Origin: an uncultured SAR86 cluster bacterium | GTDB lineage: Bacteria > Pseudomonadota > Gammaproteobacteria > Magnimaribacterales > Magnimaribacteraceae | NCBI GenBank assembly: GCA_902554355.1 | Contig: CACDOC010000004.1 | Span: forward strand, 16,071 to 80,070 | Length of the DNA stretch: 64,000 bases | Reading direction: 5' to 3' | Program-made: the position numbers and the translations under genes | Shown here: positions 1 to 64,000 of the stretch, in pieces | Position numbering within the stretch: position 1 is the stretch's first letter | Layout: every line of letters begins with the position of its first letter | Notes under the pieces: model-generated | The model's input: only the letters and a program-made list of their open reading frames with translations | Told to the model about the DNA's origin: nothing | Database searches by the model: none

Positions 1-168
1 TATAAAGGATGGGACGAACCAACAGCTGGAAAACAATCTTTTGATGAATTGAATGATATGGCAAAAGAGTTTATTCTAAATATTGAAGAACTTTGCAATG
101 TTCCTGTGATTATGATTTCTACAGGCCCTAAAAGAGAAGATACTATTATTAGAAAATACCCACTGTGA
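1..168 (+). CDS. purA: adenylosuccinate synthetase, C-terminal fragment (5' truncated by window edge)
   Basis: Frame 1 reads ...KGWDEPTAGKQSFDELNDMAKEFILNIEELCNVPVIMISTGPKREDTIIRKYPL*, matching the PurA C-terminus (IEEL..VP...STGP.R..TI). Confidence 0.85.
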   Translation, partial: YKGWDEPTAGKQSFDELNDMAKEFILNIEELCNVPVIMISTGPKREDTIIRKYPL

Positions 169-169
169 T

Positions 170-550
170 ATGAAATTTCTTAACGTTTTAATATTAATTC
201 TGCCTTTAAGTCTATTTACTGAAGAGATTACTTACAAAGAAGGTGATTCTTTTCAATCCACAAAATCACGTTCTTTAGTTCTCTATGAATATAAAGCAGA
301 TGCCTCTAGGGTTAACATAGCTCTTAGATTTGCATTTAACGTTGAAGAATTTATGGAATACGCTGCGGTGGATTCAAGGGATATTTACAAGGTAAGGAAG
401 GGAGATACCTTTGTTATAACAGAAAGTTTATATGACGGTGATATCTTTAGGGTTACTCTAACTAGCAAAAAAACTAATAACGACAAATATTTCATTCTTT
501 CAAAAGATTTAAAAGATAAGTCCCTAACTCAAATACAAGTAGAAACTTAA
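170..550 (+). CDS. hypothetical exported protein, 126 aa
   Basis: Intact ORF 1 nt after the purA stop; hydrophobic N-terminus; no family recognised. Confidence 0.6.
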   Translation: MKFLNVLILILPLSLFTEEITYKEGDSFQSTKSRSLVLYEYKADASRVNIALRFAFNVEEFMEYAAVDSRDIYKVRKGDTFVITESLYDGDIFRVTLTSKKTNNDKYFILSKDLKDKSLTQIQVET

Positions 551-557
551 ACTATCG

Positions 558-2768
558 ATGAACCTTTATCTAAAAAGAACTTTTATAGGTCTTTTGGTAT
601 TGATTAGTCCTTTTTTATTTTTACTAATAAGCCTTTTTTTTAACTGGTTCGGTAAACATCCGGACTCAGGCAATATTGATAATCAGAGCGCTCCATTCCA
701 TTCTTCTCAAAACATAGAAGTTTCTGATGAAAAAAGAATATTATTTGGAGATTTACACGTACATACAACTTACTCCCTTGACGCATTCTTAGGTAGTTTG
801 CCAATCTTAGAAGGTGAGGGTGTTCATCCTGTAGCAGATGCATGCAATTTCAGCAGATTTTGTGCCAATCTGGACTTTTTTTCTGTCACAGACCACGCTG
901 AATTTTTAACAAGAAGAGAATGGGAAGATACCATAGAATCCTTGCAAAGTTGTTCTAGGATTTCAAAAAATAATGATGCAGAAGAAATTGTGCCTTTCCT
1001 CGGATGGGAATGGACTCAAACTAGTTTAGACCCGTCTAAACATTACGGACATAAAAATATAATTCTTAGACCTCTTGATGGAGAGCTTCCTGCTAGACCA
1101 ATAGGAGCATTGGAGAGTTCGTATTTAAATTTCATGGACACGCCGTTTGTCTATATTTATGGAGCTCTTATTTATGACTACAACAATATGTCAGATTATT
1201 TCAATTGGCGGCATAGAAATATTGTTATTCAAGATATAGAAATTTGTGAAAAAGACGTATCTGTAAGAGATTTACCAAAAGACTGCTTAGAGAGAGTGGA
1301 AAAACCATCAGAATTGTTTAGTAAATTAGACGAATGGGATATAGATTCTTTAGTTATTCCACACGGAACATCTTGGGGAAACACTTCACCACCTATGGCT
1401 TCTTGGGAAAATCAATTCGATTCTTCAAACCACGATCAGAAATATCAAAAATTAATTGAACTATATTCCGGTCACGGCAACACGGAAGAATATAGACCAT
1501 GGAGATCATTCAATATTGATAAAGAAGTTTATTCTTGCCCTCAACCTTCACTCGACTTCGTTCCTTATTGTTTTCAAGCAGGTGAAATAATCAAAGAAAG
1601 GTGCAGGGTATCTGCAGGAAGTTCGAGTGAATGTGATTCTCGAGCAAAGTTAGCTAGAGAAAGTTACGTAAGCTCTAATCCTTTTGGCATTCTTACGGTA
1701 CCTAAATACAATCCGAAAGAGTGGTTAGATAGCGGACAATGCCTAGACTGTTTCCTGCCTGCCTTTGATTATAGACCCGGATCCTCAATACAGTACGCTC
1801 TAGCTTTAAGAAATTTTGACGATGATAAAACTGAGGCCTATAGGTTTGGTTTTATAGGGTCTAGTGATAATCATGGAGCAAGACCAGGATCTGGTTACAA
1901 AGAGATAGATAGAATTATAAATAGTGATTCTAAGTACAAGTCTTCAGGTCCTTTAACAACTAACTCTGATGAAGAAGAAAGTTTCTCAGGAATTCCTAAA
2001 ACTGAAGAAGTTAATTTAGAAGAATTAATGAAAACAAGAACAGGACCTCCTCAACTAGAAAGAATTTCTTCCTTTCTCTACACGGGAGGTTTAGTTGCTA
2101 CGCATTCTGTTTCTAAAGACAGAAACTCCATTTGGGATTCTTTAAACAATAGAGAGGTTTATGCGACTAGCGGAGAAAGAATTCTTTTATGGTTTGATGT
2201 TATTAATCACCCTTCTAAGCAAATTAAGCCCATGGGAAGTGAATTTAAAATGGAAATTAATCCAAAATTCCGAGTTAGGGCGGTTGGGTCACAAAAACAA
2301 TTACCTGGATGTAATGTTGGAGAAGAATTCAATAGAGAAATTTTAGACAGACTTTGTAAAGGAGAATGCTTTAATCCAAGTGATGAAAGGAAGATTATCT
2401 CCAGAATAGAAGTAGTTAGAATTAGACCACAAGCCTATTCAGGAGAGCCTATTGAAAATTTAATTGAAGACCCTTGGAAAGTATTTGACTGTGAAGTTTC
2501 CTCAGAAGGTTGTGAAGTAGAATTTACAGATGAAAACTTTACTGATGCAAATAGAGAGATTATTTACTATGTTAGAGCAATCCAAGAGCCTTCATTCGCA
2601 ATAAATGCTTCAAATCTCAATTGTGATAGAGATGATTCCGGTAAATGTATAAAAGTTAATCTATGTGGAGATATAGATGGTCAAGGAGAAGGTGATTGCT
2701 TATCTCAAGTAGAGGAACGAGCCTGGTCCTCTCCAGTGTTTATTAAATCTGCTGCAGATCAGACTTAA
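558..2768 (+). CDS. DUF3604 domain protein (PHP/amidohydrolase-like), N-terminally membrane anchored
   Basis: GDLHVHTTYSLDAF, TDHAE and GSSDNHGARPGSGYKE motifs typical of DUF3604. Confidence 0.85.
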   Translation: MNLYLKRTFIGLLVLISPFLFLLISLFFNWFGKHPDSGNIDNQSAPFHSSQNIEVSDEKRILFGDLHVHTTYSLDAFLGSLPILEGEGVHPVADACNFSRFCANLDFFSVTDHAEFLTRREWEDTIESLQSCSRISKNNDAEEIVPFLGWEWTQTSLDPSKHYGHKNIILRPLDGELPARPIGALESSYLNFMDTPFVYIYGALIYDYNNMSDYFNWRHRNIVIQDIEICEKDVSVRDLPKDCLERVEKPSELFSKLDEWDIDSLVIPHGTSWGNTSPPMASWENQFDSSNHDQKYQKLIELYSGHGNTEEYRPWRSFNIDKEVYSCPQPSLDFVPYCFQAGEIIKERCRVSAGSSSECDSRAKLARESYVSSNPFGILTVPKYNPKEWLDSGQCLDCFLPAFDYRPGSSIQYALALRNFDDDKTEAYRFGFIGSSDNHGARPGSGYKEIDRIINSDSKYKSSGPLTTNSDEEESFSGIPKTEEVNLEELMKTRTGPPQLERISSFLYTGGLVATHSVSKDRNSIWDSLNNREVYATSGERILLWFDVINHPSKQIKPMGSEFKMEINPKFRVRAVGSQKQLPGCNVGEEFNREILDRLCKGECFNPSDERKIISRIEVVRIRPQAYSGEPIENLIEDPWKVFDCEVSSEGCEVEFTDENFTDANREIIYYVRAIQEPSFAINASNLNCDRDDSGKCIKVNLCGDIDGQGEGDCLSQVEERAWSSPVFIKSAADQT

Positions 2769-3150
2769 TTGCTTTATCAAGAACAGCGTTAACGTATTTG
2801 TGCCCATCTACAGCGCCATACTTCTTAGTTAGTCTTATGCTTTCGTTAATAATGATAGGTTTATCTAGATCTGAATGAAGCATTTCGTAAATTGCTAACC
2901 TTAGAGCATTTCTCTCAATTGGATCTAATCCTAATAGATCTCTATCCATATGTTGTTGAAGTAAGTTATCTAAATTAGGCATAGACTCAGTTACACCAGT
3001 TAGCAAATCTTTGAAATGGGGGTAGCGTTTTTGAATATCTTTATCTTTAAGGATTTCTTTTGCTGTTGATCCTCCCAATTCTATTTCATAGAGACTTTGA
3101 AGAACTTTATCTCTTGAGCGGACAGGTGATGTATTTTTTTTTGATTTCAC
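2743..3150 (-). CDS. nusB: transcription antitermination factor NusB
   Basis: SRDKVLQSLYEIE..., NALRLAIYEM, INESIRLTKKYG...YVNAVLDK; adjacent to ribH. Confidence 0.9.
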   Translation of the reverse strand: MKSKKNTSPVRSRDKVLQSLYEIELGGSTAKEILKDKDIQKRYPHFKDLLTGVTESMPNLDNLLQQHMDRDLLGLDPIERNALRLAIYEMLHSDLDKPIIINESIRLTKKYGAVDGHKYVNAVLDKAIKSDLQQI

Positions 3151-3152
3151 AA

Positions 3153-3614
3153 CTAGTCAAGGCCAGCCATACTCATTGCCGTTACGGCAAATTCAGCACC
3201 TTTATTCATTTGATTTGGATCAGATCTCTTTTGTGCTTGTGCAATGTCATCCGTAGTTAAGACGCCACAGATTATTGGCTTTTTTGTCTCAAGAGAAGCA
3301 GTCATTAAACCTTCGATACATGCTTTTGAGATATAGTCAAAATGAGGTGTATCACCTCTAATAATGGCACCGAGAGCTATAACAACGTCTACCTTTTCTT
3401 TCAAAGCATAAACTTTAGAAGCTAGAGGTAATTCGAACGCTCCAGGAACTTCTTTGCTTAAAATATTTTTCTCGTCTACCCCATTTCTGAGAAGTTCTTT
3501 AGTTACTTCATCTAGAAGGCTCTCCACGATCTCACTATTCCAACTTGTGTACGTTATAGCATAGACCCTTTTTTTAGATTCTTGAGATATTTGATTAGAG
3601 TCTAAACCTTTCAT
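3153..3614 (-). CDS. ribH: 6,7-dimethyl-8-ribityllumazine synthase
   Basis: VPGAFELPLASK, ALGAIIRGDTPHFDYISK, PIICGVLTTDDIAQA motifs. Confidence 0.95.
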   Translation of the reverse strand: MKGLDSNQISQESKKRVYAITYTSWNSEIVESLLDEVTKELLRNGVDEKNILSKEVPGAFELPLASKVYALKEKVDVVIALGAIIRGDTPHFDYISKACIEGLMTASLETKKPIICGVLTTDDIAQAQKRSDPNQMNKGAEFAVTAMSMAGLD

Positions 3615-3618
3615 TCGC

Positions 3619-4710
3619 TTAATTTATAAATTCAGTTATTTCAAGATCAAAACCAGTAAGAGGGTATTTTGCTGAAGCTCCCAGTAGTCTTATTTTTTTA
3701 ACTCCCAAGTCTTTTAATATTTGAGCACCAACTCCCACTATTCTGGAATCAGGGCTTTCATTTTCATTAACTTTTTTCTCTCCTTTTAGAAAGGAAACAT
3801 TGGACAATAATTCTTTAGGGGTCTCTTGATGAGATAAAAGCAGAAGAACCCCACTACCTTCTTTATTTATTTTATTCATTGCTTGAGAAAAGGATAGCCT
3901 ACTACCAAATTGATTTATTCCGATTACATCTTGCAAGGTATTATTTTGTTGCACTCTTACCATAATCTCTTTGTCACTATCTAATTTTCCTTTAACTAGT
4001 GCTATATGAATATTTCCATTTATAGTGTCTTCATAAGCAAATAAATCAAATTCACCTTCTTCAGATTCAACCTTGGCCTGGTCAACTAGCTTAATGCTTC
4101 TCTCACTTATATTTCTATAGTGAATTAAATCAGCAATCGTTCCAATTTTGAGACCATGTTTCAGAGCAAATTTTTCTAAATCTCCTCTTCTTGCCATAGT
4201 TCCATCATCATTCATAATTTCTACTATCACGGCTGAAGGGTCTAGCCCTGCTAATGAAGCTAGATCTGTACCAGCTTCTGTGTGACCTGCTCTCGTTAAA
4301 ACCCCTCCATTTTGTGCCTTGATAGGAAATACATGTCCTGGTTGCACAATATCTTCTGGAACTGCATCCTTGTTGACTGCTGCCTTTATTGTAGTGGAAC
4401 GGTCAGCAGCAGATATCCCTGTGGTTACCCCACTTGCAGCTTCTATAGAACCCGTGAAAGCTGTGCCTAATTCTGTTCCGTTGTTTTTTACCATTTGCTC
4501 TAGGCCTAATCTTTTGCATCTATCATCATTAAGCGCAAGACAAATAAGCCCTCTGGCATGCGTTGCCATAAAATTAATTGCTTCGGGGTTTACCTTTTCA
4601 GCAGCCAAGATCAGATCACCTTCATTTTCTCGGTTTTCATCATCCATTAAGACAATCATTTTGCCTTCTGCGATGTCAGTAATTATTTCTTGTATGCTAT
4701 TCAATTCCAT
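3619..4710 (-). CDS. ribBA: 3,4-dihydroxy-2-butanone-4-phosphate synthase fused to degenerate GTP cyclohydrolase II-like domain
   Basis: RibB motifs MIVLMDDENRENEGDLI, HTEAGTDLASLAGL; C-terminal RibA-like region lacks the zinc cysteines. Confidence 0.9.
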   Translation of the reverse strand: MELNSIQEIITDIAEGKMIVLMDDENRENEGDLILAAEKVNPEAINFMATHARGLICLALNDDRCKRLGLEQMVKNNGTELGTAFTGSIEAASGVTTGISAADRSTTIKAAVNKDAVPEDIVQPGHVFPIKAQNGGVLTRAGHTEAGTDLASLAGLDPSAVIVEIMNDDGTMARRGDLEKFALKHGLKIGTIADLIHYRNISERSIKLVDQAKVESEEGEFDLFAYEDTINGNIHIALVKGKLDSDKEIMVRVQQNNTLQDVIGINQFGSRLSFSQAMNKINKEGSGVLLLLSHQETPKELLSNVSFLKGEKKVNENESPDSRIVGVGAQILKDLGVKKIRLLGASAKYPLTGFDLEITEFIN

Positions 4711-4712
4711 TT

Positions 4713-5807
4713 TTAATATTTAGGTACTAAAGAATATTTAATATCTTGTCCTAATTCTTCGATGTCTTCAATTTCGAGGTCAATTGTACCTAGTTTTTTT
4801 GTCACCACATCTAAATTAATGAAGGAAAGTCTATTTTCGCCTAGTAACTTGGGAGCTTTGTACAGTACCAGCTCATCTATTAAACGTTCTTGTAACAATG
4901 AGTTCATTATCCCTGAACCTGCTTCTACCATAAGATTATTTATAAGTTTTTCTTCAGCAAGGTAATTAACCACTTCCTCTAGGAATAAGTTAGGACTAGC
5001 TTTAAGTTTTGCTATTTCTATTCCGTCCTTTTCTTTAAGTTGACTTTCTTCATTCAGAAAAAGAAGGGTTGGGGCATCAGAAGAAAATATTTCTTCTTTA
5101 CCAGTTAAAACATTGTTTCTATCTACTATTACCCTTAGAGGTTGTTTAAATAAACTTTCGTTTAACCCAGAGTCTCTTGAAGTTAATCGTGGGTCATCTT
5201 TCGATAATGTTCCAGTTCCGGTAAGGATAGCATCTGCATAAGCTCTTATTTTATGGACGTCTTTCCTCGAATTAGAAGAAGTAATCCATTTACTTTCTCC
5301 TGATAGAAGAGCTATACCTCCATCTAAAGAACTTGCAACTTTGCAGCTAATATAGGGCCTTCCTCTTTCTATTCTAGAAAAAAAACCTCTATTTAGTTTT
5401 CTTCCTTCATTTTCTAGGATACCTTTTTCTACTTCAATTTCAGGGTGCATTTTTGTAAAACTCTTTTGGGCCTTATCCTCATTACAGAAGTAAACTTTCT
5501 TAATCCCATATTCTTTAATTGAATCCGCGCAAGGAGGAGTCTTGCCGTAAGTTGTACAAGGCTCTAGATTTACAAATAATTCTGATTCACTAAGTACTTC
5601 TTTAGCTTTATCACCAAGATTATTAATTACATCTTCAATTGCATTGATTTCGGCATGATTTTCTCCCGATATTTCATGCCAACCTCGTCCTATTATTTTA
5701 TTGTCATGAGTAATTACGCAACCTACCATTGGATTGGGACTGGTAGTTAAAGCACCTCTATTTGCCAATTCTAGAGCTTCCAGCATATGCTCTTTTTTGG
5801 AATTCAT
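4713..5807 (-). CDS. ribD: bifunctional diaminohydroxyphosphoribosylaminopyrimidine deaminase/reductase
   Basis: NPMVGCVI, HAEINAI, EPCTTYGKTPPCADSI deaminase motifs plus reductase domain (CKVASSLDGGIAL). Confidence 0.95.
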   Translation of the reverse strand: MNSKKEHMLEALELANRGALTTSPNPMVGCVITHDNKIIGRGWHEISGENHAEINAIEDVINNLGDKAKEVLSESELFVNLEPCTTYGKTPPCADSIKEYGIKKVYFCNEDKAQKSFTKMHPEIEVEKGILENEGRKLNRGFFSRIERGRPYISCKVASSLDGGIALLSGESKWITSSNSRKDVHKIRAYADAILTGTGTLSKDDPRLTSRDSGLNESLFKQPLRVIVDRNNVLTGKEEIFSSDAPTLLFLNEESQLKEKDGIEIAKLKASPNLFLEEVVNYLAEEKLINNLMVEAGSGIMNSLLQERLIDELVLYKAPKLLGENRLSFINLDVVTKKLGTIDLEIEDIEELGQDIKYSLVPKY

Positions 5808-5809
5808 AA

Positions 5810-6265
5810 CTAATCGTTAGTTAATTTTTCAACTTCTTCAGAGAATTCCGTTATGTCTTCAAACCTTCTGTAAACAGAGGCAAACCTAATGAACGCAACC
5901 TCGTCTATTTTTCTAAGGTTTTGCATAACTGCCTCACCAACTAATCTTGAAGGAATTTCTCTTTCTCCAGAAGATCTTATATCTTTCTTTATATCTTCGA
6001 TTAATGTCTCTATTTCTTCCTCACCCACAGGTCTTTTTTCCAAAGCCCGGTAAAGACCTTCTCTCAGTTTTTGTTCGTTAAAGGGTTCCCTGGTGTTATT
6101 TTTTTGTTTTATAACTCTTGGCATTAATAGTTCGGCAGTCTCAAAAGTAGTAAATCTTTCACTGCATTCTGGGCATTCACGCCTTCTTCTAATTTGCTGA
6201 CCTTCAGCAATCAGTCTTGAATCAATTACTTTGGTATCAGAGAAAGTGCAGTAAGGACAATGCAT
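5810..6265 (-). CDS. nrdR: transcriptional repressor NrdR
   Basis: MHCPYC...[17 protein letters not shown] zinc ribbon and ATP-cone; start set at the internal Met (ORF track begins 6295) because NrdR proteins begin MHCPYC, which also removes overlap with glyA. Confidence 0.93.
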
Positions 6266-6267
6266 GA

Positions 6268-7521
6268 CTAAGAATAGACAGGAAATCTTGAACAAATATC
6301 TTTCACTTTGTTCTTCACTTCGTTAATTACCTGCTCGTTGTTTATATCATCCAGAATGTCGCATATCCAAGATGTTACTTCAGCTACTTCAGCTTCCTTG
6401 AATCCCCTTGTTGTTGATGCAGGAGTACCAATCCTTAGACCGCTAGTGACAAAAGGTGATTGCGGATCATTAGGAACAGCGTTTTTATTTACTGTAATAT
6501 TTGCTTGACCTAATGCAGCGTCTGCATCCTTGCCAGTTAGGCCTTTTTCTATGAGGTCAACAAGGAACATATGATTTTCAGTTCCATTAGAAACAATATT
6601 AATTCCTCGTTCCATAAAAGTAGCAGCCATTTTTTTAGCGTTTAGCTTAACCTGTTTTTGGTAATCTTTAAAACTTGGCTCTAAAGCCTCCTTAAAGCAA
6701 ACGGCTTTAGCAGCTATAACATGCATTAAAGGACCTCCTTGAGTTCCTGGGAATATGCCTGAATTTAGTTTTTTATGAATTTCTTCATTTTCTTTAGCAA
6801 GAATTAAGCCGCCTCTAGGACCTCTTAACGTTTTATGGGTTGTGGTTGTTACTACATCTGCGAATGGTATAGGCGAAGGGTATTCATCAGCTGCAATGAG
6901 TCCAGAAACATGAGCCATATCAACTAACAAATATGCTCCTACTGCGTCTGCAACTTCTCTAAATTTTTCCCAATCTACTATCCCTGAGTAAGCCGAGAAT
7001 CCTGCAACTATCATCTTTGGATTATGTTGCTTAGCTAATTTTTCAACTTCTTCATAGTCTATTTCGCCGGTTGAAGGATCAAGTCCGTATTGAAATGATT
7101 CATAAGTCTTTCCAGAAAAGTTAACTTTAGCTCCATGCGTTAAATGTCCACCATGGTCAAGACTCATCCCCAGTATGGAATCTCCGGCTTCGCAAAGAGC
7201 TAGGTAGACTGCAGCATTTGCGCTAGCACCAGAATGAGGTTGAACGTTAGCATAAGCTGCGCCGTAAATTTTTTTGGCTCTTTCTATAGCTAGAGATTCT
7301 GCAATATCAACGTTTTCGCAACCCCCATAGTATCGAGCCCCAGGATAGCCTTCAGCATATTTATTTGTTAAAACTGAACCTTGTGCTTCTAAAACTCTTT
7401 TAGAGGTGTAATTTTCTGATGCAATTAGTTCTATGTGATCTTCTTGTCTAGTTTTTTCGTTATCTATTGAAGACCAAAGGTCAGGGTCAAAATCTTTAAG
7501 TGTTTTATTGTTATCAAACAT
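6268..7521 (-). CDS. glyA: serine hydroxymethyltransferase
   Basis: [40 protein letters not shown] motifs. Confidence 0.97.
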
Positions 7522-7593
7522 AAATAGTTAAATAATTTTTGGAAGGATATTTAAGATAATTATACAGAATGAAATTCACTTCTTAGGATTAAT

Positions 7594-8247
7594 TTAGGCC
7601 TTATTTGTAATAATTGGAGACTTCCTTCCTTTATTAATTTTAGAACAAATAAAACAAATTCTTCCATCACAACCTCTGGCAGTGCAATGTTCTCTTCCGT
7701 AATAAATAATTCTTAAATGAAGCCTATTCCAGTCATCTATTGGAAAGCCTTTCTTTAAATCTTTTTCAGTTTGTTTAACATTTTTCCCTTTTGACAATCT
7801 CCACCTTTGAGCTAATCGATGTATATGTGTATCAACTGGGAACGCAGGGTGATTAAATCCTTGACTCATTACCACTGAGGCAGTTTTATGACCTACTCCT
7901 GGAAGCGCTTCTAAAGCTTCAAAACTTTCTGGTACTTTTCCATCATATTCTTTGCATAAGATTTTACTAAGTTCTGCTATGGCTCTTGATTTTTTAGGAG
8001 ACAATCCACAGGGTTTAATAATTTTTCTAATCTTCGAAGGGGTTATTAAGGCCATATCAAAGGGATTATCAGCTAATGCAAAGAGTTTTGGCGTAACTTG
8101 GTTAACCCTTACGTCCGTACATTGTGCAGACAACAAAACTGCGATTAAAAGCGTATAGACAGAGTCATGTTCCAGAGGAATGGGAGTTTCTGGATAGAGT
8201 TTCTGAAGCTCTTTGTTGATATAAATAAATCTTTCTTCTTTATTCAA
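7594..8247 (-). CDS. nth: endonuclease III
   Basis: LLSAQCTDVRVNQVTP, LPGVGHKTASVV, FPVDTHIHRLAQRW; C-terminal cysteine cluster. Confidence 0.93.
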   Translation of the reverse strand: MNKEERFIYINKELQKLYPETPIPLEHDSVYTLLIAVLLSAQCTDVRVNQVTPKLFALADNPFDMALITPSKIRKIIKPCGLSPKKSRAIAELSKILCKEYDGKVPESFEALEALPGVGHKTASVVMSQGFNHPAFPVDTHIHRLAQRWRLSKGKNVKQTEKDLKKGFPIDDWNRLHLRIIYYGREHCTARGCDGRICFICSKINKGRKSPIITNKA

Positions 8248-8286
8248 AACTTATTTCTTCTTTAATTAACTTAGTATACTGCTTTA

Positions 8287-8580
8287 ATGCTTGATGGAAG
8301 AGTCAAAAAAATTGTAGTTTTTTTAAAAGAAAAACTTACTGAAGAGACAGAGTCATCTAGGGCAATGTTAAGAACCTATTCAGATTTTTTAAAAGGTGAA
8401 GCGACCGAAGAGGACCTCGAAAGGGCCAACAAACAACTTAATGAAATTCTTAAAGATTTAAGTTTAGGCCTGATGGCAGTTATACCTTTAGCTCCCATAA
8501 CAATTCCTATGATCGCAAAATTTGCAAAGAAGCATGATATTGATTTGCTTCCCGAATGGTTCAAGGACTCGTTGAAGTAG
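8287..8580 (+). CDS. small LETM1-like domain protein, 97 aa (tentative)
   Basis: C-terminal LGLMAVIPLAPITIPMIAKFAKKHDIDLLPEWF resembles the LETM1 core (..LP..KLAKKLGI.LLPSSF). Confidence 0.6.
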   Translation: MLDGRVKKIVVFLKEKLTEETESSRAMLRTYSDFLKGEATEEDLERANKQLNEILKDLSLGLMAVIPLAPITIPMIAKFAKKHDIDLLPEWFKDSLK

Positions 8581-8589
8581 TTTTTTTCT

Positions 8590-9561
8590 TTATATTGCCT
8601 TTTGAAGCTTTGAAGCAATAATTTCTTCAGCTTCCTTCATTATCGTATTTATTAACTCTTCTACAGTTGGTATGTCGTTCACCAATCCAGCTACCATACC
8701 GCAAGACCACGCTCCGGCCTCTGGTTCACCTTCCATCATTACTTTGGGGTAAACGCCGGCCACTTCATCGACAATGTCTTCAAAAGTTAAGTCATCACCT
8801 AAGGCTTTTTCTTTTGCCATTAAACTTTCTACAGCTGGATTATTGAGAACTCTTTCAGTATTAGTTAATGAACGCATGATCAGTCTAGTATCTAGTTCGC
8901 TAGCATTCACAATTGCTTCTTTTACATTTTGATGCACAGGAGCATCCTTAGTAGCGATAAAGCGAGTTCCCATATTCATTCCTTCAGCTCCTAAAGCCAT
9001 GGCAGCAACTAGGCTTCTGGCATCAGCCATTCCTCCAGAGGCAACAAAGGGTATTTCCAGTTCATCAGCTGCTCTTGGTAATAAAATAAAGTTTGGTATG
9101 TCATCTTCTCCAGGGTGTCCTCCACATTCAAAGCCATCAACAGAAACTGCATCACACCCTATGTCTTGTGCTTTAACAGAATGTCTCACAGAGGTACATT
9201 TATGAATAACCTTAATGTCGGCATCTTTCATAGCTGGCATGTATACAGCTGGATTTCTTCCTGCAGTCTCAACAATTTTTACTCCGCTTTTAATAATGAC
9301 TTCAATTAATCCAGGGTAGTCGGGAGGAGTTAGCGATGGAAGAAAAGTAAGATTGACACCAAAAGGCTTATCTGTGAGATCTTGGCATTTTTTTATCTCA
9401 GCTTCTAATTTTTCAGGCGTTCCTTGTGTAAGACCTGTAATTATTCCAAGTCCGCCCGCATTCGATACGGCTGCAGCTAGTTCGGCGAAGCCCACGTAAT
9501 GCATTCCACCTTGGATAATAGGATGTTCGATTCCAAAAAGTTCAGTTATTTGAGTTTTCAT
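8590..9561 (-). CDS. nitronate monooxygenase / 2-nitropropane dioxygenase-family flavoprotein
   Basis: HPIIQGGM, SNAGGLGI, GFECGGHPGEDD, ASGGMADARS, ALGAEGMNMGTRF. Confidence 0.88.
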   Translation of the reverse strand: MKTQITELFGIEHPIIQGGMHYVGFAELAAAVSNAGGLGIITGLTQGTPEKLEAEIKKCQDLTDKPFGVNLTFLPSLTPPDYPGLIEVIIKSGVKIVETAGRNPAVYMPAMKDADIKVIHKCTSVRHSVKAQDIGCDAVSVDGFECGGHPGEDDIPNFILLPRAADELEIPFVASGGMADARSLVAAMALGAEGMNMGTRFIATKDAPVHQNVKEAIVNASELDTRLIMRSLTNTERVLNNPAVESLMAKEKALGDDLTFEDIVDEVAGVYPKVMMEGEPEAGAWSCGMVAGLVNDIPTVEELINTIMKEAEEIIASKLQKAI

Positions 9562-9604
9562 TTCTTCTCCGTAAATTTAGAAACTTAGTATATAGAATGT
9601 TTAT

Positions 9605-11257
9605 TTAATTGGACCAGTAAATATATTCATCACCTTCCTCATAAGCTTGCCCATCGTATTTATCTATCATAATTGGGGCTTCAAAAGCAGATGGGAATAA
9701 AGGCTCTTTTTGTTCGGAGTTAAATTGTAATAAGAGCTTTTCTATTTTCTGAGCTTCTTTGGGATGACTTTCTATCAAGTTAATTTTTTCTAAAGGGTCT
9801 ATAGAAGTATCAAATAACCAGCTTTTATTTTCTTTTTTACTAACTATGTACTTCCATTTTTTATGGAGGACAGATTGGTGATTACCTGATCGCCAAAAAA
9901 GTGTTTCATGTGGTTCTTCAGAATTCTCTTTTTTTATATAAGGCAATAAATTAACTCCATCTAATTCTTTTTTATTAGATGTCGTTGTCTTGGCAGCTGA
10001 GACAATTGTTGGAAAAATATCAAAATGATGCACTGCACTCTTAGAGATTAGCCCTGGACTTATCTCATCAGGCCAACTAACAATAAATGGAACTCTTATT
10101 CCGCCCTCAAAGAAACTGATTTTCCATCCTCTAAATGGTTTATTGATATCTTCTAACTCAATGTAATTGGCTCCACCATTGTCGCTAGTAAAAATAATCA
10201 TAGTTTTACCATAGATGTTTAAATCCTTTAATTTCTCAATAATTTTTCCGACACTTCTGTCAAGAGAAGCTATCATTCCTGCATATACTTGAAGATTGTG
10301 ACCTGACATATGACTCATTTGTTCTACATCGCTCCTTAAAGCTTGTAGGGGGTTATGAATTGCCCAATGACTTAGATATAAGAAAAATGGTCTGTTTTTA
10401 TTTTTTTCAATTACTTTTAGAGCTTCGTCCGTATAGTAATCAGTTACATATTTATCTGGTGCGAAAGGATCTCCTTCATTGAACCGAGCCGAATACTGAC
10501 CTGAACTCCAAACCATCTTATCGATGCTGGTTTCAAACTTTGCATTCACTACCTCTGGATGGTCTTCCGGTAAATAATACGCACCTCCCAAGGATAAAGA
10601 GTCTATGAATCCTTGACTTAAAGGATCCATTCCACCTGCATGACCAAGATGCCATTTTCCGATATGTGCTGTGTAATATCCTGCATCCTTTAAAACCTCC
10701 GCAATTGTTATCTGCTCAGAAGGCATACCTTGTTCCATAAATGGAGGTAGGTTCATTGCTAACTCTTTATCAATTCTTGCTTTTAACTCTGAGTCATCCT
10801 CTTCCGCAAGCCAAGTTAGAACCATCCTTCCAGCATCAGGAACAGGGGTAAATTCAAAACCAAATCTTGTTGGGTATCTTCCAGTCATTATTGAAGCCCT
10901 AGAGGGCGCACAAGTAGCATTAGCAGCATATCCTCTAGAAAACCAAATACCATCTTCCGCTAATGAATCAATATGAGGAGTTTGAAGAGAACCATCTGCG
11001 GCACCGCCATTATGCAAAGATATATCGTTGTAACCCATATCATCAGCCAAAATCAGAATAATATTTGGTCTAGAATCGTTTTTATCAGAAATATCTAAGG
11101 GACCTTCAGTCCAATTCGTAGGTATATTTTCCTGAATTGGATTTGCGAAGTTCATAATTTTAGGTAATGTCCATATGATTAAATTTACCTTGTATTCCCA
11201 AACTAACAATCCAGAAATAGTTAGTATCAGAAAAGAGTAAGATAGCTTTTTAACCAT
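9605..11257 (-). CDS. arylsulfatase-type sulfatase (Cys-type formylglycine motif)
   Basis: ADDMGYNDISLHN, CAPSRASIMTGRYPTRFG, HIGKWHLGH, FTSDNGG. Confidence 0.92.
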   Translation of the reverse strand: MVKKLSYSFLILTISGLLVWEYKVNLIIWTLPKIMNFANPIQENIPTNWTEGPLDISDKNDSRPNIILILADDMGYNDISLHNGGAADGSLQTPHIDSLAEDGIWFSRGYAANATCAPSRASIMTGRYPTRFGFEFTPVPDAGRMVLTWLAEEDDSELKARIDKELAMNLPPFMEQGMPSEQITIAEVLKDAGYYTAHIGKWHLGHAGGMDPLSQGFIDSLSLGGAYYLPEDHPEVVNAKFETSIDKMVWSSGQYSARFNEGDPFAPDKYVTDYYTDEALKVIEKNKNRPFFLYLSHWAIHNPLQALRSDVEQMSHMSGHNLQVYAGMIASLDRSVGKIIEKLKDLNIYGKTMIIFTSDNGGANYIELEDINKPFRGWKISFFEGGIRVPFIVSWPDEISPGLISKSAVHHFDIFPTIVSAAKTTTSNKKELDGVNLLPYIKKENSEEPHETLFWRSGNHQSVLHKKWKYIVSKKENKSWLFDTSIDPLEKINLIESHPKEAQKIEKLLLQFNSEQKEPLFPSAFEAPIMIDKYDGQAYEEGDEYIYWSN

Positions 11258-11264
11258 TTAAAGC

Positions 11265-11741
11265 TTATTCCTTATTTTGTTCTCTCATCGAGAGTAATAG
11301 AAGTAAAATTAATAAAACAGTTACATAAGGAGCACCTTCAACTCCCGGTGTATTTCCGGAAGAGTAAATACCGCTGGCTAATACAGATTTTCCAAGGAGT
11401 GGGTAAAGAAAGAGTCTACCTGACCATTCAATCAACCAAAATACATACATCAAAGGTATCAAAGTTCTATATCTAAAGATCACAATCCAAGATACCCCAC
11501 AAAAAATTACTTGAGCAAATCCCCATAATGAAAAAAACATATAGATAAGGGGCATAGGATCTGGTTCACCCGATAAAATGATTAGGTTTGCAATTCCATG
11601 CATACCATATTCTTCAAAGAACATATGGATGATGGATCTCCAGGTCATTAAGCACACAAAAGCTATGAAGAACCAAAAGGCTACTTTACTGCCTCTGTAT
11701 TCGTTGTCTGCTGGAGTAGGAAGAAGGTTAAAATTAAACAT
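11265..11741 (-). CDS. hypothetical integral membrane protein, 158 aa
   Basis: About four hydrophobic segments; sits between the sulfatase and second NMO genes on the same strand. Confidence 0.6.
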   Translation of the reverse strand: MFNFNLLPTPADNEYRGSKVAFWFFIAFVCLMTWRSIIHMFFEEYGMHGIANLIILSGEPDPMPLIYMFFSLWGFAQVIFCGVSWIVIFRYRTLIPLMYVFWLIEWSGRLFLYPLLGKSVLASGIYSSGNTPGVEGAPYVTVLLILLLLLSMREQNKE

Positions 11742-11742
11742 T

Positions 11743-12666
11743 TTATAAAGCTAGATTTCCTAGTTTAGAACATGTTTCATTAAACTCTTTTATCGTATCT
11801 TGAATTATTTCTTCAGCTGATTTGACACCATCAATTAAACCTACAGATTGGCCAGAAAGTGCAGGAGCAGCATTCATATCACCTCCAAAATATAGGTCTT
11901 GGATTTTTCCCATGGCAGTCATGTCCATCCCTCCTGCATCAAGAATTTCTTTTGTGAAATCAGTTCTAAGTGCTCTTATTACTGGTTTAGAGGTTTTATT
12001 GAGTATCCAAGTCCCATTAAGCGGAGAATCAAAAATATAATTCTTAAAGTTGTCGTGAACAGGACTCTCTTTGCTGGAAACAAATCTAGTCCCCATTTGT
12101 ATTCCTTCAGCACCCACGGCAAAAGCAGCTGCCATACCAGCACCATCAGCAATTCCACCAGCTGCAATAATTGGTAAATCAATTTGTTTTCTGATGGCTT
12201 GGATTAACACAAAGAGACCTACTTCTTCTGGGCTTTTAAAACCACCACCCTCTGTGCCTTCCACGACGAGTCCATCTACTCCGCAATTGGCTGCTTTGAT
12301 TGCACCTTCCACACTAGGTACAGCATGATAAACAGTTATTCCTGCATATTTCAGGATATCGATATATTTTGAAGGGTCGCCTGCGGAAGTGGTTACGAAT
12401 TTAACCCCATGTTGAACGCAGAATTCCACCATACTTTCATCTCTTAAGAAGAGTAAGGGTAAATTAACTCCAAAAGGCTGATCAGTTAATTCAGACATCT
12501 TTTCTATTTCAGCTTTACAATTATCTACTTCACCAGAAGAGGTTTCAATTACTCCAAAGCCACCTGCATTACAAACAGCAGATGCTAATTGACTTCTAGC
12601 AATCCACCCCATGGGGGCTTGAATTATTGGATATTTAGACCCTGTATGCTCCGTTACTCTATTCAT
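11743..12666 (-). CDS. second nitronate monooxygenase-family protein (His-less signature)
   Basis: YPIIQAPMGWIAR, CNAGGFGVIE, IIAAGGIADGAGM, AVGAEGIQMGTRFV; EGTEGGGFKS replaces the usual GGH motif. Confidence 0.85.
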   Translation of the reverse strand: MNRVTEHTGSKYPIIQAPMGWIARSQLASAVCNAGGFGVIETSSGEVDNCKAEIEKMSELTDQPFGVNLPLLFLRDESMVEFCVQHGVKFVTTSAGDPSKYIDILKYAGITVYHAVPSVEGAIKAANCGVDGLVVEGTEGGGFKSPEEVGLFVLIQAIRKQIDLPIIAAGGIADGAGMAAAFAVGAEGIQMGTRFVSSKESPVHDNFKNYIFDSPLNGTWILNKTSKPVIRALRTDFTKEILDAGGMDMTAMGKIQDLYFGGDMNAAPALSGQSVGLIDGVKSAEEIIQDTIKEFNETCSKLGNLAL

Positions 12667-13730
12667 TAATTTTCCTTTATAAAATTGGTTAATAGCTCTG
12701 ATAATTCTTTTGGTCTAGTCCATTGATAAAAGTGACCACCTCCAATCTGGGGTGCGCTTTTAGCATTAGGACACATTTGTAAAACATCTTCCTCAATACC
12801 GTTAGTTACAGGATCGTCCCCTGCAAAGACACTTAAAAAAGGTTTATCCCAATTCCCGAAGAACTCTCTTGCTTTTCTTTGTTCTTCAAGGGATTGATCA
12901 GGAACTATAGGCACATGGCTTGGCATTGCTCTAGGTCCCATTTTGTAACTTGGATCTGGAAACGGTGCCTCATAGGCTTTTGCTATATACGATTTAAAAG
13001 GAGAAGCACTATATTTTCCTAATAAGATAAAAATGTAATTTAAAGCTAATGAGACTAGTGATCTTTTATCCATTTGCATAGATTGAATGAAACCTATAGG
13101 AAGATCCTCTGTATCCCAACAAAATTTCTGCCAGTACATGAATTTCAATCCAGGGTGTGTTTTACCACTATCCATTTCTCCTACTTGCTTAGCCATAGAT
13201 AAAGGGTGCAGTTTTATATTACTTTCTCTAAAAGCTTTTATTTCTTCAATGACCTCTTGAGGTACTTCGGGATTATAAGGTAGCCCGGTATTACCCATTG
13301 AAACTTTAGAAAACCTGTCGGGTTCCCTTGCAACTACTCTTAATCCAATTAACCCACCCCAATCTTGACCAAAGAAAGTTATATCACGAAAGTCATTGGC
13401 ATTTAGCCAATCCACCATCCAATCCACTTGATTTTGATAGCTATAGTCTTGCCTTGAAGCGGGCTTATCTGATTTTCCATAACCGGGTAAATCTGGAGCA
13501 ATGACTCTTATTCCCGCCGCTGTTAGAAAAGGTATCATTTTGGAATAGAGGTAACACCATACCGGCTGGCCATGCATTGCCAATAATATAGGGCCATCTC
13601 TTGGACCCTCATCTATATGGTGTATTCGTAATTCACTTCCATCTTTAGTTTTGATGTTTGTATAACAAGGCTCATAGGGGAAATCGGTTATTCCCTCAAA
13701 CCTTTCATCTGGTGTTCTTAATATTTTCAT
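12666..13730 (-). CDS. haloalkane dehalogenase-like alpha/beta hydrolase
   Basis: MKILRTPDERFEGITDFPYEP N-terminus, HGQPVWCYLYSKMIP, APDLPGYGKSDKP, FFGQDWGGLIGLR, GGGHFYQW. Start set at the internal Met (13730), giving a 2-nt gap to the upstream gene. Confidence 0.8.
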   Translation of the reverse strand: MKILRTPDERFEGITDFPYEPCYTNIKTKDGSELRIHHIDEGPRDGPILLAMHGQPVWCYLYSKMIPFLTAAGIRVIAPDLPGYGKSDKPASRQDYSYQNQVDWMVDWLNANDFRDITFFGQDWGGLIGLRVVAREPDRFSKVSMGNTGLPYNPEVPQEVIEEIKAFRESNIKLHPLSMAKQVGEMDSGKTHPGLKFMYWQKFCWDTEDLPIGFIQSMQMDKRSLVSLALNYIFILLGKYSASPFKSYIAKAYEAPFPDPSYKMGPRAMPSHVPIVPDQSLEEQRKAREFFGNWDKPFLSVFAGDDPVTNGIEEDVLQMCPNAKSAPQIGGGHFYQWTRPKELSELLTNFIKEN

Positions 13731-13732
13731 AT

Positions 13733-14797
13733 TTATTTCTGTTTCATCAGTAATTTCTCGCAACCCGTGCCTTGAAAGAGATCCAGTATTCTTTTTTGAT
13801 CAAGATCCGTTAGGCTGTAAAACTCTTGGTTGATCCATTGGAGGCATTTACCTTGATAATTGAAAGTCTTTTGAGTCCATGTGGATCCATCAATCTCAGC
13901 TTCCCAAGTTTCTTCACCACTTTCTAAGGCTTTACTGTTGGCTAACAGGGCAGGTACATATACATGGCCTATCTCTTTTAATAAAGACTTCACACTTTCA
14001 GGTAAAGATTCCAAAGTCTCCCAAGGACTTACATCAGGATTTATACCCGAGAGGTCTTCCATGCTATTTATCCATGCCACTGTTCTGAGAGATACTTCAT
14101 GCGCAATTGTTCTAGAAGTTGGATCTAAACCAATTAATTGCGTTAGTTGACCATAAATTGCGAAGTCAGCAGAACTAGGTCTATGCCCAAACAAGAAAGG
14201 TAAATTACTTAGATGGTTTTCCATGATTTTAAGGAAACGTTTATAGCTCTCTTCAATAATAGGTGCGGTAATGTCATTTGAGCCTACAACCCAAAGCCTT
14301 TCAATTTGCCTTGAGCCTATACCGTCTTTAAATAGCTTCCAAGTATCATCTGCCAGGTCAACTTTATTGTTCAATGGCAAGATTGAGGATGCATTATCTG
14401 CATCTTCGTCAAAGTGCCACCTGTAATGAAACATATACTTAGTTACCCACTCATCTCCAAAGTCTTCAAGAAGGTAGTTTAGAAAACATAATGCAGGATC
14501 ATCAGGGATAACACTTCTTGCTTCAAACTCATTTTCAAGTCTTCTAATAATAGGGGTTGAGTCAGTAACTGTTTGGAATTCGCCCCTATCATCTCTCATG
14601 ATGAATGTAGGAAGGAGTACAGGTTTAGGAGGTTCTATTCCTAGATCAGCAAAAGCACCTTCACCATCTAATAGATCACCTGGATTACCCCAAATTATTT
14701 CATAAGGAATATGTCTATAACGTAAAAGAGCTAACATTTTCCTTGTATAAGGTGATGGAGGCGCACCTATGAGTGTAATTCTGTCTTTTGTTAACAT
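13733..14797 (-). CDS. glutathione S-transferase family protein
   Basis: N-terminal LIGAPPSPYTRKMLALLRYRHIPYE thioredoxin fold, DSTPIIRRLE; C-terminal LPFLFGHRPSSADFAIYGQL. Confidence 0.85.
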   Translation of the reverse strand: MLTKDRITLIGAPPSPYTRKMLALLRYRHIPYEIIWGNPGDLLDGEGAFADLGIEPPKPVLLPTFIMRDDRGEFQTVTDSTPIIRRLENEFEARSVIPDDPALCFLNYLLEDFGDEWVTKYMFHYRWHFDEDADNASSILPLNNKVDLADDTWKLFKDGIGSRQIERLWVVGSNDITAPIIEESYKRFLKIMENHLSNLPFLFGHRPSSADFAIYGQLTQLIGLDPTSRTIAHEVSLRTVAWINSMEDLSGINPDVSPWETLESLPESVKSLLKEIGHVYVPALLANSKALESGEETWEAEIDGSTWTQKTFNYQGKCLQWINQEFYSLTDLDQKRILDLFQGTGCEKLLMKQK

Positions 14798-14799
14798 CT

Positions 14800-15216
14800 T
14801 TAATCAGAAGATGTTAATGAAGTTTCAATATTAAGCTGACCCTCCAGTCCTGCCACTCTATGTTGAGCGCTTATTATGTAATCGGGGTCATTAATCATCT
14901 GAAACATAGCTTTTCTTGAAGGGTACATTGCTATGGCAACCTTGTCCCAAAGATCTTCAACTTCGCCCAACATTAGCCTTTCAATCTCTCCTCCAAAAAC
15001 AGGTTTTCCTCCAACCTTAGCAAGATGCCCAGCAACTTCTTCGGCATATATAGCATAAGCTTCTTCGCCAGTTAAATTGGTTTCTCTTTTGTCTGGATAA
15101 CTTGCTTTTTCTTTAAATTTTAGGAGATTGACCATGTAAATTGGTTTATCACCTCCTTGCTCACTAAACCCTTTTATTTGATCTTCATTGGGCATGACCG
15201 CATTTTTTACTTCCAT
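14800..15216 (-). CDS. DUF1330-like (dimeric alpha-beta barrel) protein
   Basis: PIYMVNLLKFK, YAEEVAGHLAKVGGKPVFGG, YPSRKAMFQMINDPDY. Confidence 0.75.
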   Translation of the reverse strand: MEVKNAVMPNEDQIKGFSEQGGDKPIYMVNLLKFKEKASYPDKRETNLTGEEAYAIYAEEVAGHLAKVGGKPVFGGEIERLMLGEVEDLWDKVAIAMYPSRKAMFQMINDPDYIISAQHRVAGLEGQLNIETSLTSSD

Positions 15217-15271
15217 AATATTTCCTTCTAATTAATTTAATATATATTACTTACTAACAAGGATAATAGTA

Positions 15272-16273
15272 ATGAGTAAAAATAAACAAGTAATAATTAA
15301 AACTTTACCGGAAGGTAAATTAACGGAAGAAAACTACGAACTTATAGAATCTGATTTACCTGATATCGGAGAAGGTGAAGTAATGGTTAAAACGATTTCT
15401 TTTGCGATCACGGCAGGAACAAGAGCAGGACTTCAAGGTAGTGCAAGCTATGCTGGAGCACCAAAAACAGGAATCGTAATGAACAGCACTGGAGTAGGGG
15501 AGGTAGTAGAGAGCAGCAATGATTCTTTTCCTGCAGGAACTAAAGTTCTGACCATGACTGGTTGGCAAGATTATTCTGTCCAGAAACCTGAAGCTCTTAC
15601 AATAATTAGGGAAGATGTTGATCCTTCTTTATATCTAGGTCCTTTGGGTATAAATGGACTAACCGCATATTTTGGTTTACTTGAAATTGGGCAACCTAAA
15701 GCGGGAGAGACTGTAATGATATCTGCGGCTGCAGGTTCTGTAGGTCACATGGTAGGGCAAATAGCCAAAATAAAAGGTTGTAAAGTGGTTGGGGTATGTG
15801 GAAGCGATGAAAAGTGTAGTACTTTGATCGACGAATTAGGATTCGATGCCGCTGTAAATTACAAGGACCCAAATTATAGGCAAAGTCTTAAAGATGCAAC
15901 GCCTAATGGAGTTGATGTTTATTTTGATAACACTGGTGGAATGATACTGGGCTCAGCCCTATTCAGATTAAACTCTGGAGGACGTATCGCTTGTTGTGGT
16001 GTTGTTTCTCAATACGATACAAGTACTCCGGAACCCGGACCCAAAGGGATACCAGGCTTGCTGGTTAATAAGAGCATACGTATGCAAGGTTTTCTTGTTT
16101 TCGATTTTGCTGATAGGTACGAACAAGCTACGGATGAATTAATCGAATGGATAAATGATGGCAAATTAAAGATCCTCACCGATGAACTAGATGGTCTAAA
16201 CCAGGCCCCAAAAGGATTTGTTGATCTTTTAGCAGGCGGGAATATTGGAACTAGGGTAGTTAATGTGAGTTAG
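15272..16273 (+). CDS. NADP-dependent MDR oxidoreductase (CurA/PTGR-like)
   Basis: LGINGLTAYFGLLEIGQPKAGETVMISAAAGSVGHMVGQIAKIKGCKVVGVCGSDEK, GVDVYFDNTGG. Confidence 0.9.
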   Translation: MSKNKQVIIKTLPEGKLTEENYELIESDLPDIGEGEVMVKTISFAITAGTRAGLQGSASYAGAPKTGIVMNSTGVGEVVESSNDSFPAGTKVLTMTGWQDYSVQKPEALTIIREDVDPSLYLGPLGINGLTAYFGLLEIGQPKAGETVMISAAAGSVGHMVGQIAKIKGCKVVGVCGSDEKCSTLIDELGFDAAVNYKDPNYRQSLKDATPNGVDVYFDNTGGMILGSALFRLNSGGRIACCGVVSQYDTSTPEPGPKGIPGLLVNKSIRMQGFLVFDFADRYEQATDELIEWINDGKLKILTDELDGLNQAPKGFVDLLAGGNIGTRVVNVS

Positions 16274-16274
16274 G

Positions 16275-17471
16275 ATGAATTTACATTTTTCAGAGGAAGA
16301 AATTTTATTTCAAGAAGAAGTAAAGGCATTCTTAGAAAAGGAACTCACCGAGGACCTAATTTCAGCAGCAAATACAACTTCAGCAGTTTTTACTGAAAAA
16401 GACATAGCCATGAAGTGGCAATCTAAATTAGCTGAAAAAGGATGGTTAGTACCTTCTTGGCCAGAAGAATACGGAGGCACTAATTGGACTCATGCTCAAA
16501 AATATATTTTCTCTTCTGAATGCGCTAAGGCTGGAGCTCCTAATTTAATACCCATGGGGTTAGCCATGATAGGTCCTTTGTTATTAGGCAAAGGAACTAA
16601 AGAACAAAAAGATTACTACATTCCTAGAATCATAAGTGGAGAAGATTATTGGTGCCAGGGATATAGCGAACCAGGGGCTGGGTCTGACCTAGCTAGTTTG
16701 CAGTGTAAGGCTGTAAGAGAAGGAGATAAATACATTATAAATGGGACAAAAATTTGGACCACGCACGCTCACCTTGCGAACAAGATATTTTGTCTAGTAA
16801 GAACTGATAATACAGGCAAGAAACAAGAAGGAATTACTTTCTTGATGATGGACATGAATCAACCTGGAGTTAAGGTGGAGCCAATATTAACTATGGCCCA
16901 AGATCATGATTTTAATCAGGTTGTTTTCACAAATGCCATTGCTGATGTAAAGGACAGGATAGGCAAAGAAAATGAAGGTTGGTCGGTGGCAAAGTATTTG
17001 CTGGAGTTTGAAAGAAGTGGAGGAGTGGGAGGCTCTAAGAGCTTGTCTGATATTCAATTTATTAAAAAACTTATTAATAAAATTTCAAATACGCACAATG
17101 ACCCTAGTTTTATTGAAGTTTACTCTACTAAAGTTACAGAGCTTGAAATCAAAGCACAGTCTATTCAGTACACTTCTTTACGAATTTTAAGCTCCTTAAA
17201 AGGTGGTGATAGTCCTGGTCCAGAATCATCTATGATGAAAACTTTGGTCACAGATCTTGAGCAAGAAATATCAGAAATTACCCTTGAAGTAATTGGTTAT
17301 TATGGAATCCCCTTCCAAGATACCAGTTTAGGCTCTAATGAGCCTGCTATAGGAGACGAGTCTTTCCGGGCAATTGCAGGTAAATATCAAAATTTAAGAG
17401 CCACGACTATTTATGGTGGAAGTAATGAAATTCAAAGAAATATTATGGCTAAAGCAGTCTTAGGACTCTAA
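16275..17471 (+). CDS. acyl-CoA dehydrogenase
   Basis: WCQGYSEPGAGSDLASLQCKA, INGTKIWTTHAH, IYGGSNEIQRNIMAK. Confidence 0.93.
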   Translation: MNLHFSEEEILFQEEVKAFLEKELTEDLISAANTTSAVFTEKDIAMKWQSKLAEKGWLVPSWPEEYGGTNWTHAQKYIFSSECAKAGAPNLIPMGLAMIGPLLLGKGTKEQKDYYIPRIISGEDYWCQGYSEPGAGSDLASLQCKAVREGDKYIINGTKIWTTHAHLANKIFCLVRTDNTGKKQEGITFLMMDMNQPGVKVEPILTMAQDHDFNQVVFTNAIADVKDRIGKENEGWSVAKYLLEFERSGGVGGSKSLSDIQFIKKLINKISNTHNDPSFIEVYSTKVTELEIKAQSIQYTSLRILSSLKGGDSPGPESSMMKTLVTDLEQEISEITLEVIGYYGIPFQDTSLGSNEPAIGDESFRAIAGKYQNLRATTIYGGSNEIQRNIMAKAVLGL

Positions 17472-17523
17472 ACATGATATGTTTTACTTGATAGGATAAA
17501 TAAAAAAAGACGAGTAAATAAAT

Positions 17524-18870
17524 ATGCTTAAAGCTTTCAGAAACTTTATGGCTAGACGCACTATAAGTGCAAACTTAAGGAATCGCGGCATGAATACCTT
17601 TTCAAGCTACGAAATACACACAAACATAAGGAATAACGCGGAAACGACAAGGAAAAAAGAAAATAGACCTCATGCAGTTCTATACTTTCATAAGGTAGAT
17701 GACCCATATTCTCATCTTACGATTCATTATATTGATAAGATCAAATCTTCTTTCGATATAGTGCTCAAACCGATCTTGGTTGGAGAAGAGAACCCTGAAG
17801 CAGTTCATGAACCTTCTTTGTATAATATTTATTGTTTAGAAGACGTAAGGCGAATTGCTCCTTACTACGGTGTAGACTTTTCTGCAAAGTCTTATCCCGA
17901 CAAAAAATTAATAGATAAATCTAATTCAATATTAAGTTCTGTAGAAGAAGATAACTTTAGTGAAATCGCAAAAAGAGTTAGCTCTGCTTTATGGGCTAGT
18001 GATGAAAAGAATCTTAATGAATTAAGTAAACATTATACAGCTACGGAAAATCAAGTTCGCGAGACTTTGGAAGCGGGAAATAAAATTAGAAATGAAAAAG
18101 ATTATTATTTTGGTTCAGCGTTTTATTATGAAAAAGAACTGTATTGGGGCGTTGATCGTTTGCACCATCTAGAAGATAGGCTTATTGAATTAGGAGCAAA
18201 GTCTGATTTAGGAAATGATTCAATATGCGCACCTAATCTCAGTGCTCCTTTAAAATTAGATTCGAAGAAAAAGGTTAATTTAAGTTATTACCCTTCCCTT
18301 AACAGTCCTTATACTTATGTAAGCGCCAAAAGAGTTAAAGAAATGAGGGATGATTATCCTATTAATTTAATTACAAAACCGGTTCTTCCAATGTTGATGC
18401 GCAAAATGACTATCCCAACTTTTAAAGCTAAGTACATAATCTCTGATGCAGCTCGAGAAGGAAGGAAGCATTCTTATCCCATGGGCTCAATTTATTCACC
18501 AATTGGAAAACCAGCTAGAAAAGCTTATTCCTTGTTCCCTGTTATAGACGAAGCCGGGAAAGGTTTTGAATATATAGATGAGTTGTTAAGGGCTTCTTTT
18601 TACGACGGAATCAATATTGGAGAAGATGAATACCTGGAATCTTTAGTTACAAGTCTCGACCTAGATTGGTCTGAAATAAAAAAAGAACTTAATACAAGAA
18701 GATGGAAAAAAGTTCTTGATCAGAACCTTAAGGATATGTACTCAGGCAATTGTTGGGGGGTGCCAAGCTTTAAAATAACAGATTCAGATGGTAGTAATCC
18801 TTTTTATGTTTGGGGCCAAGATAGAATGTGGCTTCTTAAAGAAGAAATTAATAAACGGTTAGGTAAGTAA
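17524..18870 (+). CDS. tandem-domain DsbA-fold / 2-hydroxychromene-2-carboxylate isomerase-like protein
   Basis: Two thioredoxin-like segments (YFHKVDDPYSHLTI and YYPSLNSPYTYVSA) and terminal WGVPSFKI...FYVWGQDRMWLLKE as in HCCA isomerase/kappa GST. Confidence 0.7.
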   Translation: MLKAFRNFMARRTISANLRNRGMNTFSSYEIHTNIRNNAETTRKKENRPHAVLYFHKVDDPYSHLTIHYIDKIKSSFDIVLKPILVGEENPEAVHEPSLYNIYCLEDVRRIAPYYGVDFSAKSYPDKKLIDKSNSILSSVEEDNFSEIAKRVSSALWASDEKNLNELSKHYTATENQVRETLEAGNKIRNEKDYYFGSAFYYEKELYWGVDRLHHLEDRLIELGAKSDLGNDSICAPNLSAPLKLDSKKKVNLSYYPSLNSPYTYVSAKRVKEMRDDYPINLITKPVLPMLMRKMTIPTFKAKYIISDAAREGRKHSYPMGSIYSPIGKPARKAYSLFPVIDEAGKGFEYIDELLRASFYDGINIGEDEYLESLVTSLDLDWSEIKKELNTRRWKKVLDQNLKDMYSGNCWGVPSFKITDSDGSNPFYVWGQDRMWLLKEEINKRLGK

Positions 18871-18871
18871 A

Positions 18872-20836
18872 ATGAAGAAACAAAATTACATAGTTATAGC
18901 TTTCATAATTTTAATTAATGCTTGTTCCGAAAATAATGAAAATCCTAAATTTATTGAGGTAGAAGAGCAGGATAGTTTTTTCCAACCTAGGCCTGAACCC
19001 AATCCTGATAAAAATGCTTATTTTGGAGATTTACACGTACACACTTCTAATTCATTTGATGCTTATACTTTTGGGACATTAGCTTCACCCTCAGATGCAT
19101 ATAGATTTGCACAAGGGGAGGCCATTCCACATCCTACAGGTTATGAAATACAGCTCAAAAAGCCCCTAGACTTTTACGCTGTCACTGACCACGCTGTATT
19201 CTTAGGAATCATTAAAGAGGCCGCAGATACAAGCTCTGAATTCTCAAAATATGAATTCACTGAACCTATGCATAACTTAAATGAAAATGTAAGCAATAGC
19301 ATTTTTTCAATCTTAAAACGATCTGGTCTTTTTAGGGGTTTTGGTGGTGCTCTTCGAGAAGGTCTGGAGAATGGAAGTGTTGATGGCGAGCTAATACAGT
19401 CAGTTGGTAACTCCGTATGGCAAAAAACTATAAAAGCTGCAGATGATGCTTATAAGCCTGGAGTATTTACAACTTTTGCAGGTTATGAATATACCTCAAG
19501 CGTAGACTTATATGACAAGTACCTTCATAGAAACGTAATCTTCAAAGATACAAAAAACTTACCAGTTAAGATTTTCTCGAGGGCAGATAGTCAAGATCCT
19601 GAACAATTATGGCACTGGATGGATATTCAAAGAGAGGAAGGAGTAGAAAGTCTAGCCATCCCTCATAACTCTAATATTTCTGGTGGCGCTGCTTTTTCCA
19701 TGAGTGATTACAACGGTGGACCAATTGATGAAGCCTATGTCAAACAAAGATTGCGAAACGAACCCTTGGTTGAAATAACTCAAGCAAAAGGAACCTCTGA
19801 AACCCATCCATTTTTATCAAAAAACGATGAATGGGCAGCTTTTGAAGCAATAACTAATATGCCACAAGAAAATAACATAAATAATTTGAAAGGAGGTTAT
19901 GTTAGGGATGCATACTTGAGAGGATTGACTCTTTCAGATAAAGGCCTTACCAATCCTTTTAAATTTGGGGTCATTGGATCTAGTGATACCCATGTCGCCG
20001 GAGGTTCTTACACTGAAGAGACTCATTTCTCGAAGATAGGTTTATTAGATGGTGAGCCATATTTAAGAGGATCAGTTCCTTATGAAGGATTCTATGGATT
20101 TTTTACTAAGTTACTTAGACCCGATAGCATCGTTGAAGTTGATGGAAATAATTATCTAGGTGTGAGTGCACGTCTTATAAGGTTTGGATCTTCGGGACTT
20201 GCAGGTGTATGGGCTGAAGAAAATACGCGAGAGTCAATTTACGAAGCTTTCCGACGTAAGGAAACATTTGGTACTAGTGGATCAAGAATAAAAGTACGTT
20301 TTTTTGCTGGTTATGATCTAGAAGGTTCAAAGTTAGATGATCTTAGTCTTATACAAGATGCCTACACTAATAATACCCCTATGGGAGGAACAATTATCCA
20401 AGAAAAGAACAACAGCCCCAGATTCCTTGTCTGGGCTATTTCTGATCCTCTGGGAGCGCCTCTGCAAAGAGCCCAAATAATTAAAGGATGGCTGGAAGAT
20501 GGAGAACACAGAGAAAAAGTTTTTGATGTGGCATGTTCAGATGGCCTGAGCGTCGATCCTACCACTCACAGATGTCCTGACAATAATGCTGCTGTTAATT
20601 TAGATGATTGTTCTATAAGTTCAGACAAAGGAGATTCTGAGATTAAAACTTTTTGGAAAGACCCCGAATTTAGACAAGATCAAGACGCTTTCTATTATTC
20701 AAGGGTCTTGGAAAATCCTACTTGCAGATGGTCAACTTGGGATGCCATGAGAGATAACGAGTCTCCAAGGTCCGATATTCCCGCTACTATTCAAGAAAGG
20801 GCATGGTCATCTCCTATTTGGTACACTAAGAAGTAA
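18872..20836 (+). CDS. DUF3604 domain lipoprotein
   Basis: Lipobox-like LINAC; YFGDLHVHTSNSFDAYTFGT, TDHAVF, GVIGSSDTH. Confidence 0.87.
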   Translation: MKKQNYIVIAFIILINACSENNENPKFIEVEEQDSFFQPRPEPNPDKNAYFGDLHVHTSNSFDAYTFGTLASPSDAYRFAQGEAIPHPTGYEIQLKKPLDFYAVTDHAVFLGIIKEAADTSSEFSKYEFTEPMHNLNENVSNSIFSILKRSGLFRGFGGALREGLENGSVDGELIQSVGNSVWQKTIKAADDAYKPGVFTTFAGYEYTSSVDLYDKYLHRNVIFKDTKNLPVKIFSRADSQDPEQLWHWMDIQREEGVESLAIPHNSNISGGAAFSMSDYNGGPIDEAYVKQRLRNEPLVEITQAKGTSETHPFLSKNDEWAAFEAITNMPQENNINNLKGGYVRDAYLRGLTLSDKGLTNPFKFGVIGSSDTHVAGGSYTEETHFSKIGLLDGEPYLRGSVPYEGFYGFFTKLLRPDSIVEVDGNNYLGVSARLIRFGSSGLAGVWAEENTRESIYEAFRRKETFGTSGSRIKVRFFAGYDLEGSKLDDLSLIQDAYTNNTPMGGTIIQEKNNSPRFLVWAISDPLGAPLQRAQIIKGWLEDGEHREKVFDVACSDGLSVDPTTHRCPDNNAAVNLDDCSISSDKGDSEIKTFWKDPEFRQDQDAFYYSRVLENPTCRWSTWDAMRDNESPRSDIPATIQERAWSSPIWYTKK

Positions 20837-20838
20837 GT

Positions 20839-21897
20839 ATGAGGACTCTGATTAAAGTAAGTATTTCTGCAATTATTTTAAGTATTGCTTCTTATGTAAT
20901 AATTCAAGTGCCTTCAGTTCAGGACAGAATCATGGTTTCTGTAGTTTCTGGAATGGCAAATACTTTTGGAAAACTTAACAAAGAAGACGCATTAAGTGTT
21001 GCCGTTTGTGGATCGAGATCTCCTATTCCTAGTCCGGGCAGGGCTGAAACCTGTATGTTAGTTCAAGCAGGAGAAGAAATGTTTGTTGTGGATATTGGTG
21101 ATGGCAGTAATGATAACTTACAAAATTGGGGTATTGATTACAGTAAAATTAATGCAGTTTTATTAACTCATCTCCATTCAGATCACATAGCTGATCTTCC
21201 TAATCTGCATCAAGGAGCCTGGATACTTCAAAGCAGGAAAGATAAATTAAAGGTTTATGGTCCTGAGGGAGTAGACATTGTTACACAAGGCATAGAAATG
21301 GCTTACGGGCTTGATTATCAATTTAGAAATGAGCATCACGGAGATGCAATTGCACCAAGAGAATATGCAGGTTTTGATACACGTACAATAGATCTAAACA
21401 ATCCAGTCATATATCAAAATGGAGCATTGAAAATAACTGCTTTCAAGGTAATTCATGAGCCGATAGAACCTTCATTGGGTTATAAATTTGAATATAAAGG
21501 AAGATCTTTAGTTATTACGGGTGATACTTCTTACGCACAGAGCGTTATTGATAATTCTATGAACGTAGACGTACTTTTTCATGAAGCTCAAGCAAATCAT
21601 ATGGTGGATGTTATACAGAAATTCGCTAATGAAAATGGAGCACCTCTTAGAGCTAAAGTAATGTCTGATATAAAGACATACCATACAACTTTAATTGAAG
21701 CAGCGGACATAGCAAATAAAGCTAATGTCAAAAAGTTGGTTTTTTATCATTTAACACCGGCTCCGAGGAATTATTTAACTGAATTAATTTTTGTTAGAGG
21801 TGTTAACGAAGTTCGTAAGGAGTGGACATTGGCAAAAGACGGAACATTAATAGTTCTGCCGGCTAATTCTGAAGATATTATTGTCACAAGTATGTAG
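20839..21897 (+). CDS. MBL-fold metallo-hydrolase (RNase Z/arylsulfatase-like), membrane anchored
   Basis: LLTHLHSDHIADLP HxHxDH motif, ITGDTSYAQSV, N-terminal hydrophobic helix. Confidence 0.87.
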   Translation: MRTLIKVSISAIILSIASYVIIQVPSVQDRIMVSVVSGMANTFGKLNKEDALSVAVCGSRSPIPSPGRAETCMLVQAGEEMFVVDIGDGSNDNLQNWGIDYSKINAVLLTHLHSDHIADLPNLHQGAWILQSRKDKLKVYGPEGVDIVTQGIEMAYGLDYQFRNEHHGDAIAPREYAGFDTRTIDLNNPVIYQNGALKITAFKVIHEPIEPSLGYKFEYKGRSLVITGDTSYAQSVIDNSMNVDVLFHEAQANHMVDVIQKFANENGAPLRAKVMSDIKTYHTTLIEAADIANKANVKKLVFYHLTPAPRNYLTELIFVRGVNEVRKEWTLAKDGTLIVLPANSEDIIVTSM

Positions 21898-21978
21898 GTT
21901 TTTGCCCCTAATTTAGCTTGCTTAATGAGTTGCAGTAACCTAACATCTTTAGCCCGAATTTTATAAAAAGGAGAATAT

Positions 21979-23172
21979 ATGCGTAATGCAGTAATAGTTG
22001 ATAGTGTTAGAACTGGCCTAGCGAAATCATTTCGTGGAGGCTTTAATAACACTCGTGCAGATAATATGACAGCTCATATTGTTAATGCACTTTTAGAAAG
22101 GAATCCTAAAGTTGAACCGTCAATGGTTGAAGACATTATTTTAGGTTGCGGAAACCCTGAAGGAGCTCAAGGCCATAATATAGCAAGAAATGTTGCAGTT
22201 TTATCTCAGCTGCCTATAGAAACAGGTGGTGTAACGATAAATCGTTATTGCTCTTCAGGACTGAATTCTATTGCGATGGCTGCAACCCAAATCCAAAGTG
22301 GATTCTATGATTGCATCATTGCTGGTGGAGTTGAATCTATTAGTACTTCGCAAGGTCACACTAACATGCACATGTATGTAAACGATAAATTAGCAGAAGA
22401 AGTCCCAGGTATTTATCATGCAATGGGAACCACTGCTGAGTGCGTAGCAGATCGTTATAACGTCACTAGAGAAGCTCAAGATGAGTATGCTCTATCAAGT
22501 CAACAAAGATGTGCAGCAGCTCAAGATGCAGGTCTTTATGATGATGAGATCATTCCTATGGAAACTACGATGATCCTAAAGAATAAGGAGACAGGAGCTG
22601 AGAAGGAAGTAGATGTGGTTGTTGATAGAGATGACTGCAATAGACCTGAAACAACTCTAGAAGGACTTTCAAGCTTGAATCCAGTTTTTAACCCTGAAAG
22701 TGGTTCCGTAACAGCTGGAAACTCTTCCCAATTGTCTGATGGAGCTTCTGTAACTTTAATCATGAGTGAAGAAAAAGCCAATGAACTTGGCCTTAAACCT
22801 CTCGCTTATTTTAGAGGTTTTACTACCGTTGGTTGTCAGCCTGATGAAATGGGCATCGGACCAGTCTACTCTATACCTAAGTTACTAGAATCTGCTGGTT
22901 TAAAGGTAGAAGATATAGATCTTTGGGAACTAAATGAAGCTTTTGCTTCGCAAGTTGTTTACATTAGAGATCAATTGAACTTACCGACTGAAAAACTAAA
23001 CGTAAACGGTGGCTCTATTGCTATTGGGCACCCATTTGGTATGACAGGTTCAAGACAAGTAGGGCATCTTGCAAGAGAACTAAGACGTACTGGTGGCAAA
23101 TACGGCATAGTTACAATGTGTGTCGGTGGCGGCATGGGAGCTACAGGCTTATTTGAGTCTATCCCTGAATAA
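21979..23172 (+). CDS. thiolase (acetyl-CoA C-acyltransferase)
   Basis: INRYCSSGLNSIAMAA, NVNGGSIAIGHPFGMTGSRQ, MCVGGGMGATGLFE. Confidence 0.95.
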   Translation: MRNAVIVDSVRTGLAKSFRGGFNNTRADNMTAHIVNALLERNPKVEPSMVEDIILGCGNPEGAQGHNIARNVAVLSQLPIETGGVTINRYCSSGLNSIAMAATQIQSGFYDCIIAGGVESISTSQGHTNMHMYVNDKLAEEVPGIYHAMGTTAECVADRYNVTREAQDEYALSSQQRCAAAQDAGLYDDEIIPMETTMILKNKETGAEKEVDVVVDRDDCNRPETTLEGLSSLNPVFNPESGSVTAGNSSQLSDGASVTLIMSEEKANELGLKPLAYFRGFTTVGCQPDEMGIGPVYSIPKLLESAGLKVEDIDLWELNEAFASQVVYIRDQLNLPTEKLNVNGGSIAIGHPFGMTGSRQVGHLARELRRTGGKYGIVTMCVGGGMGATGLFESIPE

Positions 23173-23200
23173 TGTAAATTTGTCTAAGGAAGTAAACACC

Positions 23201-24133
23201 TTGGACGAACATACATTAATACAAACTTATTTTTCTGACGTCGGCTCAGCTTATTTAGCTGAGCAAGACGTTAGGATCTCTGTAGGAGATGATTCCTCAA
23301 TAATTTCCCTTCCTGCTGGAAAAGAGTCCGTAGTATCTGTAGATACTTCTATAGAAGGCGTACATTTTTTGGATTCAATGAGTGCAGATGATATAGCTTA
23401 TAGAGCTGTTGTGGTTGCTTTGAGTGATTTGGCGGCATGCGGAGCTGCTCCTTCCTGGTACTCTGTAGCTTTGACTCTTCCAGAATTTAACGATACTTGG
23501 TTAAAGAAATTTGCGGATGGGTTAAGAAGATTGTCAGATGATTATAGGGTACCTTTAATAGGCGGTGACACCACTAAAGGGAAGCTGTCTATCACAGTTC
23601 AAGTTAATGGTTATTGTGATTCAGGTAAATCAATTTTGAGATCAACTGCTAACTCTAATGAAAATATTTATGTCAGTGGTTTAATTGGCGAAGCTTCAAA
23701 AGGACTAAGTTACATTACCAACAAGTCAGAAGCTACAGATCAGCAAATTAAAATTTACTTAAATCCTAAAGCTAGGATAGATTTAGGTATTAGATTGAGA
23801 GGCATTGCAAGTTCAGCGATAGATGTTTCTGATGGTCTGCTGCAAGATCTGAAACATATTTGTACGGCAAGTGGAATAGGCGCTCAAATTGAACTAGATA
23901 AAATCCCTACATCCCTTAGTGTTACTCCTTCTATTCCTGATATTAATTCAGGTGATGATTATGAAATTTGTTTTACTTCAAGCCCTAAGAATGAGTCTCT
24001 TATCAAAGAAATTTCGGAAGAGTTAGGAATTCCGATTACTTCCATAGGTAAAACCAATGATTCTACGACTATAAGTGTCATCGACAAAGAAGGCCATGAA
24101 GTTCCTGTAGATTCAGGATACACGCATTTTTAG
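23201..24133 (+). CDS. thiL: thiamine-monophosphate kinase
   Basis: GDDSSII, VSVDTSIEGVHF, GGDTTKGKLSITV, AIDVSDGLLQDL; TTG start at 23201 preceded by AAGGAAG fits better than the ORF-track start at 23120, which overlaps the thiolase. Confidence 0.9.
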   Translation: MDEHTLIQTYFSDVGSAYLAEQDVRISVGDDSSIISLPAGKESVVSVDTSIEGVHFLDSMSADDIAYRAVVVALSDLAACGAAPSWYSVALTLPEFNDTWLKKFADGLRRLSDDYRVPLIGGDTTKGKLSITVQVNGYCDSGKSILRSTANSNENIYVSGLIGEASKGLSYITNKSEATDQQIKIYLNPKARIDLGIRLRGIASSAIDVSDGLLQDLKHICTASGIGAQIELDKIPTSLSVTPSIPDINSGDDYEICFTSSPKNESLIKEISEELGIPITSIGKTNDSTTISVIDKEGHEVPVDSGYTHF

Positions 24134-24136
24134 TTT

Positions 24137-24613
24137 ATGGATTTAAAGAAACTATTATTAATAATAGGGCAAGGTTTTGGTACGGGACTTTCTCCTATTG
24201 CACCTGGAACAGCGGGCAGTTTCGCAGCAGCTATTATTTTTTATTTTTTTATTTGGGACAGCATTGCCACTTATTTAGGCATTGGTCTTTTTTTACTTTT
24301 TATCTTAGTTAGCTTTTTTATAGGAATCTTTCTTCTATCTCAACTCACAGATAAAGAGAAAGATCCAAAGAGTTTTGTGTGGGATGAATTTGTAGGAATG
24401 TGGATCAGTTGCGTTCCTCTAACATTGGTTGATAAGGATCTATATCTAGTACTACTTTCTTTTTTAGTTTTTAGACTTTTTGATATATTTAAGCCATTAG
24501 GAATCAGGTCATTAGATAATAAATCAGGTGAATTCTATGTAATGATTGATGATGTGATTGCAGGTATTTATTCAGCTTGTCTGCTTATCTTAATAATGTT
24601 TTATATCTACTAA
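24137..24613 (+). CDS. pgpA: phosphatidylglycerophosphatase A
   Basis: GTGLSPIAPGTAGS, VWDEFVGMW, RLFDIFKPLGIRSLD, VMIDDVIAGIYS. Confidence 0.9.
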   Translation: MDLKKLLLIIGQGFGTGLSPIAPGTAGSFAAAIIFYFFIWDSIATYLGIGLFLLFILVSFFIGIFLLSQLTDKEKDPKSFVWDEFVGMWISCVPLTLVDKDLYLVLLSFLVFRLFDIFKPLGIRSLDNKSGEFYVMIDDVIAGIYSACLLILIMFYIY

Positions 24614-24655
24614 TTTATTTCTTCAGAATACAGTAGAATACGCCCTAAAAATTAT

Positions 24656-25243
24656 ATGGATATAGAAAAATTACCTAAATCAAAGCTACCAATGCCTTGG
24701 GGCGAATTCAATGTTATAGGTTTTACAGACCATGATGACGAGGAACACTTAGCGATTTATTTAGGGGATATTTCTGAAAATCCTCTATTAAGAATTCATT
24801 CTCAATGTTTAACTGGTGACGCACTTTTCAGTTTAAGGTGTGACTGCGGTCCACAACTTGCAATGGCATTAGAAAAAATAGCATCAGATGGAAATGGTAT
24901 TGTTATTTATATGGCTCAAGAAGGAAGGGGCATAGGATTAATAAATAAAATAAAGGCTTATGAGCTTCAAGATCAAGGAATGAATACCGCTGAAGCAAAT
25001 GAAAAGCTTGGTTTCGCTGCTGACGAAAGAGAATACGCATTTTGTGCAGAAATACTAAATTCTTTAGGAATTTCTTCTGTGCGCCTGATGACAAACAACC
25101 CTTCAAAAATCAAAGGTCTTGAAGATGCTGGGATAAAAGTATCGGAAAGAATAGCTATACAAGCAAAACCAACAGACGAAAATAAAGAGTACTTAAAGGT
25201 TAAGTCTGAGTATATGGGTCACATGCTGGAAGATTCAGATTGA
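24656..25243 (+). CDS. ribA: GTP cyclohydrolase II
   Basis: RIHSQCLTGDALFSLRCDCGPQL zinc site, QEGRGIGLINKIKAYELQDQG, LMTNNPSKIKGLE. Confidence 0.95.
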   Translation: MDIEKLPKSKLPMPWGEFNVIGFTDHDDEEHLAIYLGDISENPLLRIHSQCLTGDALFSLRCDCGPQLAMALEKIASDGNGIVIYMAQEGRGIGLINKIKAYELQDQGMNTAEANEKLGFAADEREYAFCAEILNSLGISSVRLMTNNPSKIKGLEDAGIKVSERIAIQAKPTDENKEYLKVKSEYMGHMLEDSD

Positions 25244-27127
25244 TTTAAGCTTTTGTTCGATTGCTTTCCTTACACCAATCCCATCTAGATTATTCATAAT
25301 CTTTTGTTGCTCTTGATCTCCGTGTTCGATAAATCCATCTGGCAAACCTAGATTTAACACGTTAGAAGAAGAATTTAATGCTATGAGTTCTTCATTTACT
25401 GCAGATCCAGCTCCACCAGCTATTACGTTATCTTCAAGAGTTACAATTAGTTTAAATTGATTAGATATTTCATTGATTAGATTTATATCAATAGGTTTTA
25501 TAAACCTCATATCTACAACCTTTGCTTTTAATTCTTTTCCAGCATGTATAGCTGAATCAAGCAAGCTACCAAAAGATAAAATAACCACTTCTTTTGTTTC
25601 CGAATTAAGAACTGTTTTGCTTTTTCCAATTTCAATAGTTTCATCAGATTTTTGACAGGTAATGCCTCTTCCTATTCCCCTGGGATACCTTACCGCTACA
25701 GGACCGGAGAAATTATATCCAGTATTTAACATCTTCCAGGCTAAGTCCTCATCTGAAGGCGCCATTATCATAATGTTTGGTATGCATCTGAGATAGGAAA
25801 GATCGAAAGCACCTTGGTGAGTTGCACCATCTAATCCAACCAAGCCTGCTCTGTCTATAGCAAAAAGGACATCCAGATTTTGAAGGGCTACGTCATGTAT
25901 TAATTGATCATAAGCCCTTTGAAGAAAGGTGCTATATATTGCGACTACAGGTTTTAATCCTTCGCATGCAAGCCCTGCTGCGAAACTAACGCTATGTTGT
26001 TCCGCAATAGCTACATCGTAATACTTTTCAGGAAAGGTCTTAGCAAATTCTTTCATTCCTGAACCTTCTCCCATTGCTGGTGTGATCGCAATTAGATTTT
26101 CATCCTTATTTGCTTTATGTATTAACCAGTCACCAAAAATTTTTGAGTAAGAGGGACTTTTAGGTTTAGAGTCAGCGGAAGGTAAGTCCTCCTTCTTAAT
26201 TTTATCGATAGCATGGAATCCAACTGGATCTCCTTCAGCTGGGGCATAGCCTTTTCCTTTAGTAGTAATTACATGAAGAAATCTAGGCCCATGAATATGC
26301 TTTAAATCTTCTAAGATATTAATTAAATTTTCAGAATCATGTCCATCCACAGGACCGAAATATTCAAATCCTAATTCTTCAAACAAAGAACCTGGAGCAA
26401 TCATGCCTTTAGCGTGTATTTCTGCTTTTCTAGCAAATTCCTTCGCACCTGGTAAATAAGTTAATACTGATTTACCACTTTCTCTAATTTTATTATAAGT
26501 TTTGCTTGCCCAAACCCTTGCAAGATAGTTTCTTAATCCTCCTATATTCTCAGAAATAGACATTTGATTATCATTTAAGATTACAAGGAGGTTTTTATCT
26601 AAAGAGCCTGCATGAGCTAAAGCCTCATAAGCCATTCCTGCTGTCATAGCTCCGTCTCCAATCACGGCAGTTACATGTCTATTAATATTTTTTGAATCTG
26701 CTCCAGTGATCATCCCTAAAGCAGCGCTGATCGATGTACTTGAATGACCGACACCAAAAGTATCGTATTCGCTTTCTGTTCTCACCGGGAAAGGAGCAAG
26801 ACCATTAGTTTGCCTCATGCTTTCCATGTCATTCTTCCTTCCTGTTAGAATTTTATGTGGATAAGTTTGATGCCCAACGTCCCAGACTAATCGGTCATGA
26901 GGAGTTTCAAACGCATAATGGAGAGCTAATGTTAACTCTATAACCCCGAGACCTGCACCAAAGTGACCACCTGTCTTTCCTACTGTGTACAGTAAGAATT
27001 CTCTTAATTCATCTGCAATTAAAGGTATATCCGTCTTATCTAGCTTTCTTAAATCTTCAGGAGAATTAATACCACCCAGAAATTTAGAAAGCGGTTTTTC
27101 AGTTGGTATTGATTCAAAGATTTTCAT
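25235..27127 (-). CDS. dxs: 1-deoxy-D-xylulose-5-phosphate synthase
   Basis: GGHFGAGLGVIELTLALHY, VWDVGHQTYPHKILTGR, GDGAMTAGMAYEAL, AIAEQHSVSFAAGLA. Confidence 0.97.
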   Translation of the reverse strand: MKIFESIPTEKPLSKFLGGINSPEDLRKLDKTDIPLIADELREFLLYTVGKTGGHFGAGLGVIELTLALHYAFETPHDRLVWDVGHQTYPHKILTGRKNDMESMRQTNGLAPFPVRTESEYDTFGVGHSSTSISAALGMITGADSKNINRHVTAVIGDGAMTAGMAYEALAHAGSLDKNLLVILNDNQMSISENIGGLRNYLARVWASKTYNKIRESGKSVLTYLPGAKEFARKAEIHAKGMIAPGSLFEELGFEYFGPVDGHDSENLINILEDLKHIHGPRFLHVITTKGKGYAPAEGDPVGFHAIDKIKKEDLPSADSKPKSPSYSKIFGDWLIHKANKDENLIAITPAMGEGSGMKEFAKTFPEKYYDVAIAEQHSVSFAAGLACEGLKPVVAIYSTFLQRAYDQLIHDVALQNLDVLFAIDRAGLVGLDGATHQGAFDLSYLRCIPNIMIMAPSDEDLAWKMLNTGYNFSGPVAVRYPRGIGRGITCQKSDETIEIGKSKTVLNSETKEVVILSFGSLLDSAIHAGKELKAKVVDMRFIKPIDINLINEISNQFKLIVTLEDNVIAGGAGSAVNEELIALNSSSNVLNLGLPDGFIEHGDQEQQKIMNNLDGIGVRKAIEQKLKSI

Positions 27128-27130
27128 GAT

Positions 27131-28000
27131 TTAACTATTTCTGGATACTACATAATCAGCTAGCAATCTAAGATTATCAGCTTTTTGAGAAAGAGGAACT
27201 AGAATTTCTTTTGCTTCTTCAGCTAATTGATTGGCTTTAGATTTAGCTCCCTCCAAACCAGCTATTGAGGGATAGGTTATTTTGTTTTGATTAAGATCAG
27301 AGCCTTGATTTTTTCCACTCACCAAAGCAGGGGACTCAATATCAATAATATCGTCTTGTATCTGAAAAGCTAAACCTATTTTTTCTCCATAATTTTCTAA
27401 TATTTTTATGGTTTCTTCCTCCAATTGAGACAAATAACCTCCTATTTCTAGTGAAGTTTGAATCAATCTTCCCGTTTTTTGGAAATGCATTAGATCAAGC
27501 TCTTCAATAGTTACTTTCTCGTCCATATGTATATCTTTTACTTGACCTCCCACCATCCCTGAGGAACCACATGCCTTTGCTAATTTTGACAAGAGCAAGA
27601 CTTTTATATCTTCTTGTACGTTGAATTTGCAGATTAATTCGAAGGCTAGCGGTTGCAATGCATCTCCAGCAAGAATAGCTGTGGCTTCATCAAACTGAAC
27701 ATGACAAGTTGGGCTTCCTCTTCTTAAATCATCATTATCCATAGAAGGTAGATCGTCATGAATTAAAGAATAACAATGGATTAATTCAACTGCACAAGCA
27801 GATAAATCCCTATCCCGTTGATCGCATTGACCTAGATCTGAAGATAAATAGACCAGTATAGGTCTTAGCCTTTTACCTCCGTTAAGCACAGAATACCTCA
27901 TCGCTTCAGTTAATCGAGAGTCTTCAGAAGGTAATACTTCTTTAAGGTTTTTATTAACTTGGTCTCTGTATTTTTTTAAGAGATTTTCAAAATCAGACAT
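27131..28000 (-). CDS. ispA: polyprenyl (farnesyl) diphosphate synthase
   Basis: GGKRLRPILVY, HDDLPSMDNDDLRRG, FQIQDDIIDIE. Confidence 0.95.
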   Translation of the reverse strand: MSDFENLLKKYRDQVNKNLKEVLPSEDSRLTEAMRYSVLNGGKRLRPILVYLSSDLGQCDQRDRDLSACAVELIHCYSLIHDDLPSMDNDDLRRGSPTCHVQFDEATAILAGDALQPLAFELICKFNVQEDIKVLLLSKLAKACGSSGMVGGQVKDIHMDEKVTIEELDLMHFQKTGRLIQTSLEIGGYLSQLEEETIKILENYGEKIGLAFQIQDDIIDIESPALVSGKNQGSDLNQNKITYPSIAGLEGAKSKANQLAEEAKEILVPLSQKADNLRLLADYVVSRNS

Positions 28001-28226
28001 CTTTTAATGGAGTAGTCTTAAGTTCTCCATTTTCTTCAATGAGTTTTTGAACTTGTAATTCTGCTTTCGACAATTGTTCTTGGCATTGCCTCGCTAATTT
28101 GATCCCTTTTTCAAAAGATTTTAGAGAATTTTCTAGACTTAGATCTCCTGATTCTAGGTCCTCAACTATACCTTCAAGTTCCTCTAAAGCTTTTTCAAAA
28201 TTTATTTCTGTCTTTTTAGTAGCCAT
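27993..28226 (-). CDS. xseB: exodeoxyribonuclease VII small subunit
   Basis: FEKALEELEGIVEDLESGDLSLENSLKSFEKGIKLARQCQEQLSKAE. Confidence 0.95.
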   Translation of the reverse strand: MATKKTEINFEKALEELEGIVEDLESGDLSLENSLKSFEKGIKLARQCQEQLSKAELQVQKLIEENGELKTTPLKDV

Positions 28227-28237
28227 AAATAATAAGT

Positions 28238-30286
28238 TTACAATGAATATTCCAAACCTACATAGGTTTCTCTAGGCAAACCAGGAAAATATCTATCTCC
28301 ACCAAAAGCATTAAAGTCAGCTCTTTCGGCATAATCTTTATCAGTAAGGTTATCTATTCTTAGATAGAATTTTAACTTCTCAGAGTAATTTAGATTTGAT
28401 CTGAAATGCATCAAAGTGTGCCCCTCATATTCATGTAGATTAGCCGCATCAGTAAAATAAGAGTCCATATGCTCCAATTCGAAGGCTAAAGAGACATCAT
28501 CGTTAATGGAGGTATTCAAGATTAAATTGGCCATTAGTTTAGGAGAAGTATCGATTTCGTTACCGATTCTAATTTTCTCTCTCATAGAAGTATCAGAGTC
28601 AAAATCATATTTGTGATCCCCGTAAGTGAAGTTACTGATTAGATTACTTGTTTCATTAATCTTTAAATCTAGAGTAAATTCAATTCCTTTATGATTTGTT
28701 TTTCCATTATCAATAATGAAATTTTCTGAATCTCTGAATATAGAGTTTCTTTTTTTACTTTTATAAATACTTAAGGATCCATTTAGATTATCCAGATTGA
28801 ACGCAGTACCCATCTCAACCATTGTTAACTTTTCAGAATCTAGATCACTCACATTTTGTTTCTTTTGTAATCTATAGGCTTCATTTATTTGAGGAGGCCT
28901 AAAACCTAAACTTGCTTGAAAGAAATAATTCACAAGGTCGAAGTAAGTTTCTATTCCTGCCCTAAAGCTCAATTCATTAAAATTATCTGATCTATCATCT
29001 GGTCTGTTGTAGTAACAACCACCAAAACCACAATTAGTTCCATCCTCTCTAGTATTGCCACTATTAATTCTATTGTTGTAATCGTATTTTATGGATTCTG
29101 TTCTTATATCAGCGAAAAATAATAGATCCCCACTTATATAAAGGTCATCTATGCCTACAAACGCTGCGTAAACCTTTGAATCAACTTCATAATCATAATG
29201 CTTTCCTTGGGGTCTAGTTGCATTGTTAAAAGCGGAGCTAGTGGTTAATGCATTGGCTTGAGTTTCAACTAATTCAGCATCAGCCATTTCAATCTGCAAT
29301 CCTCCTATAAGAGAGTAATGTTCAAAGTTAAGAAATCTTTTGAACAACACCCCAAAACTAACATGACTATTCTCTTCAACGGGAGTTCCTGGTAAAAAAT
29401 GTTGAAGAAATACCATGTCATTCTTTCTAATGAAAGGTGAGAGTAGGGATATGCCATTTTTTTTCTCTCTTTTTAAGTTTAAAGATATTCTTTGGGAATT
29501 AGCGTCTCTAAAAGCTTCAGGGTTAAGATTTTTTCTATTTAAGCTTGAATCTTTATATGAATTTAAACCAGTAATGTAACCAGCAGTTTCTTGATTCAAG
29601 TTAGTTAAAGTCATATTTAATGATGCTGTCCAAGAATTCAGCTGAAAATCAGATCTCATCTTTAGTTTTTGCTGATCGTATCCTGAAAATTCTCTGAAAC
29701 CATCATTAGAAGCACCAAAGATATTAAGACTCCAGTTAGATCGATTTCCTAGCTTCGCCTTAATATTTCTATACCCATTAGGACCCAGGTTTGTAGAGAT
29801 GTTATTTTCATCTTTTAGTGGCTTTGAAATCACGTTTATAACTCCATGCATTGCGTTAGCTCCGTACCTAGAACTAGCAGGACCTGTTATGGTTTCTATG
29901 CCCCCTGAATTCTCGAAAGCAGTTTCAAAAAGGCCATTTACATTACAAAAACCAGCAGGTCTAACTGGAATACCATCTTCTAAGATTAAAAATGAACCGC
30001 AAGCTCCTGGTCCAGTAAGCACTGGCGATCGCATGGCAGTTAAATGCTCCTGACCAGAACCTCTACTTATCCAAATTCCTGGTAGTCTTCTAAAAATTTG
30101 TTTGGGGTGTTGGGCATCTAATTTATTTAACTCAAAAGAGTCAATTGATGATAAGGATACACTTTCTGACCATCCACTCAGATTAGATATCTTTTTTTCT
30201 AAAACTATTATTTCATCTTCTTCTGCCTGTAAAGAAGAGGTAAAAAATAAGAGGCCTAAAATTATTAATTTAAAATTTGTCTGCAT
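28238..30286 (-). CDS. TonB-dependent receptor
   Basis: Plug domain (LPGIWISRG...GIPVRPAG...IETITGPASSRYGANAMHGVINVISK) and C-terminal beta-barrel ending GLPRETYVGLEYSL. Confidence 0.92.
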   Translation of the reverse strand: MQTNFKLIILGLLFFTSSLQAEEDEIIVLEKKISNLSGWSESVSLSSIDSFELNKLDAQHPKQIFRRLPGIWISRGSGQEHLTAMRSPVLTGPGACGSFLILEDGIPVRPAGFCNVNGLFETAFENSGGIETITGPASSRYGANAMHGVINVISKPLKDENNISTNLGPNGYRNIKAKLGNRSNWSLNIFGASNDGFREFSGYDQQKLKMRSDFQLNSWTASLNMTLTNLNQETAGYITGLNSYKDSSLNRKNLNPEAFRDANSQRISLNLKREKKNGISLLSPFIRKNDMVFLQHFLPGTPVEENSHVSFGVLFKRFLNFEHYSLIGGLQIEMADAELVETQANALTTSSAFNNATRPQGKHYDYEVDSKVYAAFVGIDDLYISGDLLFFADIRTESIKYDYNNRINSGNTREDGTNCGFGGCYYNRPDDRSDNFNELSFRAGIETYFDLVNYFFQASLGFRPPQINEAYRLQKKQNVSDLDSEKLTMVEMGTAFNLDNLNGSLSIYKSKKRNSIFRDSENFIIDNGKTNHKGIEFTLDLKINETSNLISNFTYGDHKYDFDSDTSMREKIRIGNEIDTSPKLMANLILNTSINDDVSLAFELEHMDSYFTDAANLHEYEGHTLMHFRSNLNYSEKLKFYLRIDNLTDKDYAERADFNAFGGDRYFPGLPRETYVGLEYSL

Positions 30287-30374
30287 TTATAACTTCCTTT
30301 TAATCAATACATAAGTGACTTTGGAGTATTGTAAGAAGAATGATTAGATATTACTAATTCACAAACCTGAACCT

Positions 30375-33300
30375 TTAATTTTGATTCGCTTTTTTTCTAA
30401 AGTTTACAAAAGGTCTAGTAAGTAAATTAAGAAGTTTTCTTGGAAGCCTATTTACTGAATCACCAAGCACAAGGGCACAAGGAGTAACCACTAGCGTTAA
30501 TATAGTAGCCACGGTCAAACCAACCACCAATGACCCAGCCATTTGTTCCCAGAAACTTGTGATATAAGAACCGCTTTTAACAGTTCTTTCGATTAAGTCT
30601 ATACTGTAACCTAAAGCGATCGGCATTAATCCTGCAATGGTTGTGAAAGAAGTCAAGAATACAGGTCTAAGTCTCAATACAGCACTTCTTAAGGCCAGTG
30701 ATTTAGTATCTGATTCAGGATTATTTCTCTTAAGAAGGTTGAAGGTATCAATGAGTACAATATTGTTATTAACCACTATTCCTGCAAGCGCTACACAACA
30801 AATTCCTGTTTGAAGAGTGCTAAAAGATCTACCTAGAATTAAAAGAGATACAAACACACCCCCAAAAGATAAAAGGATTGCTGAAAGCACTATATTGGCT
30901 TGGTAAAAACTATTGAACTGTGTGACAAGAACTATCAACATTACAAATAACATAGTAATGAATCCCATTATGAGGAAGTCAGAAGATTCTTTATTGTATC
31001 TGTCGAAACCATCGAATTCTACGGTTATGCCTCTTCCTAGATCAGTGTTATTTAACCATCTTTTAATTTGTCTAATTTTTTCAGAAGCAACTACCCCTGG
31101 CATATTGTCTGCTGCTATTTGCTCTACTCGTTTACCATCTTTTCTACTTATTGTTTTAGTTGCAGGTTTAATGGTTGTGTTAACGAAGCTGCTAACAGGA
31201 ACTAGACCTCTTTGGGTTTGTATATTCAATTGTTCAAGCTGGTCTATGTTTCTTTCAGATTTAGGGAATCTAACTCTTATATCAACCTCTCTATCAAGAT
31301 TCAAAGGACGATACTCACCAACTTTGATTCCGTTTGTAACCATTTGAACAGCTGCTCCAACATCTGACAGTCCAGCTCCGTATTGTGCTGCTTTTGTCCT
31401 GTCTATATTTAACTCCCATTCTATTCCTCTAGTATCAGAACTATCTCTTATATCTGTTAGACCGGTTACTTCATTTTCTAAATAATTCCTTATCTTTTTT
31501 GTGGCCCTTTTTAGAGCTATTTCATCTTCACCTCTAATGTTTAGTTGAATAGCTTTTCCTATAGGAGGTCCACCCTTTTCGGCTTCTACACTAACAATAT
31601 AACCAGATACGTTACTTAAACGTTCTCTCATTAATTCTAATATTTCATATCCATTTCTATCGGAGACGGCATTGTCTTCAGCATAAAAGTCGACAAACAT
31701 TCCTCCTACCTTATCGGAATCATTTCCTCGAAAGCCACCACCTGAACCACCTGAATTACTCCAAGTACTCAACATTTCAATATCTTCCATGCCTATTATC
31801 TTTTGTTCAGCATCAATAGCTATGTCTCGAATTTCATCAACAGACAGATTTCCCCTAGCATATACATCTACATCAGCAAATTGAGGGGCAACTTCAGGAA
31901 AATAAATTATTCCTTTTCCGTGTTGTACCCATAAAGCAATAGACAAAATGATTGCTGACAAAATAATGAATATAGTCTGCCCCGGAGTGTTCAAATATTG
32001 ATTTACTTTTCGAGCATATTTTCCAGTCACGCCTGGAAGAGCAAGAGGGTCAGAAGATTCTAGTCTTCTAATGTTATTTATTTCTTCTTCTGACTGTTTA
32101 GCTAAACCACCAAACATGGCACCTAAAATTGGAGCAAACACTAGAGAGTAGAGGAGGGAGCCAACCAAAACACAAAAAACTGTTATGGGCATGTCCCTAA
32201 TGAATTTACCCATTCCGGGCATTAGCATTAAAGGCGTAAAAGCTATTAAGGTTGTCACTGTAGACGTTAATACGGGCCAGAACATTCTGGTGGCAGCAGC
32301 TGAATAGGCTTGCACTCTATCCATGCCCTCAGCTAATTTTCTATCAGCGTATTCTGTAATAACTATCGAACCATCAATAGTCATTCCCATTGAAATTAAC
32401 ATGCCAAACATGACCATGAAATTAAATTCTTTACCTAATATAAGTAGAACCAATAAGGCAAAAAGGTATGAGAAGGGAATAGCCATTCCAACCAGCATAG
32501 AAGTCCTAAAACCTAAAGCTGCTAGAACTACTATCATGACTAACGCAACTGAGGTTAAAACATTACCTTGTAATTCAGTAATCATCTGTAGAGCGAATTC
32601 AGAATCGTCTCTTACAAAATCTACTTCAACTCCTTCTGGAAAATCTTCAGAAAATTCAAGGACTAATTCTTTAACTTCTGCAACAGTATCTATGATATTT
32701 GTTCCTAGTCTTTTGGTTATGTCTATCGACAAAGATTGCTTGCCATTGATTCTCGAGTAACCGCCACGATCTTTATAAGTAAGGCTTACATTGGCTACAT
32801 CTTTTAGAGTTACAACGGAGTTTCCAGATACTTTTATTGGTAGCCTCTCTATATCCTCCAAGCTAGCAAAAACACTGGGTACGTTTACAGAGAATCTACC
32901 TTTTCCAGTGTCTTGTGATCCGGCGGGGATTACCCTATTGTTGTTAGCTACGGCTTGGTAGAGTTGATTCATAGAGATGCCGTAAGATTCAAGTTTATTT
33001 TTTTCGACAATTGCTTCTATCAAGTCTTCAGGAACCCCATTCAATTCAGCTGTTAAAACATTAGGATGAGTTTCAATAACATCCAACAGGTCTTGAGTTA
33101 AATTTACCAATACTCTTTGCGGAAGAACTTCACTAGAAATACTTACTGTTAGTATTGGATTATCAGCTGTGGAAAACTCTCTTATGCTAGGTTCCCTGGC
33201 ATCATCAGGGAGCAATCTTTTAGCTTCATCAACTTTTACACGTATGTCATAAAGAGCTTGATCCATATCAATATCTTGATCAAATTGAATCATAATTGCT

Positions 33301-33569
33301 GTGTATCCAGTTCTAGATGTAGATCTAATTGTATCGACCCCTTCTACTGTTCTTAAAGCATCTTCAAGAGGCTTGGCTAATAGTCTTTCCGAATCCTCAG
33401 GCGATACTCCTTCAAAACCAACACCAACATAAGCGCCAGGAAAATCTACATCGGGTTCTGTGGCTTTAGGTAAATAATTTAGCGCATAAAATCCAGATAA
33501 AGTGATTAGAATTAGAACACTTAATGAGGTCCTACTTTTCTTTATGGCTTGTAAGATAAGGGCCTTCAT
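30375..33569 (-). CDS. RND efflux transporter permease
   Basis: 1064 aa; ATEPDVDFPGAYVGVGFEGVSPEDSERLLAKPLEDALR, MGMTIDGSIVITEYADRK, repeated TM segments. Confidence 0.93.
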   Translation of the reverse strand: MKALILQAIKKSRTSLSVLILITLSGFYALNYLPKATEPDVDFPGAYVGVGFEGVSPEDSERLLAKPLEDALRTVEGVDTIRSTSRTGYTAIMIQFDQDIDMDQALYDIRVKVDEAKRLLPDDAREPSIREFSTADNPILTVSISSEVLPQRVLVNLTQDLLDVIETHPNVLTAELNGVPEDLIEAIVEKNKLESYGISMNQLYQAVANNNRVIPAGSQDTGKGRFSVNVPSVFASLEDIERLPIKVSGNSVVTLKDVANVSLTYKDRGGYSRINGKQSLSIDITKRLGTNIIDTVAEVKELVLEFSEDFPEGVEVDFVRDDSEFALQMITELQGNVLTSVALVMIVVLAALGFRTSMLVGMAIPFSYLFALLVLLILGKEFNFMVMFGMLISMGMTIDGSIVITEYADRKLAEGMDRVQAYSAAATRMFWPVLTSTVTTLIAFTPLMLMPGMGKFIRDMPITVFCVLVGSLLYSLVFAPILGAMFGGLAKQSEEEINNIRRLESSDPLALPGVTGKYARKVNQYLNTPGQTIFIILSAIILSIALWVQHGKGIIYFPEVAPQFADVDVYARGNLSVDEIRDIAIDAEQKIIGMEDIEMLSTWSNSGGSGGGFRGNDSDKVGGMFVDFYAEDNAVSDRNGYEILELMRERLSNVSGYIVSVEAEKGGPPIGKAIQLNIRGEDEIALKRATKKIRNYLENEVTGLTDIRDSSDTRGIEWELNIDRTKAAQYGAGLSDVGAAVQMVTNGIKVGEYRPLNLDREVDIRVRFPKSERNIDQLEQLNIQTQRGLVPVSSFVNTTIKPATKTISRKDGKRVEQIAADNMPGVVASEKIRQIKRWLNNTDLGRGITVEFDGFDRYNKESSDFLIMGFITMLFVMLIVLVTQFNSFYQANIVLSAILLSFGGVFVSLLILGRSFSTLQTGICCVALAGIVVNNNIVLIDTFNLLKRNNPESDTKSLALRSAVLRLRPVFLTSFTTIAGLMPIALGYSIDLIERTVKSGSYITSFWEQMAGSLVVGLTVATILTLVVTPCALVLGDSVNRLPRKLLNLLTRPFVNFRKKANQN

Positions 33570-34471
33570 GCCTCAGGGTAAGAAATTTCTTTAACGTTAA
33601 CTGTTTGACCTTGAAATACATACTCTTGACCAAGAGTGATGATTCTTTCGTTCTCATTTAAACCAGAAATCCAAAGACCATCCGTCGTGTCTTCAAGTAT
33701 CTCTATTTCTCTGAATTCAACAGAATTATTTTCATCGACAGTTCTTATACCTAATTTACCTTGATCGTTTAAAGAAAGGATAGCGGGCGAAATTTTATGG
33801 GAGAAAACTTTTTTACTTTCTATGAATATTTCTGCAGAAACACCATCTCTTATGGTTCTATCTTTATTATCAACTTTAATCTCTACTCTAAAAGTTCTTG
33901 TATTTCTATCCGCAGATGTGGCGATAAAAGAAACCTTACCTTGTATTTCATCTCCTGATATTAAACGTGCCATCGAATTTGCACCTACTTCTAAGTCAGC
34001 AATATCTTTTTCAGCAATATCCGCTACCAATAACATAGGGTTGGAATCTATTAGAGACGCGCAGGTTCCTCCTGTATTGAGATAATCTCCTTTATCCACA
34101 TTTAAAGATTCTAAATATCCTGAGAAAGGAGCAACTATTTTGGGGTAGGCCTCTCTTCCTGCTATGTATAACTGACATATAAGATCCCCTTCTTTTACGT
34201 AGTCACCTTGTTTGAATGGTGTAGATACAACCCTTCCACCTATTTCAGCTCTTACGTTTATGAATTTATCTGCTTCAGTAAAACCACTTGCTCTGATTGA
34301 CTTTGATTTTAGGATTGCTTGACTGTTTAATACAGTTACAGAAGAAAGGGTTGCTAAAGAGCTCTCACTTTTAGGACTAACTTCGTCATCTACAAGGCTG
34401 CCAGATACCATCCATATTGCTAGAAAAAATGCCGTTATTGCAGCGGTTTTATAGGTTTGTTTTATTTTCAT
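33566..34471 (-). CDS. RND efflux periplasmic adaptor (MFP) subunit
   Basis: AEIGGRVVSTPFKQGDYVKEGDLICQL, lipoyl/beta-barrel pattern, 4-nt ATGA overlap with the permease. Confidence 0.9.
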   Translation of the reverse strand: MKIKQTYKTAAITAFFLAIWMVSGSLVDDEVSPKSESSLATLSSVTVLNSQAILKSKSIRASGFTEADKFINVRAEIGGRVVSTPFKQGDYVKEGDLICQLYIAGREAYPKIVAPFSGYLESLNVDKGDYLNTGGTCASLIDSNPMLLVADIAEKDIADLEVGANSMARLISGDEIQGKVSFIATSADRNTRTFRVEIKVDNKDRTIRDGVSAEIFIESKKVFSHKISPAILSLNDQGKLGIRTVDENNSVEFREIEILEDTTDGLWISGLNENERIITLGQEYVFQGQTVNVKEISYPEA

Positions 34472-34486
34472 TAATTTTTTATTTAG

Positions 34487-34508
34487 GTGTTATACATGAC
34501 TATAACAC
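34487..34508 (-). promoter_or_regulatory. candidate operator dyad overlapping predicted RND operon promoter
   Basis: GTGTTATA-CATGAC-TATAACAC perfect 8-bp arms; - strand -10 TATAGT (34499-34504) and -35 TTAACA (34521-34526), 16-bp spacer. Confidence 0.6.
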
Positions 34509-34527
34509 TAAAATAGTATTTGTTAAA

Positions 34528-35577
34528 TTAAATTTGGTGTTTTTCTCTAAGTCTTTGCAGGTTCAGTTTTGTTTGCTCGCTAACTTTCTGATCCTTTTTT
34601 TTGTTTATTACGGGCTTACTAATATTCCAGCTAGACTCTATCCTTTTGTCCATTAGATTTTGGCCCTGTGAACTTAGATTTTGCTTCTGCTTCTGCCATT
34701 GAAACTTTACGTGTTGAAGAAATTTACTATTCCAAGAATTATGTGATTGACCTGTTTCTTTCCAATATAAAATAAACTCCGAGAGTGTTGAGTCAGCAAA
34801 CTCTTTTGGAATATTGGTGAGAGTTAACACATCATAAAAATCTTCATTAGGTAACCATTTAGAATCAATTTTAAATGGAAGGTCATCTTTTTCATTAACA
34901 TTTTGAAATCTTCCCCATTGTCTTCTTATATGAGCTATAAATTTAGAGTTCCATATGTCTGATTCTTCTTTCTTTTCGCTCCAGTACAACACAAATTCAG
35001 GTACTTCTTTATCTATAAAATCGTTATCCACTCCAGATCTTACAAGGATCTCGCGCGCTTCATCTTCTGGCTTCCAATTAGTCTCAATGGGCTGTCTTTT
35101 TCTCTTTTGATTATCTGTAGCTTCCTTTTGTCTCCATTGTTTTATAACGAAACGAAGAAATTTTATGCCCCAAGATTTATTTTTTTCTTCTTTTTCTTGG
35201 TTGAGGTGTTTGAAGTCTTCAACTTGAGCATACGTAAATTCTTCTGGTATCCCATACTCAAGTATTTGATCAAGAAGTTCTTTCTCAGGTCGCCATGAGT
35301 TTTCCATTGAACTTTCTCTTCTGCCAACAGTTTGAATTTCTTTAACAGAAAAACTAGACAAGGTTGATGTTTTATTTTCTACAACTAAACCTTTGCTTAG
35401 TAGGCTTTTCAGGTATTCCGTTAGTTCTTTTTCGGTCCAGAAAGAAAGTAGATTTTGTAATTCGTTCAGATTTCTGCCTTTCAGACCTGATTCTTTCAAT
35501 ACTTCTAACAAAACAGCTTCTGAGAGTCCTATGGTACTGGCTACATCTTTTGAAAAACTTATTCTTGAATCTGACAT
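34528..35577 (-). CDS. DnaT-like protein with N-terminal winged-helix-like region and three DnaT DNA-binding repeats
   Basis: Three copies of W[RK/L]P...F...YW...W..KF...V..QW; resembles the E. coli DnaT C-terminal domain (GWRPDPDFLRLAALWG...FIAYWQAEGK..). Confidence 0.75.
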   Translation of the reverse strand: MSDSRISFSKDVASTIGLSEAVLLEVLKESGLKGRNLNELQNLLSFWTEKELTEYLKSLLSKGLVVENKTSTLSSFSVKEIQTVGRRESSMENSWRPEKELLDQILEYGIPEEFTYAQVEDFKHLNQEKEEKNKSWGIKFLRFVIKQWRQKEATDNQKRKRQPIETNWKPEDEAREILVRSGVDNDFIDKEVPEFVLYWSEKKEESDIWNSKFIAHIRRQWGRFQNVNEKDDLPFKIDSKWLPNEDFYDVLTLTNIPKEFADSTLSEFILYWKETGQSHNSWNSKFLQHVKFQWQKQKQNLSSQGQNLMDKRIESSWNISKPVINKKKDQKVSEQTKLNLQRLREKHQI

Positions 35578-35638
35578 ATAAAACTCGAAAGAAGGAGATT
35601 AAATTATCCTCTTCTAGTAAACAAGAATAACTTTAAAT

Positions 35639-36694
35639 TTAAGTTATATTTTTTCGTGTTGATACAGCTTCAGCTAACTGATTTAGGCAGGTTTTTGTGT
35701 CCTCCCAATTTATGCAAGCATCAGTAATACTTTGCCCATAAACAAGATTTTCTAAGTCTTTTGCACTTTGATTGCCTTCTTCAATATTGCTTTCGATCAT
35801 AACCCCCGTAATACGATCTTCACCTGTAGAAATTTGCTTGGCAATATCTTCACAAACTATCAATTGTTTTTCGTGCTGCTTACTACTATTTCCGTGACTC
35901 ATGTCTACCATGATGGACTCAACTAGATTATTGTTTTTGAGAATATTTGCAGTTTTTTCGATATCCTCTTTACCATAATTAGGTTCACTTCCACCTCGAA
36001 GGATTACATGACAGTCTTTATTACCAGAAGAATAAAAAATAGCAGCTCTACCTTCTTTCGTAACGGATAAGAATTTATGAGGGTTTTGTGCTGAACCGAT
36101 TGCGTCTGCAGCAACTTGTATTCCACCGTTAGTGGTGTTCTTAAAACCAATAGGGCATGACGAACCTGAAGCTAACTCCCTGTGAACTTGACTTTCAGTA
36201 GTCCTAGCTCCAATGGCGCCCCAAGAGATTAGGTCAGCAATATATTGTGGTGTAATTACATCCAAGAATTCAGTTCCAGCTGGTAATCCCAAATCATTTA
36301 TATCCCTTAGCAGTTGTCTTGCGATAGAAAGACCTTTATCTATTTTAAACGAATCGTTTAAATCAGGGTCGTTGATCAGACCTTTCCAACCTACTGTAGT
36401 TCTTGGCTTTTCAAAATACACCCTCATTATGATATGTAACTGATCTTTATAATTTAGACTTTCTTCTTTAAGCCTCTGGGCATAATCCATCGCAGCTGAG
36501 GTGTCATGAATTGAACACGGACCAACAACGACTGCCAATCTATGGTCCTTCTTATTTAAAATTTTCGAAAAGCTTTCTCTAGCTTCGTATACAGTCTCCG
36601 AAGATTTTTTTGATATAGGCTGATCAGACAATAAGGTGCTTGCAGAAATCACTTCCTGCCTATCAGCTATCCTTAAATCACTTGTTTTATACAT
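35639..36694 (-). CDS. 3-deoxy-7-phosphoheptulonate synthase (DAHP synthase)
   Basis: VVVGPCSIHDTSAAMDYAQRL, MRVYFEKPRTTVGWKGLINDPDL, GARTTESQVHRELASG. Confidence 0.95.
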   Translation of the reverse strand: MYKTSDLRIADRQEVISASTLLSDQPISKKSSETVYEARESFSKILNKKDHRLAVVVGPCSIHDTSAAMDYAQRLKEESLNYKDQLHIIMRVYFEKPRTTVGWKGLINDPDLNDSFKIDKGLSIARQLLRDINDLGLPAGTEFLDVITPQYIADLISWGAIGARTTESQVHRELASGSSCPIGFKNTTNGGIQVAADAIGSAQNPHKFLSVTKEGRAAIFYSSGNKDCHVILRGGSEPNYGKEDIEKTANILKNNNLVESIMVDMSHGNSSKQHEKQLIVCEDIAKQISTGEDRITGVMIESNIEEGNQSAKDLENLVYGQSITDACINWEDTKTCLNQLAEAVSTRKNIT

Positions 36695-36832
36695 AACTAA
36701 ACTAAAATCGGAGATGCATTCTACATATTTTACGAGTAGATTAAAATTTGAGCCCTATTATAATTATCTAGTCCAATAAGCTATATTAGTTATATACAAA
36801 CTTAAAAATCTTTAATATTTAATCGAAAATCA

Positions 36833-38464
36833 ATGAATTCATCGCATTTATCTGCAGGAATAGTGCAAGAAAATCCCATTGTAGGCGATATAGAAGGCAA
36901 TCTTAACCTAGCTAAAAGTGCTATTAAAAAGATTTTGTCTGAAGATAAAGTAGACGTGATTCTCTTCACCGAGATGTTTATAACAGGATATCCTCCTGAA
37001 GATTTAATACTAAGAGATGACCTCTTGTTTGAAGTTGATTCAGCTATCTCTGAATTATCTAAAGTAGCTCCTGAGACCCACATAATTATTGGTTATCCTA
37101 GGAAAGTTGGACAAAATATCTATAACTCAGCTGGAGTTCTTTTCAAAAATGAAGTCCTTTTGGAATATCACAAGCAAGAATTACCAAATTACGAAGTTTT
37201 TGATGAAAAAAGATATTTCAGTCCAGGCAAAGGGCCAGGAATATTTCCGATAGGTAACCTCAAATTAGCAGTGACAGTGTGTGAAGATATCTGGCACACT
37301 AAAGCAGTTAGGCAAGCTTCTAGGAGGGGTGCTGATTTGATCTTAAACCTGAATGCTTCTCCTTTTCATCTGAACAAATTAAGCGAAAGAAAGGAGCTTA
37401 TTTCTAATCATTGCAAAAAGTTTAAACTTCCAATTATTTATACAAATCAAATTGGAGGACAGGATGAATTAGTTTTTGATGGAACATCAATGATCATGGA
37501 TAAAGAAGGTAACCAAGTTGTGCAACTTAATAAATTTGAAAGTGATAGCAGGATAGTTAAATTTAAGAAAACTAATGGACAAGGCTTAGAAATATTAGAA
37601 TCTAAAAAAACTTTTCCTGAAAATGAGTTGGAAGATGTTTATAAAGCTTTAGTTTTAGGTGCCAAGGATTATATCGAGAAGAATAATTTCCCCGGTGTTT
37701 TGATCGGATCTTCTGGCGGTATTGATTCGGCTTTAACTGCCACAATAGCATCGGATGCAATAGGCCCAAATAGGGTGAAAACCTACATGATGCCATTTAA
37801 GTTTACTTCTAATATGAGCATTGAAGATGCAGAAGAACTAGCTAAGAATCTTAAAATTGAGCATCAAGTATTGCCTATTGAAGATATATATAATTCGTTT
37901 TATAGCTCTTTAGAAAAGGAATTCACTAATAAGGAGCCAGATATAACCGAAGAGAATCTTCAATCAAGATGCAGGGGCGTTTTGCTAATGGCTCTATCCA
38001 ATAAGTCAGGAGACTTAGTTCTAACAACAGGCAACAAAAGTGAGACAGCAGTAGGTTACTCCACTTTATATGGAGATACAGCAGGAGGTTTTGCTGTTTT
38101 AAAAGATGTCCCTAAGATTTTAGTTTACAGGCTAGCTGAATATCGTAATACGCTGTCAAAAGTAATTCCTCAAAGGATTATTGACAGGCCCCCAACAGCT
38201 GAATTATCCGAAGACCAAAAGGATAGTGATAGCCTGCCTGAATATGATGTTCTAGATAAAATAATAGAAATGTACGTAGAACAAGATGAGAGTAAGGCCA
38301 CGATAATAGAACGAGGATTCAGCAAAGATACAGTTGAAAGAGTTATTAGGTTAATTGATTTAAGTGAATATAAACGGCGTCAAGCACCTTTAGGCGTAAA
38401 AATAACTGCTAGAGGCTTTGGAAAAGACAGAAGATACCCGATAACAAACAAGTTCTTTAAGTAA
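36833..38464 (+). CDS. nadE: glutamine-hydrolysing NAD+ synthase
   Basis: N-terminal nitrilase domain (TVCEDIWHT) and C-terminal GSSGGIDSALTATIA, TGNKSETAVGYSTLYGD. Confidence 0.95.
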   Translation: MNSSHLSAGIVQENPIVGDIEGNLNLAKSAIKKILSEDKVDVILFTEMFITGYPPEDLILRDDLLFEVDSAISELSKVAPETHIIIGYPRKVGQNIYNSAGVLFKNEVLLEYHKQELPNYEVFDEKRYFSPGKGPGIFPIGNLKLAVTVCEDIWHTKAVRQASRRGADLILNLNASPFHLNKLSERKELISNHCKKFKLPIIYTNQIGGQDELVFDGTSMIMDKEGNQVVQLNKFESDSRIVKFKKTNGQGLEILESKKTFPENELEDVYKALVLGAKDYIEKNNFPGVLIGSSGGIDSALTATIASDAIGPNRVKTYMMPFKFTSNMSIEDAEELAKNLKIEHQVLPIEDIYNSFYSSLEKEFTNKEPDITEENLQSRCRGVLLMALSNKSGDLVLTTGNKSETAVGYSTLYGDTAGGFAVLKDVPKILVYRLAEYRNTLSKVIPQRIIDRPPTAELSEDQKDSDSLPEYDVLDKIIEMYVEQDESKATIIERGFSKDTVERVIRLIDLSEYKRRQAPLGVKITARGFGKDRRYPITNKFFK

Positions 38465-38506
38465 AGTCTATTTCCTCAAACAAAGTTAAGTGGCTATAAT
38501 GTAGGA

Positions 38507-38524
38507 CCAATACATATGTATTGG
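38507..38524. promoter_or_regulatory. 18-bp perfect palindrome between TATAAT box and scpA start
   Basis: CCAATACATATGTATTGG; TATAAT at 38495-38500; scpA ATG at 38529. Confidence 0.65.
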
Positions 38525-38528
38525 ACAA

Positions 38529-39368
38529 ATGGTTGATCTAAAAGCCGTAAATCCTTCTATCAAGGAGGAAGAAACCACTCATCCTCGCCAAGAGGAGATG
38601 TTCTTAGCTACGGTTCAAGGCAAAGAAACCACTCTACCTGAAGATTTATATGTTCCTCCAAATGCTCTAGAAGTTCTTCTGGATAGCTTTGCAGGACCTT
38701 TAGATTTTCTGCTTTATCTAATTAGAAAGCAAAACCTAGATATATTAGACATAAATGTGGCCAAAATTACAGAGCAGTACACGGCTTATATTGATTTAAT
38801 GGATGCATTACAAGTTGAGCTTGCAGGAGATTATCTAGTTATGGCGGCGTATTTGGCCGAATTAAAATCAAGGATGTTGCTTCCAAGACCTGAAGAGCAA
38901 CCAGAAGAAGAAGACCCTAGGGCTGAGCTTATTAAAAGACTGCAAGAATATGAACGTTTTAAAGAAGCAGCAGATAGAATTGACAAAATTCCAAGAATAG
39001 ATAGAGATATTTTTGGAGCACAAGCAAAATTACCTGAATTTTCTGTTGAAACATCTTTAATAGATGTTCCTTTAGAGGATTTAGCATTTGCTTTAAGTGA
39101 AGTTATGAGAAGGGCTGAACAATCTCAGGCACATTTAATTAATTTTGAAGAACTTTCTACTAGAGAGAGGATGAGTCAGATTTTGGAAAGAATGAGGACT
39201 GAATCTTTTATTGAATTCACTTCATTATTTAATTCAAATGAAGGTAAGATAGGCGTTGTTGTTACTTTTCTGGCAATTTTGGAATTATTGAAAGATTCTT
39301 TGATAGAAATTGTTCAATCTGAAGAATTTGGACCCATTCATATTAAAGGAATTGAAGAGGTGCATTAA
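38529..39368 (+). CDS. scpA: segregation and condensation protein A
   Basis: SFAGPLDFLLYLIRKQNLDILDINVAKITEQY. Confidence 0.95.
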   Translation: MVDLKAVNPSIKEEETTHPRQEEMFLATVQGKETTLPEDLYVPPNALEVLLDSFAGPLDFLLYLIRKQNLDILDINVAKITEQYTAYIDLMDALQVELAGDYLVMAAYLAELKSRMLLPRPEEQPEEEDPRAELIKRLQEYERFKEAADRIDKIPRIDRDIFGAQAKLPEFSVETSLIDVPLEDLAFALSEVMRRAEQSQAHLINFEELSTRERMSQILERMRTESFIEFTSLFNSNEGKIGVVVTFLAILELLKDSLIEIVQSEEFGPIHIKGIEEVH

Positions 39369-39965
39369 ATGGAATATAAATTACATCAAATCATAGAAGC
39401 TCTTTTGCTATCTGCTTCGAGACCTGTAAGCATTGAAGAGATAGAAAAAGTATTCGTTGAAAATCCTCCTTCAAGAGAAGAGATTAGAAATTCATTAAAC
39501 GAAATAGAAGAAAATTGTCTAAACAGAGGTATAGAGCTAAAGAGGGTTTCAAGTGGTTATAGATTACAAGTCAAACAAGATCTCTCTAACTATGTTGCAA
39601 AGTTATGGGAAGAAAGACCTCAGAGATTCTCGAAGGCAACTTTAGAAACTTTATCATTAATAGCGTATAAACAACCAATAACAAGAGGAGAAATTGAAGA
39701 GGTCAGGGGTGTTACTGTAGGGACCCAGTTAATGAGAGGTCTGATGGAAAGAGGTTGGGTAAAGATAGTAGGTCAAAGAGATGTACCTGGCAGACCATCT
39801 TTATACGCAACCACAAAGGAATTTCTAGATTACTTTGGATTGCAGCACCTAAGAGAACTTCCAGAGCTTCCTGAATTGCCTGACTTAAAGTCTTTAGATT
39901 TAGAACTCCCTATAGAAGAAGTTGATCAACGCGAGGAAGATAAAGTTCCTCAATCATTAAGTTAA
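39369..39965 (+). CDS. scpB: segregation and condensation protein B
   Basis: IEALLLSASRPVSIEEI, LSLIAYKQPITRGEIEEVRGV. Confidence 0.95.
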   Translation: MEYKLHQIIEALLLSASRPVSIEEIEKVFVENPPSREEIRNSLNEIEENCLNRGIELKRVSSGYRLQVKQDLSNYVAKLWEERPQRFSKATLETLSLIAYKQPITRGEIEEVRGVTVGTQLMRGLMERGWVKIVGQRDVPGRPSLYATTKEFLDYFGLQHLRELPELPELPDLKSLDLELPIEEVDQREEDKVPQSLS

Positions 39966-39972
39966 AGAAAAC

Positions 39973-40698
39973 GTGAAACAGAGGATTCACAAGGTCCTGG
40001 CTGACCATGGCCATGGTTCTAGAAGAGGTATAGAGCAGTTAATCAAAAAGAATAAAGTCGAAGTTAATGGCAAGATTGCGAAGATAGGTCAGCTAGTTTC
40101 TGAAAAGGATTCCTTTAAAATTGAAGGAAAAAATATTGTTCTTAGTCGCAAAGGCAATAAAGACATTAGAATCTTAATGTACAACAAAAAAGTTGGAGAG
40201 GTTTCAACCAGAAATGATCCTGAAAACAGACCCACTGTCTTTGATAATTTACCTAGATTGAATTCTGAAAGATGGGTTTCGGTAGGAAGGTTAGATGTAA
40301 ATACATCGGGATTAATGTTATTTACCAACAAAGGAGAATTAGCTAATAAACTCATGCATCCTTCTTCTGTGATTGAGCGAGAATACGTAGCGAGAATACA
40401 CGGTTTAGTTACTGAAAAAATTCTGCAAAAACTAATCAATGGAGTGAAACTCGAAGATGGATTAGCCCGATTTACTGATGTGCAAGAAGGTAAAAAGGGG
40501 AAAACTAACCAATGGTTTGCCATGGTAATTATGGAAGGAAGGACGAGAGAAGTTAGAAGATTATGGGAAAGTCAAAATTTACAAGTATCAAGGTTAAAGA
40601 GAGTCAGATACGGGGATTTATTTCTACCTGCAAATTTAAAGCAGGGATCTTATAAAGAATTATCAAAAAGCGAAGTGAAAGTTATTGAGCATTTATAG
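39973..40698 (+). CDS. rluB: 23S rRNA pseudouridine synthase (RluB family), GTG start
   Basis: S4 domain, VGRLDVNTSGLMLFTNKGELANKLMHPSS, EGRTREVRRLWE. Confidence 0.93.
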   Translation: MKQRIHKVLADHGHGSRRGIEQLIKKNKVEVNGKIAKIGQLVSEKDSFKIEGKNIVLSRKGNKDIRILMYNKKVGEVSTRNDPENRPTVFDNLPRLNSERWVSVGRLDVNTSGLMLFTNKGELANKLMHPSSVIEREYVARIHGLVTEKILQKLINGVKLEDGLARFTDVQEGKKGKTNQWFAMVIMEGRTREVRRLWESQNLQVSRLKRVRYGDLFLPANLKQGSYKELSKSEVKVIEHL

Positions 40699-41422
40699 AT
40701 TGACCATTTATATCTTTACTTACATCGCACATAAGATAAACATACAAATTCATTATATCCTCAGGTAGAGGGTTTGTTTCTGGGTCTTCAGCCGGGTAAG
40801 CTTCTTCTCTCATTTTGGTTCTTACTGCACCAGGATTAATACAGTTAACCCTGATTTTAGAAGTATTCTCAAGTTCATCTGCAAAAACTTCCATCATTCC
40901 TTCTATGGCAAATTTACTAATTGCATAACCCCCCCAATAAGCTCTTCCTTTTCTTCCTACCCCTGAAGAGGTAAATACAACTGAACTTAGCTTAGAATGA
41001 TTTAATAATGGTAATAAAGTTTTAGTAAGAAGAAAGGCTGAATCTAAATTCACGTTCAGTACTTTTTTCCAAGTAGAATATTGATATTGTTCAAGGGGTT
41101 TTTTTTCTCCTAAAATTCCTGCGTTGTTTATGAGACCATCTAAATTTTCAAACCTATCTTTGATAGCTTCTTTTATTTTTAGATATTGCTCTTCTTCAGC
41201 TCCTTCAAAGTCCATGGGATGGATCAAAGGTTCCTTTAACCCTTGTTCAACAATCTCTTCGTAAAGACTTTCAAGTTTTCCTAAATCTTTACTTAGGAGT
41301 ATCAGTTGAGCACCAAATTGGGATAATGTTTTAGCTGCAGCTCTACCTATTCCTGAACCCGTTCCAGTAATTAGAATAGTTTTATCTTTCAGGCAATCTT
41401 TAGAAGGCTTGAAATCATCCAT
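40682..41422 (-). CDS. SDR-family oxidoreductase (YciK-like)
   Basis: LITGTGSGIGRAAAKTLSQFGA, NNAGI, YAISKFAIEGM; adjacent to mupP-like and ubiG genes. Confidence 0.9.
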   Translation of the reverse strand: MDDFKPSKDCLKDKTILITGTGSGIGRAAAKTLSQFGAQLILLSKDLGKLESLYEEIVEQGLKEPLIHPMDFEGAEEEQYLKIKEAIKDRFENLDGLINNAGILGEKKPLEQYQYSTWKKVLNVNLDSAFLLTKTLLPLLNHSKLSSVVFTSSGVGRKGRAYWGGYAISKFAIEGMMEVFADELENTSKIRVNCINPGAVRTKMREEAYPAEDPETNPLPEDIMNLYVYLMCDVSKDINGQSINAQ

Positions 41423-41424
41423 GA

Positions 41425-42087
41425 TTAATGATTTTCTATGATCTTATTAATTTCTAGAGGGTGATCAATGATGAAATCGGCATCCCAGTCTGTAACTGAA
41501 TCACCTTCAGGTATATACCCATAGGCCGCTGCGACTGTCCTCATGTTTGCAGATTTACCTGAACTTATATCAATTTTATGATCGCCTATGTATATGGAAT
41601 TTTTTGAAGATACATCGGTTAATTCACATGCCATTTCTAAACCTTTAGGGCTAGGCTTTCTTTCTCCAACATCATCCGGACAAATTAAAAAATCAGGACT
41701 AATAAAAGAGAATTTTTTATTCACAATTCGCTCAGCAAACTTTCTAGGTTTGTTAGTTACGATTCCCCAATTCTTATTATTTTCATTAAGGTTAATTAAT
41801 ACTTCACTCATGCCATCAAATAGTTTTGCTCCAAGACAACATTTTTCATAGATTTCTAGCAATTCAAGCCTAGACTTCTCTATTTCTTCCTTTTGATTTT
41901 CGTCCCAATTTAAAGAATAACGTGCGAGACTAGCCGCACCTTCAGAGACTCTAGATCTTACTTCAGAAAAATCTCCTGATTCGAATCCATTTGCTTCTCT
42001 TAGCTTATTAACTGCATAAAAGAAATCAGGAGCAGTATCTAGTAGAGTGCCATCTAAATCAAAAGCGTATAATTGTATTTCTTCCAT
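41425..42087 (-). CDS. HAD hydrolase (phosphoglycolate phosphatase-like; MupP-like by synteny)
   Basis: FDLDGTLLDTAPDF, IVTNKPRKFAERI, KPSPKGLEMACE, YIGDHKIDI. Confidence 0.88.
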   Translation of the reverse strand: MEEIQLYAFDLDGTLLDTAPDFFYAVNKLREANGFESGDFSEVRSRVSEGAASLARYSLNWDENQKEEIEKSRLELLEIYEKCCLGAKLFDGMSEVLINLNENNKNWGIVTNKPRKFAERIVNKKFSFISPDFLICPDDVGERKPSPKGLEMACELTDVSSKNSIYIGDHKIDISSGKSANMRTVAAAYGYIPEGDSVTDWDADFIIDHPLEINKIIENH

Positions 42088-42092
42088 GCTTA

Positions 42093-42809
42093 CTATTTAG
42101 TTACGTGAACCATGTAATTAACTTGAATATCTTTGCCAAGCCAGTAATGGTCAGTTATAGGGTTGTAACTTAAACCAATGGTTTCTTTAAGGATTAATCC
42201 AGATTTCCTGATCCATCCAGCTAATTCAGAAGGCTTGATAAGCTTCGAATATTCGTGAGTGCCTTTAGGCAATAAGTTTAATATGTATTCCGCACCTATT
42301 ATTGCAAATAAAAAAGATCTAGGGTTCCTATTAATTGTAGATAAAAAGATATCACCATCATCTTTTAATAAAGCACAACAACTTTCAATTATCTTATCGG
42401 GTTCGGGGACGTGTTCGAGCATCTCTAAACAAGTAATTACATCAAATAAACCATTTTGGTTATTCGCTAAAAAATCTTCTACGGTTGACTCTAAATAAGT
42501 TGCTTTGCTGTTTACTGTATTTGCATGAGATTTTGCAACCCCTATGGTTTGGGGTGAAGCATCTATTCCTATAACTTCCGCTCCAGCCTTGCTAAGCGCT
42601 TCAGTTAATATTCCTCCTCCACAACCGATATCTAAGACTCTTTTACCTTTTAGGCTTGTTCTTTCTTTAATGAAATTTAGTCTTAGAGGATTAATCTGAT
42701 GCAGTGGTTTAAATTCACCCTCGAGGTCCCACCACTTTTCTGCAATATCATTAAATTTCTTTACCTCTTCAGGATCTAAATTTTTATGTTCATTAGTGAA
42801 GTTTTTCAT
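42093..42809 (-). CDS. ubiG: 3-demethylubiquinone-9 3-methyltransferase / 2-octaprenyl-6-hydroxyphenol methylase
   Basis: FNDIAEKWWDLEGEFKPLHQINPLRLNFI, VLDIGCGGGILTEALSKAGAEVIGID; start moved to the internal Met (42809), removing divergent overlap with pntAA. Confidence 0.95.
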   Translation of the reverse strand: MKNFTNEHKNLDPEEVKKFNDIAEKWWDLEGEFKPLHQINPLRLNFIKERTSLKGKRVLDIGCGGGILTEALSKAGAEVIGIDASPQTIGVAKSHANTVNSKATYLESTVEDFLANNQNGLFDVITCLEMLEHVPEPDKIIESCCALLKDDGDIFLSTINRNPRSFLFAIIGAEYILNLLPKGTHEYSKLIKPSELAGWIRKSGLILKETIGLSYNPITDHYWLGKDIQVNYMVHVTK

Positions 42810-42851
42810 TAAAATTGCTTTTAAATTCAGGCTTTCAGATAAAATTTTACA

Positions 42852-43979
42852 ATGCAAATATTCTTTCCTAAAGAAGAAGATCAAGAAATTCGCACTACCA
42901 TTCTACCTGAAGTGGCAAAGAAGTTTGTCGATTTAGGTTTAGAGGTTCTCATAGAGGAAGGATTAGGATCTTCTGTTTTTATTGATGATAGTCTTTATTC
43001 CGAAGCTGGAGCAACCGTTGTAGATTCTAGGGATAGTGCCCTCAACTCTGCTGATATAGTTTGTAGAATAAATAAGCCTAAAGAAGAAGAAATAACTAAA
43101 CTAAAAAGTAAAGGCATACATATAAGTTTTTTAGATCCTTTTAATGAGACAGAGTTGGTAAAGAAGTTTGCAAGCCAAGAAGTAAGCGCCATAAGTATGG
43201 AGTTAGTTCCTAGAATAACTCGAGCCCAGAAAATGGATGCGCTTAGTTCCCAAGCAAATCTAGCCGGTTACTCTGCTGTTATTGAGGCCTCTCGCACAAT
43301 TAATAAGTCTTTTCCAATGATGATGACTGCTGCAGGCACTATCTCACCTTCTAGAGTTTTTGTAATAGGAGTGGGTGTGGCCGGATTACAAGCCATCGCA
43401 ACAGCAAAAAGATTAGGTGCAAGGGTAGAGGCATTTGATACAAGGCCTGTTGTAGAAGAGCAGGTTAAATCTTTAGGAGCAAAATTCGTAAAGATTGATA
43501 TAGGTGAGACGGAAGAAACTGACCAAGGTTATGCTAAAGAACTAACTGAAGAGCAAATTAAGATGCAGCAAGAGGGAATGAAAAAGATTTGTTCACAGTC
43601 TGATGTTGTTATTACTACTGCACAAGTTTTTGGTAGGCCTGCTCCGAGAATTATTACTGGTGAAATGGTTCAAGCTATGCAGCCCGGTAGCGTTATTGTT
43701 GACATGGCAGTATCTTCTGGAGGAAACGTAGAAGGTTCAAAGGCCGATGAATATGTTTTTGAAAATGGCGTGACTATTATTGGAATGTCTAACTTGCCAG
43801 CAGAGGTCGCTAAAGACGCATCTCAAGTCTATGGAGCAAACCTATTTAACATGATTGAAGAGTATTGGGACGTGGAAAGAAAGCTTCTCAATTTTGACCT
43901 GACTGATGATGTTCTTAAAGGTTGTGTAATTACCCATGAAGGAAAAATTGTTAATGATCTAGTTAAGGATAGGATGTAA
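42852..43979 (+). CDS. pntAA: NAD(P) transhydrogenase alpha subunit part 1
   Basis: FVIGVGVAGLQAIATAKRLGARVEAFDTRP and DASQVYGANLFNM. Confidence 0.93.
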   Translation: MQIFFPKEEDQEIRTTILPEVAKKFVDLGLEVLIEEGLGSSVFIDDSLYSEAGATVVDSRDSALNSADIVCRINKPKEEEITKLKSKGIHISFLDPFNETELVKKFASQEVSAISMELVPRITRAQKMDALSSQANLAGYSAVIEASRTINKSFPMMMTAAGTISPSRVFVIGVGVAGLQAIATAKRLGARVEAFDTRPVVEEQVKSLGAKFVKIDIGETEETDQGYAKELTEEQIKMQQEGMKKICSQSDVVITTAQVFGRPAPRIITGEMVQAMQPGSVIVDMAVSSGGNVEGSKADEYVFENGVTIIGMSNLPAEVAKDASQVYGANLFNMIEEYWDVERKLLNFDLTDDVLKGCVITHEGKIVNDLVKDRM

Positions 43980-43981
43980 TT

Positions 43982-44260
43982 ATGGAAAGCCAAATAATCT
44001 TACTTGTATTTATTTTAGTCTTATCAATTTTTTTAGGAGTTGAGTTGATAACTAAAGTTCCTTCAACTTTGCACACGCCGCTTATGTCAGGAGCTAATGC
44101 GATATCTGGTATAACACTTGTAGGAGCAATTTTATCTTCAGGTTCTTCTGAATTAACCACAATCATCTTAGGTACTTTAGCTGTTTTTTTTGCTTCTATT
44201 AATGTCGTTGGTGGTTACCTAGTAACTAATAGAATGCTTGGCATGTTTAAAAAGAAATAA
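43982..44260 (+). CDS. pntAB: NAD(P) transhydrogenase alpha subunit part 2
   Basis: 92 aa, TKVPSTLHTPLMSGANAISGITLVGAI, NVVGGYLVTNRMLGMFKKK. Confidence 0.93.
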   Translation: MESQIILLVFILVLSIFLGVELITKVPSTLHTPLMSGANAISGITLVGAILSSGSSELTTIILGTLAVFFASINVVGGYLVTNRMLGMFKKK

Positions 44261-45645
44261 TGGATATTTCAATTCTAGTAAACTTAACTTATATAGCTGC
44301 CTCTATTCTATTTATAGTTGGTTTAAAAATGCTTGGTTCTCCTGATACAGCCAGACAAGGTAATTTTTTATCTGCTTCAGGAATGTTGCTGGCTGTGGTT
44401 ATTACTTTATTAGATCAAAATATTATTGATTATAGGTTTATTGCTTGCGCTTTAATCGCAGGAAGTATAGTTGGTTATTTTGCTGCAACAAAAGTTCAGA
44501 TGACTTCAATGCCTGAAATGGTAGCTATATTCAATGGATTTGGAGGAATAGCTAGTTTATTAGTAGGTTCAGCTGAATATGTTGTTAGCCCTTTAGATAA
44601 TTCTGCTCTTATGGGGGCTATCTACTTTACGGTATTGATTGGAGGTCTTACATTTACAGGCAGTCTAATCGCTTACGGTAAACTTTCTGAAATCATCTCT
44701 GGCAAACCTTTTCTATATAAAGGTCAACAATTTGTTAATGGCTTGATCCTTTTAGCTATTTTGCTTGTTGGAATCAATATGCTTTTTATACAAGGAATGA
44801 TAAGTCCTAATCAAACTCTAATCTTATTAATATCTTTAGCTTTCTTGCTAGGAGTGCTTTTTGTTATTCCTATTGGCGGTGCAGATATGCCTGTCGTTAT
44901 AGCTTTATTAAATAGTTTTTCGGGCTTGGCTGCTTGTGCTGCTGGGTTTGTTATCACCAATAATGTTTTGATTGTTGCAGGATCTCTTGTAGGAGCTAGC
45001 GGACTTATTCTTACGAATATTATGTGTAAGGCCATGAATAGATCCTTAGCTAATGTATTGTTTAGTGGATTTGGAGCTGTATCTGAAACAAATTCTGGAG
45101 GTGGAGAGAAACAAGGCGAAGTGAGCCCTATAAATGCCCAAGATGCTTATCTTATTTTAGAAGCCGCATCGTCAGTTTTAATTGTCCCTGGATACGGTAT
45201 GGCAGTAGCGCAAGCGCAGCACGCTGTTAGAGAGCTAGGTGAATTGCTTGAAGCAAATGGAGCTGAGGTTAAGTATGCCATTCACCCAGTTGCTGGAAGG
45301 ATGCCAGGTCATATGAATGTTTTATTGGCTGAAGCAAATGTTTCTTATGATGTTTTGGTAGAGCCAGAAGACGTTAATCCTATTATGGAAACAGTTGATG
45401 TTTGTATGGTGATAGGTGCGAATGACGTTGTTAATCCAGATGCAAAAGAGAATGAAGGTAGCCCTATTTACGGCATGCCTATTATAGAAGTTGATAATTC
45501 TAAGACAGTTTTTGTTTTAAAGCGTTCCATGGCTTCAGGATTTGCAGGCATTCAAAACCCACTCTTTTTTAAATCTAATTCTAGAATGCTATTTGGTGAC
45601 GCTAAGGAAACTGTATCAACCCTAGTATCTGAATTTAAAGGCTAA
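44260..45645 (+). CDS. pntB: NAD(P) transhydrogenase beta subunit
   Basis: TSMPEMVAIFNGFGG, VPGYGMAVAQAQHAVRELGELLEANG, HPVAGRMPGHMNVLLAEANV. Confidence 0.95.
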   Translation: MDISILVNLTYIAASILFIVGLKMLGSPDTARQGNFLSASGMLLAVVITLLDQNIIDYRFIACALIAGSIVGYFAATKVQMTSMPEMVAIFNGFGGIASLLVGSAEYVVSPLDNSALMGAIYFTVLIGGLTFTGSLIAYGKLSEIISGKPFLYKGQQFVNGLILLAILLVGINMLFIQGMISPNQTLILLISLAFLLGVLFVIPIGGADMPVVIALLNSFSGLAACAAGFVITNNVLIVAGSLVGASGLILTNIMCKAMNRSLANVLFSGFGAVSETNSGGGEKQGEVSPINAQDAYLILEAASSVLIVPGYGMAVAQAQHAVRELGELLEANGAEVKYAIHPVAGRMPGHMNVLLAEANVSYDVLVEPEDVNPIMETVDVCMVIGANDVVNPDAKENEGSPIYGMPIIEVDNSKTVFVLKRSMASGFAGIQNPLFFKSNSRMLFGDAKETVSTLVSEFKG

Positions 45646-45653
45646 ATTGCCTT
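45638..45653 (+). terminator. possible short rho-independent terminator after pntB
   Basis: AAGGC-TAAATT-GCCTT followed by ATTTTTATTGATTTTTT; stem only 5 bp. Confidence 0.35.
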
Positions 45654-45806
45654 ATTTTTATTGATTTTTTACGCAGTTTTTTAACCCGAAATATGGTAAA
45701 ATCTTACCAACTTGATACTTAGAAAATTACAAACAAATTACTCTAGTTTCTTAAGAGAATGGGCAGTTTCCTCTGCCTTCAAAATCAGTATACGGAAATA
45801 ATTAAA

Positions 45807-48353
45807 ATGGGTGAAATAACTGCAAAAGAGATTGTTCCAATAGATATAGAAAAAGAGCTGAAGCAATCCTATTTAGATTACGCAATGAGCGTAATAGTAG
45901 GTAGAGCCTTACCTGATGCTAGGGACGGTCTAAAACCCGTTCATAGGCGTGCTTTATACGCTATGCATGTCTTGAATAATGATTATGGTAGGCCGCACAA
46001 AAAGTCTGCAAGAATCGTTGGAGACATTATTGGTAAATACCATCCTCATGGAGATGGTGCTGCTTATGAAACCATTGTAAGAATGGCACAGTGGTGGTCC
46101 TTAAGATACCCATTGGTAGACGGACAAGGAAATTTTGGTTCGATGGATGGAGACGGGCCAGCTGCTCAGAGATACACGGAAGTCAGAATGGCAAAGATTT
46201 CTCAAGAACTGTTAGCTGATCTTGATAAAGAGACCGTAAATTTTGTTGAGAATTATGATGGTACAGAAACAATGCCTGAAGTGCTTCCAACGAAAATACC
46301 TAACATGCTTGTTAACGGTTCTGCTGGAATAGCAGTTGGAATGGCAACAAATATGGCCCCTCATAATCTGAATGAAACACTCTCGGCCTGTTTAGCTTTT
46401 ATTGAAAATCCAGAGATTTCTACTTCAGAATTAATGAAATTTATCCCTGGCCCAGATTTTCCAACTGGCGGAATAATAAATGGGAGAGCCGGAATAGTTA
46501 GTGCTTATGAAAGCGGAAAAGGAAGAGTAAAGATTAGGGCCAAGACTCATTTTGAAGATGAAGATAAGGATAAAGCTAAGATTGTAATTACTGAGATGCC
46601 TTATCAAGTTAATAAATCTAAGTTAATTGAAAAGATAGCTGAGTTATCTAGAGATAAGAAGATAGAAGGAGTTAGGGATATAAGGGATGAATCTGATAAG
46701 GACGGGGTAAGAGTAGTCATTGATCTGAAATCAGGACAAATTCCTGACGTTTTATTAAATAATCTATTTGCTCAAACTCAAATGCAGACAGTTTTTGGTA
46801 TTAACAACGTAGCTTTAGTAGATGGAGAGCCTAAGCTCTTAAATTTAAAATCAATGCTTTCTGTATTCTTTAACCATAGGAAAGAAGTAGTTTCTAGAAG
46901 GACTTTCTATGATTTAAGAAAAGCTAAGGAAAGAGGGCATGTATTAGAGGGATTGACTATAGCTTTGGCAAATATTGATGCCATGATTGATTTAATTAAA
47001 AAATCTAAAGAAGGTTCAGAGGCAAAGCAAAAACTACTATCTAAAAAATGGAAGCCAGGAAAAGTAATTTCTATGTTAAGGAAGGCTGGCCCTGATGCTT
47101 GTAAGTTAGAGGATTCAGATAATTCGCTGGGGCTGGTTGGCAAGACTTATCAATTGTCAGAAGTTCAGGCGCAAGCAATATTAGATATGAGGCTTCAGAG
47201 GTTAACTGGACTAGAGCAAGATAGGCTTATAGGTGAGTACGAAGAAATTATCGAGCAAATTTCTTATTTACTTGGAATACTTAATGATTCTGGAAAGCTG
47301 ATTGAAGTTGTTACTGATGAATTAAAAGAAATTCAAGAGAAATACGAAGATGATAGAAGAACTGAAATACAGGATTCTTCGGCTGATTTAAGTGCTGAAG
47401 ATCTAATTACTCCGGAAGATAGAGTGGTAACAATTTCACATGAAGGGTATGCAAAAACACAACCATTAGAAGAATATAGAGCGCAAAAAAGAGGGGGTAC
47501 CGGAAAAACAGCAGCCTCTGTTAAAGATGAAGATTTTGTAGAACAATTGCTTGTTGCAAATACTCACACAACATTACTCTGCTTTTCAAACCTAGGACAA
47601 GTTTATTGGTTGAAGGTTTATGAAATTCCTTCTGCAGGCCGAGCTGCCAAAGGAAGGCCTTTAGTTAATCTTATACAGCTCAGCGAAGGTGAAAGAATAA
47701 CTAGCATGGTTCCAGTCGAGGAATATGATGATAAACATTTTGTTCTAATGGCTACCAGAACAGGAACAGTCAAGAAAACGGTATTAACCGAATTTTCAAA
47801 TCAAAGAAAAGGTGGTAAAAGGGCAATCACCTTAGTAGAAGGAGATGAATTGGTAGGCACAACAGTTACTGATGGAAGTAAATTTGTCATGTTAGTTTCA
47901 AATGCAGGTAAGGCTGCTCATTTTTCAGAAACGGAAGTTCGATCTATGGGTAGAAGCGCTAAAGGGGTGCGTGGTATAAAGCTTGATAAAGATCAATTTG
48001 TTATATCTTTGATTATTCCAGAAGAAGAAGCTTCTATTTTTACCGTCAGTGAAAATGGTTACGGTAAAAGATCGAAGTCATTAGATTTCAGAAAGACCAG
48101 AAGAGGGGCTAAAGGAGTTATAGCTATGCAGATTTCTGAAAGAAATGGACAACTCATTGGTGCAGCACAAGTAACGGAAGATGATGAAGTGATGCTTATT
48201 TCCGATAAAGGAATGCTTGTTAGAACAAGAGTTTCTGAAGTAAATGTCATAGGCAGAAACACCCAAGGCGTAACAGTTATCAGGCTTAAAGGCTCTGAAA
48301 AATTAATAAGTATCGCACCTATAAGTGAAGAGTTCATAGGGGACGATGACTAG
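45807..48353 (+). CDS. gyrA: DNA gyrase subunit A
   Basis: YLDYAMSVIVGRALPDARDGLKPVHRRALYAM, QRYTEVRMAKI; start chosen at MGEITAKEIVPIDIEKE (45807), not the ORF-track start 45759. Confidence 0.96.
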   Translation: MGEITAKEIVPIDIEKELKQSYLDYAMSVIVGRALPDARDGLKPVHRRALYAMHVLNNDYGRPHKKSARIVGDIIGKYHPHGDGAAYETIVRMAQWWSLRYPLVDGQGNFGSMDGDGPAAQRYTEVRMAKISQELLADLDKETVNFVENYDGTETMPEVLPTKIPNMLVNGSAGIAVGMATNMAPHNLNETLSACLAFIENPEISTSELMKFIPGPDFPTGGIINGRAGIVSAYESGKGRVKIRAKTHFEDEDKDKAKIVITEMPYQVNKSKLIEKIAELSRDKKIEGVRDIRDESDKDGVRVVIDLKSGQIPDVLLNNLFAQTQMQTVFGINNVALVDGEPKLLNLKSMLSVFFNHRKEVVSRRTFYDLRKAKERGHVLEGLTIALANIDAMIDLIKKSKEGSEAKQKLLSKKWKPGKVISMLRKAGPDACKLEDSDNSLGLVGKTYQLSEVQAQAILDMRLQRLTGLEQDRLIGEYEEIIEQISYLLGILNDSGKLIEVVTDELKEIQEKYEDDRRTEIQDSSADLSAEDLITPEDRVVTISHEGYAKTQPLEEYRAQKRGGTGKTAASVKDEDFVEQLLVANTHTTLLCFSNLGQVYWLKVYEIPSAGRAAKGRPLVNLIQLSEGERITSMVPVEEYDDKHFVLMATRTGTVKKTVLTEFSNQRKGGKRAITLVEGDELVGTTVTDGSKFVMLVSNAGKAAHFSETEVRSMGRSAKGVRGIKLDKDQFVISLIIPEEEASIFTVSENGYGKRSKSLDFRKTRRGAKGVIAMQISERNGQLIGAAQVTEDDEVMLISDKGMLVRTRVSEVNVIGRNTQGVTVIRLKGSEKLISIAPISEEFIGDDD

Positions 48354-49432
48354 TGACAAGAAAATTTAACTTCGGTGCCGGTCCGGCTACCATGCCAAAA
48401 GCTGTATTAGAAGAAGTTCGACAGGAATTACTTGATTGGAAAGGAATAGGCTTATCGGTAATGGAAATCAGTCACAGAAGTCCAGAATTTGTTGAGATTG
48501 CTAATCAAGCAGAATCAGATTTTAGGGATTTACTGGATATAAGTGATAGCTATGTTGTGTTATTTCTTCATGGAGGTGCTACATTGCAAAATGCCATGAT
48601 ACCCCTCAACCTATCCTCTGAGGGAGGAACAGCTGACTACATTGATACTGGACATTGGGCAAAAAGATCAATTAATGAAGCTAGAAAATACACTAAAGTT
48701 AATATAGCTGCTTCTTCGGAAGATAGAGATTTTACTTATTTTCCTAAACAGTCTTCATGGGATGTAAGTAAAAATACTGCATACCTTCACGTAACTCCTA
48801 ATGAAACCATAGGAGGTTTAAGATTTAAGGATCTAAAAGAATCGGAAGTTCCTATCGTTGCTGATTACTCTTCTGCAATATTATCTGAAGTTATTGAAGT
48901 TAATAAATTTTCGCTTATTTATGGCGGAGCACAAAAGAATATAGGGCCAGCTGGGTTGGGTTTTGCAATTATAAAGAAAGAACTGTTAGGAAAAGCCCAA
49001 TCAATTACACCAACAATGCTTAATTATTCTGAAATGCATGAACATAAATCCATGTACAACACTCCTCCTACTTTTGCTTGGTACGTAGCTGGTAAAATAT
49101 TTAAATGGTTGAAATCTATGGGTGGGGTCTCTGAGATGGAAAAACTCAATAATAAAAAAGCAAAGAAACTATATTCTTTTATAGACCAATCAGACTTTTA
49201 TGAGAATAAGATCAATAAAGAAGATAGATCAATAATGAATATTCCATTTCAACTAAACAATGAAGATTTAAACTCTAGATTCCTGGAAGAATCTAGAGAT
49301 GCTGGATTATTGGCGCTTAAAGGTCATAGGTCTGTTGGAGGTATGAGGGCTAGTATCTATAATGCAATGCCTGAAGAAGGCGTAGATGCCTTAATAAACT
49401 TCATGAGAACATTTGAGAAAGAACGATCCTGA
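48353..49432 (+). CDS. serC: phosphoserine aminotransferase (GTG start overlapping gyrA stop)
   Basis: FNFGAGPATMPKAVLEEV, SVMEISHRSPEF, YGGAQKNIGPAGLG, GGMRASIYNAM. Confidence 0.96.
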   Translation: MTRKFNFGAGPATMPKAVLEEVRQELLDWKGIGLSVMEISHRSPEFVEIANQAESDFRDLLDISDSYVVLFLHGGATLQNAMIPLNLSSEGGTADYIDTGHWAKRSINEARKYTKVNIAASSEDRDFTYFPKQSSWDVSKNTAYLHVTPNETIGGLRFKDLKESEVPIVADYSSAILSEVIEVNKFSLIYGGAQKNIGPAGLGFAIIKKELLGKAQSITPTMLNYSEMHEHKSMYNTPPTFAWYVAGKIFKWLKSMGGVSEMEKLNNKKAKKLYSFIDQSDFYENKINKEDRSIMNIPFQLNNEDLNSRFLEESRDAGLLALKGHRSVGGMRASIYNAMPEEGVDALINFMRTFEKERS

Positions 49433-49438
49433 TTCGGC

Positions 49439-50515
49439 ATGAGCAAACAAAAAGACCTTAATTCTGTTAGAGATAAAATAGATTCTTTAGATGAAAGAAT
49501 ACTATCTTTATTAAATGAAAGAGCTGATCTTGCTATTAAAGCAGGAAAAGCAAAAGAGGAATCAATAAAATACAAACCAGCTAGAGAAGCAACTATTCTC
49601 AATAAACTTAAAGAAATAAATCAGGGCCCTTTGAACAATAATCAAATAATTTCTATATACAATGAAATTATTTCAGCCTGTAGATCAACTGAGTCTGATT
49701 TAAAAGTAGCTTACCTGGGACCAGAGGGGACTTACTCTGAGTCAGCACTTCAAAATAAGTTTGGCTCGTCAGTTGAGACTGTACCAGAGCCTTCTATTAA
49801 GTCAGTCTTTGAAGAAGTTAAGAAAGGATTATGTGATTTTGGAATAGTACCAATAGAGAACTCATCAGAAGGTTCAGTGAATCTAACTTTAGATTGTCTA
49901 ATGGATTTTGATTTAACTATATGCGGTGAAATAGAAATGAGGATTCAACATAATTTAATTGGCTATAACAAGCCAATGCCTAAAGAAGGCATAGAAATAC
50001 ATGCTCATGAACAGGCCTTATCTCAATGTAAGGGTTGGTTATCTTCATATTGTCCTCAAGCAAAGTTAGTACCAGTAAGTAGTAATTCTCAGGCTGCTAT
50101 GAATGCTTCTGAAAATGCAAGTGTTTTAGCAATAGGTGGTAAAGAGGCAGCTCAAAAATACAATTTAGATATCTTAGATAGTAATATAGAAGACAATTCT
50201 TCTAATACGACTAGATTTATAGTGATAGGTAAAAGTAAATCTAGTAAAACAGGTAATGATAAAACTTCGATAGTGGTAACAACCAAAAATGAGGAAGGTG
50301 CTTTATACTCAGTTTTACTTCCTTTTAATGAGCTTTCTTTAAATTTAACTCACATAACCTACAGGCCTTCAAAGAAAGATAAGTGGCATTATTCTTTCTT
50401 TCTAGATTTTGAAGGTCACGAAGATGAAGATAATGTTTTAAGACTATTTAAGCATTTAAATAGTCTTAATACTGAAGTAAAAATTTTAGGATCTTTTCCT
50501 AAGGCTATTACTTAA
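49439..50515 (+). CDS. pheA: bifunctional chorismate mutase/prephenate dehydratase
   Basis: N-terminal chorismate mutase helix; YLGPEGTYSESAL, VPIENSSEGSVNLTLD, NTTRFIVIG. Confidence 0.95.
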   Translation: MSKQKDLNSVRDKIDSLDERILSLLNERADLAIKAGKAKEESIKYKPAREATILNKLKEINQGPLNNNQIISIYNEIISACRSTESDLKVAYLGPEGTYSESALQNKFGSSVETVPEPSIKSVFEEVKKGLCDFGIVPIENSSEGSVNLTLDCLMDFDLTICGEIEMRIQHNLIGYNKPMPKEGIEIHAHEQALSQCKGWLSSYCPQAKLVPVSSNSQAAMNASENASVLAIGGKEAAQKYNLDILDSNIEDNSSNTTRFIVIGKSKSSKTGNDKTSIVVTTKNEEGALYSVLLPFNELSLNLTHITYRPSKKDKWHYSFFLDFEGHEDEDNVLRLFKHLNSLNTEVKILGSFPKAIT

Positions 50516-50519
50516 AATT

Positions 50520-51611
50520 ATGAAAGTTAAAGATTTAGTCAATAAAGGCATTCTAGATTTAAGTCCTTATAAGCCAGGCAAGCCTATAGAAGATTTAGAA
50601 AGAGAATTGGGCATAAGAAATGCCATTAAATTAGCTAGCAATGAAAACCCATTAGGCCCAAGTCCATTAGCAGTAGACGCTGTATCTGAAATTTTAAAAG
50701 GCACACACAGGTACCCCGATGGAAATGCTTTAAGGCTTAAAGAATGCATTGGTAAAAAATTTAGTGTTGATATTAATTGTTTAACTATAGGAAATGGATC
50801 TAATGACATAATTGAATTCATTGCTAGAAGTTTTCTTTCAGATAAAGACAGTGCAATTTATTCTGAACATGCTTTTGCGGTCTATCCTTTGGTAATTCAG
50901 GCAGTTGGGGCGGAGGGTATAGAAGTCACGGCAAAAGAATATAGTCATGACCTTGAAGGAATGAAACAGGCTGTGAAAGAGAATACAAAATTAATATTTA
51001 TAGCTAATCCAAATAATCCTACGGGAACCTTTTTATCACCAATAGAAATTGAATCTTTCTTAAGCGATTTAGATAGAAATATTATAGTTTTATTAGATCA
51101 GGCTTATTTCGATTACTCTTCCTATAACAATGAAGATATAAACTTTGATTTAATTAAAAAATATCCCAATTTAATTATAAGTAGAAGTTTTTCTAAAGCT
51201 TATGGTCTAGCAGGTTTTAGAATTGGTTACTCTGTTTCATCACCTGAAGTAGCAGATTTCTTAAATAGAGTTCGTCAGCCATTTAATGCAAATTCCTTGG
51301 CCTTAGTTGCGGCTGAGGTTGCTTTATCCGATGACAGTCATTTAAAAAAATCATTAGAAATTAATTTAGAGCAGAAAAAATTTCTCATGAAAAGTTTTAA
51401 GGAACTAGGATATGAATGTATACCAAGTGAAGGGAATTTCATTAGCTTTAATAGTAATGGAGAAGCACTCAATTTATTTGAAGCTTTATTGAATGAAGGT
51501 GTTATCGTTAGAACACTAGGGGTATATAAAATGCCAAACCATTTAAGAGTTACTATTGGCCTTCCCGAAGAAAATTTAATCCTTTTAGACAAGTTATCTG
51601 CTATATCTTAG
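50520..51611 (+). CDS. hisC: histidinol-phosphate aminotransferase
   Basis: KLASNENPLGPSP, YPDGNALRLKE, FSKAYGLAGFRIGY. Confidence 0.95.
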   Translation: MKVKDLVNKGILDLSPYKPGKPIEDLERELGIRNAIKLASNENPLGPSPLAVDAVSEILKGTHRYPDGNALRLKECIGKKFSVDINCLTIGNGSNDIIEFIARSFLSDKDSAIYSEHAFAVYPLVIQAVGAEGIEVTAKEYSHDLEGMKQAVKENTKLIFIANPNNPTGTFLSPIEIESFLSDLDRNIIVLLDQAYFDYSSYNNEDINFDLIKKYPNLIISRSFSKAYGLAGFRIGYSVSSPEVADFLNRVRQPFNANSLALVAAEVALSDDSHLKKSLEINLEQKKFLMKSFKELGYECIPSEGNFISFNSNGEALNLFEALLNEGVIVRTLGVYKMPNHLRVTIGLPEENLILLDKLSAIS

Positions 51612-51615
51612 ACCT

Positions 51616-52497
51616 ATGAACACTACTGTAGAATTCAAGAATATACTCGTAGTAGGAATAGGTCTTATTGGCGGCTCAATAATAAGAGCCTTAAAAGACA
51701 ATAGTTTTTCAGGGGATGTATATGGAATAGATAACAATAAGGCATCAATAACTGCAGCCTATGATCTTGGATTTATACAAAATAAAGATACTAATATTCC
51801 CAAAGATTTAGATGATCTTTTGGTTATTTTTTCTGTTCCAGTACTTTCTATTGAAGAAGCAATATCTCAAATAAGTTCTATTTTAAATGCCAAGAATATT
51901 TTATATACCGACACACTAAGTGTTAAATCAACAATACTAAATTCTTTGAAAGAATTAGATAAAAATATCTTAAGCAAATTTGTTCTATCTCACCCAATAG
52001 CAGGGTCAGAACAAAGTGGATTTAATGCCTCTTCTCCATCTCTATTTCAAGATAGATTAAGTATTATCTGTCCTAATGAAGAAAATTTGGAAAAAGACGT
52101 TTCTAAAGTTGAAGACTTTTGGAAAGCATTAGGATCTTTTACAAAGAAATTATCTGTCAATGACCACGACGAATTATTTGGGAAGACTAGTCACATGCCT
52201 CATGTCATTGCCTACGCCTTGATGGACTCCTTATATCAAGATCTTGGCAAAAAAACTTTTCTTTATTCTGGAGGCAGTCTCGAAGACTATACAAGAATAG
52301 CTTCAAGCGATCCTATTATGTGGAGAGACATAATGGTCTCAAATGATAAATCTATTCTAAGTTCAATCGAATCTTTCAAGAATAGCTTAGATGATCTGTC
52401 TAAATTGATAGAAACGAATAATGCAGATGGCTTAGTTAATTACTTTTCTTCTGTAAAAAGGGCCAGAGATAAATCAATCTCAGGAAAAAAAGGTTAA
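51616..52497 (+). CDS. tyrA: prephenate dehydrogenase
   Basis: VVGIGLIGGSIIRALK, LSHPIAGSEQSG, SHMPHVIAYAL. Confidence 0.93.
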   Translation: MNTTVEFKNILVVGIGLIGGSIIRALKDNSFSGDVYGIDNNKASITAAYDLGFIQNKDTNIPKDLDDLLVIFSVPVLSIEEAISQISSILNAKNILYTDTLSVKSTILNSLKELDKNILSKFVLSHPIAGSEQSGFNASSPSLFQDRLSIICPNEENLEKDVSKVEDFWKALGSFTKKLSVNDHDELFGKTSHMPHVIAYALMDSLYQDLGKKTFLYSGGSLEDYTRIASSDPIMWRDIMVSNDKSILSSIESFKNSLDDLSKLIETNNADGLVNYFSSVKRARDKSISGKKG

Positions 52498-53816
52498 TGC
52501 AATTTAAAATAAAAAACGGAAAGGGCCTCAAAGGAGAAATCACAGTTCCTGGTGACAAGTCTATATCGCATAGAGCAATAATGCTTGCTTCTTTAGCAGA
52601 AGGAAAATCAAAGATTTCTGGGTTTTTAGAAGGGGAGGACTGCCTCGCAACCATTGAAGTTTTTCAGAACATGGGAGTTAATATTTCTAAATCTAAAGGA
52701 ATGTTTATGGTTGAAGGAAAGGGCCTCAAAGGACTTGAAGGGCCTACTAGCCCTTTAGATTTTAGGAATTCAGGCACTTCTGTAAGGCTGTGCTCTGGAG
52801 TTTTAGCAGCTCAAGAATTTTCTTCGACTCTAATCGGTGATAGTTCTTTATCTTCGAGGCCTATGAAAAGAATAACTGACCCTTTAAGTCTTATGGGTGC
52901 TAATACATCAAGCTCAAAGGAGGGAACTCTCCCAATAAGGATAGAACCAGTAGATTCACTTAAATCAATCAAATATTCATTGCCAGTTGCAAGTGCACAG
53001 GTTAAGTCCTGTTTATTGTTTGCTGGTTTATATTCAGAAGGAATCACAGAGATTGAAGAAAAGGTCACTACTAGAGACCACACTGAGAGAATGTTTAAAA
53101 AGTTTGGCATCCCTATAGAAGAATCTCGATATAAGGCAACGAAGTTCATTAAATTAGATAGAGTAGAAAGTATAAATCCTATGGATATTGATATTTGTGG
53201 AGATTTTTCTTCTGCATCTTTTTTTATTTTAGCTGCACTTATTACATCTAACTCAGAAATATTAATTAGAAATGTAGGCATAAATCCAACTAGGATTGGT
53301 TTTCTGCATGCTCTTAGGCATATGGGAGCAAATATTGAGTTACAAAATAAAACAGATTCCTTTGAACCAACAGCAGATATATTAGTTAGAACTTCTGAGC
53401 TTAAAGGCATAACCCTAAATACTAATTTAGTTGCAAATATGATTGATGAAATGCCAGCATTCTTTATTGCAGCCTCTCTAGCAGAAGGAATCACAAAAGT
53501 TAAAGGCGCTAAAGAACTTAGGACCAAGGAAAGTGACAGACTTCAGGTTATGTCAGAAGTTTTAGATTCTTTTGGGGTTAAATTCCAGCAAGAAATAGAT
53601 GGCATAACAATAAATGGACTTGGAAAAGCCGGCATGTTTAGATCAGCAGAAATTAATTCGCATGAAGATCACAGAATAGCTATGGCTAGTTCTATAGGAT
53701 CTCTTAGAGCAGATGGTGAAACTACTGTTCTAAAATGTCTTAACGTTAAAACATCCTTCCCTAATTTTGTTGATGTATGTAAACAAGTCGGTATGAATAT
53801 TGAAAGATATGAATAA
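52497..53816 (+). CDS. aroA: 3-phosphoshikimate 1-carboxyvinyltransferase (EPSP synthase)
   Basis: VPGDKSISHRAIMLASLAEG, LDFRNSGTSVRL, KELRTKESDRL. Confidence 0.97.
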   Translation: MQFKIKNGKGLKGEITVPGDKSISHRAIMLASLAEGKSKISGFLEGEDCLATIEVFQNMGVNISKSKGMFMVEGKGLKGLEGPTSPLDFRNSGTSVRLCSGVLAAQEFSSTLIGDSSLSSRPMKRITDPLSLMGANTSSSKEGTLPIRIEPVDSLKSIKYSLPVASAQVKSCLLFAGLYSEGITEIEEKVTTRDHTERMFKKFGIPIEESRYKATKFIKLDRVESINPMDIDICGDFSSASFFILAALITSNSEILIRNVGINPTRIGFLHALRHMGANIELQNKTDSFEPTADILVRTSELKGITLNTNLVANMIDEMPAFFIAASLAEGITKVKGAKELRTKESDRLQVMSEVLDSFGVKFQQEIDGITINGLGKAGMFRSAEINSHEDHRIAMASSIGSLRADGETTVLKCLNVKTSFPNFVDVCKQVGMNIERYE

Positions 53817-54483
53817 TCAGACAATTCCAGTAATAACAATAGATGGTCCTAGTGGTGCAGGTAAAGGAACAATTGCTCAGATGCTTGCTTTGGATCTTAA
53901 GTGGAATATTTTAGATAGTGGTGCTCTTTATAGGACGTTAGCTTATTTTATGTTACAGCAACATATTGAATTAAAAGATTTTGAAGAAAATATGTTATTT
54001 ATTAAGAATAATTTTAAAGTTAAGTTTGATCCAGGGACTATAGGTGAGCCTGTCAAGGTGATTTTCAATAACGATGATATTACTAAGAAAGTAAGAACTG
54101 AAGATATAGCAAAAAAAACATCTGATTTAGCTACAGACCCTTTAATTAGAGAATTTATAAGACCTTGTCAACGTGACTTTATGGTTCAGCCAGGATTAGT
54201 TGCTGATGGTAGAGATATGGGGACTGTTATTTTTAACGATGCTAAACTTAAAATTTTCTTAACAGCTTCTATTGAAGAAAGAGCAAAAAGAAGACAATCA
54301 CAGTTGAAAAGACAAGGAAGCGAGGTTAATATGCGCCTCCTTTTACAAGAGTTAGAGGAAAGGGATAAAAAGGATAAAGAACGAAAACATTCTCCTTTGA
54401 AGCCAGCTGACGACTCAGTAATAATTGATACAAGTAATATAGATCCGGTTGGAGTAATTAAAGCAATAAAAAAATTTCTTTAA
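53809..54483 (+). CDS. cmk: cytidylate kinase
   Basis: ITIDGPSGAGKGTIAQMLA, DSGALYRT, VADGRDMGTVIF; ATG at 53809 preferred over TTG at 53800. Confidence 0.95.
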   Translation: MNNQTIPVITIDGPSGAGKGTIAQMLALDLKWNILDSGALYRTLAYFMLQQHIELKDFEENMLFIKNNFKVKFDPGTIGEPVKVIFNNDDITKKVRTEDIAKKTSDLATDPLIREFIRPCQRDFMVQPGLVADGRDMGTVIFNDAKLKIFLTASIEERAKRRQSQLKRQGSEVNMRLLLQELEERDKKDKERKHSPLKPADDSVIIDTSNIDPVGVIKAIKKFL

Positions 54484-54494
54484 ATCAAAAAATT

Positions 54495-56180
54495 ATGTCA
54501 GTAAGTTTTGAAAAGCTGTTAGACGAAAGCTTAAGTGCAGTTACTATGAAGACCGGAAAGTTAGTAACTGGAATAGTTCTGGATATTCTTGAAAACCATG
54601 TTGTTGTCCATGTTGGACTTAAATCTGAAGCAGCTGTTCCCAAAGCTGAATTTTACAATGAATCTGGGGAATTAGATTTAAAGATTGGAGATGAAGTCCA
54701 ACTAACTCTTGAGGCTATCGAAGATGGTCATGGCAATACAAGAGTTTCTAGAGAAAAGGCTATAAAACAAGAAGTCTGGAAGAGAATTGAAGAGTCTTCG
54801 TCAAGCAACACTATTTTAAAAGGACTTATTACAGGTTCTGTAAAAGGAGGATTGACTGTAGATGTTCAAGGTGTAAAGGCCTTTTTACCCGGATCTCTTG
54901 CGGAAGTGATACCAACTAAAGATTTAGAACACTTAGTAGGAAATTATGAAGAGTTTAAAGTCATAAAGCTTGATAAAGAAAAGAATAATGTAGTTCTATC
55001 TAGAAAAGCAGTTCTGCAAGAAGTAAATTCTGAAGAAAGAGAAAAACTACTTTCGTCATTAGCTGAAGGGCAAACAATAAGAGGTATAGTTAAAAATTTA
55101 ACTGATTATGGAGCTTTTATTGATCTAGGTGGAATTGATGGACTACTTCATATTACAGATATTTCTTGGAGTAGAATAAGTCATCCTTCAGAAGCTATAA
55201 AGATTGGTGAAGAGCTTAATGTAAAGGTTATTAAGTACGATAAAGAAGAACAGAAGGTTTCTCTGGGCATAAAACAGTTAATTGAAGACCCTTGGATAGG
55301 TATTGAAGCTAAATTTCCTCTAAACACATCTGTTATGGCTACCGTAACTAATTTAACTGATTACGGTTTTTTTGGTGAAATTGAAGATGGAGTTGAAGGT
55401 TTAGTTCATGTATCTGAAATAGATTGGACAAACAAGAATATCCATCCCTCTAAAGTAGTTTCTTTAAATGACCAAGTTGAAGTTATGATCCTAGAAGTTG
55501 ACGAAGAAAAGAGAAGAATTTCTCTTGGATTGAAACAATTATCAGAAAATCCATGGCAACTTTTTGCTCACACACATAAAGAGGGAGAAAAAATTAAGGG
55601 ATCATTAAAATCTGTTACTGACTTTGGAGTTTTTCTAGAACTAGAAGGAGGAATAGACGGACTAGTTCATCTATCTGATATTTCATGGGATGAAAGCGAA
55701 GATATTCTTAGGTCTTTAAATAAAGGAGATCAAATTGAGGCCCTTATTCTTTCTATAGAGGCGGAAAGAGAAAGAATCTCTCTAGGAATCAAGCAGCTAA
55801 CTTCAGACGCATTTGGAGATTATGTAGAAAATAATAAGAAAGCCTCTAAAGTAAATGCAAAAGTCATTGATTTTAACGATGAAAGAATTAATTTATCTTT
55901 GGCTGAAGGGGTAATGGGCTATTTACCTCAAAAAGATTTTATAAATTCTTCTGCTAATATAAAGCTAGAGGAAGGTATTGAACTTGAGGTAATAATAGCA
56001 AATATATCCTTGAGAGATAGAGAGATTATTTTATCTCTTCGAGCTTTAGAGAAACAGGAAGAGAAGAGCGCTCTAAGAGATAATGCTCAAAAGAATAAAG
56101 AAATAGAAGAGGCGCATAAGTCGAATATTGGAGACCTTATTAAGGCAGAGATGGAGGACTCTAAAACTGAAGATGAATAG
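54495..56180 (+). CDS. rpsA: 30S ribosomal protein S1
   Basis: Six S1 repeats, e.g. GIVKNLTDYGAFIDLGGIDGLLHITDISW, SVTDFGVFLELEGGIDGLVHLSDISW. Confidence 0.97.
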   Translation: MSVSFEKLLDESLSAVTMKTGKLVTGIVLDILENHVVVHVGLKSEAAVPKAEFYNESGELDLKIGDEVQLTLEAIEDGHGNTRVSREKAIKQEVWKRIEESSSSNTILKGLITGSVKGGLTVDVQGVKAFLPGSLAEVIPTKDLEHLVGNYEEFKVIKLDKEKNNVVLSRKAVLQEVNSEEREKLLSSLAEGQTIRGIVKNLTDYGAFIDLGGIDGLLHITDISWSRISHPSEAIKIGEELNVKVIKYDKEEQKVSLGIKQLIEDPWIGIEAKFPLNTSVMATVTNLTDYGFFGEIEDGVEGLVHVSEIDWTNKNIHPSKVVSLNDQVEVMILEVDEEKRRISLGLKQLSENPWQLFAHTHKEGEKIKGSLKSVTDFGVFLELEGGIDGLVHLSDISWDESEDILRSLNKGDQIEALILSIEAERERISLGIKQLTSDAFGDYVENNKKASKVNAKVIDFNDERINLSLAEGVMGYLPQKDFINSSANIKLEEGIELEVIIANISLRDREIILSLRALEKQEEKSALRDNAQKNKEIEEAHKSNIGDLIKAEMEDSKTEDE

Positions 56181-56451
56181 GTCTCAATTGATTGAAAATT
56201 TAATAGAGAAAAATAAGTTTTTATCAAAAAGTGATGTAGAGGATGTAGTTAGCTTAATCCTTGGCAATGTTAGTAATGCTTTAGCTCATGGCGGTAGAGT
56301 TGAACTAAGAGGTTTTGGTAGCTTTTCAACTAGAAAAAGAAAGAAAAGAATTTCAAGAAATCCCAAGACAGGCAAATCTATCTCTGTTCGAGAAAAAAAT
56401 TATCCTTATTTTCGGGCCTCTAAGAGATTAAAAGAGTCTATAAATAATTAA
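56173..56451 (+). CDS. ihfB: integration host factor subunit beta
   Basis: MNRSQLIENLIEKN...GGRVELRGFGSFSTRKRKKRISRNPKTGKSISV; start at 56173 (ORF track starts 56128). Confidence 0.95.
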   Translation: MNRSQLIENLIEKNKFLSKSDVEDVVSLILGNVSNALAHGGRVELRGFGSFSTRKRKKRISRNPKTGKSISVREKNYPYFRASKRLKESINN

Positions 56452-56472
56452 GTTTTTTATATCATGTGATAT

Positions 56473-56489
56473 TCTTCTAACTGAGAAGA
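56473..56489 (+). promoter_or_regulatory. hairpin sequestering the gmhA ribosome-binding site
   Basis: TCTTCT-AACTG-AGAAGA; purine-rich SD-like GAGAAG lies in the 3' arm, gmhA ATG at 56493. Confidence 0.45.
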
Positions 56490-56492
56490 TTT

Positions 56493-57104
56493 ATGCCCAA
56501 AGATATTGCAGCAAAAATCAAGCGTTCCTTTGAAGATTCTGTATCTGTCAAAATCAAGATTGTTGATCAAGAAATTTATAATGTATTAATTGAAGCAGGT
56601 GATGTTATTGCTGAATCAATAATAAAGGGAAGGAAGTTAATGATTTGTGGAAATGGAGGTTCTGCTGCAGACGCACAGCATTTAGTAGCAGAATTTCTTA
56701 TTAGATTAACTTCAGATGTTAATAGACAAGGGATACCTGCTATATCGTTAGCGCAAGATTCGTCTACTCTTACTGCCTGTTTAAATGATTATGGACCTGA
56801 TGTGATCTTTAAGAGAGTTATGTCATCTCTAGCTCAAGAAGGTGATATATTGCTTGCTATTTCTACTTCTGGAAATTCTAAGAATATTATAGAGGTCTTA
56901 AAGTATGCAAATTCTCGAGGGATATATTCACTTGGATTTTTAGGTGGGGATGGCGGCAAAGCCCTAGAGTATTGTAATTCCGCATTTATTGTTCCAAGTA
57001 CTTCGACCGCAAGGATTCAAGAAAGCCATATTACAGCTGGACATGCCTTATTGCAGTATGTAGAGGATAAACTTATAGAAGAAGGTTACCTTAAGCAGGA
57101 ATAA
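56493..57104 (+). CDS. gmhA: SIS-domain phosphoheptose isomerase (GmhA-like)
   Basis: MICGNGGSAADAQHLVAEFL, AISTSGNSKNI, ESHITAGHALLQYVE. Confidence 0.87.
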   Translation: MPKDIAAKIKRSFEDSVSVKIKIVDQEIYNVLIEAGDVIAESIIKGRKLMICGNGGSAADAQHLVAEFLIRLTSDVNRQGIPAISLAQDSSTLTACLNDYGPDVIFKRVMSSLAQEGDILLAISTSGNSKNIIEVLKYANSRGIYSLGFLGGDGGKALEYCNSAFIVPSTSTARIQESHITAGHALLQYVEDKLIEEGYLKQE

Positions 57105-57111
57105 TTTAAAA

Positions 57112-57333
57112 ATGCGTTGGTCAATATTATTATTAGTTCTACTAAATGCTGTTATCATTTTATCTGGTTATTTATTATTAAATTTAAATTCTAACATTGT
57201 TGTTTTTGATTTCTTACTTAGTGAAATACAAGTCAGTCTAGGCTTGCTTCTATTGTCTTCCTTTTTATTAGGTTGTTTTGTTTTTTTTGTACTAGAGATA
57301 CTTTATTTCTCAAAAAGAAATAAAAATGAATAG
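57112..57333 (+). CDS. lapA: LapA-domain inner membrane protein
   Basis: 73 aa, two TM segments, NSNIVVFDFLLSEIQVSLGLLLLSSFLLGCFVFF; downstream of ihfB/gmhA. Confidence 0.75.
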   Translation: MRWSILLLVLLNAVIILSGYLLLNLNSNIVVFDFLLSEIQVSLGLLLLSSFLLGCFVFFVLEILYFSKRNKNE

Positions 57334-57487
57334 CTCTATTCAGATGTATGCTTGTACAAATAGGGTTTTAATTCTAAAAGAAGATTTAAATGATGTATTT
57401 GTTTGTTTGGTTACAGGAAGAACTATTACTAAAAGTGCAAATCCTTTAAAATTATTAAAAGAAATACTCAGAGATTTAAATTTATGA
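57326..57487 (+). CDS. unlisted small ORF, 53 aa: MNSSIQMYACTNRVLILKEDLNDVFVCLVTGRTITKSANPLKLLKEILRDLNL
   Basis: Starts inside the lapA stop (ATGAATAG) and its TGA overlaps the next ATG (ATGA at 57484); below the ORF-track size cutoff. Confidence 0.55.
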   Translation: MNSSIQMYACTNRVLILKEDLNDVFVCLVTGRTITKSANPLKLLKEILRDLNL

Positions 57488-57813
57488 AACTAAACATATT
57501 AGATATAGGCGGCAAAGTAGTAAAGGATGATGAGAAGTACGTCGTAAAAGATAATTCCTCTTTGAATAATTTAGTTGTTAGTAGTACTGATCTAAAACCT
57601 GGAAAATCAACATCTGGTCATAGCCACGCCGGACAAGAAGAAGTCTATCATTTTGTAAGAGGTACTGGAATGATGAAAATCGATGATGAAGTCTTCTCAG
57701 TTAAAGAGGGTGATGTAATACTTATCGAAGATGGAAAGTTTCATCAAGTTATCAATAACTCAGACGAAAATTTCTACTTCGTATGTGTATTTGATGGATC
57801 TAGAAGTCATTAG
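57484..57813 (+). CDS. cupin-domain protein
   Basis: GHSHAGQEEVYHFVRGTGMMKIDDEVFSVKEGDVILIEDGKFHQVIN. Confidence 0.85.
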   Translation: MKLNILDIGGKVVKDDEKYVVKDNSSLNNLVVSSTDLKPGKSTSGHSHAGQEEVYHFVRGTGMMKIDDEVFSVKEGDVILIEDGKFHQVINNSDENFYFVCVFDGSRSH

Positions 57814-57867
57814 ATTTTCTAACTTAATTAACCTAATATCTGTTGATACCTAGATTATGTAGTCTTT

Positions 57868-57892
57868 ATGACTTACTCTGAAAGTAAGTCAT
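57868..57892 (+). promoter_or_regulatory. 9-bp perfect hairpin at the 5' end of manC
   Basis: ATGACTTAC-TCTGAAA-GTAAGTCAT; the 3' arm contains part of the annotated ATG at 57891. Confidence 0.55.
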
Positions 57893-59153
57893 GGTTTATA
57901 ATTTAATGGTGCGAAAACAAAAATTAAGGCCGATAGTCTTAGCAGGAGGTTCTGGTAAAAGGCTTTGGCCTTTATCTACGAAAGAAAGACCGAAGCAGTT
58001 TATTAATTTTTTTGGCGAATATTCATTATTTGATTTAACTTTACAAAGATTAAACAAAGCTTCCCTATTTAAAAAACCTATTATCGTAACTTCTGTAAAT
58101 TACTTGGGGTATGTAGAAGACTCAATTGCAAGAACAGGTATTGACCCCGAAAAGATTATACTCGAGCCTTTATCCAAAAATACATTTCCTGCTATCTCTT
58201 TAGCCGTAATAACTGCATTAATTAAGAATAAGAATGAAAGCTTTATAGTAACTCCTTCAGATCACTATATTTCTAGGAATAAAGAATTTCATAATTCTTG
58301 CTTAATTGCCAGGGATAATCTTAAAAATGAAGGATTAAATCTTTTTGGAGTTAAACCAGACAGCGCTTCAACTGAATTTGGTTATATAACACCTAGCTCT
58401 TCAAATAAGAATATTAACAAAATTAGTGCATTTATAGAGAAACCTAATAGCAAGAAAGCAAAGGTGTTATTTAATCTGAAAGAAGTTTTATGGAATGCAG
58501 GAATTTTTATCTTCAAAGGATCATGGTTCATAGAAGCTTGTAAGAGTATAGATAAAAAGATTTTAGATGAAATAAATAGTTTAAAACCAGAAGAATACCC
58601 TACATCGTTATGTTTTTTACCTAATAAGAATAAATTCAAGAATTTATCTGATTTATCATTCGATAAAGCTTTTGTAGAAAAAAATAAAACGAATTATGTG
58701 ACTACCTTGGAGGCGGGTTGGTCTGATTTAGGTTCATGGGCGGCATTAAGCAACTTACAAAGGACCCTAACTAAAGAAATGAAACTTTTTCCTGATGGTG
58801 CTTACTATAAAGAAGAGAGACCTTGGGGTTATTTTGAAACTTTAATGGAAACCGAAGAATCTAAAGTTAAATTGTTGTGCGTACTACCTAACCATAGGTT
58901 GTCCCTTCAAAAGCATAAATATAGGTCAGAAACTTGGTATGTAATTCGTGGTGAAGCCAAAGTTACAAAAGGCAATGAAAGATTTTCTATGTTAACTGGA
59001 GACTCTATTATTATTAGAGAGAATGAAGAACACAGGCTAGAGAATTTATCTAATGAGACCCTTGAAATCATTGAAATACAAACAGGAACTTACTTTGGAG
59101 AAGATGACATAATTAGAATACAAGATTCTTATGGAAGAGCAGATCTCCATTGA
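57891..59153 (+). CDS. manC: mannose-1-phosphate guanylyltransferase with C-terminal cupin isomerase domain; start may be 57891 or 57906
   Basis: PIVLAGGSGKRLWPLSTKERPKQF, FIEKPNSKKAK, RPWGYFETLMETEESKVKLLCVLPNHRLSLQKHKYRSETWYV. Confidence 0.93.
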   Translation: MVYNLMVRKQKLRPIVLAGGSGKRLWPLSTKERPKQFINFFGEYSLFDLTLQRLNKASLFKKPIIVTSVNYLGYVEDSIARTGIDPEKIILEPLSKNTFPAISLAVITALIKNKNESFIVTPSDHYISRNKEFHNSCLIARDNLKNEGLNLFGVKPDSASTEFGYITPSSSNKNINKISAFIEKPNSKKAKVLFNLKEVLWNAGIFIFKGSWFIEACKSIDKKILDEINSLKPEEYPTSLCFLPNKNKFKNLSDLSFDKAFVEKNKTNYVTTLEAGWSDLGSWAALSNLQRTLTKEMKLFPDGAYYKEERPWGYFETLMETEESKVKLLCVLPNHRLSLQKHKYRSETWYVIRGEAKVTKGNERFSMLTGDSIIIRENEEHRLENLSNETLEIIEIQTGTYFGEDDIIRIQDSYGRADLH

Positions 59154-60969
59154 TTCATTTTTTGAAGTTCCTTCTTCTAAGGAAAAAATTAAACACATTC
59201 TAAGAAATTTACCTAGACAACCTGGGGTTTATAAGTTCTTAAATGAATCAAAACATGCAATCTATATTGGCAAGGCAAAAAATCTGCGAAACAGAATCTC
59301 CTCATATTTTACAGATTCTCTTAATAAATCAAAAAAAATTGACAAACTTGTAAGCAATACAAAGTGTATAGAAATTGTACTTACGAATTCTGAATTAGAA
59401 GCCTTGCTTATGGAGCAATTTCTAATAAAAGAAAATAAACCTATATTTAACGTTCAGTTTAAAGATGATAAAGGATACCCCTGGATTAGGATTGAGAGCT
59501 CAAAAGAGTTCCCTTCGGCAAACTTCTTTTTAGGCAAGAAAGATAAAACAAATAAATTTTTTGGTCCATTTCCGAGTTCATACTCTGTACAAGAGTCTTT
59601 AAATCTAATTCAAAAGACTTTTAGGCTAAGAAACTGTACTGATTCTTTTTTTAAGAACAGAACAAGACCTTGCATTCAACATGAAATAGGCCGTTGCTCA
59701 GCACCTTGTGTTGGTAATATTAAAAGAAAAGAGTATATGGAAGATGTTTACTCTGCTGAATTATTACTCTCAGGTAAGTCTGAAAAGTTAATTTCTAGTT
59801 TTTATAATTTAATGGATAAGTATTCTCAAGCTAGGTCATTTGAGAAGGCAGCGATATACAGAGATAAGATATCATCTCTAAGAGAAGTACAAAGAACTCA
59901 AAGTGTAACTGGGTATACAAAGGAAAGAGACGCTATAACTGTTTGCAATTCAAATGGCTTAACAAAGGCAGGAATAACTCATGTGAACAATGGTTGGGTT
60001 ACGGGACATGAAAATTTTATTCAAAAGAATAATCTTATAGAGGGTTCTGTTCTTGAGCACTTCATACAAACTTATTATTTAGCTGAGGTATATTGCCCTT
60101 CAAGTCTAGTTATAGGCGAGCCTATCAAGAACAAGAAAATGATAGAAAAAGCTTTAACCGAGCATCATGGAAAGAATGTCAAAATAATAAGTAGGTTAGG
60201 AAAAAGAGATCAAGGTCTTATTAAAATCTGTGAACAAAACACAAAGATTTCCTTTAACAAAAAAGAAAATTATAAAAATAATATACTTGCCCTCGAATCT
60301 TTGAAGAAAGAACTCTCACTTTCAAAAGAAATTAGTATAGTTGAATCTTACGATATAAGTCATCATTCTAGATCGGCAGCTATCGGAGGATGTGTTGTAT
60401 TTTCTAAAGAAGGTAAATTAAAGGATAGATATAAGTTATTTAATGTTAGTAAGGAAAATGCAGGTGATGATATCTCCTCTATGGTTGAAGTAATTGAAAG
60501 GAGGTTTCAAGCTTCAGATTTACAGCTTCAAATTCCTAGTCTAATAATACTTGATGGAGGCAAAGTTCATTTATCTCATGTACGCAGTAAACTTGAGGAG
60601 TTAGAGTTAGGCGAAATACCTGTAATTGCTATTTCTAAACGAGCCAGAAGAAAACCCGACATGGACTTAATACATACCACATACGGTTCATCGAAGATTA
60701 CTGTAGGAAGTTTAGCTCATAAATTTATACAGGAAATTAGAGATGAAACGCATAGATTTTCAATTACGAAACAACAGAAAAAGCAAAGAAACATATCTTT
60801 TGGGTCAATTTTAGATAATTTGAAAGGGGTGGGCCCTAAAAGAAAAAAAAATCTAATTAGATATTTTGGGAGCATAGAACAAATTAAAAGGGCTAGTATT
60901 CAAGATATAAAGAATGTTCCTGGGTTGGGAAATAAAACAGCCGTTTCAATCTATCAACAGTTAAAATAA
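59131..60969 (+). CDS. uvrC: excinuclease ABC subunit C
   Basis: LPRQPGVYKFLNESKHAIYIGKAKNLRNRISSYF, RPCIQHEIGRCSAPCVG, C-terminal HhH. Confidence 0.96.
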   Translation: MEEQISIDSFFEVPSSKEKIKHILRNLPRQPGVYKFLNESKHAIYIGKAKNLRNRISSYFTDSLNKSKKIDKLVSNTKCIEIVLTNSELEALLMEQFLIKENKPIFNVQFKDDKGYPWIRIESSKEFPSANFFLGKKDKTNKFFGPFPSSYSVQESLNLIQKTFRLRNCTDSFFKNRTRPCIQHEIGRCSAPCVGNIKRKEYMEDVYSAELLLSGKSEKLISSFYNLMDKYSQARSFEKAAIYRDKISSLREVQRTQSVTGYTKERDAITVCNSNGLTKAGITHVNNGWVTGHENFIQKNNLIEGSVLEHFIQTYYLAEVYCPSSLVIGEPIKNKKMIEKALTEHHGKNVKIISRLGKRDQGLIKICEQNTKISFNKKENYKNNILALESLKKELSLSKEISIVESYDISHHSRSAAIGGCVVFSKEGKLKDRYKLFNVSKENAGDDISSMVEVIERRFQASDLQLQIPSLIILDGGKVHLSHVRSKLEELELGEIPVIAISKRARRKPDMDLIHTTYGSSKITVGSLAHKFIQEIRDETHRFSITKQQKKQRNISFGSILDNLKGVGPKRKKNLIRYFGSIEQIKRASIQDIKNVPGLGNKTAVSIYQQLK

Positions 60970-60973
60970 ACTT

Positions 60974-61504
60974 ATGACAATAGCCTCCTATATAACTTTA
61001 CTAAGGATATTGTTAATAATCCCTGTAATTTATTTTGCAAGTTTATCCCAAGAATATGTTGCTCTATTTCTATTTATTATTGCAGGTTTAACAGACTATC
61101 TAGACGGATTTATTGCCAGAAAAACTAAAACAATTACCTCTTTAGGTGCTCTTTTTGATTTACTTGCTGATAAATTACTTGTTTGTTTAGTTTTGATATG
61201 TTGCGTTTTTTTATCTAACTCTATTTTGCTAATTATTCCTTCATTAATCATAATTTCAAGAGAACTAATTATTTCTTCAATTAGGCAATTTCTAGTTGAG
61301 AAAACAGGAGAGAACCCAATTAAGGTTACGTACGTAGCTAAAAGCAAGACCACAGTCCAAATGATCGCTATTTCTTTTTTGATTTTAAGCCCAGAAATGG
61401 GATTGTGGTTCTACAAAATAACTATTGTTTTAATATGGTTTGCAGCAATAATCTCTATGTATACTCTATATAACTACTTTTATAGTTATAGAGATTATTT
61501 CTAA
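60974..61504 (+). CDS. pgsA: CDP-diacylglycerol-glycerol-3-phosphate 3-phosphatidyltransferase
   Basis: DYLDGFIARKTKTITSLGALFDLLADKL CDP-alcohol phosphotransferase motif. Confidence 0.95.
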   Translation: MTIASYITLLRILLIIPVIYFASLSQEYVALFLFIIAGLTDYLDGFIARKTKTITSLGALFDLLADKLLVCLVLICCVFLSNSILLIIPSLIIISRELIISSIRQFLVEKTGENPIKVTYVAKSKTTVQMIAISFLILSPEMGLWFYKITIVLIWFAAIISMYTLYNYFYSYRDYF

Positions 61505-61556
61505 TTCCCTTCTAATTCTGTGGTTAATTCTTGTTAGATGAATACAATATCTTCAT

Positions 61557-61630
61557 GGCTGAGTAGCAAAGTGGTTATGCAGGGGATTGCAAATCCTCCT
61601 ACGCCGGTTCGATTCCGACCTCAGCCTCCA
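61557..61630 (+). tRNA. tRNA-Cys (anticodon GCA, 61589-61591)
   Basis: GGCTGAG...TTGCAAA...GGTTCGATTCC...CTCAGCCTCCA; cloverleaf arms pair by eye; encoded CCA. Confidence 0.95.
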
Positions 61631-61678
61631 TTCTTTTGTCTATATACTAAGAACTAAAGTAAAATACAGACCATGAAT

Positions 61679-61765
61679 GCCCGGGTGGTGGAATTGGTAG
61701 ACACAAGGGACTTAAAATCCCTCGAAGGAAACTTCGTGCCGGTTCGAGTCCGGCCCCGGGCACCA
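61679..61765 (+). tRNA. tRNA-Leu (anticodon TAA, 61713-61715)
   Basis: GCCCGGG...CTTAAAA...long variable arm...GGTTCGAGTCC...CCCGGGCACCA. Confidence 0.96.
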
Positions 61766-61791
61766 TTATCTTTTATATTATTCCAAGCAAG

Positions 61792-62334
61792 ATGAAAGCA
61801 ACCAAAGATAAAAATGAAATAATTTGGGTGCTTATTTATACAAAAGCAAGACAGGAAATGATAGCCAATGAAAACCTGATAAAACAGGGATATAAAACTT
61901 TTTTACCTTTAATTGCTGCTTCAAATAGAAATAAAAATAGATCTCTAGTGCCAGTTTTTCCTAGATACCTTTTTGTTCAAATTAATTTAGATTTAGATAA
62001 CTGGGCTGCCATTAAGTCTAGTATTGGAGTTAGCAATATTGTGATGTTTTCAGAAAAGTTTACTTCTATACCTAGTAATATAATTCAATTAATGCAAGAT
62101 AAATTAGATAAATCAGGAGTATACAGAGAGAATTTTTCGGTAGTGGATTATCAAAAGGGTGATTCAGTAACTATTAAAGGAGGACGCTTTGCAGGAATAG
62201 ATGCTATTTTTTTATCTAAGAGGTCTAAAGACAGAGTCAGATTGTTGTTAAAATTATTAAATACTAGCGTTGTAGCAGAAATTACCAGATCTAATATTGA
62301 CCCCAAAGAAGTAGTTAAAAATTTTAAATTTTAA
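61792..62334 (+). CDS. rfaH: RfaH-like NusG-family transcription antiterminator
   Basis: WVLIYTKARQEMIANENLIKQGYKTFLPL, PVFPRYLFVQINLD, IGVSNIVMF, GDSVTIKGGRFAGIDAIF. Confidence 0.88.
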   Translation: MKATKDKNEIIWVLIYTKARQEMIANENLIKQGYKTFLPLIAASNRNKNRSLVPVFPRYLFVQINLDLDNWAAIKSSIGVSNIVMFSEKFTSIPSNIIQLMQDKLDKSGVYRENFSVVDYQKGDSVTIKGGRFAGIDAIFLSKRSKDRVRLLLKLLNTSVVAEITRSNIDPKEVVKNFKF

Positions 62335-62395
62335 TAAAGATCTTTACATCTGCTAAATTTTCCTAACAATTACGATAAATATAAGGAGCTAAATA

Positions 62396-63313
62396 GTGAA
62401 AGATGACGTACAAATAGATCATCATACAGATGAAGAAATAGATCTAAGAGAACTTTTTCAAGCTCTGTGGACAGATAAGGTATTAATTATTGCTACTACA
62501 GCTTTCTTTGCTATAGCTTCAGTTTCTTATGCATTATCCGTAACTAATGAATATAAGGCAGAAGTCTTATTAGTTCCTGCCCAAGGAACAAATCAACTTT
62601 CTGGAGCCTTAAGTCAATTAGGAGGCCTTGCAAGTTTAGCAGGCGTTAATATCCAAAATGGTGAAAGTAGTGAAGTTGAGATTGCAACTCACATAGCTAA
62701 ATCATGGGGATTTATTAGCAAATTTGTTTCCAATAACGGAATTAGTATTGAACTGGCCGCTGTCAATGGATGGGATAAAGATGCTAATCAATTAAAATAT
62801 AACGAGGATATATATGACTTTGAAGAAGAAAAATGGATGCTTGAAGCAGGCCCTCCATCAGATTTTCAATTATTTAAATTTTTTGAAGGAAAGAAGGAAA
62901 TTAAACAAGACGTGATGACAGGATTAGTAACAATCACTGTTAATAGTTTCTCTCCTCATCTAGCCAAGAAATGGTTAGATCTTTATGTTGCTGAGATTAA
63001 TAAGTATATGCAAGACCGAGAAATTGCAAAGGTATCTAGAAATATTGATTATCTAGAATTCCAACTTAAAAAAACTGAAAGTAAAGAAATGCAAAAGGTG
63101 CTTTATCAATTAATTGGCGAGCAGATAAAAGAGAAGATGGTTACAGAGGCTAGCCCCGATTACATATTTGTTCCTGCAGGACCAAGTATGTTGCCGCAAG
63201 AAAAATTTAGACCTAAGAGAGCGATGATAAGTATCTGGGGCACTACGATAGGAGGAATCCTGTCAGTGCTATTCGTATTAGCAAGACATTTTGTACGGAA
63301 GCGAAAAGGATAG
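62396..63313 (+). CDS. Wzz/chain-length determinant family protein (GTG start)
   Basis: EEIDLRELFQALWTDKVLIIATTAFFAIASVSYAL N-terminal TM and C-terminal PAGPSMLPQEKFRPKRAMISIWGTTIGGILSVLFVLARH. Confidence 0.9.
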   Translation: MKDDVQIDHHTDEEIDLRELFQALWTDKVLIIATTAFFAIASVSYALSVTNEYKAEVLLVPAQGTNQLSGALSQLGGLASLAGVNIQNGESSEVEIATHIAKSWGFISKFVSNNGISIELAAVNGWDKDANQLKYNEDIYDFEEEKWMLEAGPPSDFQLFKFFEGKKEIKQDVMTGLVTITVNSFSPHLAKKWLDLYVAEINKYMQDREIAKVSRNIDYLEFQLKKTESKEMQKVLYQLIGEQIKEKMVTEASPDYIFVPAGPSMLPQEKFRPKRAMISIWGTTIGGILSVLFVLARHFVRKRKG

Positions 63314-63544
63314 TTATATTCATTAATTCTTAAGCACGCCTTAAGTAGATAATTTTTTAAAGGTTAATTCACTTAAGTCTGGATAAATACACCGTCTAGC
63401 CTAAGTTAACAAACTATTTACACCAAAATTTCTCTTAAACTTGTATTTCTATTAAGTTATGTTATCTTGTTCACCAAATGAACATGCTGAAACCCTTTAG
63501 TTTGCTCGTTTTCAAATATTTTAGGAATTGTTCTTGCAGATTCC

Positions 63545-63557
63545 TGCGGTAGCCTGC
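63545..63557 (+). promoter_or_regulatory. ops-like (RfaH recruitment) element
   Basis: TGCGGTAGCCTGC versus ops consensus GGCGGTAGCGTGC: 11/13 identical, core GCGGTAGC intact; in the 316-nt leader between wzz and the next gene. Confidence 0.75.
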
Positions 63558-63629
63558 CTGAATGCATAAAATTTAGAGATTATTTCTTATAGAATTCTGA
63601 AAGAATATCTTAAACAAAAAGCAAAAAAT

Positions 63630-64000
63630 ATGAAGGAAGTTTTGTCACTAATAGGGCGTACCTCAGAGCTCTTTTCGTCTGATTTAGAGGCTTATAAGGA
63701 AATACTCTATCAAAAAGTTTCTGGATCAAGTTTTTTGGTTCTAGGTGGTGCTGGTTCTATTGGGCAAGCTGTTGCTAAAGAGATATTTAAAAGAAATCCT
63801 CAAAAGCTACACATTGTTGATATTAGTGAAAACAACATGGTAGAGCTAGTGAGAGATTTAAGAAGCTCATTAGGTTATATAGATGGCAGTTTTCAAACAT
63901 TTATATTAGATATAGGTTCGCTAGAGTACGATGCATTCATTGAGGCTGACGGAAAATATGATTATGTTTTGAATCTATCGGCTTTAAAACATGTAAGAAG
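63630..64000 (+). CDS. CapD-like/UDP-GlcNAc 4,6-dehydratase-family protein, N-terminal fragment (3' truncated by window edge)
   Basis: Frame from ATG 63630: SSFLVLGGAGSIGQAVAKEIFKRNPQKLHIVDISENNMVELVRDLRSS...YDYVLNLSALKHVR. Confidence 0.85.
   Translation, partial: MKEVLSLIGRTSELFSSDLEAYKEILYQKVSGSSFLVLGGAGSIGQAVAKEIFKRNPQKLHIVDISENNMVELVRDLRSSLGYIDGSFQTFILDIGSLEYDAFIEADGKYDYVLNLSALKHVR

Follow-up and report, generated by a model that had tools for sequence, protein, structure and literature searches.

A perfect dyad upstream of an RND efflux operon in a SAR86 bacterium is very probably the operator of a YtrA-subfamily GntR repressor which is encoded in trans, blocks the RND promoter and co-controls further efflux and envelope genes. 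The case is built from the site itself, its conservation, the set of promoters that carry it, the shared occurrence of site and ytrA across genomes and the recurrence of the site upstream of ytrA homologs in distant groups, all of them established by comparing sequences, mostly from incomplete genomes. RND pumps are usually viewed as being run by an adjacent repressor, and we know of almost nothing about the control of efflux in uncultured marine bacteria. What is predicted here is that a single short GntR regulator runs an RND pump, TolC and other envelope genes remotely, with the same operator recurring across several gammaproteobacterial orders. This specific prediction (a regulator, a 22-bp site and a list of targets) lends itself to testing in culturable relatives.

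The window, i.e., the whole 64-kb stretch of DNA that was analysed, carries the operon on its minus strand. The first gene encodes the RND periplasmic adaptor, or membrane fusion protein (33566..34471; Pfam HlyD_D23/HlyD_3, with TIGR01730 RND_mfp above cut-off), and overlaps by 4 bases with the gene of the RND permease (30375..33569; Pfam ACR_tran, E=3e-149). A co-directional TonB-dependent receptor gene, recognised by Pfam, follows 88 bp after the permease (28238..30286) and is a possible member of the operon. The other neighbours assigned with Pfam are DAHP synthase and a DnaT-like gene. The latter, located upstream of the operon at 34528-35577, codes for a protein of 349 aa in which three stretches match the DnaT DNA-binding domain, and ends 2 bp past the -35, with the RND promoter fitted into a gap of 56 bp. 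The original prediction had stated that the window contains no TetR, MarR or LysR gene, and indeed a Pfam scan of 38 window proteins found none, nor does the operon have a pump-adjacent local repressor of these types.

Read directly, the dyad (34487..34508, no strand assigned) consists of two perfect 8-bp arms, GTGTTATA at 34487-34494 and TATAACAC at 34501-34508, around CATGAC at 34495-34500. Its frame is GTG-N16-CAC, with an additional G at 34486 on one side only, and it ends 15 bp upstream of the adaptor ATG (34471-34469). The dyad contains the minus-strand -10 (TATAGT, 34499..34504). This hexamer is preceded by TG and separated by a 16-nt spacer from the -35-like TTAACA (34521..34526). In orthologous promoters it reads TATAGT or TATACT in 29 of 29 cases, an invariance explained by its position inside the dyad. 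The promoter had been described as strong and sigma70-like. Its hexamers and spacer are as described (10 of 12 matches); the match by itself is not above chance, with 1.2 such sites in shuffles of this A+T-rich region, and TTAACA is weakly conserved, with TTTACA, TTGATA, TTTATA and poorer versions in relatives. A further claim, that the arms extend to TTTA(G)/TAAA around a bulged G, arose because the window site has its extra G on one side only; this extension is particular to the window site, and we rejected it as a general feature since relatives do not conserve it. At tolC and ABC sites, the arms stay symmetric further out with no bulged base (TAGGTGT...ACACCTA).

No other sequence in the window matches the dyad with up to three mismatches (0.4 matches expected), and the perfect 8+8 form has only one copy in its own genome, where a first scan detected four more near-copies with two mismatches each. 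A relaxed pattern, GTGTNNTA-N6-TANNACAC, in which inner positions were allowed to vary, was used for the family search. It matched five sites in the own genome (51% complete) and between 1 and 6 sites per genome in 35/35 genomes of the SAR86 family, while the reversed control gave 0. Among sister families of the same order it was present in 1/116 genomes, and this single, A-rich match is probably due to chance. In site sets derived from the pattern, the bases which it fixes are conserved by construction, a bias that the sets anchored on proteins (29 RND, 29 ytrA and 19 distant ytrA loci) largely avoid. When RND adaptor orthologs were found by protein search, all 29 with upstream sequence had the dyad, starting 31-37 bp ahead of the start codon; across these promoters, which come from 6 genera, all 16 arm bases are invariant and the six central bases vary. 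Nothing like the dyad occurs in the upstream regions of twenty adaptor homologs from sister family f2. A chance palindrome in A+T-rich intergenic DNA, where a promoter match of this quality would turn up about once by chance in a region of this kind, has virtually no probability left in the face of arms identical in every orthologous promoter around a variable centre and of the difference in motif occurrence between the family and its sisters.

The dyad might also act as RNA, namely as a hairpin in the 5' leader serving as an attenuator or a stability element. Its predicted fold (-10.4 kcal/mol, z = -3.0) would fit, though any perfect palindrome would fold so. We consider this reading extremely unlikely: the -10 is inside the dyad and therefore the start point falls in it too, so that one arm would stay untranscribed, and the identical site is found at divergent gene pairs, which speaks against a leader hairpin. 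A terminator or attenuator was ruled out by the start point within the dyad and by the absence of a T-run after it.

The promoters bearing the dyad define a recurrent set of envelope functions. We read 80 sites with up to 5 kb of context in 21 genomes: 16 are at the RND adaptor, 20 at tolC, 15 at ytrA, 10 at tesA with divergent ybbA-ybbP, 8 at an MFS transporter with a divergent 200-aa winged-helix-like protein, and 3 at an ABC ATPase with a MacA-like adaptor. The remaining 8 lie outside these recurring places; one of them is an RND site cut by a contig end (L072) and another, in G004 contig C8 (L043), is probably due to chance. At RND, tolC, ybbA and winged-helix promoters, the -35-proximal arm has the gene-strand sequence GTGTTATA(G/C)T and supplies the -10; read from the side of a divergent gene, its counterpart is in most cases GTGTATTA or GTGTGTTA. 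Around the dyad at ytrA itself, a promoter TTGTAT-N17-TACACT can be drawn. In genus g4 (L073 2185, L077 2501, L081 2501), the dyad is located between a conserved membrane protein gene and a UmuD-like S24 peptidase gene, which is followed by a UmuC-like gene; these dyads would tie an SOS-type polymerase to the YtrA-dyad regulon.

One of the dyad-bearing targets is itself a GntR protein. It is 114 aa long, with the Pfam GntR domain at residues 10-72 (E=1e-11), and the part following this N-terminal winged helix has only about 50 residues, as is characteristic of the YtrA subfamily. The nearest structure match is 3TQN, with further matches to YtrASa (6SBS) and to 2DU9/2EK5 of C. glutamicum. In the own genome the gene is outside the window (G000 contig C21, 17150-17491, minus strand). 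Downstream of it, every sufficiently long site locus has an ABC ATPase (Pfam ABC_tran) and a membrane protein, the operon organisation of this subfamily. In each of the 29 family ytrA genes, the dyad lies some 20-30 bp ahead of the start codon (with a CA-for-TA change in 3), so the regulator's own promoter carries a long palindromic operator, GTGT..TA-N6-TA..ACAC, as do distant homologs. The gene is present in 29/35 family genomes, among them all four with a completeness of 90% or more, and none of the 116 sister-family genomes has it. The six motif-bearing family genomes in which ytrA was not detected (63-89% complete) count against the assignment, but about seven absences are expected from the completeness values of the family genomes, and missing sequence is the likely cause. 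The predicted regulator is therefore a YtrA-type GntR protein rather than a member of the TetR, MarR or LysR families. It also agrees with the earlier proposal that the regulator acts from elsewhere, given that the dyad is strictly linked to a GntR/YtrA gene on another contig, and the proposed repressor-operator geometry gains similar support from the 29 RND orthologs and from the same site at other envelope genes. A Zur box has TGTTATA/TATAACA arms with a spacing of 1; this candidate was rejected as the dyad has similar arms but a spacing of 6, and the linkage to ytrA settles the matter.

The 200-aa protein (L033 2535-3137, own genome contig C3) deserves separate mention. It has no Pfam match at gathering score, is winged-helix-like by predicted secondary structure, is divergent from the MFS transporter and, within the order-wide sample, is confined to this SAR86 family. 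Its gene adjoins a dyad in a layout typical of autoregulated regulators, and a weak AlphaFold model, too poor to serve as a structure-search query, has an order of helices and strands compatible with a winged helix. One could thus suppose that this protein is the regulator and YtrA one of its targets. That is very unlikely: it is absent from the operator-bearing genera g2, g3 and g7, including genomes 93% and 96% complete, and therefore behaves as a target, and it occurs in no genome outside the family while the motif follows ytrA into other orders. Being under a YtrA-type dyad, it is possibly a second-tier regulator.

Another option is that YtrA acts on its own ABC promoter only, and that RND, tolC and the rest either answer to a second regulator with a look-alike site or are activated by YtrA. 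The sites do differ slightly, with mostly GTGTATTA arms and A/T flanks at ytrA versus GTGTTATA arms and a one-sided G at RND, which also counts against a single repressor. This difference is, however, accounted for by the -10 embedded at the target promoters. Moreover, RND, tolC and ytrA sites share one common frame and are all missing from the sister families, the RND and ytrA sites can be identical in distant genomes (G473, GTGTTATAGTTCACTACAACAC at both), and sites over the -10 disfavour activation. Taken together, we regard two regulators, or activation, as unlikely.

In the mechanism that we infer for YtrA as a common repressor, which involves physical binding, repression rather than activation and coordinate induction by a signal, a YtrA dimer would sit on the two half-sites, its pair of winged helices spaced by roughly two helical turns. 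At the window operon, it would cover the -10 hexamer together with the start point expected near 34492, and RNA polymerase would be blocked; the position of the dyad is compatible with this. More generally, a bound dimer would occlude the -10 or the spacer, amounting to repression by exclusion. An envelope or drug signal would then release YtrA and allow transcription of the RND adaptor-pump operon, together with tolC, ybbA-ybbP, the MFS/winged-helix pair and YtrA's own ABC transporter.

How does this compare with known systems? AcrR, MexR, NalC and MtrR are local RND repressors of the TetR or MarR family whose genes are usually beside the pump operon. They resemble the SAR86 case in that a repressor operator overlaps the RND adaptor-pump promoter, and differ from it in that the predicted SAR86 repressor is GntR/YtrA, unlinked, and common to tolC and ABC genes. 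The operator of B. subtilis YtrA reads AGTGTA-N13-TACACT, its spacing one base longer than in SAR86, and its regulon differs in having no RND pump or TolC; X. citri YtrA reportedly has three operons as direct targets, with neither an RND pump nor TolC among them. Like the predicted SAR86 repressor, B. subtilis YtrA (ytrGABCDEF) is a GntR protein of short length which shares its operon with ABC transporter genes and acts as a repressor on a long palindromic operator whose GT and AC lie well away from the centre (PMC4494728, PMC6746942); it is responsive to cell-wall antibiotics (PMC6746942). Xanthomonas YtrA, named HpaR1/YtrA in PMC7831014, belongs to the same subfamily and shares the operator frame GTG-N16-CAC, whereas the SAR86 targets are RND, tolC, ybbA-ybbP/tesA and others. 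The full X. citri motif, GGTG-N16-CACC as quoted in PMC6746942, is present at 41/78 SAR86 sites; in the window, one end of the site reads GGTG and the opposite end CACT. In Sulfolobus acidocaldarius, YtrASa is likewise a YtrA-type repressor with an operator over the start site, but its core motif is 14 bp and it has two targets, namely the operon to which it belongs and a gene for a membrane protein elsewhere (PMC6746942). What speaks against our interpretation is that members of the YtrA subfamily are described as mostly regulating one ABC operon each and rarely divergent ones (PMC4494728). No link between YtrA and RND or TolC was found in the literature covered, mostly from outside the subscription journals; the regulator and operator are of a kind already known, and the unusually broad efflux regulon appears to be new.

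The same association is found well beyond the family. In a sample of 369 genomes, 25 from other gammaproteobacterial orders had YtrA homologs. We examined the 20 closest, one of whose loci was cut by a contig end; in all 19 untruncated loci the best match to the SAR86 matrix upstream of ytrA beat all 30 shuffles, with a wide margin in 16 (e.g., GTGTTATAGTTAACTATAACAC in L196 or GTGTTATAGTTAACTACAACAC in L202). Across the class sample, 20/26 genomes with ytrA had the motif, as against 17/343 of those without it (p=5e-18, a guide only, as related genomes are not independent). Extra sites in the distant genomes precede RND/MacA-type adaptors, TolC or ABC ATPases in 12 of 19 cases, and in G473 the RND and ytrA sites are the same 22 bases. 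Control of RND and TolC by this YtrA group is therefore probably old rather than a SAR86 invention, separate recruitment being the less likely alternative. Going one step further, we lean slightly towards a YtrA-type repressor which, as an ancestral trait, coordinates envelope export throughout the class Gammaproteobacteria, and whose regulon the SAR86 family kept and widened. If so, a short GntR protein would switch on its own ABC exporter, an unlinked RND/MacA-type pump and the TolC channel together, and a streamlined SAR86 family would have retained this regulon while its sister families are without regulator and operators alike.

Two features of the distant loci are also worth recording. 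In several genomes (L252 3451-3948; L250 2074-2337), a gene for a short uncharacterised membrane or secreted protein lies between the dyad and ytrA, placing the operator 300-1000 bp from ytrA. In the distant family f16 (L240 3050-3463; L241 2493-2969; L242 2574-2969), an extra site is found near the start of a small, secreted-looking protein of 131-158 aa (no Pfam match in L240, the one scanned), whose gene is divergent from that of a large protease-like protein in two of the three genomes.
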